Shown in pieces: positions 1 to 43,291 of a stretch of 43,291 bases of DNA. The translations under genes and the position numbers were made by a program. The DNA is from Spirochaetales bacterium (GTDB taxonomy: Bacteria > Spirochaetota > Spirochaetia > SZUA-6 > RPPD01): the NCBI GenBank assembly GCA_016929065.1, contig JAFGJO010000049.1, positions 1-43,291 on the forward strand, read 5' to 3'. Every line of letters starts with the position of its first letter. Positions within the stretch are counted from its first letter, which is position 1. Below the pieces are notes generated by a model that did no database searches, had not been told where the DNA came from, and saw only the letters and a list, made by a program, of their open reading frames with translations.

Positions 1-69
1 ATGCCAGATCACATTACCATCATCAAGTGCCTGGGCAAGCATGTCGAGAAAATGTATTTTTTTAATCAT
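1..69 (-). CDS. Partial small protein, 5' end only (possibly DUF4258-like)
   Basis: An ATG at 69..67 opens a frame that stays open for 23 codons to the left edge. A GAAGG Shine-Dalgarno lies a few bases upstream. The visible protein begins MIKKIHFLDMLAQALDDGN and reaches a His at the edge. This resembles, from memory, the start of DUF4258 toxin-like proteins, whose next residues usually carry a His-Arg-Met motif, but that part is outside the window. It follows a BrnT-like toxin remnant on the same strand, which fits a toxin-antitoxin setting. Existence of the gene is fairly likely; the family is a guess. Confidence 0.45.
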   Translation of the reverse strand, partial: MIKKIHFLDMLAQALDDGNVIWH

Positions 70-94
70 TGACCTTCGGAAAGTGAGATTGAAT

Positions 95-250
95 TCAAGG
101 TATTACATATTCAAATGAATCAATTTCTGCAATAATAAGGTGTTGATTCCTGTATTTCCTTTTATCAGGATGTCCAAGGATATCCAGAATATCATCTTCT
201 TGAATCGCGATGACAACTCTTTCGAAACTGAAATTGATTTTTACATACAC
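95..250 (-). pseudogene. BrnT-like toxin remnant
   Basis: A minus-strand frame between the kinase stop and the partial gene encodes a segment with FERVVIAI, then DILDILGHPDKRKYRNQ, then LIIAEIDSFEYVIP and a TGA at 97..95. This order (Phe-Glu at the start, D-I-L-x-H-P-x-x-x-x-Y-x-N-Q, then an E-I-D-x-x-x-Y-V-x-P strand) resembles the central part of BrnT-family ribonuclease toxins as I remember them. The frame has no ATG start (GTG at 250 is the only candidate), lacks the usual N-terminal strand, and stops just where the family continues with a conserved C-terminal block. I read it as a decayed copy truncated at both ends. Confidence 0.4.
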
Positions 251-275
251 GTTAATCTGCGGTTGAAGTATTTTC

Positions 276-2306
276 TTATGTCGGAAAGCTGATCACAAAC
301 TCGGAATATTTGTCTTTTGCAGAACGTATCTTGAACGTCCCGCCGCCTGCCTCGATTTTGTTTTTCACCAGGCGCAGTCCCACACCCCTGCCGGAATGCA
401 TGGTCGCGGTATCCGAAGATGTGAACCCCTCGCGGAAAACAAGTGCGATGACCTGTGAATTCGAGAGTGAATCGATATCGGTGTTCTGAAACATCGCAAG
501 CTGTTTAGCCCTGGCGCGTATTTTATCAGCATCGAAACCGCGGCCGTCGTCCCTGAAGGTGATGGTGAGATTCCCGTCCTGCCGTTCTGTTGCGATACTG
601 ATGGTCCCGATGCGCTGTTTGTTTTTTACAGACCGTTCCTCGGGCGATTCAATACCGTGGGCAAGGGCGTTGCGGGTGAGCTGGATGATCACATCCTTGA
701 TGGTTTTTCGGTAGCGGGGAGAAATAAGATCGCCGGAGAACCGGTTTGCAGAGAGGATCACCTCCTTGCCCAGGTCTTCCTGCAGCCGGTTGATGACCCG
801 TTCGATATAGCTGAGCATCAGGTTCCGCTGTCCGGCAGAGCCGCTTGCCATGCTGCTCTGGAACGAAACTATTTTATCGATCAGCTGACGGATAATCTCC
901 AGTTCATTCTGAATTTCAGTAAGATGGACAGTGAGCTGAAACAAATCATCCCAGCTGGCCTCTTTGTCCTGCAGGCCGCGGATGTCATCTTCCAGATGAT
1001 GGAGCATCCCGGAGATTGTCTCCAGGCCTAAAAGTACGGCATTCCCCTTGATTGCATGCGCAGACTGATAAATTGTATCAAGGATGAACCGGTAGTCTTC
1101 CTCGTCGGATTTTAATACTGCATTGACGTTTTCCAGTTCTTCCTCGGCATCTGCAATGAACTCTTTCATGAGCCGGGGTTCAACCTGGATAATCTGAAAC
1201 AGGTTTTCCATCTGCTTTTTGTTTCTGTCCTGTTGAACCAAAAGCTGGTTCGCCAGTTCCCGCTGCGGGGTGACATCCCGTACCGTGCCCAGAATTTTGA
1301 ACAAACGCTCTTCGTCACCGATTCGTGCGAATGCAAACTCAAGATACTTCGTTTTGAATCCGCCTTCACCCATCTGAAAGTTCAGCTCAGCCTCTTCCAG
1401 GGGATTAATATCTGCAAGGAGTTCAAGATTTGCATTGGGAGAAAAAAACATTTCAAGGTAATCGGCGGTTGCGGTGAATGCCTTTTCGGGGATTTTGTCT
1501 TTCAAAATATCAAGAAAAGAAACTTTGGTGAGTTTTGTTTTATTTATGATCCCTTCAAGCGCATGAGAATACTCAGAGTCAAAGCAGAGCGATTTGTTGA
1601 GCAGGAAAATACCGTCATTCACATTTTTAAAGATGCTGTCGGTCTGTTGTTTCCGGTTCAGCAAATCCTGGGATGTTCGTTCCAGGTCCAAATTCGCTTC
1701 TTCGAGGCGGGCCTGTGTTGCGGTTCTTACATATTCATAGAAGGCGGAAAACAGCATGATAATGATGAATGTGCCGATCGTGCGGATAACAAAATCAAAG
1801 GAATGCTGGGTCGATCCAAGCCGCCCTGCGATGGTATTCACAATTTCGAAAGTAGTATGGATTTGTCCCAGAACATATGAAGCAGTAATAACGATTACAC
1901 AAACGATTGAAAAAACCACTCCCGGCCGAAGGCCGACATTGAAAATTGCAATAACCGGAAATGAAAGAAGCCAGACGGCACCGGAACTGTCCGGGCCGGG
2001 GCTGAAATAAATATAGAGATATACCAGGCCTGCTGCTATTGTCGCGGCGTATGAGGCAAAATGAAAGGTGCGGAATATCCTCATCGCTACAAACAGGGCA
2101 ACAATAAAAAAAGCAAGTGCATAATCGATGATCGCCCGGATTACATTTGTTTCAAATAGTGCGATTGTTCCAAATGCGGTGAGCATGACGAACCCGGCAA
2201 TGATCATCAAATTCAGAATGATGACGCGGCGGCGCAGCTCATTGTCAAGTGTGTCGAGTGTTCCGCTGGTCAAGAGGTTGCGCATTAATCGCCGGACAGA
2301 AATCAT
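276..2306 (-). CDS. Six-TM CheA-like histidine kinase with PAS and Hpt domains
   Basis: This 676-residue membrane kinase is the last gene of a three-gene operon. Hydrophobic segments near residues 28-50, 55-75, 83-101, 111-125, 127-148 and 172-192 form a six-TM sensor. A coiled linker (195-220) and a degenerate PAS domain (about 222-355) follow. An Hpt helix carries the phospho-acceptor His417 in the motif AHAIKGN. The ATPase part has the CheA-type N-box RNALAHG (Asn546), DDGRGF (586-591) and GRGVGLRLV (from 639). Phosphate would pass from His417 to a separate receiver, most simply the CheY-like protein two genes upstream. No CheW-binding P5 domain follows the ATPase, so it does not look like a standard CheA. 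ATG start at 2306; the upstream gene stops 24 nt away. Confidence 0.85.
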   Translation of the reverse strand: MISVRRLMRNLLTSGTLDTLDNELRRRVIILNLMIIAGFVMLTAFGTIALFETNVIRAIIDYALAFFIVALFVAMRIFRTFHFASYAATIAAGLVYLYIYFSPGPDSSGAVWLLSFPVIAIFNVGLRPGVVFSIVCVIVITASYVLGQIHTTFEIVNTIAGRLGSTQHSFDFVIRTIGTFIIIMLFSAFYEYVRTATQARLEEANLDLERTSQDLLNRKQQTDSIFKNVNDGIFLLNKSLCFDSEYSHALEGIINKTKLTKVSFLDILKDKIPEKAFTATADYLEMFFSPNANLELLADINPLEEAELNFQMGEGGFKTKYLEFAFARIGDEERLFKILGTVRDVTPQRELANQLLVQQDRNKKQMENLFQIIQVEPRLMKEFIADAEEELENVNAVLKSDEEDYRFILDTIYQSAHAIKGNAVLLGLETISGMLHHLEDDIRGLQDKEASWDDLFQLTVHLTEIQNELEIIRQLIDKIVSFQSSMASGSAGQRNLMLSYIERVINRLQEDLGKEVILSANRFSGDLISPRYRKTIKDVIIQLTRNALAHGIESPEERSVKNKQRIGTISIATERQDGNLTITFRDDGRGFDADKIRARAKQLAMFQNTDIDSLSNSQVIALVFREGFTSSDTATMHSGRGVGLRLVKNKIEAGGGTFKIRSAKDKYSEFVISFPT

Positions 2307-2330
2307 GATGAAGTTGTTCTCCTGATATTG

Positions 2331-2804
2331 TTATACAGTAATGATGTTCTCAAGGCCGACAGACAAATTAAACGGCCCTTCGCTTGTCTTGAACGGGATT
2401 CCAACGATGGGAAGGTTCCGTACCGGCCAGGCCAACTGGTGGTTTTTCCCTTTGATTATGGACGGAAGGGATATCATAAGCCGGTATTCCTCGAGGCCCT
2501 TTTTTGCATTTCCTGCGATAATGTTGACCACCTCGCCGATGGTATCAATGACATCATCATTAATGGACGATACCGGTCTGTTGACGAGCTTTGAAGTGAG
2601 CAGTGCTGCCAGTGTTTCGGTAAAACTGATGACCACCGCGCCGCGGGCCTCACCTGCAATCCCGATAATCGCAGAAACATCCCACTCATGGTCCTCGTTA
2701 TTTTTTACAATATATGGCTTCTGCACGACTGGAGTGATTTTGAAAAAGTCCTCAAACACGTTAATGGTGGCGTTTATGAACGGATTGATATATTTGATAT
2801 CCAT
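2331..2804 (-). CDS. cheX: CheX-family CheY-P phosphatase
   Basis: This 157-residue protein fits the CheX fold. The family signature is visible as DVIDTIGEVVNIIAGNAKK (about residues 84-102); in CheX the Glu and Asn of this helix are the catalytic pair that positions water on phospho-CheY. The N-terminus begins with a helix of the type INPFINATINVFEDFF, also typical. CheX dephosphorylates CheY-type receivers, a role known from spirochaetes and Thermotoga. It lies between a receiver gene (12 nt upstream) and a membrane kinase (24 nt downstream), so it probably resets that receiver. Length is normal for the family. Confidence 0.85.
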   Translation of the reverse strand: MDIKYINPFINATINVFEDFFKITPVVQKPYIVKNNEDHEWDVSAIIGIAGEARGAVVISFTETLAALLTSKLVNRPVSSINDDVIDTIGEVVNIIAGNAKKGLEEYRLMISLPSIIKGKNHQLAWPVRNLPIVGIPFKTSEGPFNLSVGLENIITV

Positions 2805-2816
2805 GAATACTTCCTG

Positions 2817-3185
2817 CTAATCTAGAAATTTCTTTACTTTTTCGTAAAGGTTTTTTTCGGTGACCGGTTTGACAAGATAATCATTGACTCCTGCTTTCAC
2901 TGCCTCAATGACATTATATTTTGCCGCCTCGGAAGTCACCATGATAATGGGAAGGTTTTTAAATTCAGCCATTCCCCTGAGTTTGCGTACCAGATCTATG
3001 CCGTTTAATATCGGCATATTCCAGTCCAAGAGCATAAGATCGATCCTGTTGTTTTCAAGTACCGTAAAAGCTTCCTCGCCGTTGGAGGCTTCTATAAAAC
3101 CTTCATCCACATCATACATGGTCTTCAGTGTGTTTTTCACGATGCTCCGCATGATGCGGGAGTCATCCACAACCAATATCTTCAT
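2817..3185 (-). CDS. CheY-like single-domain response regulator
   Basis: A stand-alone receiver domain of 122 residues. It opens MKILVVDDSRIMR with the acidic Asp pair, has the phospho-acceptor Asp in LMLLDWNMP (about residue 54), the switch Thr in IIMVTSEA (about 84) and the conserved Lys in YLVKPV (about 106). There is no output domain, so it must act by protein contact, as CheY does. It is the first gene of the operon with cheX and the CheA-like kinase. A possible promoter (TTGTTT, 16-bp spacer, TAGTAT) lies near 3236-3263. It is divergent from the HD-GYP gene, so the two transcripts share an upstream region. Confidence 0.9.
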   Translation of the reverse strand: MKILVVDDSRIMRSIVKNTLKTMYDVDEGFIEASNGEEAFTVLENNRIDLMLLDWNMPILNGIDLVRKLRGMAEFKNLPIIMVTSEAAKYNVIEAVKAGVNDYLVKPVTEKNLYEKVKKFLD

Positions 3186-3371
3186 TTATCTACCGCAATT
3201 CCCTTTTTAAAGTTGGTATAATTACTCATCATTCTATACTATAGTACGTTGGAATGTAAACAACAAGTTTTTTTAGCCCTCTTGTGCTGATTCAAAATTA
3301 TTCTTACTATATACATATCACCGCAGAATGCTGCTTATTGCGGATGATGACTGAAAAAAAAGACGGGTGCC

Positions 3372-4448
3372 ATGAAAGTTGACGATCTGCTTTCGACAAT
3401 CGAAATACTCTGTGCCGAACACGGCAAAATGAATACAATTGTTGACTCCAGTTTTGATGGGGTTTTTGAGATCGACGAGGCCGGTGAATTCGAGTTTGTC
3501 AATCCCGCGTTCTGCAAATATTTTTCGGTAAATTATGCAGTCTACAGGAACTATAATTTTTTTGATGTTGTCAGGGATGCAACAATTAAAAAAACAGTAC
3601 ATGCCCTGTTCGGCGGAAAAAAGAAGTTTTTTCTGCGGAGTATAGAGATTATCCGGAAAGACAAACAGAGCCTTTTTTTTGATATCAAGATGATGGCAGT
3701 GACTCTCCGCGAAAAAAAATATGTGGTGGGAATTACCCGCGACAGGACCGATCTGGTTTCTGCAATACGAAGCAGGGAATTCTATATCACCTCCCTGTAC
3801 CGGCTTATCAAGGAACTGAAAATCGAAAACAAGGAAACGGTGTACTATCTGGCAAAAATCGTGGAAGCACATGACCATGTTACCGGGAAGCATCTTGAAC
3901 GGATCGAACACTATACCAGGTTGCTGGGACAGGAATATTATAATGTGTTTCATCCCCGCGACAAACATCTTACCGAGCAGTATGTTGAGGACCTTGCAGT
4001 ATCATCTGTATTGCACGATATCGGCAAAGTGGGAATCCCGGATGCCATCCTTACCAAGCCTGCCCGTCTGACAAAAAAAGAGTTTGCCGCCATAAAAAAG
4101 CATACTCTGTTGGTTGGTGAAACATTGGAAAGTTTCCGCGGAAAAAAAGATTACCTGTCGCTGGGCCGTGAAATCGCGCTGGCCCACCATGAGCGCTGGG
4201 ACGGGAAGGGATATCCCCGGGGCCTGTTCGGCGACAAGATTCCTCTTTCTGCCAGAATCGTTGCGGTCTGTGATATGTATGATGCGCTGGTCTGTGACCG
4301 GCCGTACCGGAAGGCCATGAGTCATGAAGAGGCGGTCACCAATATCGCCGGTGAACGGAGCAGGGCATTTGACCCGGAGATCGTGGATATTTTCATGAAG
4401 ATTCATCCGCAGTTCAGAACAATCCGGGACAAGTTCCGGGATGAATAA
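3372..4448 (+). CDS. PAS / HD-GYP domain protein, probable c-di-GMP phosphodiesterase
   Basis: This 358-residue soluble protein has a PAS-like sensor (about 20-125), where VFEIDEAGEFEFVNPAF is recognisable, and a C-terminal HD-GYP domain (about 155-345). The metal and signature residues are present: HDIGK (215-219), the following His at 244, and HHERWDGKGYP (272-282), which holds the HH and GYP motifs. Full HD-GYP proteins hydrolyse c-di-GMP to pGpG or GMP; activity here is inferred from the intact motif. It is transcribed away from the receiver/CheX/kinase operon, so it may belong to the same signalling unit. The start has no strong ribosome site (GACGGG only). A hairpin follows the stop. 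Confidence 0.88.
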   Translation: MKVDDLLSTIEILCAEHGKMNTIVDSSFDGVFEIDEAGEFEFVNPAFCKYFSVNYAVYRNYNFFDVVRDATIKKTVHALFGGKKKFFLRSIEIIRKDKQSLFFDIKMMAVTLREKKYVVGITRDRTDLVSAIRSREFYITSLYRLIKELKIENKETVYYLAKIVEAHDHVTGKHLERIEHYTRLLGQEYYNVFHPRDKHLTEQYVEDLAVSSVLHDIGKVGIPDAILTKPARLTKKEFAAIKKHTLLVGETLESFRGKKDYLSLGREIALAHHERWDGKGYPRGLFGDKIPLSARIVAVCDMYDALVCDRPYRKAMSHEEAVTNIAGERSRAFDPEIVDIFMKIHPQFRTIRDKFRDE

Positions 4449-4450
4449 AC

Positions 4451-4479
4451 AATGACGTCCTGTTACACAGGAAGTCATT
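4451..4479. terminator. Hairpin between convergent genes
   Basis: Two 6-bp arm segments (AATGAC/GTCATT and TCCTGT/ACAGGA) with one mismatch and a three-base loop lie between the convergent stops of the HD-GYP gene and the zinc-ribbon membrane protein. No long T-run follows on either strand, so it is a plausible but weak bidirectional terminator. Confidence 0.5.
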
Positions 4480-4485
4480 CGGCGT

Positions 4486-5202
4486 TTAAATCTGGAACCA
4501 CTTCCTGATATCACCGGCCTTTGATATTCGAAAATGAATATAAAGCAGAAATATTGCGGTGAATCCTGCCGGAATAATAACAAACAATGACCAGCCCAGA
4601 GCCAGTGAATGATAAATCGAGTAACTGATAATCAGATCAATACCGGCAAGAATAATCCCCATACCGAACAGGATGTATGCGGCAATGTTGATTCCCCGTT
4701 TTTTTGAGAATAGCACAGCGATGAAAATCGCCGTGGAAACCGTGCTCACCAGAATAAAAATGGGAATGGCAATAATATAAAACCAGGAAATTGTATAATC
4801 CTGAATAAAATCCAGAAAAGCCAGGAAGAGCATGACTGAAACAGCAGAGAAAACCGAAATTCTCAAGGGTGCTTTTCCCAAAAGCAGGGGGATCGAGGCA
4901 AGCAGCCATGCGAAAACGAGTGCGCCGGCAGGAAGAAGCGCCCAGGTAAGGGTGAATTCAATCAAAAAATTGGTAAGCAGGATAATAATGAGAATAAATC
5001 CCAGAAGAACACTGATGATTTCCCATGCCATGAACCGCAGTACCCGGTAATTCCCCTTTTTTTCGGCGGCTGGTTCAACAACAGGTTCCTGCCGAATTTT
5101 TTTTGCTGAAGATTTTTTTCCTGAATACAGGGGTGTTCCGCAGAGCGGACATTGTGCTGCATTCCCTTCAATTGCAACATTGCATTCCTTACAAATGGCC
5201 AT
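4486..5202 (-). CDS. Zinc-ribbon membrane protein (DUF6320-like)
   Basis: The 238-residue protein starts with a zinc ribbon: Cys4, Cys7, Cys18 and Cys21 in CKEC...CPLC. A short charged linker and about seven hydrophobic helices fill the rest. I chose the ATG at 5202 because AAAGGG precedes it and the upstream in-frame extension lies in the preceding gene. This start overlaps the 3' end of the acyltransferase gene by 14 nt, so the pair is translationally coupled. I recall DUF6320 proteins as neighbours of alcohol acetyltransferase-like proteins, which matches here. A joint role in modifying a lipid or alcohol at the membrane is inference only. Confidence 0.7.
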   Translation of the reverse strand: MAICKECNVAIEGNAAQCPLCGTPLYSGKKSSAKKIRQEPVVEPAAEKKGNYRVLRFMAWEIISVLLGFILIIILLTNFLIEFTLTWALLPAGALVFAWLLASIPLLLGKAPLRISVFSAVSVMLFLAFLDFIQDYTISWFYIIAIPIFILVSTVSTAIFIAVLFSKKRGINIAAYILFGMGIILAGIDLIISYSIYHSLALGWSLFVIIPAGFTAIFLLYIHFRISKAGDIRKWFQI

Positions 5203-6529
5203 GTGTGTACCCTTTCTGTGAATCAAGGATTGTGACGCGGATACCCAAAGAGGCAAGTTTTCTGAAAAATCGCTTTTCAATTTCCGGTTCCCGATGGCCG
5301 CGCAGAAAATTCAAATATAATGTATCTTGAAAGCTGGTAAGTGTGAGGCATATTTTTACACCGCGCCCCGGCGGCAGAATAAACTGGACGTCAGTTACAT
5401 GTTCGCTGACAGCTGCGGGGAATTCCACCCGGCCAAGATTGGACAGCACGGCATTGTTTGTCTGTGCGTACATGAATAGAGAAACAACGCGGAGCAGGAT
5501 TTTTTTCAGCAGTAATGGAGTGGCTCGAAGCAGGGGGTGGAGTTCTGCCCGGACATTCCGTTTGATCTGCATGCTGATGTTTTTCGGATTTACCGAGGAT
5601 TTCATATAATGAAACACATTTTTAAGGATATCATTGAAGCTGTATTTGCCCAGCCGTGGATCGATCTGCGGATTCACATACAAGGTAAAGTTGCGCATTG
5701 TTTTTGATGAATAAATATTTCTCAGGTTGACAGGGACAAGGATACGCAGCGGTTTCATTTTGTTTTTTCTTTTCGCAAAGGGTATCGTGTACACAATATC
5801 CTGAAATGTTTCAAGGAGCAGCGCAGCAAGAAAATCGGTAAGACTGATATTGAGTTTTTTTACCTTCGGCAGCAGCTGCTTTAATGAAATGGTGCCCGTG
5901 GTGCGGATATCCGGAATTGAAAAATCGGTTTTAAACGGCAGGGAAAATACCTGCGGGTCCTTCGGTGGAGAAGGGACGAAGTGACGGCAGTGCTTTTTAT
6001 AGGCGTCTTCATATTCAGCTGGGTCGGGGAGCTCTCCCGGTTTTAAAACATTTTGCCATAATGGACCTTTGATACCCTTTAACTGAAAGTATTGTGAGAG
6101 TAGTGTTTTTAAAAACACAAGAGCGCCGTATCCGTCCGAGATACTATGATGAAATTCAACGGCGATCCTGTTCCCGTGCGCGCGGACCCGAAACGGAAAC
6201 GTATTGTTCTTTGTAATTGCCATCTCCTCGCAGGGAGCCGGGGTATCGGCTTCAACGTGAGGGACTTCCGGATTGGAATTCCAGAAGTGCCAGAAAAAAC
6301 CCGGCTGAAGGTTCACCCGGTAATAGGGAAAGCGCGAAATAATCGTTTCCAGGGATTTCTGGAGCACCGTCACATTGATGATTGTTGTCAGGCCTGCCTC
6401 AAGCCTGAACATGCAGGTGTTCTTTGGCGAGGATATCAGGCTGTAAAGTGTTGCCGCGTTATCGAGCCTGAACCATTCATCTGTATTTACGGTGATCTTT
6501 TTATTCTGTTTCGTTTTTCTTTTGACCAA
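5189..6529 (-). CDS. Condensation-fold acyltransferase (alcohol acetyltransferase-like)
   Basis: This 446-residue protein has the HHxxxDG catalytic motif of the BAHD/condensation/wax-synthase fold at residues 127-133 (HHSISDG). The N-terminal part around RLDNAATLYSL and the C-terminal SNLGRV segment are typical of the alcohol acetyltransferase-like branch. Such enzymes move an acyl group from a thioester to a hydroxyl; the acceptor cannot be told from sequence. The start appears to be a TTG at 6529, since the first in-frame ATG (Met40) lies inside the conserved domain; a GGA lies 7 nt before the TTG. It overlaps the zinc-ribbon membrane gene downstream. Confidence 0.72.
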   Translation of the reverse strand: MVKRKTKQNKKITVNTDEWFRLDNAATLYSLISSPKNTCMFRLEAGLTTIINVTVLQKSLETIISRFPYYRVNLQPGFFWHFWNSNPEVPHVEADTPAPCEEMAITKNNTFPFRVRAHGNRIAVEFHHSISDGYGALVFLKTLLSQYFQLKGIKGPLWQNVLKPGELPDPAEYEDAYKKHCRHFVPSPPKDPQVFSLPFKTDFSIPDIRTTGTISLKQLLPKVKKLNISLTDFLAALLLETFQDIVYTIPFAKRKNKMKPLRILVPVNLRNIYSSKTMRNFTLYVNPQIDPRLGKYSFNDILKNVFHYMKSSVNPKNISMQIKRNVRAELHPLLRATPLLLKKILLRVVSLFMYAQTNNAVLSNLGRVEFPAAVSEHVTDVQFILPPGRGVKICLTLTSFQDTLYLNFLRGHREPEIEKRFFRKLASLGIRVTILDSQKGYTHGHL

Positions 6530-6618
6530 AATACATTCCGTTGAATCCCATCATGTTGTTTTTTAAATGATTTTGCAAGGGGCACGAAATGTTGCACTGA
6601 AGGGAATATTGTTCCATT

Positions 6619-6647
6619 CTTGCACGGTATAATAAAAAAAGCTATCA
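6619..6647 (+). promoter_or_regulatory. Candidate sigma-70 promoter of the PurF-like gene
   Basis: TTGCAC and TATCAT are separated by exactly 17 bp. The 3' box ends about 32 nt before the ATG, leaving room for the strong AAGGTGGAG ribosome site. A TATAAT also occurs inside the spacer without a good -35 partner. Confidence 0.4.
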
Positions 6648-6679
6648 TGGACACATTCGAGTAACTATAAGGTGGAGTT

Positions 6680-8083
6680 ATGGGCGGTTTTTTTGGAGTA
6701 GCCTCAAATGAAGATTGTGTAACAGATCTTTTTTATGGAACGGATTATCATTCTCATTTGGGAACAATGAGGGGCGGACTCGCGGTAGTAAATCTAAAAA
6801 ATAAAATATCACGTGTGATTCATAATATTACGAATGCACAGTTTCGTTCCAAGTTTACAGATGAACTGGATTTATTGTATGGGAATAAAGGGATTGGTGT
6901 AATAAGCGATTATGAGGATCAGCCTCTTGTGATCGCTTCACATCTTGGAGTATATGCGATTGTCACCGTAGGGGTTGTTGTAAATATTGATGCGCTGGAG
7001 AAGAAGGCATACAAAAACAGGATTACTCATTTTTCAGAAATGGGCAGCGGCGAGTTAAATCCCACAGAAGTAATATCAACGCTTATTAATCAGGGGGAAA
7101 GTTTTGAAGAGGGTTTGAAAATTGCCCAGGAAGCTATCGAGGGCTCCTGTTCTATTTTGATTTTAACAGGAAAGGGAATTTTTGCGGCACGAGACAAGCT
7201 CGGCCGCACACCGGTAATTGTCGGGAAGAAAGAGAATGCCTGTGCGGTGACATTTGAAACGTCAGCCTTTTACAATCTGGGATATTCAACAGAATATTAT
7301 CTTGGGCCTGGAGAAGTAATATTTGTAACAGAACATGGATATAAAACAGTAGTTCCGGCCAGAGAGAAAATGCGTATATGTACTTTTTTATGGGTGTATT
7401 ACGGCTATCCGAGTTCAAATTATGAAAATATAAATGTGGAGATTGTGAGAAACAGATGCGGGGCAGCACTGGCAAAAAGAGAAAAAGAGGATATTGATGT
7501 TGTGGGGGGGATCCCGGATTCTGCCACCGGACATGCAATTGGATTTGCCAATGAAGCAAGACTCCGATACGGCCGTCCGTTTGTAAAGTATACACCGACA
7601 TGGCCCAGAAGTTTTATGCCGCAGGCACAAAAAACCAGGGATCTTGTCGCAACAATGAAATTGCTTCCTGTCAAGGAGTTGATAGAAAATAAAAGTTTGC
7701 TGTTTTGTGAGGATTCAATTGTAAGGGGAACACAGCTGCGGTTTACAATAAAGCGGCTTTTTGAATCCGGAGCAAAGGCAATTCATATGCGGCCTGCGTG
7801 TCCGCCCCTTGTGTACGGCTGCAAGTTTTTGAACTTTTCCCGTTCGCGATCGGAACTTGATCTGGCTGCAAGAAAAGCCATAAAGCAGCTTGAAGGAAAA
7901 GATGATGCACATCTGGAAGAATATGCAAATCCGGATTCTGATAAACACCAGAAGATGGTGGAGATAATAAAAGAAGAACTGGGTTTAACATCGTTAAAAT
8001 ATCAACGGCTCGATGACATGGTGGCAGCAGTCGGACTGCCAAAAGAAAAACTATGCACCTATTGCTGGGACGGCGTTGGCTGA
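6680..8083 (+). CDS. PurF-like phosphoribosyltransferase/amidotransferase paralogue lacking the catalytic Cys
   Basis: The 467-residue protein aligns by eye with amidophosphoribosyltransferase along its length. The Ntn-type glutaminase half begins MGGFFGVAS and holds TDYHSHLGTMRGG and ARDKLGRTP. The phosphoribosyltransferase half has the PRPP loop LFCEDSIVRGTQ (341-352), and the end reads KLCTYCWDG. In true PurF the residue after Met is the nucleophilic Cys; here it is Gly2, so glutamine hydrolysis by the usual route is not possible. AAGGTGGAG sits just before the ATG, which supports this start. I recall such PurF-like proteins starting MGGFFG in anaerobes, usually annotated as amidophosphoribosyltransferase. 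It may use free ammonia or have another role. Its codons look AT-richer than those of neighbours. Confidence 0.8.
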   Translation: MGGFFGVASNEDCVTDLFYGTDYHSHLGTMRGGLAVVNLKNKISRVIHNITNAQFRSKFTDELDLLYGNKGIGVISDYEDQPLVIASHLGVYAIVTVGVVVNIDALEKKAYKNRITHFSEMGSGELNPTEVISTLINQGESFEEGLKIAQEAIEGSCSILILTGKGIFAARDKLGRTPVIVGKKENACAVTFETSAFYNLGYSTEYYLGPGEVIFVTEHGYKTVVPAREKMRICTFLWVYYGYPSSNYENINVEIVRNRCGAALAKREKEDIDVVGGIPDSATGHAIGFANEARLRYGRPFVKYTPTWPRSFMPQAQKTRDLVATMKLLPVKELIENKSLLFCEDSIVRGTQLRFTIKRLFESGAKAIHMRPACPPLVYGCKFLNFSRSRSELDLAARKAIKQLEGKDDAHLEEYANPDSDKHQKMVEIIKEELGLTSLKYQRLDDMVAAVGLPKEKLCTYCWDGVG

Positions 8084-8175
8084 AAAGTATATATATGATA
8101 TCTCATTGCGGGATGCGCAAAGTCCGGTAATTTCCTTTTTTTTCCACTGGTTTTATTCTTATTTTTTCTGCATTC

Positions 8176-8245
8176 AGAGCCTGTCCCGAGCTGGCCGAGG
8201 GGAGGTCTCTGCGAGACTCACTCAAGCAGCTCGCGCGAGTAGTTT
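8176..8245. repeat. Degenerate dispersed intergenic repeat
   Basis: The roughly 300-base gap after the PurF-like gene holds no gene. It contains a CCTGTCCCGAGCTGGCCGAGG stretch followed by CTCTGCGAGACTCACTC and AGCTCGCGCGAG. The latter recalls the CTCGCAGAGC...CGCG repeat found near 36.5 kb and 38.2 kb in this window. Confidence 0.4.
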
Positions 8246-8324
8246 TAGTAAAGCTGAAACATCTAAATCGCTTTCTGAAAAGGGTGAAGCGTTTCTTTTT
8301 CTGTTTTCCTGGCTTCATTGTGAA

Positions 8325-8361
8325 AAACCGGTCAAAGAATGATAATTCATATGACCGGTTT
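8325..8361. terminator. Terminator hairpin between convergent genes
   Basis: Perfect 10-bp arms AAACCGGTCA and TGACCGGTTT enclose a 17-nt loop. On the minus strand the stem runs into TTTTT, a good intrinsic terminator for the secreted-protein gene at 8381; on the plus strand it could also stop the PurF-like transcript. Confidence 0.65.
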
Positions 8362-8380
8362 AAAGGGGGATTGTGCAGAA

Positions 8381-8830
8381 TTAACGGTTTCGATATCCAC
8401 GGTTGTCATTCATCGAACCGCGGTCAAACCGTTCATTGCCAGTCACTTCATTTTTGCGGTCGCCATTGCCGGCCCATGACGGAATTCGGTCTTTTGTCCA
8501 GACAGCGAGCGTCTTGCCGGCAGATTCAACGGTGATCGGCGCAATGTGGTTGTCCAGGACAAACCCGTTGATAGTCGCGGCATTCCCGTCCTTCAACCCG
8601 CCGTTCAGGTCATTCCCGATCCGTCCAAGATGCACTTCATAGGTGGCGCCGCCGGATACCAGGTACCATTCACCGTCTTCGCTTTTTAACGTGCCGGACA
8701 ATGTTTTTTCAATACCGTTGTCTGCGACATCGCGTCCGACAACATCGGCGGGAGAAGCAGCTGCCATGGTGAGCGGCAGTACAGCAAAAATTAATGCTGC
8801 AGTCAAAAAAGTAATTATTTGTTTGTTCAT
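8381..8830 (-). CDS. Small secreted protein of unknown function
   Basis: The 149-residue product starts MNKQIITFLTAALIFAVLP and has a clear signal peptide ending near TMAAA. The ATG at 8830 is preceded by GAGGAGG at good distance; the longer upstream frame has no such signal. The mature part has a small beta-rich region (SGTLKSEDGEWYLVSG, YEVHLGRIGN, TINGFVLDNHIAPITVE) that looks like an OB-like or DNA-uptake-independent beta barrel, then a low-complexity tail rich in Gly, Asn, Arg and Asp. I do not recognise the family. Location is periplasmic or extracellular by its signal. It stands alone, with a hairpin terminator just beyond its stop. Confidence 0.7.
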   Translation of the reverse strand: MNKQIITFLTAALIFAVLPLTMAAASPADVVGRDVADNGIEKTLSGTLKSEDGEWYLVSGGATYEVHLGRIGNDLNGGLKDGNAATINGFVLDNHIAPITVESAGKTLAVWTKDRIPSWAGNGDRKNEVTGNERFDRGSMNDNRGYRNR

Positions 8831-9025
8831 AACAAACCTCCTCAAATGATTTAATAATAAGGTATCCCCGCTGTGTGAATCCGGATTGTGGGAAATATGA
8901 AGAGATGATGAAGACGAAAAAAGTATCCACAGAGTACACGGATAATAAAATCGGAATTTAAAGTACTGGATTGGATTTATCTGGAGTAAAGTGAGCAATA
9001 CCATTGAAGATATTACATTCTGTGG

Positions 9026-10171
9026 TTAAATGTTTTTAAGTGCTTTTAAAAAGGCCTTCAGGTGATGCTTTTTCACATGCGGCATCAAGACGATCCGCAA
9101 ATGGGTGTTGAACAGTGATACAGCCCATCCCTGGCTGCGGAGCTTTTTCGCAATGTCCGGTGCAGGCAATCTTTCATGGACAATCCCTGCCACATTACAA
9201 ACCGGCGGAGTAATTAACGTGAAGCCGGGCAGCTTGTTTACCTCGACAGCAAACCAGTCGGTGAGGTCCATTGCCTTGCGGATAATTTTCTGGTAACCCG
9301 TAAGGCCAAGATGATGAAACAACGCCCAGCAGGCAATTGCTGCTGCTCCGCTTCGGGTGCCGACAATAGTGGGAAGGGCGGTTTCCCCTCCTGCAAGGTA
9401 GGTGACCGGAACGCTTACCGTCCTGGCCAGCTCCTTTGTCCGGTACAGGATGCCGCCGGCGGGAATGACGCTCATCCCCATTTTATGGGGATCAATCGTG
9501 ATCGATGAGACTCCCGGCAGGGAAAAATCAAATGAGGGGGATGGTCTGCCGAGTGACGACAAAAATGGCAATACAAATCCGCCGAATGCCGCATCAATAT
9601 GAAGATAAATATCTTTTTCGTGGGCGATGTCCGAGAGTTCTTCGATGGGATCGACCGTGCCGAGCGCAGTGGAGCCTGCAACACCGACTATAGCCATTGT
9701 TTTTCCGGTAATTTTTTTCCTGAGTTTTTTTACATCAACCACGAACCGGTCGGTACAGGGTATTTTTATTGTTGTACATCCGAGCATCCTGGCTGCTTTG
9801 TCAAAGGAAAAATGGGCATGTTCGGGGACAATAATTTCGGTTTTTTTCCCGCGGGATATCTCTTTTGCCGTCCACATGGCAAGAATGTTTGCTTCGGTCC
9901 CTCCGGTGACGATCGCGCCGTGTGCATGAAGGTGCGACAACATCCGCCCCATTATCCGTACTGCTTCCTGTTCGATTTGTACGGTGCCGGTGAACAGTCC
10001 GGGATCGCCGACATTTTTTTGCAGATGTTCCGCATACATGCGCTGGGCGAAGGGGTGGGGGTAAGTGCACATCGAGCCGACAATCTTGTCACCGGTGAAT
10101 GAGAGATCGTGCTTCAGTTTTTTATACAAGCGCCATCGTACTTCCCACGATGAAAGCTTTTTATCTTCCAT
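9026..10171 (-). CDS. mfnA: MfnA-type PLP-dependent L-aspartate/L-tyrosine decarboxylase
   Basis: A group II PLP decarboxylase of 381 residues. Typical features are VGDPGLFTGT, TGGTEANI, EHAHFSFDKAA (ring-stacking His120), IDAAFGG (Asp193) and the Schiff-base lysine in TIDPHKMG (Lys230). The whole pattern matches archaeal MfnA/aspartate decarboxylase rather than the bacterial pyruvoyl PanD or GadB. In archaea this family makes tyramine for methanofuran, or beta-alanine for CoA. The neighbours are CoA genes, so aspartate to beta-alanine is the likely reaction here. I start at ATG 10171; a TTG two codons upstream is possible. It lies 144 nt after panB with no evident terminator, and may be on the same transcript. 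Confidence 0.85.
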   Translation of the reverse strand: MEDKKLSSWEVRWRLYKKLKHDLSFTGDKIVGSMCTYPHPFAQRMYAEHLQKNVGDPGLFTGTVQIEQEAVRIMGRMLSHLHAHGAIVTGGTEANILAMWTAKEISRGKKTEIIVPEHAHFSFDKAARMLGCTTIKIPCTDRFVVDVKKLRKKITGKTMAIVGVAGSTALGTVDPIEELSDIAHEKDIYLHIDAAFGGFVLPFLSSLGRPSPSFDFSLPGVSSITIDPHKMGMSVIPAGGILYRTKELARTVSVPVTYLAGGETALPTIVGTRSGAAAIACWALFHHLGLTGYQKIIRKAMDLTDWFAVEVNKLPGFTLITPPVCNVAGIVHERLPAPDIAKKLRSQGWAVSLFNTHLRIVLMPHVKKHHLKAFLKALKNI

Positions 10172-10315
10172 GTACAATATCTTTCTGCATGATGCTGTTT
10201 TGATTTAATGTCATGTCATAACCCGTTGTCTGTTCCTGAATTTGCAACAAAAGCTTTTGAACGCTCCTTCCTAAACATATACACAACGGAGGATTTTGGC
10301 AACGTTGAATTTTAT

Positions 10316-11095
10316 TTAATGATAGGTATGCCCGTCATCCGGGTAGCGTTCTTCGTCGACTTCGGTGATAAACATGTTGACGGCATTGGCGATGGTGTTG
10401 CCGATGTCTGCATACTGCTTACGGAACTTCGGGGGGTGGGATTCTCCCCGGTCAAGACCGAGGAGGTCGTTGATGACCAGTACCTGGCCGTCACAGTATT
10501 TACCTGCGCCGATTCCAATCGACGGTACAGGAATGGCCGCTGTAATTGTTTTTGCCAGGTTTTCGGGAATGCATTCGAACACAATGGCAAAGACGCCTGC
10601 ATCACACAATCCGAGTGCATGGGATATCATTGCATCGGCTTCTTCGGCAGCTTTTCCCACGACATGATATTTTTCCGCAGTTTGCGGCAAAAGTCCCAAA
10701 TGTCCCATAACCGGAATATTTTCCGCTGTCAGGGCAGCGGCAATTTCGGGAAAATACCCTTCAAACTTTACTCCGGACGCCCCTGCATCGATACACAGCT
10801 TCGCATTCGATACCGCTGTTTTCGGGTCGCCAAAAGAACCAATCGGCATGTCCGCGATGACCGGGACAATACCGGCTCCGCGGCTGACTGCAGTTGTATG
10901 GTAGCAGATATCATCCATGGTGACATGTTTTGTTGAAGTATGGCCCTGAAATACCACCCCAAGGCTGTCGCCGACCAAAAGCAGGTCAACAGAAAGGCTT
11001 TGCAGTATCCGCGCCATCTGAAAATCATAGGCAGTGAGCATGATAATCTTTTTTTTGCTTTTCAGGCCGTCCAGCAGCTTTGTCATGTTCATCAT
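10316..11095 (-). CDS. panB: Ketopantoate hydroxymethyltransferase PanB
   Basis: This 259-residue protein is a clear PanB (3-methyl-2-oxobutanoate hydroxymethyltransferase), which adds a hydroxymethyl group from methylene-THF to 2-oxoisovalerate. The metal and catalytic acids are in place: Asp43 (VGDSLG), Asp82 (ADMPIGSFG), Glu112 (KFEG) and Glu174 (FECI). The family motif GIGAGKYCDGQVLV is at 194-207. Its ATG overlaps the stop of the phosphopantothenate synthetase gene by ATGA, so the two are translationally coupled. In ordinary bacteria panB sits with panC and panD; here both are replaced by archaeal-type enzymes. Confidence 0.95.
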   Translation of the reverse strand: MMNMTKLLDGLKSKKKIIMLTAYDFQMARILQSLSVDLLLVGDSLGVVFQGHTSTKHVTMDDICYHTTAVSRGAGIVPVIADMPIGSFGDPKTAVSNAKLCIDAGASGVKFEGYFPEIAAALTAENIPVMGHLGLLPQTAEKYHVVGKAAEEADAMISHALGLCDAGVFAIVFECIPENLAKTITAAIPVPSIGIGAGKYCDGQVLVINDLLGLDRGESHPPKFRKQYADIGNTIANAVNMFITEVDEERYPDDGHTYH

Positions 11096-11892
11096 TCCTT
11101 CGGTACTTCCATGAATATGCCCTTTTTTTCCATATCCGCAAGTTTCAGCCGGACAGCTTTGATCACCTCACCAACCGTTTTTTTATTGTTATATAAGTCC
11201 ACTATCTTCCAGACAGCGGTTTTGTCTTTTGTTTTCAGTTTTTCAATTTTTTCGATCAACAGGGGAAATACACGGACGATATTGTCGATGATCGTGATGT
11301 CGGCAAACTGTGCTGTTCGGGAAAAAGGATTCAGATCTACTGCGATAACTTTTTTCCCCATACGGACAAGCTGTTCGGTCCGGTCGCCGTCTTCGAGCGC
11401 CAGAAACACAACATCAGCATGGAATATCCCCCGGCTGTCCACTTTCCCCCGCTCACTCTCCAGTCCCGGAACACGGCTGTCGGCATCCTCTCCCACACCA
11501 TAGACAGTTTTTGCGCCTGCCGCGAGGAGCACTTGCTCAATGGCCTTCTCCCGTTCAAGGCAGCGGTAAAACAGATTGATCTCCAGCTGCGCCGAAGCTG
11601 CCCGTCCGGCATCCACGCATTCCTTTGCTGTGAGAGCGGCGACATTGCCGTTCACCGAGATTACAGGTTTGTCGGCCAACAGAAGAGCGGCGGCGGCGGC
11701 TTCGATTGCCGAATCTGCTGCCGCATGGGTTTGTTCTCCAAGAATATAATCAAAGGCTTCACCCCGGCCGTGTGCAAACAGTCCGGCTGTGGCCACCACT
11801 TTTTGTTCCCAGCCGTGCACCAGGCGCTCGCGCATTTCCAAAGATACTTTCCTGGGATGGCTGTCCGGAATATCAGTGCTCATCGATGACAT
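11092..11892 (-). CDS. pps: Archaeal-type 4-phosphopantoate--beta-alanine ligase (phosphopantothenate synthetase)
   Basis: The 266-residue product (from ATG 11892) matches the archaeal DUF137 family, which condenses 4-phosphopantoate with beta-alanine using ATP. Conserved blocks include IPDSHPRKVSLEMRERL near the N-terminus, AHGRGEAFDYILGE (40-53), PVISVNGNVAAL (76-87), LEINLFYRCLEREKAI, and ALEDGDRTEQL then VDLNPFSRTAQ (165-195). The start at 11892 has AGGAG three bases upstream; an alternative ATG is at 11883. It begins inside the last codons of the pantoate kinase gene (20-nt overlap) and ends overlapping panB, which is tight operon packing. This enzyme takes the place of bacterial PanC. 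It is unrelated to the PPS of nonribosomal clusters. Confidence 0.92.
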   Translation of the reverse strand: MSSMSTDIPDSHPRKVSLEMRERLVHGWEQKVVATAGLFAHGRGEAFDYILGEQTHAAADSAIEAAAAALLLADKPVISVNGNVAALTAKECVDAGRAASAQLEINLFYRCLEREKAIEQVLLAAGAKTVYGVGEDADSRVPGLESERGKVDSRGIFHADVVFLALEDGDRTEQLVRMGKKVIAVDLNPFSRTAQFADITIIDNIVRVFPLLIEKIEKLKTKDKTAVWKIVDLYNNKKTVGEVIKAVRLKLADMEKKGIFMEVPKE

Positions 11893-12838
11893 GTGCTCCT
11901 TGTTCTGCGATCGTACTTTCAAACAGTGTATGCGGTTTTTTGATTTGTGCAAATATGCCCATGATGGTTTCTTTCAAAGAAATATCGGCGATTGTGTAGA
12001 CGGCTTCGCCGAACATGGGCATTGTCGCGGGGATGTTTTTTTTGTCAAACAGATTCAGCACAATACGGACTTCGTTTGTGATAAAGCCGGTCTGTTCTGC
12101 AAAGTTTCTGCTTACAAGCATGAAATGGGCGATGACCGGATGCCGCAAAAAAGACTGCAGGCTGGTCCCGTATGCTTCCCTTATTTTCTGCCGTTGTTGC
12201 GGGTCCGAGAGGGCGGATGTTGTGGAGAGCGGGCCGAATACACAGCAAAAAAGCGTTGTTCCCCGAAGCTGCGGAAAGGAGAGCACCTCGCCGATCCCCG
12301 GGGCGCCGGGAGCGGTCCTTGTCTCGATCCCGCCGACGGTATCACCCAGCACGGTTCCCAGGCCGGTTTTGCATTCCGCTTCGGCGACATGTGCGATTTG
12401 TCCGGCTTCAATGTCCGACAACGGCAGACCGTACAATTTATTGAGTGCGAGCGAGAGGGAGAATGCTCCGGCTCCGCTTGACCCGAATCCCGCGCCAAAG
12501 GGAACCTCGATGTTGTGCATGATTTTCAGGCCTTTGGGAACACAGATGCCCAGACGCGAAAAAAACAATGTAATCACTTTTGCAGACACCATGGCATTGT
12601 CTGCTGTATTGTTTATGAAATACTGCGGAATTGCAGTGCTGCTTTTTTTTATGGCAACTGTTGTTGTGCAGCCTTTTGAAAGGGAGAAGCCCGCACCGCA
12701 AGAACCTTTTTTCAGAATGTCATCTGACTCGTCACAGATGTCAAAAAAACCGGTGATATGGCCGGGGGCCCATGCTTTTGCATGGTCCATCATAGAAGGG
12801 AACTTTCGGGAAAATTGAGGTGCTGAATTACTGCTCAT
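11873..12838 (-). CDS. pok: Archaeal-type pantoate kinase (GHMP family)
   Basis: A GHMP-fold kinase of 321 residues that phosphorylates pantoate to 4-phosphopantoate. It carries the pantoate-kinase N-terminal signature AWAPGHITGFFDICD (22-36), GSCGAGFSLSKGCTTTV (45-61), the ATP-binding loop PFGAGFGSSGAGAFS (113-127), and AHVAEAECKTGLGTV followed by GGIETRTAPGAPGIG (169-183). This combination is the archaeal PoK type, not bacterial CoaA/CoaW/CoaX. The start is uncertain: ATG 12838 has no Shine-Dalgarno but a promoter ends about 15 nt before it; ATG 12796 would begin MMDHAKAWAPGH, closer to archaeal N-termini. It is the first gene of the cluster. Confidence 0.92.
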   Translation of the reverse strand: MSSNSAPQFSRKFPSMMDHAKAWAPGHITGFFDICDESDDILKKGSCGAGFSLSKGCTTTVAIKKSSTAIPQYFINNTADNAMVSAKVITLFFSRLGICVPKGLKIMHNIEVPFGAGFGSSGAGAFSLSLALNKLYGLPLSDIEAGQIAHVAEAECKTGLGTVLGDTVGGIETRTAPGAPGIGEVLSFPQLRGTTLFCCVFGPLSTTSALSDPQQRQKIREAYGTSLQSFLRHPVIAHFMLVSRNFAEQTGFITNEVRIVLNLFDKKNIPATMPMFGEAVYTIADISLKETIMGIFAQIKKPHTLFESTIAEQGAHVIDEH

Positions 12839-12852
12839 TGTATCTGGTTTAA

Positions 12853-12881
12853 AACATAATGTCGGGCCGGAGGGATGTCAA
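12853..12881 (-). promoter_or_regulatory. Promoter of the CoA cluster
   Basis: On the minus strand TTGACA and TATGTT are separated by exactly 17 bp. Transcription would start near 12846, only about 8 nt before the ATG at 12838 and about 50 nt before the alternative ATG at 12796. Confidence 0.6.
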
Positions 12882-12986
12882 CACCTCTTGTTTTTTCGTC
12901 GAGGCTTGTTCTTCCCCATTCTTTTTTTTCTGTCGGTGATTGGGGTTTTAGAGTATAATGAAGTATATTTAACAAAATGGTGCAAT

Positions 12987-13367
12987 ATGCCCGGTAAAGG
13001 AGTGTGCTTGAGAGGAAAAGGGTTCCGACATTCACCAATCGATTCATGGGTCAGGATTTTATACAGCTGTTTACTGCTCTGTATCATGATGAGTTTTTCT
13101 GCCTGTCCTACAGTACCGAAAAATCCTTCTGCGGATTCACAGCATTACGGACAAAACAGGGAATCCGGGACCGCCATGGAGAAAGAGGGATCAAACCTGT
13201 TTTCTTTTTTCGGCAGCGGAAAGCCGTTCTTCTGGCCTGCACTCGGCATTGACATGAATGAGCCGGTGACACGTTCTGTTGTGAATACGGTGATTGCTGT
13301 TGCCGGGCTTATAGTGATTGCGAAAATAGTGCACTCAATCAGAAAAAGAAAAATAAAACGCCGGTGA
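12987..13367 (+). CDS. Small predicted lipoprotein with C-terminal membrane segment
   Basis: The 126-residue product has a basic N-terminus, a hydrophobic stretch ILYSCLLLCIMMSFSAC that ends in a lipobox-like Ser-Ala-Cys, a low-complexity linker rich in Ser, Asn and Gly, and a second hydrophobic segment TVIAVAGLIVIAKIV before a Lys/Arg-rich end. Two starts are possible: ATG 12987, or TTG 13008, which has AAGGAG five bases upstream and gives a more usual signal peptide. I do not recognise the family. It is divergent from the CoA cluster and convergent with the UPF0158 gene. Confidence 0.5.
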   Translation: MPGKGVCLRGKGFRHSPIDSWVRILYSCLLLCIMMSFSACPTVPKNPSADSQHYGQNRESGTAMEKEGSNLFSFFGSGKPFFWPALGIDMNEPVTRSVVNTVIAVAGLIVIAKIVHSIRKRKIKRR

Positions 13368-13386
13368 AAAGCGGGTTTTACACCGG
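13361..13386. terminator. Hairpin between convergent genes
   Basis: CCGGTG and CACCGG arms enclose a 14-nt loop and include the lipoprotein stop codon and the end of the UPF0158 gene. It could stop both convergent transcripts, although no clear T-run follows. Confidence 0.4.
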
Positions 13387-13815
13387 TTGTATATTATGAC
13401 CGCCGAGCCAAGCAACAACATGTTCCTTGATGCGGGAATCATGAAATTCAAGCCATCGGGAACTGATATTCGGAAATTCTCCAATGCTGTCTTTAAACCG
13501 TCGAAACGGTTTCGGCTGACAGAGTACGCCGTGCAGCACTTCTTTTGCTTTGCTTCCGGGAAGGCTCCGGACAAAATCTTCCATAATTTCAAAACTTTGC
13601 GATGAATCCATGGGTTCCAGCGGAAGAAACCTGTCGGGAGATTCCTCAAGACGGTCGCGCATTTCATCATCCTCGGGAAGGTCAAAGTCTTCCACGATAC
13701 TGATTACCTCGCCGGTCTGTGTATCAAGGAAATGAACACTGCTGTCGTTCTGGTCTTCGACAGCATATATTAAACCCGACATGTCAACCTGTATTTTTCT
13801 CATGGTGCGCTCCAT
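13378..13815 (-). CDS. UPF0158 family protein
   Basis: A 145-residue soluble protein with the UPF0158 pattern: a DTQTGEVI strand after a short helix, an acidic patch (EDFDLPEDDEMRDRL), FLPLEPMDSSQSFEIMEDF, the conserved FRRFKDSI and RWLEFHDSRIKEHVVAWL. The function of the family is not known. The start may be ATG 13815 (AGAAGG about 9 nt upstream) or ATG 13803 (GGAG six bases upstream, giving MRKIQVDMSG). The longer upstream frame has no conserved residues. The gene has its own 5' region of about 190 nt toward the next plus-strand gene. Confidence 0.75.
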   Translation of the reverse strand: MERTMRKIQVDMSGLIYAVEDQNDSSVHFLDTQTGEVISIVEDFDLPEDDEMRDRLEESPDRFLPLEPMDSSQSFEIMEDFVRSLPGSKAKEVLHGVLCQPKPFRRFKDSIGEFPNISSRWLEFHDSRIKEHVVAWLGGHNIQPV

Positions 13816-14008
13816 ACTCAATGCCTTCTTTCCTGGTAGTTCATTATACTGTGAAAACGAAATTAATACCATAGAGAGTCTGCATGTATTTCTTGATTCG
13901 GAATGAAAGAGATTCGAATACACTCTATAGGCCAATGCTGATTGAAATACTTTTCAATTCGTAATAAAATTAGAGTCATAAAAAATGGAATTAAAAAAGG
14001 AGTAGAAA

Positions 14009-14422
14009 ATGGTTACTGTGGAAAAGACCAGTAAAGATCCTGGTGTTCAGGTTCAATGGGCGGTACGCCTGTTGCACATGACTTTTCAGGAGCTTGAAAC
14101 CAAATATCCGGATTATGAAACCCTTGATGCAAACCTCAATGCGGCAAAAAAGATTGTTTGTGAACACCAGGCAAAAGCATCAGCTGCAGCTTTAAAAATA
14201 CTTGCAGAAGATACCCCGGATACGATGGGATATGCCGTGATGTGTCTGATACAGGGTATGCAAAAAGTAAAGACCGCGGAGTGGATACAATATCTTCATG
14301 ATGCGAGTGCCGATATGCGGGATGCCGTATCGCAGGCCGCGAAAGAAGCCCTCGCCATCGCAGGTGAATCAACCGGTTTTGCCTCATTGCATACAAATCA
14401 GGCTTCCCGTGGTATTGTGTAA
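14009..14422 (+). CDS. Hypothetical helical protein
   Basis: A 137-residue, mostly helical, acidic-neutral soluble protein without signal peptide or membrane segment. AAAAAAGGAG lies just before the ATG. The middle (KASAAALKILAEDTPDTMGYAVM) and the C-terminal helix (DASADMRDAVSQAAKEALAIAG) recall HEAT-like helical repeats, but I cannot place it in a family. It ends exactly where the convergent beta-flower gene ends, with no terminator in between. Good coding signal and ribosome site make it likely to be real. Confidence 0.6.
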   Translation: MVTVEKTSKDPGVQVQWAVRLLHMTFQELETKYPDYETLDANLNAAKKIVCEHQAKASAAALKILAEDTPDTMGYAVMCLIQGMQKVKTAEWIQYLHDASADMRDAVSQAAKEALAIAGESTGFASLHTNQASRGIV

Positions 14423-14785
14423 TTATTGATAGAAATACATTTCACCCGATAGTGCGGACCAAGAACTTGATATCGGCGGCTTCATTTTTTTTGAATGCTG
14501 ATCCCCTTTTGTTTTGACCGGCTGTTTGGCTCCCTTAACCGGTTTTGTGTGTTTTGCCGGCGGAACCGGGCCTTTACCGGTTGCTGATTCTGTAAAGAAA
14601 ACGCGTCTTCCGCGAAGATCCCGCACCCATCCGTCCTCGAACCAGCCCAAATGATGACCTGCAATGGAATGCACTGCATCATTTTCAAAATAGCCGACTG
14701 GTTTTCCTTCAAAAAGATAAATTATCTCGTCGTTATCAATGTAGGACACTGCTTTGCCCTCAAAGTCATAAAAAGTATACTTCAT
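14423..14785 (-). CDS. Four-fold beta flower-type protein
   Basis: The 120-residue protein has four short imperfect beta repeats in its first 65 residues: YDFEGKAVSYIDNDEIIYLF, GKPVGYFENDAVHSI, GHHLGWFEDGWVRDL and GRRVFFTESA. This G-x-x-V-x-Y/W-x-x-x-x-x-I/V pattern matches what I know as the '4-fold beta flower' proteins. The C-terminal half is basic and low complexity (Lys/Pro-rich), perhaps a disordered tail. There is no signal peptide. AAGGAG lies before the ATG. Its molecular role is unknown. Confidence 0.65.
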   Translation of the reverse strand: MKYTFYDFEGKAVSYIDNDEIIYLFEGKPVGYFENDAVHSIAGHHLGWFEDGWVRDLRGRRVFFTESATGKGPVPPAKHTKPVKGAKQPVKTKGDQHSKKMKPPISSSWSALSGEMYFYQ

Positions 14786-14982
14786 GGAATCTCCTTGAAT
14801 GATAAATGATTTTTATCAACTAACCCTAATATAACATTTTTTTGAAGAAATTGAAAGTGCTCATTTGTGTTTGGTCCGTTCATTTGTAATATTTGCATGT
14901 AAAGTCCTTTTTTTCATGAATACTCATGTACCAATAGAGTCAGGGTTGTGATACTATACACAAGACAGAGAGGAGGGTGTCC

Positions 14983-15459
14983 ATGAAAAAATATCTACTG
15001 TTCATATTTATCGGTTTGGTGAGCTTTTCAGGCTGTCAGCCGGATATAACTTCTTTCGAGATGGGAAATCCTGAAGCATCATGCAAGATACTGATTGCCG
15101 GGGTCTCGAGTGAGTTTAAAGACGCGGTCGTGCGAAAGGTGATTGATACGCTTGGAGCTGATTCATATTTTTTTAAAGGGATAGGTCTCGGCGAATTTGA
15201 AAAGACAGATCTGTCCGGCTATAATGCAGTGCTGATTGTCTGTATGTACTCGGCAGGGAAAATTGATGAGAATGTGAGGGGATATTTTTCGAATGATCCA
15301 ACAGGAGGGAAATTGATTGGTTTATTTACTGTTGGGAGTGAACGGTCACAACCCGTCATAAATATCGATGCAGTGTCTTCTGCTTCTGAAATGAATATGG
15401 TCGAAAAACGGGCAGAAGAAATCGTGACACTGATAAAGAAACGGTGTGGAGGGAGATAA
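14983..15459 (+). CDS. Small predicted lipoprotein with flavodoxin-like fold
   Basis: A 158-residue protein with a lipoprotein signal: MKKYLLFIFIGLVSFSGCQP, lipobox Phe-Ser-Gly-Cys. The mature part alternates strands and helices (CKILIAGVSSEFKDAVVRKV, YNAVLIVCMYSAGKI, KLIGLFTVG), similar to flavodoxin or a CheY-like alpha/beta fold, but with no visible FMN loop. GGAGGGTG precedes the ATG at 14983. It is the first gene of a compact plus-strand run: the next gene starts two bases after its stop. Function unknown; outer-membrane or periplasmic face attachment is inferred. Confidence 0.65.
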   Translation: MKKYLLFIFIGLVSFSGCQPDITSFEMGNPEASCKILIAGVSSEFKDAVVRKVIDTLGADSYFFKGIGLGEFEKTDLSGYNAVLIVCMYSAGKIDENVRGYFSNDPTGGKLIGLFTVGSERSQPVINIDAVSSASEMNMVEKRAEEIVTLIKKRCGGR

Positions 15460-15461
15460 AT

Positions 15462-15974
15462 ATGGCTGGCCTTGCACATCTTGGAGTAGGGTTTGCGGCA
15501 AAACGGGCTGTTCCAGAAGTACCGCTTGGATTGTTATTGCCGTGTTCAATGGCCCTGGATATCCTCTCCATTGGATTAACATTTGCCGGCATTGAGTCCC
15601 ACGGGAATGTTCCCTACTCCCATGGGCTTCTGGGTTCGTTGATTATTTCTGCCGTAGTATTCCCGATAGCCTTGCTCATCTCCCGAAACATCCGGATCGG
15701 TATTGTACTGTCCCTGGTTGTATTCAGTCACTGGATACTGGATTTTATGACATGGCCGATGAAAGCGGTTTATGCTGATGCAGAGGGAGTACCTGTCTTT
15801 TTTGACAACTCTTTAAAAATAGGCATTGGACTGCACAGTAATATTGTCGCGGCGCTGATTGTGGAATTTTTATTTCTTGGAGCCGGGGTTGCTGTATATA
15901 TTGTCACTCTTGAAAAAATACGGAAAAACAACAACTCTTCGAACATGCAACTTACATGCAGGGGGAAGTTATGA
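15462..15974 (+). CDS. Multi-pass membrane protein, DUF457/YdjM-like
   Basis: The 170-residue protein has about four to five hydrophobic helices. Conserved-looking His and Asp residues lie in AHLGVGFAAKR, YSHGLLGSLIIS and SHWILDFMTWP, a spacing similar to the membrane-bound metal-dependent hydrolase (YdjM/DUF457) group. The start at 15462 follows GGAGGGAG inside the end of the upstream gene, only two bases past its stop. Its own stop overlaps the following flavodoxin gene by ATGA. Enzymatic activity is not known. Confidence 0.65.
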   Translation: MAGLAHLGVGFAAKRAVPEVPLGLLLPCSMALDILSIGLTFAGIESHGNVPYSHGLLGSLIISAVVFPIALLISRNIRIGIVLSLVVFSHWILDFMTWPMKAVYADAEGVPVFFDNSLKIGIGLHSNIVAALIVEFLFLGAGVAVYIVTLEKIRKNNNSSNMQLTCRGKL

Positions 15975-16438
15975 AAATAGGAATAATTTTATATTCGGGA
16001 ACCGGGAATACCCGGCTGGTCGCAGTGAAGCTTGAGGAAGCCCTTGTGAAAAAAGGTCATAAGGTGAAGATCGATGATATCAGGGTCGAGGGGAAAGTTG
16101 AACCGGGAACCGACAGCTTTACCATAACGGGAAGGCCTGACGTTGCGAAATATGACGGTATCGTATTCGCGTCACCGGTCATGGCCTTTTCGCTGAATCC
16201 GGTGATGAAAAAATATTTGGCGGGTGTTTCGTCTCTTGAAGGCAAACGGATTGCTTTGCTTATTACAAAACACCTTTCAATAGGGATTTCCGGTACGGTC
16301 CAGGCATTCGGAAAAATGAAAAAAATCTGTGCGGTAAAAAAAGGCAGGATTGCAGGCAGGGCAAAAGTGATCTGGAGCAGCAAGAAACGGGCTCAAATGA
16401 TTCATGATGCGGTGGAGACAATTGCTGGCTTGTTTTAA
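15971..16438 (+). CDS. Flavodoxin family protein
   Basis: The 155-residue protein has a flavodoxin-like fold: first strand MKIGIILYS followed by the FMN phosphate loop SGTGNTRLVA (about 9-18), then YDGIVFASPVMAFSLNPVMKKYL, which corresponds to the 60s loop of NAD(P)H:quinone-type flavodoxins. It probably binds FMN and carries electrons or acts in quinone reduction. AGGGGGAAG precedes the ATG, which overlaps the membrane protein stop by ATGA, so it is co-translated with it. Confidence 0.75.
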   Translation: MKIGIILYSGTGNTRLVAVKLEEALVKKGHKVKIDDIRVEGKVEPGTDSFTITGRPDVAKYDGIVFASPVMAFSLNPVMKKYLAGVSSLEGKRIALLITKHLSIGISGTVQAFGKMKKICAVKKGRIAGRAKVIWSSKKRAQMIHDAVETIAGLF

Positions 16439-16451
16439 AGGGTTTTGAATT

Positions 16452-16925
16452 GTGACTATTGACCACTGCCGGGTTCTGTTTGGGATTTCAGAATCGGCGA
16501 CCTTACAACAGGTAAAAGACGCGTACCGGAAACGGGTAAAACAACATCACCCGGATCAGTTTGCCGATGATGAAGACAAGCTGAAGCAAACCGGAATACT
16601 CGGTTCTATTAATGAAGCATATCGGATACTGCTTGAACATTACAGAAGTTTTCAAAAAAAAGATCCGGCAACAGCCGGGTCCGATTACAATTTGTACAAA
16701 AAAGGGCTTGAGTACTACCAAATTTATTTTGACAGTTTTTTTCAGCTGTTTGCCAAACGGAAAGTGAAAACCGCAAATGAAAAAACAGCCAGATTGAAAC
16801 GGGCTGTTTTTTATTTCAACAAATTGATGCAGGATTATCCCGGAAGCGAATGGGTGAACGATGTAAAAGAAAAATTGAAAGACATTGAAAAGGCAATGCA
16901 CTATCTCCGGGACGAAAAAAGATAA
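16452..16925 (+). CDS. J-domain (DnaJ-like) protein
   Basis: A 157-residue protein with an N-terminal J domain (about 4-68): VLFGISESATLQQVKDAYRK, the HPD tripeptide (residues 33-35) and INEAYRILLEHY. J domains stimulate the ATPase of Hsp70. No Gly/Phe region or zinc finger follows, so it is a class III co-chaperone. The C-terminal part (LKRAVFYFNKLMQDYPGSEWVND) looks like a single TPR-like helical pair. The start is GTG at 16452, 13 nt after the flavodoxin stop, with AAAGGG upstream. No chaperone gene lies next to it. Confidence 0.75.
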   Translation: MTIDHCRVLFGISESATLQQVKDAYRKRVKQHHPDQFADDEDKLKQTGILGSINEAYRILLEHYRSFQKKDPATAGSDYNLYKKGLEYYQIYFDSFFQLFAKRKVKTANEKTARLKRAVFYFNKLMQDYPGSEWVNDVKEKLKDIEKAMHYLRDEKR

Positions 16926-17112
16926 CGGATATATCGATTTGTTTCAGGAATTCAGCAGGTAACTCTCTGGTGCATGGGAATATTCTTTTAATAATGACAG
17001 ATTCCCCGCGAAGTCAGTGACCGGATAACAATGACTTCCATGCCCAAAACATGGTGGAACCCCTTTTTTCCTGAATTCCTGTTTTCCTTATTGGCAATAT
17101 TTCTTTTCATTG

Positions 17113-17802
17113 TCATGAATACAACATAAAATAAATACACACCATCACGGCGAAATCGGCAAAAAAATGACTGATCCACGGTCCAATCACACTCCTGGAA
17201 TCACGCTGGATTTTACACCAGGCTGCCCCTCCGATGCCGATTGGAATACAGAGCAGCAGCGCTGTCCAGAACGGGAGGGCAATCTGCAGGATAATATAAT
17301 GGTGTGCGGCAAACATCGCCGAGCTTGTCAGGAGAGCGTACTTGTAGGGAATTTTCTTCATGAGTCCCCGGAAAATAAACCCGCGCCAGAAAAACTCTTC
17401 GATAAAAGAATGAAAGATGCTCAATACAAACGCGAAAATGATAAAATAATTGATGATTCCCAGATTCACAAAAGCGGTTTTCACATCGGCAGTGTAATTG
17501 TTAAAGAAATCTTTCAAAACAAAATAAAAGGCAGTGATTACAACAAAAATAACTGCACCGGTAATTATTCCCCAGATGACCGATGATTTGATATCTGGAA
17601 CGGTGCCGGTTTGCTTTACATCAACGTTGAAAAATGCATACCACACTATTGGATACAAGAGAATAAAAAGAGAGGTGAGGCCAAAAAAAACTGTGCTGAG
17701 CGGTTGCCCCCAGAAAACAACATAGGTGAGGATACTTCCCAGAATTTGCATGAACATTCCGGGTATGATGATAAAAAATACTGTTTTATCGGTTTTTGTC
17801 AT
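17113..17802 (-). CDS. CPBP family intramembrane metalloprotease
   Basis: A 229-residue polytopic protein with the Abi/CPBP motifs: EEFFWRGFIFRG (the EExxxR block), FAAHHYII (FxxxH block) and a final WISHFFADF (HxxxN/D-like block). These residues bind the catalytic metal in the Rce1-like CAAX protease family. Its substrate is unknown; bacterial members process or protect against small peptides. I prefer ATG 17802 over the TTG two codons earlier. The gene is convergent with the J-domain gene, with about 190 nt between the stops. A similar paralogue is encoded at 21844-22551. Confidence 0.8.
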   Translation of the reverse strand: MTKTDKTVFFIIIPGMFMQILGSILTYVVFWGQPLSTVFFGLTSLFILLYPIVWYAFFNVDVKQTGTVPDIKSSVIWGIITGAVIFVVITAFYFVLKDFFNNYTADVKTAFVNLGIINYFIIFAFVLSIFHSFIEEFFWRGFIFRGLMKKIPYKYALLTSSAMFAAHHYIILQIALPFWTALLLCIPIGIGGAAWCKIQRDSRSVIGPWISHFFADFAVMVCIYFMLYS

Positions 17803-17988
17803 TATCAATCCATTTTGATAAAATTACAGCGTATTTATTATGGTGTCAATGGACAAAACTTTTTTGTCAGGGAATGTAGAAAATAAAAGATTATTGTCCT
17901 GATTAATGATAAAAAAAGCAGGAAAAAAGAAGTAATACAGTCGAAAATATATTAAAAGGATTGTATACTGATGCGATAACAAGTTGTT

Positions 17989-18005
17989 TGACAAGCATCT
18001 TGTCA
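17989..18005. promoter_or_regulatory. Palindrome upstream of the chemoreceptor gene
   Basis: The 354-base gap between the CPBP gene and the chemoreceptor has no gene. It is AT-rich and contains a perfect 7-bp inverted repeat, TGACAAG-CAT-CTTGTCA, which overlaps a TTGACA at 17988-17993. It could be an operator over a -35 box; no good -10 follows at 17 bp (TTACAT only). Confidence 0.35.
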
Positions 18006-18162
18006 GGAGATTACATTTATATATAGTGTGGTATTAATTAAAATACATTATATAATAAGGTTATTTCCAAATTGCAGCAGGGAGAAACAGCTTGCAGCGA
18101 TTTTGCCGGCATGGTAATTGCGTTATTCAAGGGTTTCAGCTTCATGGTGAAGGATGGAGACA

Positions 18163-20337
18163 ATGGATTTCATTGTAATTATTTTTTCTGTTATTTCAGT
18201 TCCCGTTGCACTGGGAATGACAATTCTATTTTTATTTCAGAAATATCAGTCAAAACAGCTGCGAAAAAATATTATGATGGAGTGTATTGATATTGCCGAA
18301 CAGCTGGGACAGGTCGCATTCGGATATCTTGATGCACGGATGGAATCTACTTCCCGCCGGATTCCTGGTGCTCCGGAGATCGAGGCGGGGATCCGGCAGA
18401 TTCGCAAAAATTTCAATGACATTACAAATGAACCAATCCGAAGGGTCTGTTACGTGGGAACCGATGCGTGGCTCGAAGGCAGTGAATGTGCAACGATTAT
18501 CGGCGAGAAACTGGAGGGGGAAGGGAAAGTCGCCGTCCTGGTGACTTCCAGTCTGCGCGCCCTGATCATGGCGCAGCGGCAGCGTAGTTTTGTCACAAAT
18601 ATAAATCTGCATTTTTCGGGTATTACCGTAGTTGAGACATATGAAGCACAGGCAAATCAGGATAATGCTGCATCATTTGTCAAACGAATGGCGGGCCAGG
18701 TGGATGCAATTTACATCACCGGCAATTCCGCCGCAGCCGGTGCGGCCCGGGGGCTTGAAGAATCAGGCTTTGTCGGAAAAGTATATCTGCTCTGTCATGA
18801 CCTCGATGGAAATATCGCCGGGTTTATCAGAAAGAAATCAATTTCCGCTTCACTTGTGTGTTCGACCATATCCCAGGGACGGGACCCGGTCATCCACCTT
18901 TTCAATCATATCGCTGCAGGATGGAAACCGATCCAGCCGCGATTGTTTATTCCTCTGGATTTGGTCGACAGCGATACCATTGAACAATTTTGGGATTTTT
19001 CGGATAACACCCTTCTTGAGGCAAAAAAACCCAAAGCGGATGCGGTGCAGCCGCATGTCAAGTCGGCACAGCCGCTTCGATTCGTCGTTTTCCTTGATGA
19101 CTGGAATAATGCCTTTCTGCAGATGAAAGCCGGTGTACAAATGGCAGCCGAACTCATCAAGCCGTATAATGCATCTGTCTCTATCCATGCAATTAACCAG
19201 CTGAAACGGCCCAAAGATGAAGTGGTTTCAGAGGTTGAAGCGATACTGGCCAAAGAACAAAACACCAAGATTGATGGCATCATTGCATTTGTCGGTTCCG
19301 CCGATCTTGTTCCAGTGCTCAACCGGCAGGTGGACAAGGGGATTCCTGTTGCCACGTTTGATTCCGAGCCGTTGGGCCTTCGCAGCATGGTAATGTGGCT
19401 GGCAAAAAGTTCGATCGAGCTGGGACGATTTTCCAGTGAGTATATGATCGGGCATCAGGAAATCAATACTTCGATTCAGGAAATATTGCGGACACTCAAT
19501 GAGATGGTCGGGCGTGTGACCAACGAAGCGGACACAGCAAAAGAGGGAGTGCATTCAGTCAATAACCTGATGGGACTCATCAACAACACCGTCACTGCCG
19601 AGGAAACGCAGCTTCAGACAGTGTCCAGTTCGTATGTGATTTCGAGCCGGCTTGCGGAAATGGTTGAGTTTTTTAACGAGAAAATCAGCGGGCTGAAAAA
19701 GGTGGGATCAGAAGTCAACCGGTCGCGCGAAAAAATATCATCGATGAGTGATTTTAATGAAAGAATTCTTACAATCATCAGCATCATTGATGATATTGCA
19801 CAACAGACAAATTTACTCGCCCTGAATGCCGCAATCGAAGCAGCGCGTGCAGGAGTTTCCGGGAAGGGCTTTGAAATTATTGCACATGAAATCAGAAATC
19901 TCGCAGACCGTTCCACGTCTTCAACGCGTGATGTTGAATCATTAATTACTGAAATGCGCACCGCAATTGAAGAGAGTGTCGGGGCAATAGGCCAGACAAA
20001 AACAATTGTCGACGAGCAGATCGATTCCATCACTGCCGCCAGTGAGCAGATGAACAATCTCTCGGAACAGCTTTTTGGTATCATGGAGCAGGTTCAGGGA
20101 ACGGTCGAACAGAATACACAGAAAATATTGAAAATGAAGGATTCAGCATTCAGCATGAATGCACTGGTGGAAAAAAGTTCCGTGATCTCAGCAGACAACA
20201 GCCTGGCAATCGAAACACTGAGCAGCAATTTTACCGAGATATCCACCCAGTTTAATGAAATGAACAACCAGACAAAACTGCTGGGCGATATTGTGAATGT
20301 GCTGCATCATACGGTAGCGCAGTTTAATGCCGACTGA
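18163..20337 (+). CDS. Methyl-accepting chemotaxis-like protein with sugar-binding-type lobes
   Basis: This 724-residue protein has one N-terminal TM helix (about 2-24), followed by a basic stretch (KYQSKQLRK), so the rest should face the cytoplasm. Residues about 93-275 resemble the C-terminal lobe of LacI/type I periplasmic binding proteins ([35 protein letters not shown]). Residues about 305-402 resemble the N-terminal lobe ([30 protein letters not shown]). A coiled-coil signalling domain follows, with the hairpin tip [22 protein letters not shown] (around 545-567). I chose ATG 18163 because GGAG precedes it; ATG 18154 is the alternative. A 14-bp terminator stem starts at the stop codon. 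No HAMP domain is visible. Confidence 0.85.
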
Positions 20338-20369
20338 TTAACGGATATTCATCCCTGAATATCCGTTAA
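20338..20369 (+). terminator. Terminator after the chemoreceptor gene
   Basis: A perfect 14-bp stem (TTAACGGATATTCA with its complement) and a four-base TCCC loop begin directly after the stop codon. The long perfect stem makes it a strong terminator candidate, though the T-run is short. Confidence 0.65.
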
Positions 20370-20550
20370 ATCGCAGAAACCGATGAGTATTTTTACTGCA
20401 GCCCGAGATACATAAAAGCACATACTATATGGCATTGTATTGTTTCTGCGTAAGCTTGTTTTAGCTGGCCGTCCATGGCCAGGAAGCATACTCACACAGA
20501 GACACAGATTATTGTCTAATAGTGTTTTTGTCAAAAGGAGTGCGATTCTC

Positions 20551-20925
20551 ATGAAAACCATATTATTCGTAATTTTTATTCTTTTATCCGGTGTGGCCTT
20601 CGCCAAGGGCCCGGCGCCCAAAGATGTTCCGGCGGTGGTCTTTGAAGGGCAAAAATATGTGGTCAATCACTGGGGACTGGATTCTGCGTTTAAACAGAAT
20701 GGCGGCATTATCGATGTTCTGGATGCTGCGACCGGAAAGCTGATAAAAAAAATACAGATCTATGTAATCGAATACAATCCTTCATTCGAAACAGATATTC
20801 AGGATGTTTTTATTACCTCAATAATCCTCGACAAACCGAATCATCGGCTGAAAATAACAAATCAAAATGGTGATGAATATTATCTGGATTTGCGGACACA
20901 TATTGTTTTTCATATTGCGGGTTAA
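20551..20925 (+). CDS. Small periplasmic/secreted protein
   Basis: A 124-residue protein with a signal peptide (MKTILFVIFILLSGVAFA, cleavage after Ala-Phe-Ala). The ATG at 20551 has AAAAGGAG at suitable distance; the longer frame upstream reads into noncoding sequence. The mature part is beta-rich (AVVFEGQKYVVNHWGL, GKLIKKIQIYVIEYNP, RLKITNQNGDEYYLDLRTH). I do not recognise the family. The last part suggests it displays or checks a small ligand, but no motif supports a function. It stands alone after the chemoreceptor terminator. Confidence 0.65.
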   Translation: MKTILFVIFILLSGVAFAKGPAPKDVPAVVFEGQKYVVNHWGLDSAFKQNGGIIDVLDAATGKLIKKIQIYVIEYNPSFETDIQDVFITSIILDKPNHRLKITNQNGDEYYLDLRTHIVFHIAG

Positions 20926-21129
20926 TTGGATGGGTGCGATTTCATCCCAATGGAGTTTGTTTTGTTTTACTGCATCGTTGTTGTTCATACTTCCTGTTTC
21001 CCTCCCTGTCCATTGTCAGTTCACTGTCGTTTGGTTCTTTATACCCGTATAGTCTGTAGAGCGGCTTACTGTTTTTTTGCCGCGTCAAGGGCTGTTTTAT
21101 GCTATCCCGACTGCTTTTGGAATCTTCGA

Positions 21130-21519
21130 TTACGACCAGTTTTCTGTTTTTAGCCCGGAGAACCGGTTAAAATGTTTGCTGTTGCCTGTTATCAGTTTAT
21201 CACATTTTGTCAGGGCTATTGCTGCAATCAGTAAATCAGCATCTGCAACAGGCTGGCCGCCTTTTTCCAGATTACTTTTTAATTCGCCGAATTTCATCGC
21301 TATATCCAGATCTGAATCAATCACATCAACACTTAATAAAAAAATATCAATAAGCGTCTTGTTTTTTTGAAGATTCCCCGATTTCTGTGCGACGTAAAAT
21401 AATTCTGCAACAGTCATGAATGAGATTGCAACATCCTCGCTGGCTGTTTCCCTTTGCTTGATCACAGACTTGTTCCCGCGTAAAATTTCAATACAAATAT
21501 CAGTATCGATCAGGATCAT
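21130..21519 (-). CDS. vapC: VapC-type PIN-domain toxin
   Basis: A 129-residue PIN-domain ribonuclease. The acidic active-site residues are present: Asp5 and Asp7 (LIDTDICIE), Glu39 (TVAELFY), Asp93 and Asp95 (VADADLLIAA), and Asn113 (TGNSKHF). VapC toxins cleave specific RNAs, often initiator tRNA, until bound by their antitoxin. The start overlaps the antitoxin stop by ATGA. Nothing essential appears missing, so it should be active. Confidence 0.9.
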   Translation of the reverse strand: MILIDTDICIEILRGNKSVIKQRETASEDVAISFMTVAELFYVAQKSGNLQKNKTLIDIFLLSVDVIDSDLDIAMKFGELKSNLEKGGQPVADADLLIAAIALTKCDKLITGNSKHFNRFSGLKTENWS

Positions 21520-21797
21520 AATTGAATATTCCGGCCAGGTGAACGATGGCTGTAAATGTCTTGTATTATTTCTTCAGTTTTTCGCTCATCTTCCCATTTC
21601 CCGCATATTTCCTTCCAGAGAGCTATCTGAAGATCTTTATTGATTTTTACACTCCGCGTTTCCGGTATGATTGTTTCAAGGCCCCGCTCGAGTATGATTA
21701 ACAGTTCATTGTTGATGCTCCGCTTCTCTCGTTCGGATAGAGCCTTTATTTTTTTCATAATATCATCGGGGATATTTCTTACGGTAAGATTGGTCAT
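21516..21797 (-). CDS. vapB: VapB/FitA-like ribbon-helix-helix antitoxin
   Basis: A 93-residue antitoxin. The N-terminus TNLTVRNIPDDIMKKIKAL is the ribbon-helix-helix of the FitA/Arc group, and the helix SINNELLIILERGLE follows. The C-terminal part (LWKEICGKWEDER) would thread into VapC. GAGG lies before the ATG. The promoter upstream is covered by three 11-bp iterons, which are likely its autoregulatory sites. It is translated with vapC through a four-base overlap. Confidence 0.88.
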   Translation of the reverse strand: MTNLTVRNIPDDIMKKIKALSEREKRSINNELLIILERGLETIIPETRSVKINKDLQIALWKEICGKWEDERKTEEIIQDIYSHRSPGRNIQL

Positions 21798-21813
21798 CGT
21801 TTCCTCATAAAAT

Positions 21814-21854
21814 CAATAGAGTTATGATATAGTTACAATATAGTTATATGTCAA
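21814..21854 (-). promoter_or_regulatory. vapBC promoter with three tandem 11-bp iterons
   Basis: Read on the minus strand, TTGACA (21854-21849), a 17-bp spacer and TATATC (21831-21826) form a promoter. It is overlaid by three head-to-tail 11-bp units, TAACTATATTG, TAACTATATCA and TAACTCTATTG (21846-21814). The unit length is one helical turn, as expected for a row of ribbon-helix-helix dimers. The first unit overlaps the stop of the upstream CPBP gene. Confidence 0.65.
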
Positions 21855-22551
21855 TAATGCCCTGCTCATACACCACGTCCGCAATAACAATCATGAGCAT
21901 TGCCACTACAAATGCATGAGAGATCCAGCCTGGAATGATCGTTTTGTATTTACTGAACAGAATGTTCCAGATAAAACCGGCAACCACAATGAGTGTTCCG
22001 ATGAGCAGTACATAGAAAAGCGAAAATATAAAAACGAGCATGATATAATGGTGAATCCCAAAACAGATGGCTGATACAACTGCTGCGACGATTGTGTTTG
22101 TTTTTTGTTCCAGTTTTCCAAATACAAACCGGCGCCAGTATAATTCTTCTATTAAAGTATTAAACACACAGCCGAATAGAGCATAAACAAAAAACAGCTG
22201 CCGGAGCGCGGCGAGATCTGCTTCTCCATACCCGCGGGAAGCATATTGCAGCAGGTCATTTTTGAAAAACTGATACCCCGCGAACAAGACTCCAAACAAT
22301 ATAATTCCCGAGATGATCCCTGCGGCTATTGATTGTATTTTCTTTTTACAGTTTTTTATTTCAGTAATAATCTGTGAAGGTTGTCCCCGGAGCAGTGGCC
22401 AGCCGGCTAACCAGACAATCTGGAAAATCATCAGGATATTCCCCCAGACAGTATCTTTCAGAAAAAGCATGTAGATTGTGGTGATAACCGCGGGGAGAAA
22501 CAGGGCAATAAGCAGAACTGGAAGTTTTGTTTGTTTTATATTCGGGGTCAT
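21844..22551 (-). CDS. CPBP family intramembrane metalloprotease
   Basis: A 235-residue polytopic membrane protein with the CPBP motifs IEELYWRRFVFG, FGIHHYIM and WISHAFVV. About seven or eight hydrophobic helices are visible. It resembles the gene product at 17113-17802 in motif spacing and overall layout (Trp after EE-x-x/EEF), so they may be paralogues. GGAG lies eight bases before the ATG. It sits between mazEF and vapBC, 14 nt after mazF on the same strand, and could be transcribed with mazEF. CPBP proteins are often found near small peptide or toxin systems; no such peptide is evident here. Confidence 0.8.
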   Translation of the reverse strand: MTPNIKQTKLPVLLIALFLPAVITTIYMLFLKDTVWGNILMIFQIVWLAGWPLLRGQPSQIITEIKNCKKKIQSIAAGIISGIILFGVLFAGYQFFKNDLLQYASRGYGEADLAALRQLFFVYALFGCVFNTLIEELYWRRFVFGKLEQKTNTIVAAVVSAICFGIHHYIMLVFIFSLFYVLLIGTLIVVAGFIWNILFSKYKTIIPGWISHAFVVAMLMIVIADVVYEQGIIDI

Positions 22552-22565
22552 TGATATTCTCCGGC

Positions 22566-22907
22566 TTAATGTTCCAGTATTGTCAGCAGCTTGATAAGCA
22601 CTTCCAGTACATCTTCTTTTTTTGATTTTTCAATAAATATTGCCTCCCTTTTCTGCCAATCGACATTTTTCACCTGATCAGCAAGAACAACCCCCTGGAT
22701 TTTATTACCCGACAGTGGTACTTCAAACGGGTAGCCTTTTTCTTTGCTCGATATCGGACAGGCAATGAGCAAATGAGTCTTTTCATTATATTTTTTTGGA
22801 GAGAGTACGATAGCCGGCCGGTTCCCCGCCTGTTCATGTCCTGTCTGGGGATTGAAGTTCAGCCATATCAGGTCTCCCTTTTCCGGAATATACGTTTTAT
22901 TTACCAA
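22566..22907 (-). CDS. mazF: MazF-type mRNA interferase toxin
   Basis: A 113-residue MazF/PemK toxin. Family blocks: YIPEKGDLIWLNFNPQTGHE, QAGNRPAIVLSPKKYN (the Arg of the active site), LLIACPISS (catalytic Thr/Ser region) and GVVLADQVKNVDW. These cleave single-stranded RNA at short motifs. The start is a TTG at 22907, overlapping the last codons of mazE by seven bases, which is a common arrangement. There is no in-frame ATG nearby. The length is normal. Confidence 0.9.
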   Translation of the reverse strand: MVNKTYIPEKGDLIWLNFNPQTGHEQAGNRPAIVLSPKKYNEKTHLLIACPISSKEKGYPFEVPLSGNKIQGVVLADQVKNVDWQKREAIFIEKSKKEDVLEVLIKLLTILEH

Positions 22908-23137
22908 ACTTCATTTCCCTCTTGTCTGCCGAAATCCACTTCTGTATGGAGATTTGTTTCATTTATTTGATCGAGAAAGAAATCCAGTCCGGGTTTTTCT
23001 TTTTTTCGGATTATGATCTGGTTTTCTTCTTCCACAACTTCAACCTCTGAGCCATCTTCCAGGGCGAGGTCTTTTGCCATAATAGTGGGGATTCTTATTC
23101 CAAGGCTGTTGCCCCATTTCTTCAAAATAGTAGTCAT
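22901..23137 (-). CDS. mazE: MazE-type AbrB-fold antitoxin
   Basis: A 78-residue antitoxin. The N-terminal swapped-hairpin domain is clear: MTTILKKWGNSLGIRIP, then AKDLALEDGSEVEVVEEENQIIIRKK. The C-terminal tail (LDFFLDQINETNLHTEVDFG) is acidic and should bind MazF. The start is ATG 23137; the in-frame TTG upstream at 23173 is part of the promoter -35 box and not a real start. No Shine-Dalgarno precedes the ATG, and the promoter places the transcription start on or very near it. Confidence 0.88.
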   Translation of the reverse strand: MTTILKKWGNSLGIRIPTIMAKDLALEDGSEVEVVEEENQIIIRKKEKPGLDFFLDQINETNLHTEVDFGRQEGNEVW

Positions 23138-23143
23138 AATGAG

Positions 23144-23173
23144 AGTATAAACAATGTATATACAACGTGTCAA
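23144..23173 (-). promoter_or_regulatory. mazEF promoter and palindromic operator
   Basis: TTGACA (23173-23168) and TATACT (23149-23144) are separated by 18 bp on the minus strand. A perfect 10-bp palindrome TGTATATACA lies in the spacer (23155-23164). The predicted transcription start is about at the mazE ATG. Confidence 0.6.
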
Positions 23174-23192
23174 GAGAATAAAGACGAGTTTT

Positions 23193-24002
23193 TTACAGGT
23201 CCTTTTTTATCCCCACATGCAGTATGTAGCTGACCTGCATGGTCTGTTCTTCTGTTATATCTTCAAACACCTTTTCTTTAAATTCAGAGAGAGGTGATTG
23301 TATTTCTTCAATATTCAGTTTCAATAATTCCTGAACCGAGCTTTGGGACGCCGCAATATCGACAAACCGCTGCGCGTCACACGGCTCGGTGTTGTCGAGG
23401 AAAATTGTTCTGTAATAGATGAATGCACCGGAGTTTCGCATGACCTCGGGAGGTGTCCGCTGTGAATATTTTTTTGCGTCAGGTGTTGTATCTTTGTACT
23501 TCATGTAAATCGCACTCAATTTTGTAAACAGTTCTTCGTACGCAATTTCTGCTTTGGTGCTGATGCTCACCGGCCATGTACACTGGTACACCGCGAAAAC
23601 ACCGCCGGGCACAAGAATGCGTGTCACTTCCCTGATCGTCGCCTCGGGTTCCATCCAATGAAACGATTGGGAGCAGGTGACAATATCGATTGAATGGTCT
23701 TTTTGCCCGGTGTTATATGAGCTGGCCTCGATAAACTCACAAAAGGGATATTTCTTTCGGGCAATTGCCAGCATGTCCCTGTTTGGATCGATACCGATGC
23801 ACCGTTTGCTGTGATTTTTCCAGATTGCTGTCGACAGCCCGGTGCCGCAGCCCAGATCCAGTATTGTATTGATTTCACTTTTTCCGAAATATGATTTCAA
23901 CAGCAGGCAGATTTTTACGGGCGGCCGGGGCCGCACATCATGATAGAGATCACTGAAACCGGAGAATCGTGTGTCATCGACTGCTGGTATATTTTTTTTC
24001 AT
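23193..24002 (-). CDS. Class I SAM-dependent methyltransferase
   Basis: A 269-residue methyltransferase. Motif I is ILDLGCGTGLS (about 47-57), followed by IGIDPNRDMLAIAR, then IDIVTCSQSFHWMEPEATIREVTRIL and LVPGGVFAVYQ. The SQSFHWM block is typical of the ubiE/trans-aconitate-methyltransferase-like group with small-molecule acceptors; the substrate cannot be told. The ATG at 24002 has no good ribosome site. It is the first minus-strand gene before mazEF, separated from mazE by about 55 nt that hold the mazEF promoter. Confidence 0.85.
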   Translation of the reverse strand: MKKNIPAVDDTRFSGFSDLYHDVRPRPPVKICLLLKSYFGKSEINTILDLGCGTGLSTAIWKNHSKRCIGIDPNRDMLAIARKKYPFCEFIEASSYNTGQKDHSIDIVTCSQSFHWMEPEATIREVTRILVPGGVFAVYQCTWPVSISTKAEIAYEELFTKLSAIYMKYKDTTPDAKKYSQRTPPEVMRNSGAFIYYRTIFLDNTEPCDAQRFVDIAASQSSVQELLKLNIEEIQSPLSEFKEKVFEDITEEQTMQVSYILHVGIKKDL

Positions 24003-24167
24003 GGATAGTGAGAATCATATTCCTGTGATCGAAAACTTTCAAGACGCTAAAAAGGATTGAGTACAGGCTGCAGCGTGACTGTATCTCGGGATTATTTCGA
24101 AAAGGCTTCCATTTTCCCGGCCAATTAATTACTATGGAATAATCTTTCATTGATAAAGGATACAGCC

Positions 24168-25166
24168 ATGGAATACAGAACACTTGGCCGGACGGGCATC
24201 AACGTTTCACCGATTTGTCTTGGCACCATGAACTTCGGGGGCGCAACAGACAAAGAAACCGCACTGCAGATCATCGACCATGCAATCGATCATGGGATCA
24301 ACTTTATCGATACAGCCAATTCTTATAATGGCGGGCAGAGCGAGGAAATTACCGGTCAGGCGCTAAGGCGAAACAAAAAACGCGATCAGGTTATCCTTGC
24401 GACAAAATTCTACAATCCCATGAGTGAAAACATTAATGACAGGGGAGTGTCGCGGCTGAATGTCGTCAAAGCATGTGAGTCTTCGTTACAGAGGCTCGAT
24501 ACCGAGGTGATTGATCTTTACCAGATCCACCGTCCCGGGTTTGAAGTGCCGCAGGATGAAACCCTCCGGGCCCTTGAGGACCTGGTACGGGCAGGAAAGA
24601 TACGATACTTCGGCACATCAAACTTTCCTGCGTGGTTCATTATGGAGGGATTGGCTGTCAGTGAAAAAAACAGAATAAACAGATTTGTCAGCGAGCAGCC
24701 TCCGTATAACCTGCTTGACCGCAGAGTGGAAAATGAACTCATCCCCCTGTGCATCAAGTACAATATCGCTCTCCTCCCCTGGTCACCGCTTGCAGGCGGG
24801 ATCCTTGCCGGACGCTACGAGTCGACCGATGACCGTCCGGAAAACTCAAAAGCAGCACGGGGCAAGGGCGGATTCGGCCACAGGATCACGCAAACGGCTA
24901 TCGATGTTGCCAGGCAATTGCAGGAAATGGCGAAGGAGAGAAACATGCACCCGGCAGCATTATCCCTGTTGTGGCTGAAAGATCAGCCGGGAGTGACTTC
25001 CCCGATTGTCGGCCCCAGGACCCTGGAACATTTCAAAGTTGCTTTGAGCATTGCTGAAATGACGCTTGATCCAAATGACCGGGACCTTTTTGACAAACTG
25101 GTTTCGCCCGGTTCATTTGTATCAGACTTTCATTCCAGCTCAAACTGGATGAAAAAAGCCGAATAG
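24168..25166 (+). CDS. Aldo/keto reductase
   Basis: A 332-residue NADPH-dependent oxidoreductase of the AKR superfamily (Tas/YajO-like). The start MEYRTLGRTGINVSPICLGTMNFGG is typical, with the tetrad visible as Asp in FIDTANSYN (with Tyr), Lys in VILATKFYN and His in DLYQIHRPG. The NADP-binding end is SPIVGPRTLEH. AAAGGA precedes ATG 24168. It reduces an aldehyde or ketone, acceptor unknown. It is convergent with the Wadjet operon, and its last bases overlap the tail of the SMI1-like remnant in antisense. Confidence 0.92.
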   Translation: MEYRTLGRTGINVSPICLGTMNFGGATDKETALQIIDHAIDHGINFIDTANSYNGGQSEEITGQALRRNKKRDQVILATKFYNPMSENINDRGVSRLNVVKACESSLQRLDTEVIDLYQIHRPGFEVPQDETLRALEDLVRAGKIRYFGTSNFPAWFIMEGLAVSEKNRINRFVSEQPPYNLLDRRVENELIPLCIKYNIALLPWSPLAGGILAGRYESTDDRPENSKAARGKGGFGHRITQTAIDVARQLQEMAKERNMHPAALSLLWLKDQPGVTSPIVGPRTLEHFKVALSIAEMTLDPNDRDLFDKLVSPGSFVSDFHSSSNWMKKAE

Positions 25167-25449
25167 CATATTTTATGCCAGGCGAACAACTCCATTTTTT
25201 CTTTGTGAGAACCATTTTTATTCGCGGTATTGGATGCTGCTCCGAATATTTCCACATTCCCGATTCCCCCGTGCCCATACCTTTTCACATAGCACTTGCA
25301 GCTCTCCGGCAATGTCACATCCAGCTCGGTTTCAATTGCGGTTATTGCGCTTTCACAAGCCGGGCCTGATACCAGAAAATGCTCACCCGCTGTTTTGACA
25401 AGCTGTGCAATTGTTTCTTTTCCCTGATCCGGTTTGCCTGCCTGTTCAT
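25130..25449 (-). pseudogene. Frameshifted SMI1/KNR4-type gene after jetD
   Basis: A minus-strand frame encodes ETIAQLVKTAGEHFLVSGPA, then ITAIETELDVTLPES, then KRYGHGGIGNVEIFG. This is the N-terminal half of a SMI1/KNR4 domain as found in many bacterial immunity proteins. An ATG at 25449 overlaps the jetD stop by ATGA, as in coupled genes, but it is in another frame: a one-base shift in the first dozen codons is needed to join them. After VEIFGAAS the sequence loses the family pattern and runs into the convergent aldo/keto reductase. I read it as a former fifth gene of the operon, frameshifted and cut at its 3' end. A sequencing error at the shift cannot be excluded. Confidence 0.5.
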
Positions 25450-26660
25450 CTTGCCCTTCTTTCAGTCCGGGTCAAGGCAGAAAACTGCCCCGGGTATTTC
25501 CGCAGGTCGATGACTTCCTGCTCAATTCCCAGCCCTGTTTCGCGCATTGCCATGCACAATGGCGCAAGAGCGGGAAGGGTTACAGAATCCAGTTTCTTTA
25601 TTGCCTGGGGGGTGATGGAATACCCATGCGGAAGATATTCGCGGTATGTGTCCATGTCCATCAAATACGGCCGGACGCTTCCCCCGGTCACCTCATGTAT
25701 TTTTGAGTAGATGAGAAGCCCGCCGGGATCAAGATCGCCGAAATGGAAAACTGATGCGCCCGCTGTTGTAAACAACGCAAGAAGCGCGCGGTCAGCGGCA
25801 TTCACCTGACCCGATGTGTAGAGAAATCCGTCGAAGCGGTCACGCAGAATGCCGCATGCCAGGTGAAATGTCTCTTTGTTTTCGATAGAGAGGATGCGGG
25901 GTGACGGATGCGGCCATTCGATGCGTGCGACCGTGCTGATTGTGGAAAGAGGAAGTGTCGCAATCCTGCCGCCCAGATCCCATCGCCGTCCGTCAGAAAA
26001 ACAAACTGCACCATCACCGGCGATCGTCGATTCCGGATAGCTTCTTTCGAGGCCGAGCCGGGCGGAAAGCTTTTCCCCCGTGGCGGTCACGCTCAGTTGG
26101 TCGGCCGCCGGGAGGATCTTTTCGATCCGCTTTGAATCCCGAAAAAGCCTGACGCTCAATGCGCGAATGGAATGACCTGATGCCGCTTCCCTCGTGCATG
26201 CCGCGAGACGGAAAACATCGGCGAGTTCTTCGGCTTTCGCGACCGGGAACGGCTCCCTGTTTTCGAGGAGCCGTCGGCAATGGTCTTGCAGAACAGCCAT
26301 CCATTCATCTGCCGTTGTCCCTGCCATGTCGTCAAGAAAGGTGAGCATGCCAATCCGGATCGAATCCGGATGCGGCCGGCCGAGCAGCCCGTAAAGTTTT
26401 TCGCTGTCCAAAAGAAAAAGCGCATCGAGTACATCCCCCTTGCGGTACCGCTTCCACGCAGGCTTCACCACACCGCCTGCTGCAAGCGATTCAACCGATG
26501 CGAGAAACGCTTCCTTGGCCTGCGCGTCCGTAGTAATCTCCGGAAAGTAACGCTCCCAGCCTGAAAATCGGAGCGGACGTCCCTCGCGATAGTGGGCCGA
26601 TGCCGGAAAAGAAGCGGCGAATCGTTCGAGTATGGCCCGCTCATACGGAGATATGGTCAT
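25446..26660 (-). CDS. jetD: Wadjet protein JetD (Toprim-like nuclease)
   Basis: A 404-residue protein of the DUF3322/DUF2220 type. A winged-helix arm region fills the N-terminal half. The C-terminal part is Toprim-like: LSIENKETF (Glu260 and Glu263) and HFGDLDPGGLLIY (Asp309 and Asp311). In Wadjet, JetD nicks or cuts plasmid DNA once JetABC has extruded it. Its start overlaps the jetC stop by four bases. The active-site acids are intact, so the nuclease should work. It is the last intact gene of the operon. Confidence 0.9.
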   Translation of the reverse strand: MTISPYERAILERFAASFPASAHYREGRPLRFSGWERYFPEITTDAQAKEAFLASVESLAAGGVVKPAWKRYRKGDVLDALFLLDSEKLYGLLGRPHPDSIRIGMLTFLDDMAGTTADEWMAVLQDHCRRLLENREPFPVAKAEELADVFRLAACTREAASGHSIRALSVRLFRDSKRIEKILPAADQLSVTATGEKLSARLGLERSYPESTIAGDGAVCFSDGRRWDLGGRIATLPLSTISTVARIEWPHPSPRILSIENKETFHLACGILRDRFDGFLYTSGQVNAADRALLALFTTAGASVFHFGDLDPGGLLIYSKIHEVTGGSVRPYLMDMDTYREYLPHGYSITPQAIKKLDSVTLPALAPLCMAMRETGLGIEQEVIDLRKYPGQFSALTRTERRAR

Positions 26661-29600
26661 TCACGCTCCCTTTTGCCGGTTTCCGCCAGGAGCCTGTAGT
26701 CCCGGATATGGGCCCGGTAATTCTTGCGGATGATAAGGTTGATCCTCTCCATAAAGGGGGCAATTGTTTCGATTTTTTCTGTGGGCACCGCGGTGACTAC
26801 CTGCATACCGAGTTTTTTGAAAAAATCGACCATACGCCCAATGCGGTCGTCATCCATTTTGTTGAAAGCCTCGTCAAAAAGCACGAGCCTGACCGCGTTC
26901 GGTTCGTCCTTGTAGAAACGGTAAAAGGATGCGGCGATCGCGACATAGTAGGGCGTCTGCGTCTCGCCCCCGGATTTTTCGCGCAGTACCCTCGACAGGG
27001 AGGATTCAAGCGGCTTTGCCGTCTGTTCACCCGTAGTATCGGTGTGTTTGATGATGATATCGTAGCGGAAATACTTGCGGTAATCGCAGAGCTCACGTAC
27101 TTCCTCTGACTGAAGGTCGTTTTCCAGTATCGATTCGAAGAGGGATTCGATGGATCGCTTTCTGTCGTCGGATGAGAGCCCCGCGAAAAGCGGACCGGAC
27201 AAATCCTCGATCTGCGCCGCTTCCCTGATCGCGTCAAGCAGCCGTTTTTTTTCCGGCTGGGCTTCCATGTGAAACCGGTACATATCCTTTCCGAAAGGGA
27301 TGTCCCTGAGCGTGTGGTTAAGTTCGGAAAAGTTTTCTCTCGCGTCCGTAAGGTATTCGTTGAGCCTGGAGACAAAATGCTCACGGAACTGCTGCTCTGC
27401 TTCCCGGCGGGCTTTCTCTATTTTCTCCCTGTACGCGGGGAGCTGTGTGTCGCGATACGTCTCAAGGGTCTGGATAAATGGTTCGGAATCATCGCTGTCT
27501 TCCTGCATGTAGGTGTGATTACGGAGGTTATAGGCATGCTTGTCCTTGTGATTTTCCCCGCGTTCCTTCTGGAGTTTTGTCTCCAGGCCTTTCATGGAAG
27601 CGTCATAGTTTGTCTGTATTTGCGTGAGCGCGGAAAGTGAGCGGTCATTTTTTGTACGTTCTGCATAATACGATTCAAATTGATCCGCAAGCTCCTTGTG
27701 CGATGCGACAAAGGTATGGAGGCTCTCTGCAAGGAACCTGCTCTCCTCCTCCAGTCCCAGCGCTGCGTCCCTCAAATTCCGCAATGCCACGGTCCGTTCG
27801 CCATATTCCTGGTAGAGCTTCTGGGTCTCTATTCTGAGCTCTTCAAGCGCGGCCTCGATGTTCGTAATTTGCTTCTCAAGTTCCTTAAACTTGCTCGTAT
27901 CGATTGCGGCGAGTTTGTTGCCGATGGCCTGAAGTTCTGATTCGAGCCGCTCTGCATTTTCGAATGCTGTGGACAACTCTTTCATCTCGAAAAGAGCCGC
28001 ATACACGTTTCGCAGGACTGTCTCCTGCTGCGTCTCCTCTTTAAGCCGTGATTCAACCGAGGCGAGTTCTTTTTCCGCGAGTTCGATCAGGGTCGCGAGA
28101 TCAGCAAGTCTTTTCTCCTTCGCCTGCTTGCCGATGTACCACCGCGAGTATATTTCTTCCTTGATCCGGGACGCGGTATACCCCGAGTACCTCATGCACT
28201 CGCGCGTGACTGCCCGCTCATGCTCACGCAGGGTATCGAGTCCGGCCATCATCACCTCTCCCAGCAGGTATGCCGCGTACCTGCGCGCAAGCGGGGAGTC
28301 GGCCTCGATAATTTCTGCGAGGGAGCCCGGCCTGATCCTGGATTCAAGCATGCGCGCGAGATCGGGGAGTCCCACACCGGCGATGCGTTTCGGGAGATTG
28401 TTGTAGACAGAGAGGGCCTCCGGGAAGTCGCTTTCCGCGACGAGCACATTGAAGCGCTGCGTGTTCAGCCAGCCCTCAACCGCGTTCTGCCATGACGGGT
28501 CTTTTACCTCGATTCTGTCCGCGAATATCCACGCCTCGATCGACTTTTTCCGCAATGCGTGAAGAAGCTCTATGGTACTCTCCGGGTAGCGAAGGATTCC
28601 CCTGCGGAGGTCTTTTTCTTCAGCCGCGAGGTCGGTGAGCCTCTGTCGGGTTTCCCCGCGTTCACGTTCGAATCCGAGCATTCTCCGGAGGTTTTCTTCC
28701 TTCTCTTTTTCGATCCGCGCGGTTTCTGCTTCGATGGAATCGTCAATGCCCCGCCCCAGAAGAGTCTCGCTCTGGGTTTTAAGAAGCCGGAATCTTTCCA
28801 TACGCTCATGCTCCTTTCCGAGCGTGAACTGAATCTCCTGTTGTTGATCCAAAAGCCTCTTGTAAAGGATGTGTGTGTCATTTTTGTTCAGGGCGAGCTT
28901 TGCGTCATCGAGCTGGCCGGAAAGCCGTTGCCGGAGCTGTTCGTTGTAGTCCCGGAGGCCGTCGATACGGGAAATCTCCCGTTCCGCGTCAGCCTGCATG
29001 CATGCGTTTTGGGAAATCTTTTTTGTGTTAATTTCAAGATTGATTCTGTGCCGAAGATACTCCTGAAGCGTGATCTGGAGAATGTACTGGTCGATCATTA
29101 CCTGGCGCCCGGCAATCCGCTTCAGGTGCGTTATCTTTTCCTCGATGGAGAGGGCTTCCCGCTCGGCTTCCTTGTAATTAAGAAGGTTCTCTTTCATCGC
29201 AGTGATGTCGACCTGCCGCTCCTCGAGAATGTAGTCGCAGACAAACCGGTCTACCGACGTAAAGGGAGTGAACGACACAGACCGGACCAATGCCGCGAAG
29301 TACGGGTTAAAATCGGTGTTGCGCCGGTGCACCTTGAGCAGAGTGGTGAGACGCGATGCGTATTCCCTCTTTGTGGAGCAGACGATGCCGCCAGAAGCCT
29401 TTACCTTCTCCCGGAAGCTGGACGGTGTGAGCAGGGAATCCTTGTCCGTAAAAACAAGATCATCGAGCGTTCCATGATCAAGTATCCAGAGGGATTCATT
29501 CACCTCGCCCTGTGCGTCTGCTTCAACCATGATCCCGGAAAGGAACCGGTTTTCATCATCATCGAATTCAAGGACGACATGGGTGCGGGATTGATTGCGG

Positions 29601-29854
29601 TAGTAATCAAGCTCGGTCGCGCCGATTTTGCACCGGCAGTAGCTCTCCAGCGTCCGGTTCGTCCTGTTCTGGGTTGCTGCCGCATTAAACTGAAGCCTGC
29701 GGATGTCGGCGACGAGGGCGTACTGGATTGCATCGATAATCGTGGACTTTCCGCTCCCATTATCTCCGGCCAGGAGCGTTGTCTCGCTGAGTTCGAGCGT
29801 CGCATCGTGAAAAAAGTGCCAGTTGATAAGGCGGGTCCGGCGAAGAAGAAGCAT
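26657..29854 (-). CDS. jetC: Wadjet protein JetC (SMC/MukB-like ATPase)
   Basis: A 1065-residue SMC-like ATPase. Walker A is GDNGSGKST (30-38), the ABC signature region KSGGETQTP lies near 960, and Walker B with the catalytic Glu is LVLFDEAFNKMD (990-1001). Long coiled coils span about 220-420 and 560-800, with a hinge between them near 440-560. It loads with JetA and JetB and extrudes DNA loops to recognise closed circular plasmids. The gene starts 6 nt after jetB and overlaps jetD. Local base composition is clearly GC-richer than that of the flanking genes, as judged by eye. All ATPase motifs are intact. Confidence 0.93.
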   Translation of the reverse strand: MLLLRRTRLINWHFFHDATLELSETTLLAGDNGSGKSTIIDAIQYALVADIRRLQFNAAATQNRTNRTLESYCRCKIGATELDYYRNQSRTHVVLEFDDDENRFLSGIMVEADAQGEVNESLWILDHGTLDDLVFTDKDSLLTPSSFREKVKASGGIVCSTKREYASRLTTLLKVHRRNTDFNPYFAALVRSVSFTPFTSVDRFVCDYILEERQVDITAMKENLLNYKEAEREALSIEEKITHLKRIAGRQVMIDQYILQITLQEYLRHRINLEINTKKISQNACMQADAEREISRIDGLRDYNEQLRQRLSGQLDDAKLALNKNDTHILYKRLLDQQQEIQFTLGKEHERMERFRLLKTQSETLLGRGIDDSIEAETARIEKEKEENLRRMLGFERERGETRQRLTDLAAEEKDLRRGILRYPESTIELLHALRKKSIEAWIFADRIEVKDPSWQNAVEGWLNTQRFNVLVAESDFPEALSVYNNLPKRIAGVGLPDLARMLESRIRPGSLAEIIEADSPLARRYAAYLLGEVMMAGLDTLREHERAVTRECMRYSGYTASRIKEEIYSRWYIGKQAKEKRLADLATLIELAEKELASVESRLKEETQQETVLRNVYAALFEMKELSTAFENAERLESELQAIGNKLAAIDTSKFKELEKQITNIEAALEELRIETQKLYQEYGERTVALRNLRDAALGLEEESRFLAESLHTFVASHKELADQFESYYAERTKNDRSLSALTQIQTNYDASMKGLETKLQKERGENHKDKHAYNLRNHTYMQEDSDDSEPFIQTLETYRDTQLPAYREKIEKARREAEQQFREHFVSRLNEYLTDARENFSELNHTLRDIPFGKDMYRFHMEAQPEKKRLLDAIREAAQIEDLSGPLFAGLSSDDRKRSIESLFESILENDLQSEEVRELCDYRKYFRYDIIIKHTDTTGEQTAKPLESSLSRVLREKSGGETQTPYYVAIAASFYRFYKDEPNAVRLVLFDEAFNKMDDDRIGRMVDFFKKLGMQVVTAVPTEKIETIAPFMERINLIIRKNYRAHIRDYRLLAETGKRERE

Positions 29855-29860
29855 GACGTG

Positions 29861-30514
29861 TTACCCCCTCTCCGGTTCAGAAAAAATATCCGGATCGGTG
29901 TCTTCATCGATATTTTCCGTTTCTTCGTAAGTATCCGCCGCAGCTGATTTAAGCTTTTTCAGCCGATCGTGGGCTTCGTCAATCGATTCACCGTCCAGGG
30001 CGAAGACAATCGACGGATACAGGATGATAAGCGAATCGGGATCGGTCTCCTCGCCCTTGATCGCAATCAGGCGAAGGGTCCGGAATCTCCGCAGCATGTT
30101 CACAAACCGGGTTTTTCCGGGCGCGCGGTCCGAAAGCACGCGGTATCTGTCCTGGAGTTCGGATTGCAGCACTGTCCGTTCGCGAGCAAGCGATATCTCC
30201 AGCCGCTTTTCCTCGTAGAGCACGCGTACTACCAAAAGCCCGATCGTTTCCTCAAGGTTGAGCGAAAACCGGGCAATGCCGGGTCCTTTGATTGCGATTA
30301 CGCCCAGCGATTCGTCCTTTCGGAGCGACCAGCCTGAGAGTCCCAGGTAGGTATCGAACGCCTCCTCGTGGGAGAGGATGAAACGATAGAGGGGTTTGTC
30401 CCGGTCGAGCATGTCAAGAATGAAGCCTCCCGAAATAAGGGTATTGACTCCGCGGGCGAAAAGCTCCTGTTCACGCTCGGAAAAGTGTTCGAATACAGAC
30501 CAGTCGCCGATCAT
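29861..30514 (-). CDS. jetB: Wadjet protein JetB (MukE-like, DUF4194-type)
   Basis: A 217-residue winged-helix protein corresponding to the MukE/kite subunit. It contains LFARGVNTLISGGFILDMLD, a central strand-rich LGLSGWSLRKDESLGVIAIKG and FVNMLRRFRTLRLI. The acidic C-terminus (AADTYEETENIDEDTDPDIF) is typical. The start is ATG 30514, overlapping the jetA stop by ATGA; the longer frame upstream reads through jetA and is spurious. It should bridge JetA and JetC. Confidence 0.82.
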   Translation of the reverse strand: MIGDWSVFEHFSEREQELFARGVNTLISGGFILDMLDRDKPLYRFILSHEEAFDTYLGLSGWSLRKDESLGVIAIKGPGIARFSLNLEETIGLLVVRVLYEEKRLEISLARERTVLQSELQDRYRVLSDRAPGKTRFVNMLRRFRTLRLIAIKGEETDPDSLIILYPSIVFALDGESIDEAHDRLKKLKSAAADTYEETENIDEDTDPDIFSEPERG

Positions 30515-31968
30515 CCTGTGCTCCTCATAAAAGAATGCTCCCTGAAAACAAACCGCCCCTTGCGCACTGATTTTTTTCCCCACTCCACGCGGAAGGGGAA
30601 ACCGGGTTGCCGCCCCTCTGCGTAGGCAGCCGCATAGAGAAGGCGCACGAACGACGGGGTGTCGGCCACCATATCCTCTGCCCTGGCGCGGGTACCGTCC
30701 TGCCCGCATGCCGTATTCAGGAATTCCGTTATCTTGGCCGGGTTGAGCTGGTTTTTGATGCGGAGCACAAGCTCGGTCTCCAAAAGCTCGATCTCAAAGG
30801 CGTTGTCAACGGGAGCGGGTATCTTCACATCTTCTTCACGGGTGTGCCTTCGGATGTAAAGCGATTCACGGGCCAAAAAACCCGTACCCGGAATGTGATG
30901 TCTCACTTCCGGGCAATATTGTCCGCCATTACCCGAAACGATCGCCTGGATAATCCGGCCGATCTTGCCCTGGAGTGAGCTGTCCGCGTAAAGCCGGGCC
31001 TTGATTTTTTCCGTGGAAATGCGCGAATATTGCCTGTTTTTATCGTCGATCTCCTCGAGCATGGGATCGATGGATTTGAGGTCGTCCCGGATTTCCTTGA
31101 GGATATCGATGATCTCTTTTTTTGCCTCTACCCCCGATCTGTTTCTGATCACGGCGAGCTTGACCGCGGCCCTGGACAGCCATTCGTCATTCTGCAGAAA
31201 CTCATTAATCTTCCGGTTAACGAGGGGACGGTACTTGGAAAGGTTGTCGGATGTCTTCAGCCGGTTATACGCCTTGTCCACGATCTCCCGCATGTAAATA
31301 TCGTAGTGAAAGTGAAGGATATCCTTCACTTCTGTTTTCGCATCAAATATTTTCTGTACATGCGTCTTGATGTTCTGGCTCAGGATCTTCAGCGAATCGA
31401 TGAGCAGGCGCGTGTGGTTGCGCGCATTCAGGACCGCATGGTGTCCGTTTTCCGCGGCGGAATCCGAGCACAAAGAGGAGTACACACCGATGATGTGGCT
31501 CTCGTATTCTACCTGTGTGCCCCTGGTCACCTCGTGAAGGGCGATATAAAAGTGCTTCGCCCACACGGGCATGTTGATTACCTGGGTAAAATCGGCGAGC
31601 ACCTCCTCGCTCATCCACCCGTACCAAACCAGGCGCCTCAGAAAAAAAGAGGCCAGTCCTCGGGGCGATCCGGTCTGTTCCAATGCGCTTTCAGCGGGAC
31701 CTGTATCCGCCCGGTCTTCTCCTGCACGGCTTGCGGACGGCTCCTTGTTTACCGGTTCCCCCTCGTCTTCCTCGTCAATGACAGGAACCGCGTTTCCCAG
31801 CCCCTCGAAATACCGCTCGAAGGAAGAGACAACAAACGCCCGTTCGACACCGCTGTGGAATTCGAGAAAAAGCTCATAATAGCAAATAAGAAGCGCTGCA
31901 AAATGCTCCTTGTTCTTGTAGGACAGGGGAATAAAAAAATTGTCTGGCAGTTCTCTGAAAGGATTCAT
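30511..31968 (-). CDS. jetA: Wadjet protein JetA (MukF-like kleisin)
   Basis: A 485-residue kleisin-type subunit. The N-terminus MNPFRELPDNFFIPLSYKNK is typical of the JetA/DUF5716 group rather than the DUF3375 JetA of type I systems, as I remember them, so this is probably a type II or III Wadjet. Conserved-looking stretches are DFTQVINMPVWAKHFYIALHE and a helical bundle rich in Ile/Lys. I chose ATG 31968; a longer frame upstream is not conserved and covers the promoter. No Shine-Dalgarno is present, but two inverted repeats and a promoter lie directly upstream. Confidence 0.85.
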   Translation of the reverse strand: MNPFRELPDNFFIPLSYKNKEHFAALLICYYELFLEFHSGVERAFVVSSFERYFEGLGNAVPVIDEEDEGEPVNKEPSASRAGEDRADTGPAESALEQTGSPRGLASFFLRRLVWYGWMSEEVLADFTQVINMPVWAKHFYIALHEVTRGTQVEYESHIIGVYSSLCSDSAAENGHHAVLNARNHTRLLIDSLKILSQNIKTHVQKIFDAKTEVKDILHFHYDIYMREIVDKAYNRLKTSDNLSKYRPLVNRKINEFLQNDEWLSRAAVKLAVIRNRSGVEAKKEIIDILKEIRDDLKSIDPMLEEIDDKNRQYSRISTEKIKARLYADSSLQGKIGRIIQAIVSGNGGQYCPEVRHHIPGTGFLARESLYIRRHTREEDVKIPAPVDNAFEIELLETELVLRIKNQLNPAKITEFLNTACGQDGTRARAEDMVADTPSFVRLLYAAAYAEGRQPGFPFRVEWGKKSVRKGRFVFREHSFMRSTG

Positions 31969-32015
31969 CGTATCTACTGGATACGATTGTACAATCGATC
32001 TGGATGTTTTGGCAA
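31969..32015 (-). promoter_or_regulatory. Wadjet operon promoter with two adjacent inverted repeats
   Basis: On the minus strand, TTGCCA (32015-32010), 18 bp and TACAAT (31991-31986) make a promoter. A perfect 14-bp palindrome, CGATTGTACAATCG (31997-31984), covers the -10. Next to it, CGTATC-CAGTA-GATACG (31985-31969) runs to the base before the jetA ATG. The leader would be about 11 nt. The rest of the 345-base gap up to the peptidase gene holds no gene. Confidence 0.55.
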
Positions 32016-32313
32016 GCGGTGTTTTAGCACCCAGGGCCAACGGGTTTTTAAAAAAATGACGGGAACAACTGCACATTTTTATTTTCATCTGGCAGCTCCG
32101 CCGGCACATTGCAGTGGGTGTGCGGGTTTTTCATCTTCAAGCAACGCAGGATGAATCTCAAAATGAAAGTGAAGGGAAAGAGTGTTTTTAATAAGAAACA
32201 GTCTTGTTAAGCTGAGCCCTTCTCATCTGCAAAAAATTGTTATATAATTATCTTCAGATTGAAGGAAATACTTCTTGTTGAGGAAAATTTAAATTCAGTT
32301 TTTTGAGAAGTGT

Positions 32314-33117
32314 ATGAAATTATCCAATATCAACAAAACGATGAACATAAACCCAGCACCAATTTTCGTACGGATAATTACGGTTTATTTTTTTATTCTC
32401 TGTTCTGTCATTTACCTTTATCCCGTGAATCCGGAAATACTTCCGCTGTTAAAAACCTCCTGGAAACAGAGAGACGGCTATGCCCGTTTTACGCCTGATA
32501 ACCAGCGTCTCGGCTGTTGGTCAGTTGCGCTGGCGCAGATCCTCTTCTATCATGGTCTGGTTCCGGCCGGTTCTACATCCTATCAGGGCACTCATTATGA
32601 TGTCTCAGCGGATTTTGATCATCCTCCCGTAAAGATCGATGCCATTACCGCCAAGATTGATTCTGATACACCCGAAAAATCCGCGATTGAAACGGCACGG
32701 TTTCTCTATTATGTATCCCTGATTACCGGTAAGGATTTTGGAACCGGAGGATACATCGGTAATACAGATGTCCGGCGGGCCCGTCTGGAAAAACATTTTC
32801 CGGTGAAGACAAGCAGAATACGGTATCCGGAAAGTTCAAAGGATCAAATCATCGCATTCATTACCGGTGAACTTGCCGAAAAAAGACCGCTGCTTATATA
32901 TATAACGGGAAGCACTGTGGGTGAAGAGGGAAAAAGCCATGCTCTGGTGATAGACGGGTTGAGGAATTCCGAATCGGGTGTTGAAGTACATCTTAATTTC
33001 GGATGGGAAGGAGTTTCGGACGGGTGGTTCACATTGTTTCAGCCCATTCAAACGAAGTACGGATTATATGACAAACCGGATCTCTGGATCATGAAAATAA
33101 TAACGTTGAAGAAATGA
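32314..33117 (+). CDS. C10-type (streptopain-like) cysteine peptidase
   Basis: The 267-residue protein has an N-terminal membrane/signal segment (IFVRIITVYFFILCSVIYLYPV) and a papain-fold catalytic domain. The nucleophile is Cys68 in RLGCWSVALAQILFYHG, the catalytic His is His209 in KSHALVIDG, and VHLNFGWEGVSDGWF (Asn/Trp block) follows; this pattern is that of SpeB/streptopain. The usual long C10 propeptide is nearly absent, with only about 25 residues between the signal and the catalytic domain. Substrate unknown; secretion is inferred. GAGAAG lies just before the ATG. It is divergent from the Wadjet operon. Confidence 0.75.
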   Translation: MKLSNINKTMNINPAPIFVRIITVYFFILCSVIYLYPVNPEILPLLKTSWKQRDGYARFTPDNQRLGCWSVALAQILFYHGLVPAGSTSYQGTHYDVSADFDHPPVKIDAITAKIDSDTPEKSAIETARFLYYVSLITGKDFGTGGYIGNTDVRRARLEKHFPVKTSRIRYPESSKDQIIAFITGELAEKRPLLIYITGSTVGEEGKSHALVIDGLRNSESGVEVHLNFGWEGVSDGWFTLFQPIQTKYGLYDKPDLWIMKIITLKK

Positions 33118-33195
33118 CAGGAAAAGTTATAAAGGTTTATAATATCACCCTGTAACAGCATTTTCAATCCGATTATCTTGAATTGTACCCAAAAG

Positions 33196-33233
33196 AGCAG
33201 ATGTTTTCCCTTCAGCTCATGAAAAGATCTGCT
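33196..33233. terminator. Hairpin between peptidase and desaturase genes
   Basis: Arms AGCAGAT/ATCTGCT, extended inward by TTTTC/GAAAA after one mismatch, with a 12-nt loop. It lies between convergent genes; there is no T-run on the plus strand, so its role as terminator is uncertain. Confidence 0.45.
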
Positions 33234-33284
33234 TAAATGTAATACAAATATCCAACGGATCAAGTTTCTCAATTCATGCGAAGT

Positions 33285-34406
33285 TTACGCAGAGCCCTGC
33301 CGGGTGGCGGTTTTCCGGGGATTTTTTCTTCCCATAATACGCAGCCACCGGTAGTGGGAAGCGATCGCAGCCCAGCCTGAAGAATGTTCCTTATACTCTA
33401 TTTTGAAATCCCGACAGGCTTTCCGGACGATTTTTGAAAGCGCGGGATAATTGATATGACAGATCGTGGGGAACAGATGGTGTTCCTTGTGAAAATTCAA
33501 TCCTCCCGAAAACCAGGTGAGCACAGGGTTTCGTGTTGCGAAATTCAGGGTGACATTTGCCTGATGGTTTGCCCATGCAGTTTTCATGCTCCGGCTCTCT
33601 TTTTCCGGCAGGGGGAACCCTGAATTTTCAACACAATGCGGGAGTTGGAAAATAATGCTCATCAGAATTCCCATTTCCACCACAATGATGGTGTAACAAA
33701 ACAGCACCGGAATGATCGGGCGAAAAAACAGCGGAATCCCGAAAGCAATTGTGATGAATGCCAGTTTGCCAAGAATCAAAATTACCAAATCCCGGCCTTT
33801 TGGACGCGGTATCCGGTGGACACCTATTTTCCCGGTAATGATTGATTTAAAATCATCAAACATATGCCACTTTAAAACCAGTAATCCATAAAGAATCCAT
33901 AAATAAAAATGCTGCCAGCGGAAAAACTTTCGCCGTTTTTGATGCGGGGACAGTCTTCCCATACCGCCGAGATCAATATCCATATCATATCCGGTTATAT
34001 TAACGTACCGGTGGTGGAAGATCACATGCTTCCATTTCCATATGTAGGAACTGCCGCCGATCAGGTCCATGGTCATTGCCATAATTTTGTTGATCCACAT
34101 ATGCCTGGAATATGCATTATGCGATGCATCATGCTGGATAGCAAATCCAATGCCCGCAACAACGAACCCGAGTGCCATCGAAAGAGTGATTGCCTGCCAC
34201 ATATGCACAGCATAAAATACCAATAAAATATAAACACCGGTGAATAGTGCAAGAATGATACAGGTTTTTAAATACATTAATGGATTGTCTTTGGAAGAAC
34301 GTCCTGAATCTTTGAAATACTGGTCGACTCTGTGAAGCAGCTCAGTCTGAAATTTTTTGTCTCCATTAAATTTTACCTTGATTCCATAAAAAGGATTATC
34401 TGCCAT
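33285..34406 (-). CDS. Membrane fatty acid desaturase
   Basis: A 373-residue di-iron desaturase. The three histidine boxes are HDASH (92-96), HVIFHH (127-132) and HKEHH (306-310), and the last His-x-x-His-His form is that of front-end/acyl-lipid desaturases. Hydrophobic pairs at about 50-90 and 200-250 place the active site on the cytoplasmic side. The enzyme adds a double bond to a membrane acyl chain using O2 and an electron donor, which suggests that the host meets oxygen at times. No fused cytochrome b5 is present. GGAAAG precedes the ATG. It stands alone. Confidence 0.92.
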   Translation of the reverse strand: MADNPFYGIKVKFNGDKKFQTELLHRVDQYFKDSGRSSKDNPLMYLKTCIILALFTGVYILLVFYAVHMWQAITLSMALGFVVAGIGFAIQHDASHNAYSRHMWINKIMAMTMDLIGGSSYIWKWKHVIFHHRYVNITGYDMDIDLGGMGRLSPHQKRRKFFRWQHFYLWILYGLLVLKWHMFDDFKSIITGKIGVHRIPRPKGRDLVILILGKLAFITIAFGIPLFFRPIIPVLFCYTIIVVEMGILMSIIFQLPHCVENSGFPLPEKESRSMKTAWANHQANVTLNFATRNPVLTWFSGGLNFHKEHHLFPTICHINYPALSKIVRKACRDFKIEYKEHSSGWAAIASHYRWLRIMGRKNPRKTATRQGSA

Positions 34407-34608
34407 ATCTTTCCGCCTTCGGCTTTTTCTTTTTGAATTGATTATAACAAGTTTCTATTTTAAATTTCAAGATTTTTTTATGTTGTTCCCTGTATTTTTG
34501 ACATAAACAGATCGTCAGAATAAAACCTGGTTTTTCATTCCGGGGTGATTCCAAAAATGAAGCGAATTCAGTAATATAGAACATCATACTAAAAAATGCG
34601 GAGAATAA

Positions 34609-34983
34609 ATGGCATTAATTCTCTCAATTGCTTTGGGCGGCAGCCTCGGTGCCCTGTCTAGGTATTTTGTTTCCAGATTTATCTCAAATTTATTCGGTAT
34701 GCTATTCCCGGTCGGGACACTTGCCGTGAATTTGACAGGTTCGTTTCTTGTCGGGTTTATATTTGTTGTTTTTGATAAAATGATAATTTCAGACGAAATC
34801 AGGGTTTTTGTAATAACCGGGTTTCTGGGTGCCTTTACAACATTCTCTACATTCGCTCTCGAGAATATCAATCTGTTCCGTGAGAAAGAAATCAAACAGG
34901 GGATGATCAATATTTTAGTCAGCAATATTTTCGGCCTGGTGTTCGCCTTTGTGGGGATTTACACCGCCGGACTGCTTTTTTAA
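34609..34983 (+). CDS. crcB: Fluoride exporter CrcB/Fluc
   Basis: A 124-residue protein with four TM helices, matching the Fluc/CrcB family in length and motifs: GGSLGALSRYFVSR, NLTGSFLVGF and the conserved GFLGAFTTFSTFALE (about 73-87), whose Phe and Thr side chains line the fluoride path. It works as a dual-topology dimer and lets F- leave the cell. It is followed 14 nt later by a DUF190 gene. I looked for a fluoride riboswitch in the 200-nt upstream region and did not find its conserved core. Confidence 0.95.
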   Translation: MALILSIALGGSLGALSRYFVSRFISNLFGMLFPVGTLAVNLTGSFLVGFIFVVFDKMIISDEIRVFVITGFLGAFTTFSTFALENINLFREKEIKQGMINILVSNIFGLVFAFVGIYTAGLLF

Positions 34984-34997
34984 AAAAGGAGACACGC

Positions 34998-35330
34998 ATG
35001 AAACTACCGGAAACTGCAGTATTATTGAGAGTATTTCTTGGAGAATCGGCCCGGCATACAAACAAGCCATTGTATGAGGCAATTGTCCTGAAAGCCCGTG
35101 AACTCAATCTGGCCGGAGCCACTGTGCTGCGGGGAATACTCGGATTCGGTGCGGACTCCAGGATTCACAGTGCGAAAATACTCTCCCTCTCGCTGGATCT
35201 GCCGCTTGTCGTTGAAATTGTTGATACGCAGGAAAACATCGACAAACTTCTTCCCTTTATCGACGAACATGTAAGCGAGGGGCTCGTTACCCTTGAGAAC
35301 GTCAGGGTGATCAAATACCATCAGGGCTGA
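34998..35330 (+). CDS. DUF190 PII-like protein
   Basis: A 110-residue protein of the DUF190 family: LLRVFLGESARHTNKPLYEAIVLKARE, GATVLRGILGFGADSRIHSAKIL and LPLVVEIVDTQENIDKLLPFI. Members have a ferredoxin-like, PII-related fold and are often coded beside crcB, as here. A role in fluoride response, perhaps by ligand sensing, is inferred from that pairing only. AAAAAAGGAG precedes the ATG, and it is surely co-transcribed with crcB. Confidence 0.88.
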   Translation: MKLPETAVLLRVFLGESARHTNKPLYEAIVLKARELNLAGATVLRGILGFGADSRIHSAKILSLSLDLPLVVEIVDTQENIDKLLPFIDEHVSEGLVTLENVRVIKYHQG

Positions 35331-35345
35331 TCCGGGGAGGATGTT

Positions 35346-35412
35346 CAACCACGAAAAGTACGAAAAAACACGAAGAGGGAAAGAGCGGGCAGAATGAACA
35401 GGATGAAGAAGA
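35346..35412. repeat. Degenerate dispersed repeat
   Basis: A stretch reading AACCACGAAAAGTACGAAAA, then ACACGAAGAGGG and GAATGAACAGGATGAAG. These are words of the widespread 'ACCACGAAG...CACGAAG' and 'GAACAGGAT' intergenic repeat families. Related words occur in this window at 8930, 20490 and 36508. Confidence 0.4.
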
Positions 35413-35449
35413 ATGGGGCTCTGTCTCATTTCCATTTTGGGCCTCCTTT

Positions 35450-35465
35450 TTGTATATTAATACAA
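35450..35465. promoter_or_regulatory. Inverted repeat upstream of transaldolase
   Basis: TTGTAT-ATTA-ATACAA, a 6-bp perfect inverted repeat ending 26 nt before the transaldolase ATG. It may be an operator or the edge of a promoter (TATATT lies within it). Confidence 0.3.
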
Positions 35466-35490
35466 GAACAAATAAAAAAAGGAGCAGCAT

Positions 35491-36507
35491 ATGTCCTTGC
35501 TTGATCAGTTAAAACAGTACACCAAAGTTGTGGCCGATACCGGTGATTTCAAGGCAATCGAGAAATACAAACCAATCGACAGTACCACCAATCCTTCCCT
35601 TATTTTAAAAGCTGCAACAGATCCAAAATATAAAGCAACTATGAATGAAGCCGCAGCAGCGTGCAGGCAGTCCAAAGAAGAGATTGACCACTGCATCGAT
35701 ACCCTGAGCGTGAAATTCGGAACAGAAATATTAAAGATAGTTCCAGGCCGCGTCTCCACAGAGGTTGATGCGCGGTTGTCTTTCGATACCGATGCCACGG
35801 TTGCAAAGGCGCGGAAACTTGTCGGATTGTATGAAAAAGCAGGAATAGGCAGAGAGCGAGTATTAATTAAAATTGCTTCTACATGGGAGGGGGTAAGAGC
35901 CTGTGAAATACTTGAGCAACAGGGAATTCACTGCAATATGACATTGCTGTTCAGTCTGGTGCAGGCGATTGCCTGTGCTGATGCAAACGCGACAATTATA
36001 TCTCCGTTTGTGGGACGTATTATGGACTGGTACAAGAAGGAAAGGGGTGTGGATTCGATTCCCCCGGCAGAAGACCCCGGTGTTTCGTCGGTAGCCGCCA
36101 TCTACAATTATTACAAGAAGTTCAATATCAAAACCAATATCATGGGAGCGAGTTTCAGGAATTCCGGGGAAATCATCGAACTCGCCGGTTGTGATTTGCT
36201 TACTGTTTCCCCGGCATTACTTGAAGAGCTGGAGAACAAAGACGGTAATCTTGAACGCAAGCTAAAGCCGGAAACCGCGGTGAATATGGATATTAAAAAG
36301 ATACATGCTGATGAAAAAACATTCCGCTGGCTGTTGAATGAAGACGCCATGGCGACCGAGAAGCTGGCACAGGGTATACGGGCATTTACTGCGGATTTGA
36401 TCAGGTTGGAGGAATATCTGCGGGGGATGCAGGATGAGGAGCTCACGTCCAGAACGCGAAGCCCGCGAAGAGGAAAGGGTTCTCGCAGAGCTCGCGAAGG
36501 AAAATAG
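35491..36507 (+). CDS. tal: Transaldolase (TalB type)
   Basis: A 338-residue transaldolase that moves a dihydroxyacetone unit between sugar phosphates in the non-oxidative pentose phosphate pathway. Visible features: [28 protein letters not shown] with the catalytic Asp, the Schiff-base Lys in [31 protein letters not shown] and the [12 protein letters not shown] block. TalB proteins usually end around residue 315; here about 20 extra residues ([20 protein letters not shown]) are encoded by a dispersed repeat and are probably not part of the fold. AAAAAAGGAG lies before the ATG. Confidence 0.95.
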
Positions 36508-36535
36508 AGGACAGGATCAACAGGATAGTAACTCA
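36453..36535. repeat. Dispersed repeat forming the 3' end of the transaldolase gene
   Basis: The stretch holds CGCGAAGAGG, then GGTTCTCGCAGAGCTCGCGA, then AGGACAGGATCAACAGGAT. A related inverted copy lies near 38210-38290 (GGTTCTCGCAGAGCGCGCGG on the other strand). It begins inside the transaldolase coding region and supplies its last codons. Confidence 0.55.
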
Positions 36536-36618
36536 TCCTGATCTTAATACTGTTTGATTTTCTTCCCGCTAAAGATGGTCCCGGGACGAGTCTATTGTTT
36601 TTTTTATTCTGTTGCTTC

Positions 36619-36666
36619 ATTCAATAATCTGGATGCACGCCGGCCGGGTGAAATAAAGCTTTCACC
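36619..36666. repeat. 48-bp direct repeat, copy A
   Basis: Starts with ATTCAAT, contains GGATGC and GCCGGGTGA, and ends in TTTCACC. About three quarters of its bases match copy B at 38108-38156, in the same orientation. Together they bracket the beta-propeller-like lipoprotein gene. Confidence 0.6.
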
Positions 36667-36699
36667 CCCTGACTACCAGGTGGTTTTCGTATATATATA

Positions 36700-38034
36700 T
36701 CACTTGAGACTGTTGGCCCAGATATCGGCCCGCGATCCATCATATTGACGCCAGACGGCAACTGCATTTTTATTTGAGTCACAAGCAACTTTTGCCAGAC
36801 CCGCATTACCGAGATCACTGCTTTCTATCAGGAATGCATCACCCCAGCCGCTTTCCTTGATATATTGGTTGGCATATATATTGAGATAGGGCTCATCCTC
36901 ATAACTCCAGACAGCAACTGCATCTCCTCTGTTATTACACGCAATATCAGGAAATGCTGCGCCCCCATCATCGGAAAATTCAATTAATTGTGCTGTTCCC
37001 CAACCGCTGCCGGGGGAAAAGGTATTTGCCCAGATATTATAATCAATTCCGTCATACTGGCTCCAGACCGCAAATGCATTCCCCGATTCATTCATTGCAA
37101 TCACCGGCCTCCAGGCTTCACCGGAATTATTGTCAATCTTGACCGCAGTTGTCCATCCGGTACCTGCGATATAACGGCGTGTCCAGCAATTGGAAAAAGT
37201 ACCGTTGGATTGGGTCCAGATGACGATCATGTTGTCATCACCGTCAGAAACAATAGACGGGGTGCCGGAGGACATGGGGATATTTGATTCAATAATCTCC
37301 GGGGCATCCCAGCCTGTGGAAGAATCATATCTGCACGTCCAGATATCACCCTGAGCTGAATCAACCTGCAACCAAGTCGCAATTGCATTGCCTGTTTTAT
37401 CACAAGCAATACCCGCACTCCCGGCAATATACAAACCGGCATTGCTTATCTGAACAGGGCCATCCCAGCCCGTAGTAATGTTATAATGATTTGACCAGAT
37501 GGTGGCCCTTCCCCCATTTTTCTGCAGCCATACGACAAACGCATTTCCTGCGACGTCAACTGCCACTTTGGCACTGTCTGCTGAATCATCATCATAATTC
37601 TCGATATTCAACGGTGCACCCCAGCCGGTTTCAGGGATGTACTGTCTGCACATGACATTGTAATTTATCCCGTCAGACTGTGGCCAGACTGCAAATCCTC
37701 TCCCTGACCCGTTAAATGCAATTACCGCGGTTCCCGCGGCACCGTTATCATCTGTCTCTAATAACAATGGCAATTCCCAGCCGGTTGAAGGCGAATAATA
37801 GCATATCCAGCCGTTATCTCGCGTTCCGTCATGTTGAGACCATGAGGCGATAAATTTGCCATTGTTGTCATATACAATCTGTGGAGGATCAACTGATCCG
37901 GTATCATCAGTCTCAAGGAGAAGTTCAGCCCCCCATATACCTGGCGACGGTACTGTTTGCGGTGTGTCACAAACAGAGAATAAAAATAGTACACAAACTG
38001 TAAAAGTTGCCAAAAATAATTTTTGAATATTCAT
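36700..38034 (-). CDS. Repeat-containing lipoprotein, probable beta-propeller
   Basis: A 444-residue predicted lipoprotein: MNIQKLFLATFTVCVLFLFSVCDTP, lipobox Phe-Ser-Val-Cys. The mature part is about eight repeats of roughly 50 residues with the core GNAFAVWSQYDGxxYNIWAN, then TGWGxxxLIE and a run of acidic residues before an (A/P)xIA strand. Such WxQxDG repeats usually fold as a beta-propeller. Surface exposure or binding of a ligand is inferred; no enzyme motif is visible. GAGAGGAG lies before the ATG. The gene stands alone between two related 48-bp repeats. Confidence 0.75.
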   Translation of the reverse strand: MNIQKLFLATFTVCVLFLFSVCDTPQTVPSPGIWGAELLLETDDTGSVDPPQIVYDNNGKFIASWSQHDGTRDNGWICYYSPSTGWELPLLLETDDNGAAGTAVIAFNGSGRGFAVWPQSDGINYNVMCRQYIPETGWGAPLNIENYDDDSADSAKVAVDVAGNAFVVWLQKNGGRATIWSNHYNITTGWDGPVQISNAGLYIAGSAGIACDKTGNAIATWLQVDSAQGDIWTCRYDSSTGWDAPEIIESNIPMSSGTPSIVSDGDDNMIVIWTQSNGTFSNCWTRRYIAGTGWTTAVKIDNNSGEAWRPVIAMNESGNAFAVWSQYDGIDYNIWANTFSPGSGWGTAQLIEFSDDGGAAFPDIACNNRGDAVAVWSYEDEPYLNIYANQYIKESGWGDAFLIESSDLGNAGLAKVACDSNKNAVAVWRQYDGSRADIWANSLK

Positions 38035-38107
38035 TGGAATAAATCTCCTCTCAACAATATTAATGATACTACCATATTCGGTGGGTATAGTAAATCTGTC
38101 ATTTTCT

Positions 38108-38156
38108 ATTCAATCATTCGGATGCTACCCTGCCGGGTGATATACAGTTTTCCACC
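38108..38156. repeat. 48-bp direct repeat, copy B
   Basis: Starts with ATTCAAT, contains GGATGC and GCCGGGTGA, and ends in TTTCCACC, matching copy A at 36619-36666 in order and orientation. It lies just upstream of the lipoprotein start. Confidence 0.6.
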
Positions 38157-38189
38157 ATCGGCCCTGTTTTTTTGAAAAATTAGGAAACC

Positions 38190-38292
38190 GTCAGACTGCA
38201 CTTCTTTCTCTTCGCCTCTGTGTTTTCCTGCGTCCTCCGCGCGCTCTGCGAGAACCTTCTTCTCTTCTAAGAAGCCCCGGGACGGGGAAAGA
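38190..38292. repeat. Dispersed repeat, inverted copy, reaching the ABC ATPase stop
   Basis: On the minus strand it reads GGTTCTCGCAGAGCGCGCGG, then AGGAAAACACAGAGGCGAAG, similar to the repeat at the end of the transaldolase gene. It begins at the stop codon of the ABC ATPase, whose last residues (FFPRPGAS) may be supplied by its edge. Confidence 0.5.
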
Positions 38293-39049
38293 ACCGTCCA
38301 TCCTGCTCGAAAAGGCGGACAGGATGATCAAATACGTCAGAAAGCATTTTTTCGGTAAACATAATCTCTTTTTTCCCCTGAGCAAATACTTTTCCTTCCT
38401 TTATAAAAACAATATCTTGAATCTGCGGGATAATCTCCTCCAGATGATGGCTGACAAACAGAATGGTTGTCTTTTGCTCTTGTGCAATCTTTGAGAGAGT
38501 CGTGAGAAACTCCTCCCGGGAGGCGATATCCAGGCCGGTGCAGGGTTCATCGAGAAGCAGCAGTTCCGGATTATTCACCAGGGCACGGCCGATCAATGTC
38601 CTCCGCTGTTCGCCGTGGGAGAGTTCACCAAACCTCCGTCCCCGTAAATGCTTGATTTCCAAAAATTCGATAATTTCTTCAATTTTCTCCCTCATTGCCG
38701 GGGTTATTTCATCAAATAATCCATTGCTTGCGAAAAAACCGGCGGCGATGACATTTTCAACGGTGGACCCGGAAAAATACTCTTTCTGGAGCCGGTCACT
38801 GACAATGCCGATATGGGTTCTCAGCCTCCAGATATCATAGGTTCCCAGTTTTTTTCCAAGTAGCGTGACAACTCCCGTAGTAGGGAAGTGCTCCCCGCAG
38901 ATGGTCCGGAGCAGAAAGGACTTTCCTGCCCCGTTTTTTCCTATTATTGCGGTATGTCTGCCTGTTTTAATATCAAGGGAAATGTTGGAAAGAATTGTCT
39001 TTCGGTTGACATCCAACCTGACATCCTGTAATGAAAGAATAGAGCTCAT
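38267..39049 (-). CDS. Stand-alone ABC transporter ATPase
   Basis: A 260-residue ABC ATPase. Walker A is GKNGAGKS (37-44), the signature LSHGEQRR is at 143-150, and Walker B with the catalytic Glu is LLLLDEP (163-169), followed by the H-loop His in FVSHHLEE. It is most like the iron-siderophore/ModF-type or 'ATP-binding cassette without partner' group. No permease gene is adjacent. A cofactor role or a partner encoded elsewhere are both possible. It is divergent from the gap operon. Confidence 0.88.
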   Translation of the reverse strand: MSSILSLQDVRLDVNRKTILSNISLDIKTGRHTAIIGKNGAGKSFLLRTICGEHFPTTGVVTLLGKKLGTYDIWRLRTHIGIVSDRLQKEYFSGSTVENVIAAGFFASNGLFDEITPAMREKIEEIIEFLEIKHLRGRRFGELSHGEQRRTLIGRALVNNPELLLLDEPCTGLDIASREEFLTTLSKIAQEQKTTILFVSHHLEEIIPQIQDIVFIKEGKVFAQGKKEIMFTEKMLSDVFDHPVRLFEQDGRFFPRPGAS

Positions 39050-39182
39050 GGCAGTATACTACCGGTAATTTATCGTCATTACAATGCCCGGCCAGCTGCT
39101 TTGGGAAAACAGCCTTGTGAAACTATTCAATCCTGAGAACAATAAATAGCATAAAAAAATGCCTATAATCCACAGCTTATAA

Positions 39183-39211
39183 TTGACAGAACCATGGCTT
39201 TTTCTTATATT
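39183..39211 (+). promoter_or_regulatory. Promoter of the gap-pgk-tpiA-secG operon
   Basis: TTGACA and TATATT with a 17-bp spacer form a near-consensus sigma-70 promoter. The leader would be about 110 nt and contains a possible hairpin with AACTTCT/AGAAGTT arms (39227-39255). The rest of the gap after the ABC gene shows no other gene. Confidence 0.75.
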
Positions 39212-39319
39212 GACGGTATCGAAAAAAACTTCTATCACTTTCCGATTTAGAAGTTAAATAAATATTTGGTCTGCTTTCATTCTTGAAAGAGGCCGTTTTT
39301 TTACTATCAACCACATTAG

Positions 39320-40318
<999 letters not shown>

Positions 40319-40340
40319 CACAGGACAGGAAGGAATATTC

Positions 40341-41519
40341 ATGTCGGTAAAAACCGTAAAAGATATTGATATAAAAAACAAGCGCGTGCTCATGCGGGTT
40401 GATTTTAATGTCCCCATCAAGGATGGAATGATCTCTGATGCCACCCGCATTCAGATGGCTATTCCAACCATCAATTATATTCTTGAACAGCCGGGCGCAT
40501 CGGTGATTCTTGTGAGTCACCTTGGACGCCCCAAAGGCGAGAAAAAACCCGAACTCAGTTTAAAGCCGATTGCCGACAAGCTCAGCAAGCTTCTGGGGAA
40601 ACCGGTAAAAATGGCGCCTGACTGTATCGGCGGAGAAGTCGAAGCCCTGGCAAAGAATCTTTCAGCAGGAGAAATTCTCATGCTGGAAAATGTCCGTTAC
40701 TACAAGGAAGAGACTGCCAATGACGCAGAGTTTTCCAAAAAACTCGCGGCCCTTGGTGATGTGTATGTCAATGATGCATTCGGTACCGCGCACCGCGCGC
40801 ATGCGTCCACAGAAGGAGTAGCTCATCTGCTCCCTGCGGCAGCCGGTTTTTTGATAGAGAAGGAAGTTAAATTCTTCGGAAAGCTGTTGTCAAATCCCGA
40901 AAAGCCCTTTGTTGCGATTATCGGGGGAGCAAAAGTCTCCACGAAAATTGCGGTGCTTGAATCGCTCTTGCCGAAGGTGAGTACCTTTATCATCGGCGGC
41001 GGAATGGCATATACATTCCTGAAGACACAGGGCAAAGAGATCGGGAACTCACTCTGCGAAGAAGAATTCCTTGAAACCGCGAAAAACTTTTTATCTGCAG
41101 CAGCCGGGAAGGGGGTTGAAGTGATTCTGCCCCTTGACCACGTGGTCGCTGCAGAGTTTTCAGAAACTGCGGCTGCTCAGGCTGTTGACGGAAGTGATGT
41201 TCCAACCGGAACCATCGGTATGGATGTGGGGCCGAAAACAATCGCACTCTGCAAGGATCGCATTGCCGCGGCAAAAAGCATTGTGTGGAACGGCCCAATG
41301 GGCGTATTTGAGTTCGAAGCGTTTGCCACCGGCACCCTGGAGATCGCCAGGGCAGTGGCCGATGCAACAGGCACGACGGTGATCGGCGGCGGTGATTCTG
41401 TTGCCGCAGTCAACAAATTCGGCCTTGCCGACAAGATTGACCACGTATCGACCGGCGGCGGTGCATCACTTGAATTCCTTGAGGGAAAACAGCTTCCGGG
41501 TATTGTGGCGCTTGCATAA
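40341..41519 (+). CDS. pgk: Phosphoglycerate kinase
   Basis: A 392-residue PGK. Family blocks are RVLMRVDFNVPIKDG, ILVSHLGRPKGEKK, VYVNDAFGTAHRAHAST, the nucleotide-binding FIIGGGMAYTFLKTQG and SKSIVWNGPMGVFE-type region (AKSIVWNGPMGVFEF), and VSTGGGASLEFLEGK. It makes ATP from 1,3-bisphosphoglycerate. I chose ATG 40341, preceded by AGGAAGGAA, 22 nt after gap; the longer frame overlaps gap and is spurious. Confidence 0.97.
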   Translation: MSVKTVKDIDIKNKRVLMRVDFNVPIKDGMISDATRIQMAIPTINYILEQPGASVILVSHLGRPKGEKKPELSLKPIADKLSKLLGKPVKMAPDCIGGEVEALAKNLSAGEILMLENVRYYKEETANDAEFSKKLAALGDVYVNDAFGTAHRAHASTEGVAHLLPAAAGFLIEKEVKFFGKLLSNPEKPFVAIIGGAKVSTKIAVLESLLPKVSTFIIGGGMAYTFLKTQGKEIGNSLCEEEFLETAKNFLSAAAGKGVEVILPLDHVVAAEFSETAAAQAVDGSDVPTGTIGMDVGPKTIALCKDRIAAAKSIVWNGPMGVFEFEAFATGTLEIARAVADATGTTVIGGGDSVAAVNKFGLADKIDHVSTGGGASLEFLEGKQLPGIVALA

Positions 41520-41662
41520 AACGTCCGATTCCTGTATATTTTACAACCTGTAATTAATTCACGGCTTTAGGGGAGTGATACTATTTCCCTGACGCTTTTT
41601 TAATGTAAAAGGCTTCTGTTGAACAGAATCAGTTCTGTTATATGAAAGGGTATACAAGAGAA

Positions 41663-42412
41663 ATGAGAACACCGTTTATTGCCGGAAACTGGAAAATGCA
41701 CAAGACCATCGGGGAAGCCGTTGCATTAGCTAATGAACTTGTACAGGCCTTTGGGTCTGTACAAGATACAACAATCATGATTGCACCGCCATTTACCGCT
41801 CTTTCGGCCGTCGCACCGATCATTTCCGGAACCACGATTGCTCTTGGAGCACAGAATATGGCGTCAGAGCTCTCTGGTGCACATACCGGCGAAGTGTCTG
41901 CGCTTATGCTCAGGGATATCGGCGTGAGCCATGTTATTCTGGGGCATTCTGAACGCCGGCATGTGTATGGTGAATCAAACGAACTCATTAATAAAAAGGT
42001 AAAGCTTGCTTTGGAACAGGGGTTGACGGCAATTCTCTGCGTTGGTGAAACAGAGCAGGAACGGGAACAGGGAATAACAAACAAAGTGGTCGGAGAGCAG
42101 TGTGAAAAAGGCCTCGCCGGTGTATCATCAGAACAGATGAAAAAGATTGTTATTGCCTATGAACCGGTATGGGCAATCGGAACCGGAAAAACAGCCACAC
42201 CGGAAGACGCAGATGCAACCCATGAGGTGATCCGAAAACTTGCTGCCTCACTGTACAGCCGGGAAGTGGCAGACAAACTTGTTATCCAGTACGGCGGTTC
42301 GGTAAAACCGGATAATGTCAAAGAGCTTATGGCAAAAGAGAATATTGACGGTGCACTGGTCGGCGGAGCATCATTGACCGCTGCCCAATTTGTGCCGATT
42401 GTAAATTTTTAA
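41663..42412 (+). CDS. tpiA: Triosephosphate isomerase
   Basis: A 249-residue TIM barrel enzyme with intact catalysis: Lys in IAGNWKMHK, His in ILGHSERRH, and the Glu in VIAYEPVWAIGTGKTATPE. The phosphate-binding QYGGSVKPDN and GALVGGASL are also present. It interconverts DHAP and glyceraldehyde-3-phosphate. The start is uncertain: ATG 41663 fits the family N-terminus (MRTPFIAGNWK); ATG 41642 would add seven residues, but has no ribosome site. About 140 nt separate it from pgk, and nothing else is seen in that gap. Confidence 0.96.
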   Translation: MRTPFIAGNWKMHKTIGEAVALANELVQAFGSVQDTTIMIAPPFTALSAVAPIISGTTIALGAQNMASELSGAHTGEVSALMLRDIGVSHVILGHSERRHVYGESNELINKKVKLALEQGLTAILCVGETEQEREQGITNKVVGEQCEKGLAGVSSEQMKKIVIAYEPVWAIGTGKTATPEDADATHEVIRKLAASLYSREVADKLVIQYGGSVKPDNVKELMAKENIDGALVGGASLTAAQFVPIVNF

Positions 42413-42434
42413 ATAATTTGGTGGAGAAAAAGGT

Positions 42435-42848
42435 ATGTTTATCGTTTTTTTGTATATTCTGTTTGCGCTGATCGCAGTGTTGCTTACTTTTGTGGTTCTG
42501 ATTCAGGATGACCAGGGCGATGGCATCGGAGGACTTTTTGGCGGGGGCAGCTCTACTGCTTTTGGAACCCGTTCGGGCAATGTGCTCACCCGTTTTACCG
42601 GAATTCTGGCCGGATTGTTTTTTATCACGTGTTTTGTGTTGGGGCTGTTAAACCGGTCTCCCAATCTCGCCAAAATCGAAGAAGAGGCGGCTGCGCCCCA
42701 GACGTCATTTCTTGCTCCTCTTGAAAAAGAGCGGCTTGAGGCTTCAGAAGCATCCGTAAAGGAATCATCAGAGACTGCGGGCGAAGCAGGCTCTTTCGAG
42801 GACCGTCTCGGCAAACCGTTTTCCGGTGTACTTCCTCCATTGCCTTAA
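42435..42848 (+). CDS. secG: Protein-export membrane protein SecG
   Basis: A 137-residue SecG, part of the SecYEG channel. Two TM helices are visible (about 2-22 and 55-75) with the typical loop LIQDDQGDGIGGLFGGGSSTAFGTRSGNVL-type sequence between them, rich in Gly. The C-terminal tail of about 55 residues is acidic and Glu/Ser/Ala-rich, longer than in many species. The GTGGAG before the ATG and its place 22 nt after tpiA make it the last gene of the operon, an arrangement known in several bacterial groups. Confidence 0.92.
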   Translation: MFIVFLYILFALIAVLLTFVVLIQDDQGDGIGGLFGGGSSTAFGTRSGNVLTRFTGILAGLFFITCFVLGLLNRSPNLAKIEEEAAAPQTSFLAPLEKERLEASEASVKESSETAGEAGSFEDRLGKPFSGVLPPLP

Positions 42849-43097
42849 TAAGACTGCAGATCAACAGGACTTTTGAAACTGTGCCGTATGTCACCGTCAA
42901 TGCACGCCAGGTGAAGCACTCTTATAAAAAATAACTTCAAACAGATTGCTGGAGTCCGCCAACGGTCTATTGGCTCTATGAGTTATAATTCAGGATAAAT
43001 GCGAAGCAGACCTGATATTGCTTCATGGCAACTATTTGTTTTTCACTTTCTCCAGAGGTGAATTCCCCGTATCCTTACTTCTTTATTTACGCTGTAT

Positions 43098-43118
43098 ATC
43101 TCTGTGTGAGATTTTTTT
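43098..43118 (+). terminator. Weak terminator hairpin
   Basis: ATCTC-TGTGT-GAGAT followed by T residues. The stem is short. The 330-base gap after secG otherwise holds small hairpins (for example GAAGCA/TGCTTC at about 43000-43025) and no gene that I can support. Confidence 0.4.
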
Positions 43119-43143
43119 ATGGTGTAATAAATTTTATAATCAC

Positions 43144-43172
43144 TTGACGCTTCACACTCTTTTTTGTATATA
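43144..43172 (+). promoter_or_regulatory. Promoter of the last, partial gene
   Basis: TTGACG and TATATA are separated by 17 bp. The predicted transcription start is about at the ATG at 43181, so the mRNA would be leaderless if that ATG is used. Confidence 0.5.
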
Positions 43173-43180
43173 TTATTGAA

Positions 43181-43291
43181 ATGGAAGACAATAATTCTGA
43201 CTATCCAGAGTACGAACCTCCGCATCCACACAGTATGTATATTAAAAAACAAACTATCTTTGGTGCCCGACTTCGTCCTCTGAATCCGATC
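43181..43291 (+). CDS. Partial CDS at the right edge
   Basis: An ATG at 43181 opens a frame of 37 codons to the window end: MEDNNSDYPEYEPPHPHSMY, then IKKQTIFGARLRPL. There is no Shine-Dalgarno; the region just upstream is promoter-like. The acidic, Pro- and Tyr-rich start followed by a basic stretch may be a soluble domain or a cytoplasmic tail before a membrane segment. I cannot name it. An internal ATG at 43235 is an alternative start. Confidence 0.45.
   Translation, partial: MEDNNSDYPEYEPPHPHSMYIKKQTIFGARLRPLNPI

Follow-up and report, generated by a model that had tools for sequence, protein, structure and literature searches.

The chemoreceptor gene in the window, the stretch of 43,291 nucleotides from a Spirochaetales bacterium analyzed here, probably encodes a cytoplasmic, sugar-type sensor of the CUT2/Peripla_BP_4 kind that is circularly permuted, with the cut at the first inter-lobe crossing, and that relays ligand binding via its hinge to an MCP signalling domain. 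With residues of the window protein counted from the start at 18154, the gene is laid out as follows:

18154-20337 (+): whole gene, an ORF of 727 aa, for a chemoreceptor with a permuted type I PBP sensor
18166-18237 (+): single transmembrane helix (hydropathy), residues 5-28, N-terminus predicted outside, with acidic METMD before and basic KYQSKQLRK after it
18241-18267 (+): basic stretch KYQSKQLRK, residues 30-38, a positive-inside signal (sequence)
18268-18411 (+): connector, residues 39-86, with the short G-x-L motif GYLDARM (alignment)
18412-18426 (+): first copy of the hinge strand, FNDIT, residues 87-91, its T invariant in the family
18436-18996 (+): C-terminal lobe of the PBP, coming first in the chain, residues 95-281, with pocket-type R142 and D216
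18997-19068 (+): new linker of 24 residues (282-305) from the canonical C-terminus to the canonical N-terminus
19069-19371 (+): PBP N-terminal lobe, residues 306-406, placed second
19354-19383 (+): repeat of the hinge strand, with the joint to the signalling helix, residues 401-410
19384-20334 (+): helical stalk and MCP signalling hairpin, residues 411-727 (Pfam MCPsignal at 518-668, i.e. 19705-20157)

The likelier start is the ATG at 18163 (724 aa), with AAGGA at 18150-18154, 8 nt upstream. Pfam identified the signalling hairpin in the window protein (PF00015, 5.4e-32) and returned no LacI HTH (PF00356). The connector motif reads GNLT or GDLT in the aligned relatives and is HAMP-like by eye only; assignment of the connector to HAMP (PF00672) was rejected, this family being absent at E 0.001 from the 27 members searched. 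HAMP domains between the transmembrane and signalling domains are common in MCPs and not obligatory. A CheA/CheW pathway is represented in the window genome by seven CheW-domain matches, and the FlaA family is present with three.

The gene is flanked by two Rce1-like CAAX proteases (17113-17808 and 21844-22551, both on the minus strand). Elsewhere in the window, and likewise on the minus strand, we observed two toxin-antitoxin pairs (21130-21797 and 22566-23173), one made up of VapC and an unnamed antitoxin-like ORF and one of MazF and a MazE-like ORF, as well as a complete Wadjet type I set in the order JetD-JetC-JetB-JetA (25446-32109). A further minus-strand cluster (9026-12838) resembles the archaeal route to coenzyme A, here in a spirochaete, and comprises an MfnA-type decarboxylase (454 bits), PanB, an archaeal-type phosphopantothenate synthetase (334 bits) and a pantoate-kinase-like GHMP kinase (160 bits, below the cut-off).

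An earlier note on this DNA had read the sensor as binding-protein lobes in swapped order, and all comparisons placed the C-terminal lobe first. The Pfam Peripla_BP_4 family matched the window protein in two stretches with a total of 79.8 bits, the better of which aligned residues 92-246 with profile positions 90-247 of 258. In a phmmer comparison with 6gq0, residues 95-256 corresponded to chain positions 125-286 and residues 353-405 to 68-121, and because these colinear blocks are reversed in the window protein, the order is C-lobe then N-lobe. Similarly, a profile of nine relatives matched 2qvc/2h3h with profile positions 11-201 on chain positions 97-298 (119 bits) and 224-320 on 2-91 (36 bits). 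When residues 306-406 were placed in silico before 95-281, a single Peripla_BP_4 stretch covering profile positions 1-247 was obtained at 91.4 bits. This restored continuity decides between the two options that the same note had left side by side, a permutation or two half domains: judged from sequence, the sensor is a circular permutation of a complete type I PBP domain, since both lobes are complete, the old ends are joined by a linker, and the new ends lie at one canonical junction. The linker leads from the canonical C-terminal segment (residue 281) to the canonical N-terminal strand (residue 307), and the new ends fall by sequence at the first inter-lobe crossing. Homologous sequence for both lobes of a type I PBP is thus present, with the N-before-C order violated in the window protein and all of its colinear relatives. 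AlphaFold2 models from two-sequence input were of low confidence (pLDDT 50.0 and 50.7, pTM 0.42 and 0.35), and the PBPs among their top Foldseek matches were not counted as evidence.

Closer examination of the new ends revealed that the canonical hinge strand, TFNSET, is retained at both ends of the permuted domain. In the sister SBPs, the first inter-lobe crossing has the sequence ATFNSETDTENKRVFFVGAD; the C-lobe of the permuted proteins starts with the same strand (EFNSATEKPCQRLLYVGAD in L048), and their N-lobe ends by repeating it (TFNSEPMSLRG). In most members, matches to the canonical HMM approach from either side and overlap in columns 97-102. The N-terminal hinge copy scored a mean of +3.2 bits at the exact canonical register compared with -10.7 (sd 1.2) at 70 other offsets, a z-score of 11.5 that is descriptive, the sequences being related. 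At the joint to the signalling helix, E405 and R410 are present in all 27 members and P406 in 26 of them. To judge by these alignments, the double hinge strand is the overlap that a tandem duplication with subsequent trimming leaves. Tandem pairs of type I PBP domains, with the lobes in normal order, occur in two single ORFs of about 660 aa (L104 in G064:C136 and L105 in G004:C35), which could illustrate the duplication stage on the way to a permutation.

For the binding cleft we used the sugar contacts of E. coli RbsB, which include R141, F16, D215 and Q235. Equivalents of R141 and, as F or W, of F16 were kept in 28 of 28 members, those of D215 in 20 and of Q235 in 22. The window protein itself has R142, D216 and F321, with C236 in place of Q and A320 in place of F, and could bind another ligand or none. 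It is unlikely that the domain as a whole has lost ligand binding and serves in the stalk as a spacer, either structural or for protein interaction. Such a role would fit the wide variation between members at the equivalents of RbsB positions 12, 13, 164 and 190, as well as the gene neighbourhoods of family members, among which we found no conserved one pointing to a ligand, but it sits poorly with two contacts kept in every member and two more in most.

Chemoreceptors are dimers, and the clamshell could instead form across the receptor dimer, from the C-lobe of one subunit and the N-lobe of the other. The 24-residue linker and the helices at both ends could permit such an exchange. We nevertheless regard this domain swap as improbable, as the canonical ends are linked and the canonical crossing is opened, which is what a permutation within one chain predicts.

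The predicted location of the permuted sensor follows from the hydropathy scan. The only hydrophobic segment of the window protein (residues 1-30, KD max 2.58) precedes KYQSKQLRK, and no other occurs between residue 30 and the signalling hairpin, as had been proposed from the sequence at the outset. Contact with CheA/CheW requires the MCP tip to be in the cytoplasm. With no transmembrane segment between the sensor and this output domain, the sensor must, on hydropathy, charge and the required position of the tip, a line of argument well established for MCPs, be cytoplasmic as well, in agreement with the earlier note. The single helix holds for the window protein and for L020, but it is not a hallmark of the family, many relatives having an N-terminal hairpin of two helices. 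A periplasmic sensor of the ordinary kind with a second, overlooked membrane helix, which the apparent signal peptides of the periplasmic-type sister SBPs might suggest, is nearly excluded: in addition to the scan of the window protein and the demands of CheA/CheW contact, in the members scanned, the stretch from sensor to hairpin nowhere reached transmembrane-grade hydropathy, the one exception being a weak segment of L023 (418-446, KD max 1.70) that lies inside the N-lobe region.

A search of related genomes for the same architecture, proposed beforehand as a check, recovered the permuted order repeatedly. Among 395 genomes of the class searched with a permuted-order profile, 20 proteins from 17 genomes and eight families matched end to end (260-474 bits, frames of 722-824 aa), a recurrence that is, on these profile matches, far beyond chance. 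The next-best matches (at most 202 bits) were mostly 300-400 aa long and had the N-lobe upstream of the C-lobe where both were found. The window's own genome encodes a paralogue (L045), and in one contig two permuted chemoreceptors are adjacent (L084, G074:C110). The same design was observed in L048 and seven relatives from eight genomes titled Bacteroidetes (frames of 796-884 aa), in which the spirochaete FlaA family is absent; in a broader sample of that phylum it was rare (3 of 395). No relatives were found in a search of viral contigs. Peripla_BP_4 and MCPsignal were both present in all 27 full-length members scanned. The rearranged receptor is therefore a conserved design across free-living spirochaetes and one non-spirochaete lineage. 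An artefact, in the form of a tandem SBP cut short or of two half domains that happen to lie in this order in one MAG, might be suspected from the 69-contig assembly behind the window and from the tandem SBPs of the class (L104, L105), but is refuted by the same order in many independent genomes, including the single-contig G032, G049 and G057, and in the other lineage.

To place the permuted domains among type I PBPs, a tree was built on both lobes with all sequences rearranged to canonical order and LacI-type regulators as the outgroup. The permuted domains formed one clade (support 97/93, and 97/96 with non-spirochaete rows added), the sister of which consists of ordinary sugar-transporter SBPs with what look like signal peptides. 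Among them, L068 is encoded next to BPD_transp_2 and ABC_tran genes in an ABC operon. The ABC operon of the sister SBP is followed by a URO-D family protein (L090, 7285-8541, plus strand), possibly a clue to the substrate of that transporter. The first tree contained nine more rows in normal order, most of them on long branches; it was ambiguous, required two changes and hinted at two independent permutations. This scenario was rejected when removal of the nine rows gave the single origin with the support values above. The tree thus speaks for one origin, with inheritance and transfer thereafter.

Taken together, the sequences show that an SBP of the CUT2/Peripla_BP_4 kind was opened at the first inter-lobe crossing with its old ends joined by a linker, and that the product, with the hinge strand kept at both new ends, is preceded by a membrane anchor and followed by an MCP signalling hairpin. 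We further propose that the ligand is a small intracellular molecule, to judge by family membership most likely a monosaccharide or a derivative of one, which would bind in the cleft and close the clamshell. As the membrane-side helix and the signalling helix would both be attached at the hinge, closure would be passed straight to the tip: the two side-by-side hinge strands would shift, and with them the output helix and the CheA/CheW-binding tip. The CheW-domain proteins of the window genome would receive the signal, and the cell would steer by the level of an internal metabolite rather than by an external solute. Whether this amounts to a receptor class of its own, with a clamshell spliced at its hinge into the helix from membrane to signalling domain, duplicated hinge strands feeding each helix, and navigation by an intracellular sugar-type metabolite, is in our estimation evenly balanced.

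The nearest precedent is Tp0684 (TpMglB-2) of Treponema pallidum, a 'Type Ic / Cluster Bc' SBP that is naturally permuted, binds D-glucose and changes conformation (PMC4990184), evidence that a type I PBP can function in permuted form. It was the only natural permuted type I PBP in the literature searched, and the open-access literature searched contained no description of permuted PBPs in chemoreceptors, which is weak evidence of novelty. PDB 5er3 was not taken as a precedent with the same cut: it was colinear over profile positions 71-309 and fell below threshold with a junction-spanning profile, and its chain is expected to be in normal order despite the colinear match. Both Tp0684 and the window sensor are spirochaetal type I PBPs of the sugar-binding kind that carry a natural circular permutation. 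In Tp0684, the cut lies after the third N-lobe strand, the first three strands are moved to the C-terminus, and there are four inter-lobe crossings (PMC4990184), whereas in the window protein the whole first N-lobe segment has been moved and the cut lies, by sequence, at the first inter-lobe crossing, so that the 'Type Ic' arrangement (a cut between N-lobe strands 3 and 4, four crossings) is not the one seen here. Furthermore, Tp0684 is a stand-alone periplasmic lipoprotein, while the window sensor is predicted to be cytoplasmic and is fused to an MCP.

Few PBPs are circularly permuted in nature, and Tp0684 leaves open what purpose the permutation serves. The cut point, the double hinge strand and the position between the membrane helix and the output helix suggest a reason: with both ends brought to the hinge, movement of the lobes can be read out there. 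Protein engineers use a similar trick for biosensors. The arrangement also suggests that sugar-type PBPs can act as intracellular chemotaxis sensors.

The closest relatives, CUT2-type sugar SBPs such as the Thermotoga maritima glucose-binding protein (2h3h/2qvc) and the L068 group, belong to the same family and share cleft residues with the window protein, but have normal lobe order, a signal peptide and ABC-transporter partners, whereas the window protein is part of a receptor. LacI-type regulators (e.g. L030, with HTH and Peripla_BP_4) likewise use a type I PBP to sense metabolites inside the cell; unlike the window receptor, their lobes are in normal order and their output is DNA binding. 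With classical MCPs and Trg, the window receptor shares the MCP signalling domain with its conserved tip as well as the membrane anchor. Classical MCPs, however, carry a periplasmic ligand-binding domain, and Trg reads external SBPs, while in the window receptor the sensor lies C-terminal to the transmembrane helix, is predicted to be cytoplasmic and is itself a permuted SBP.
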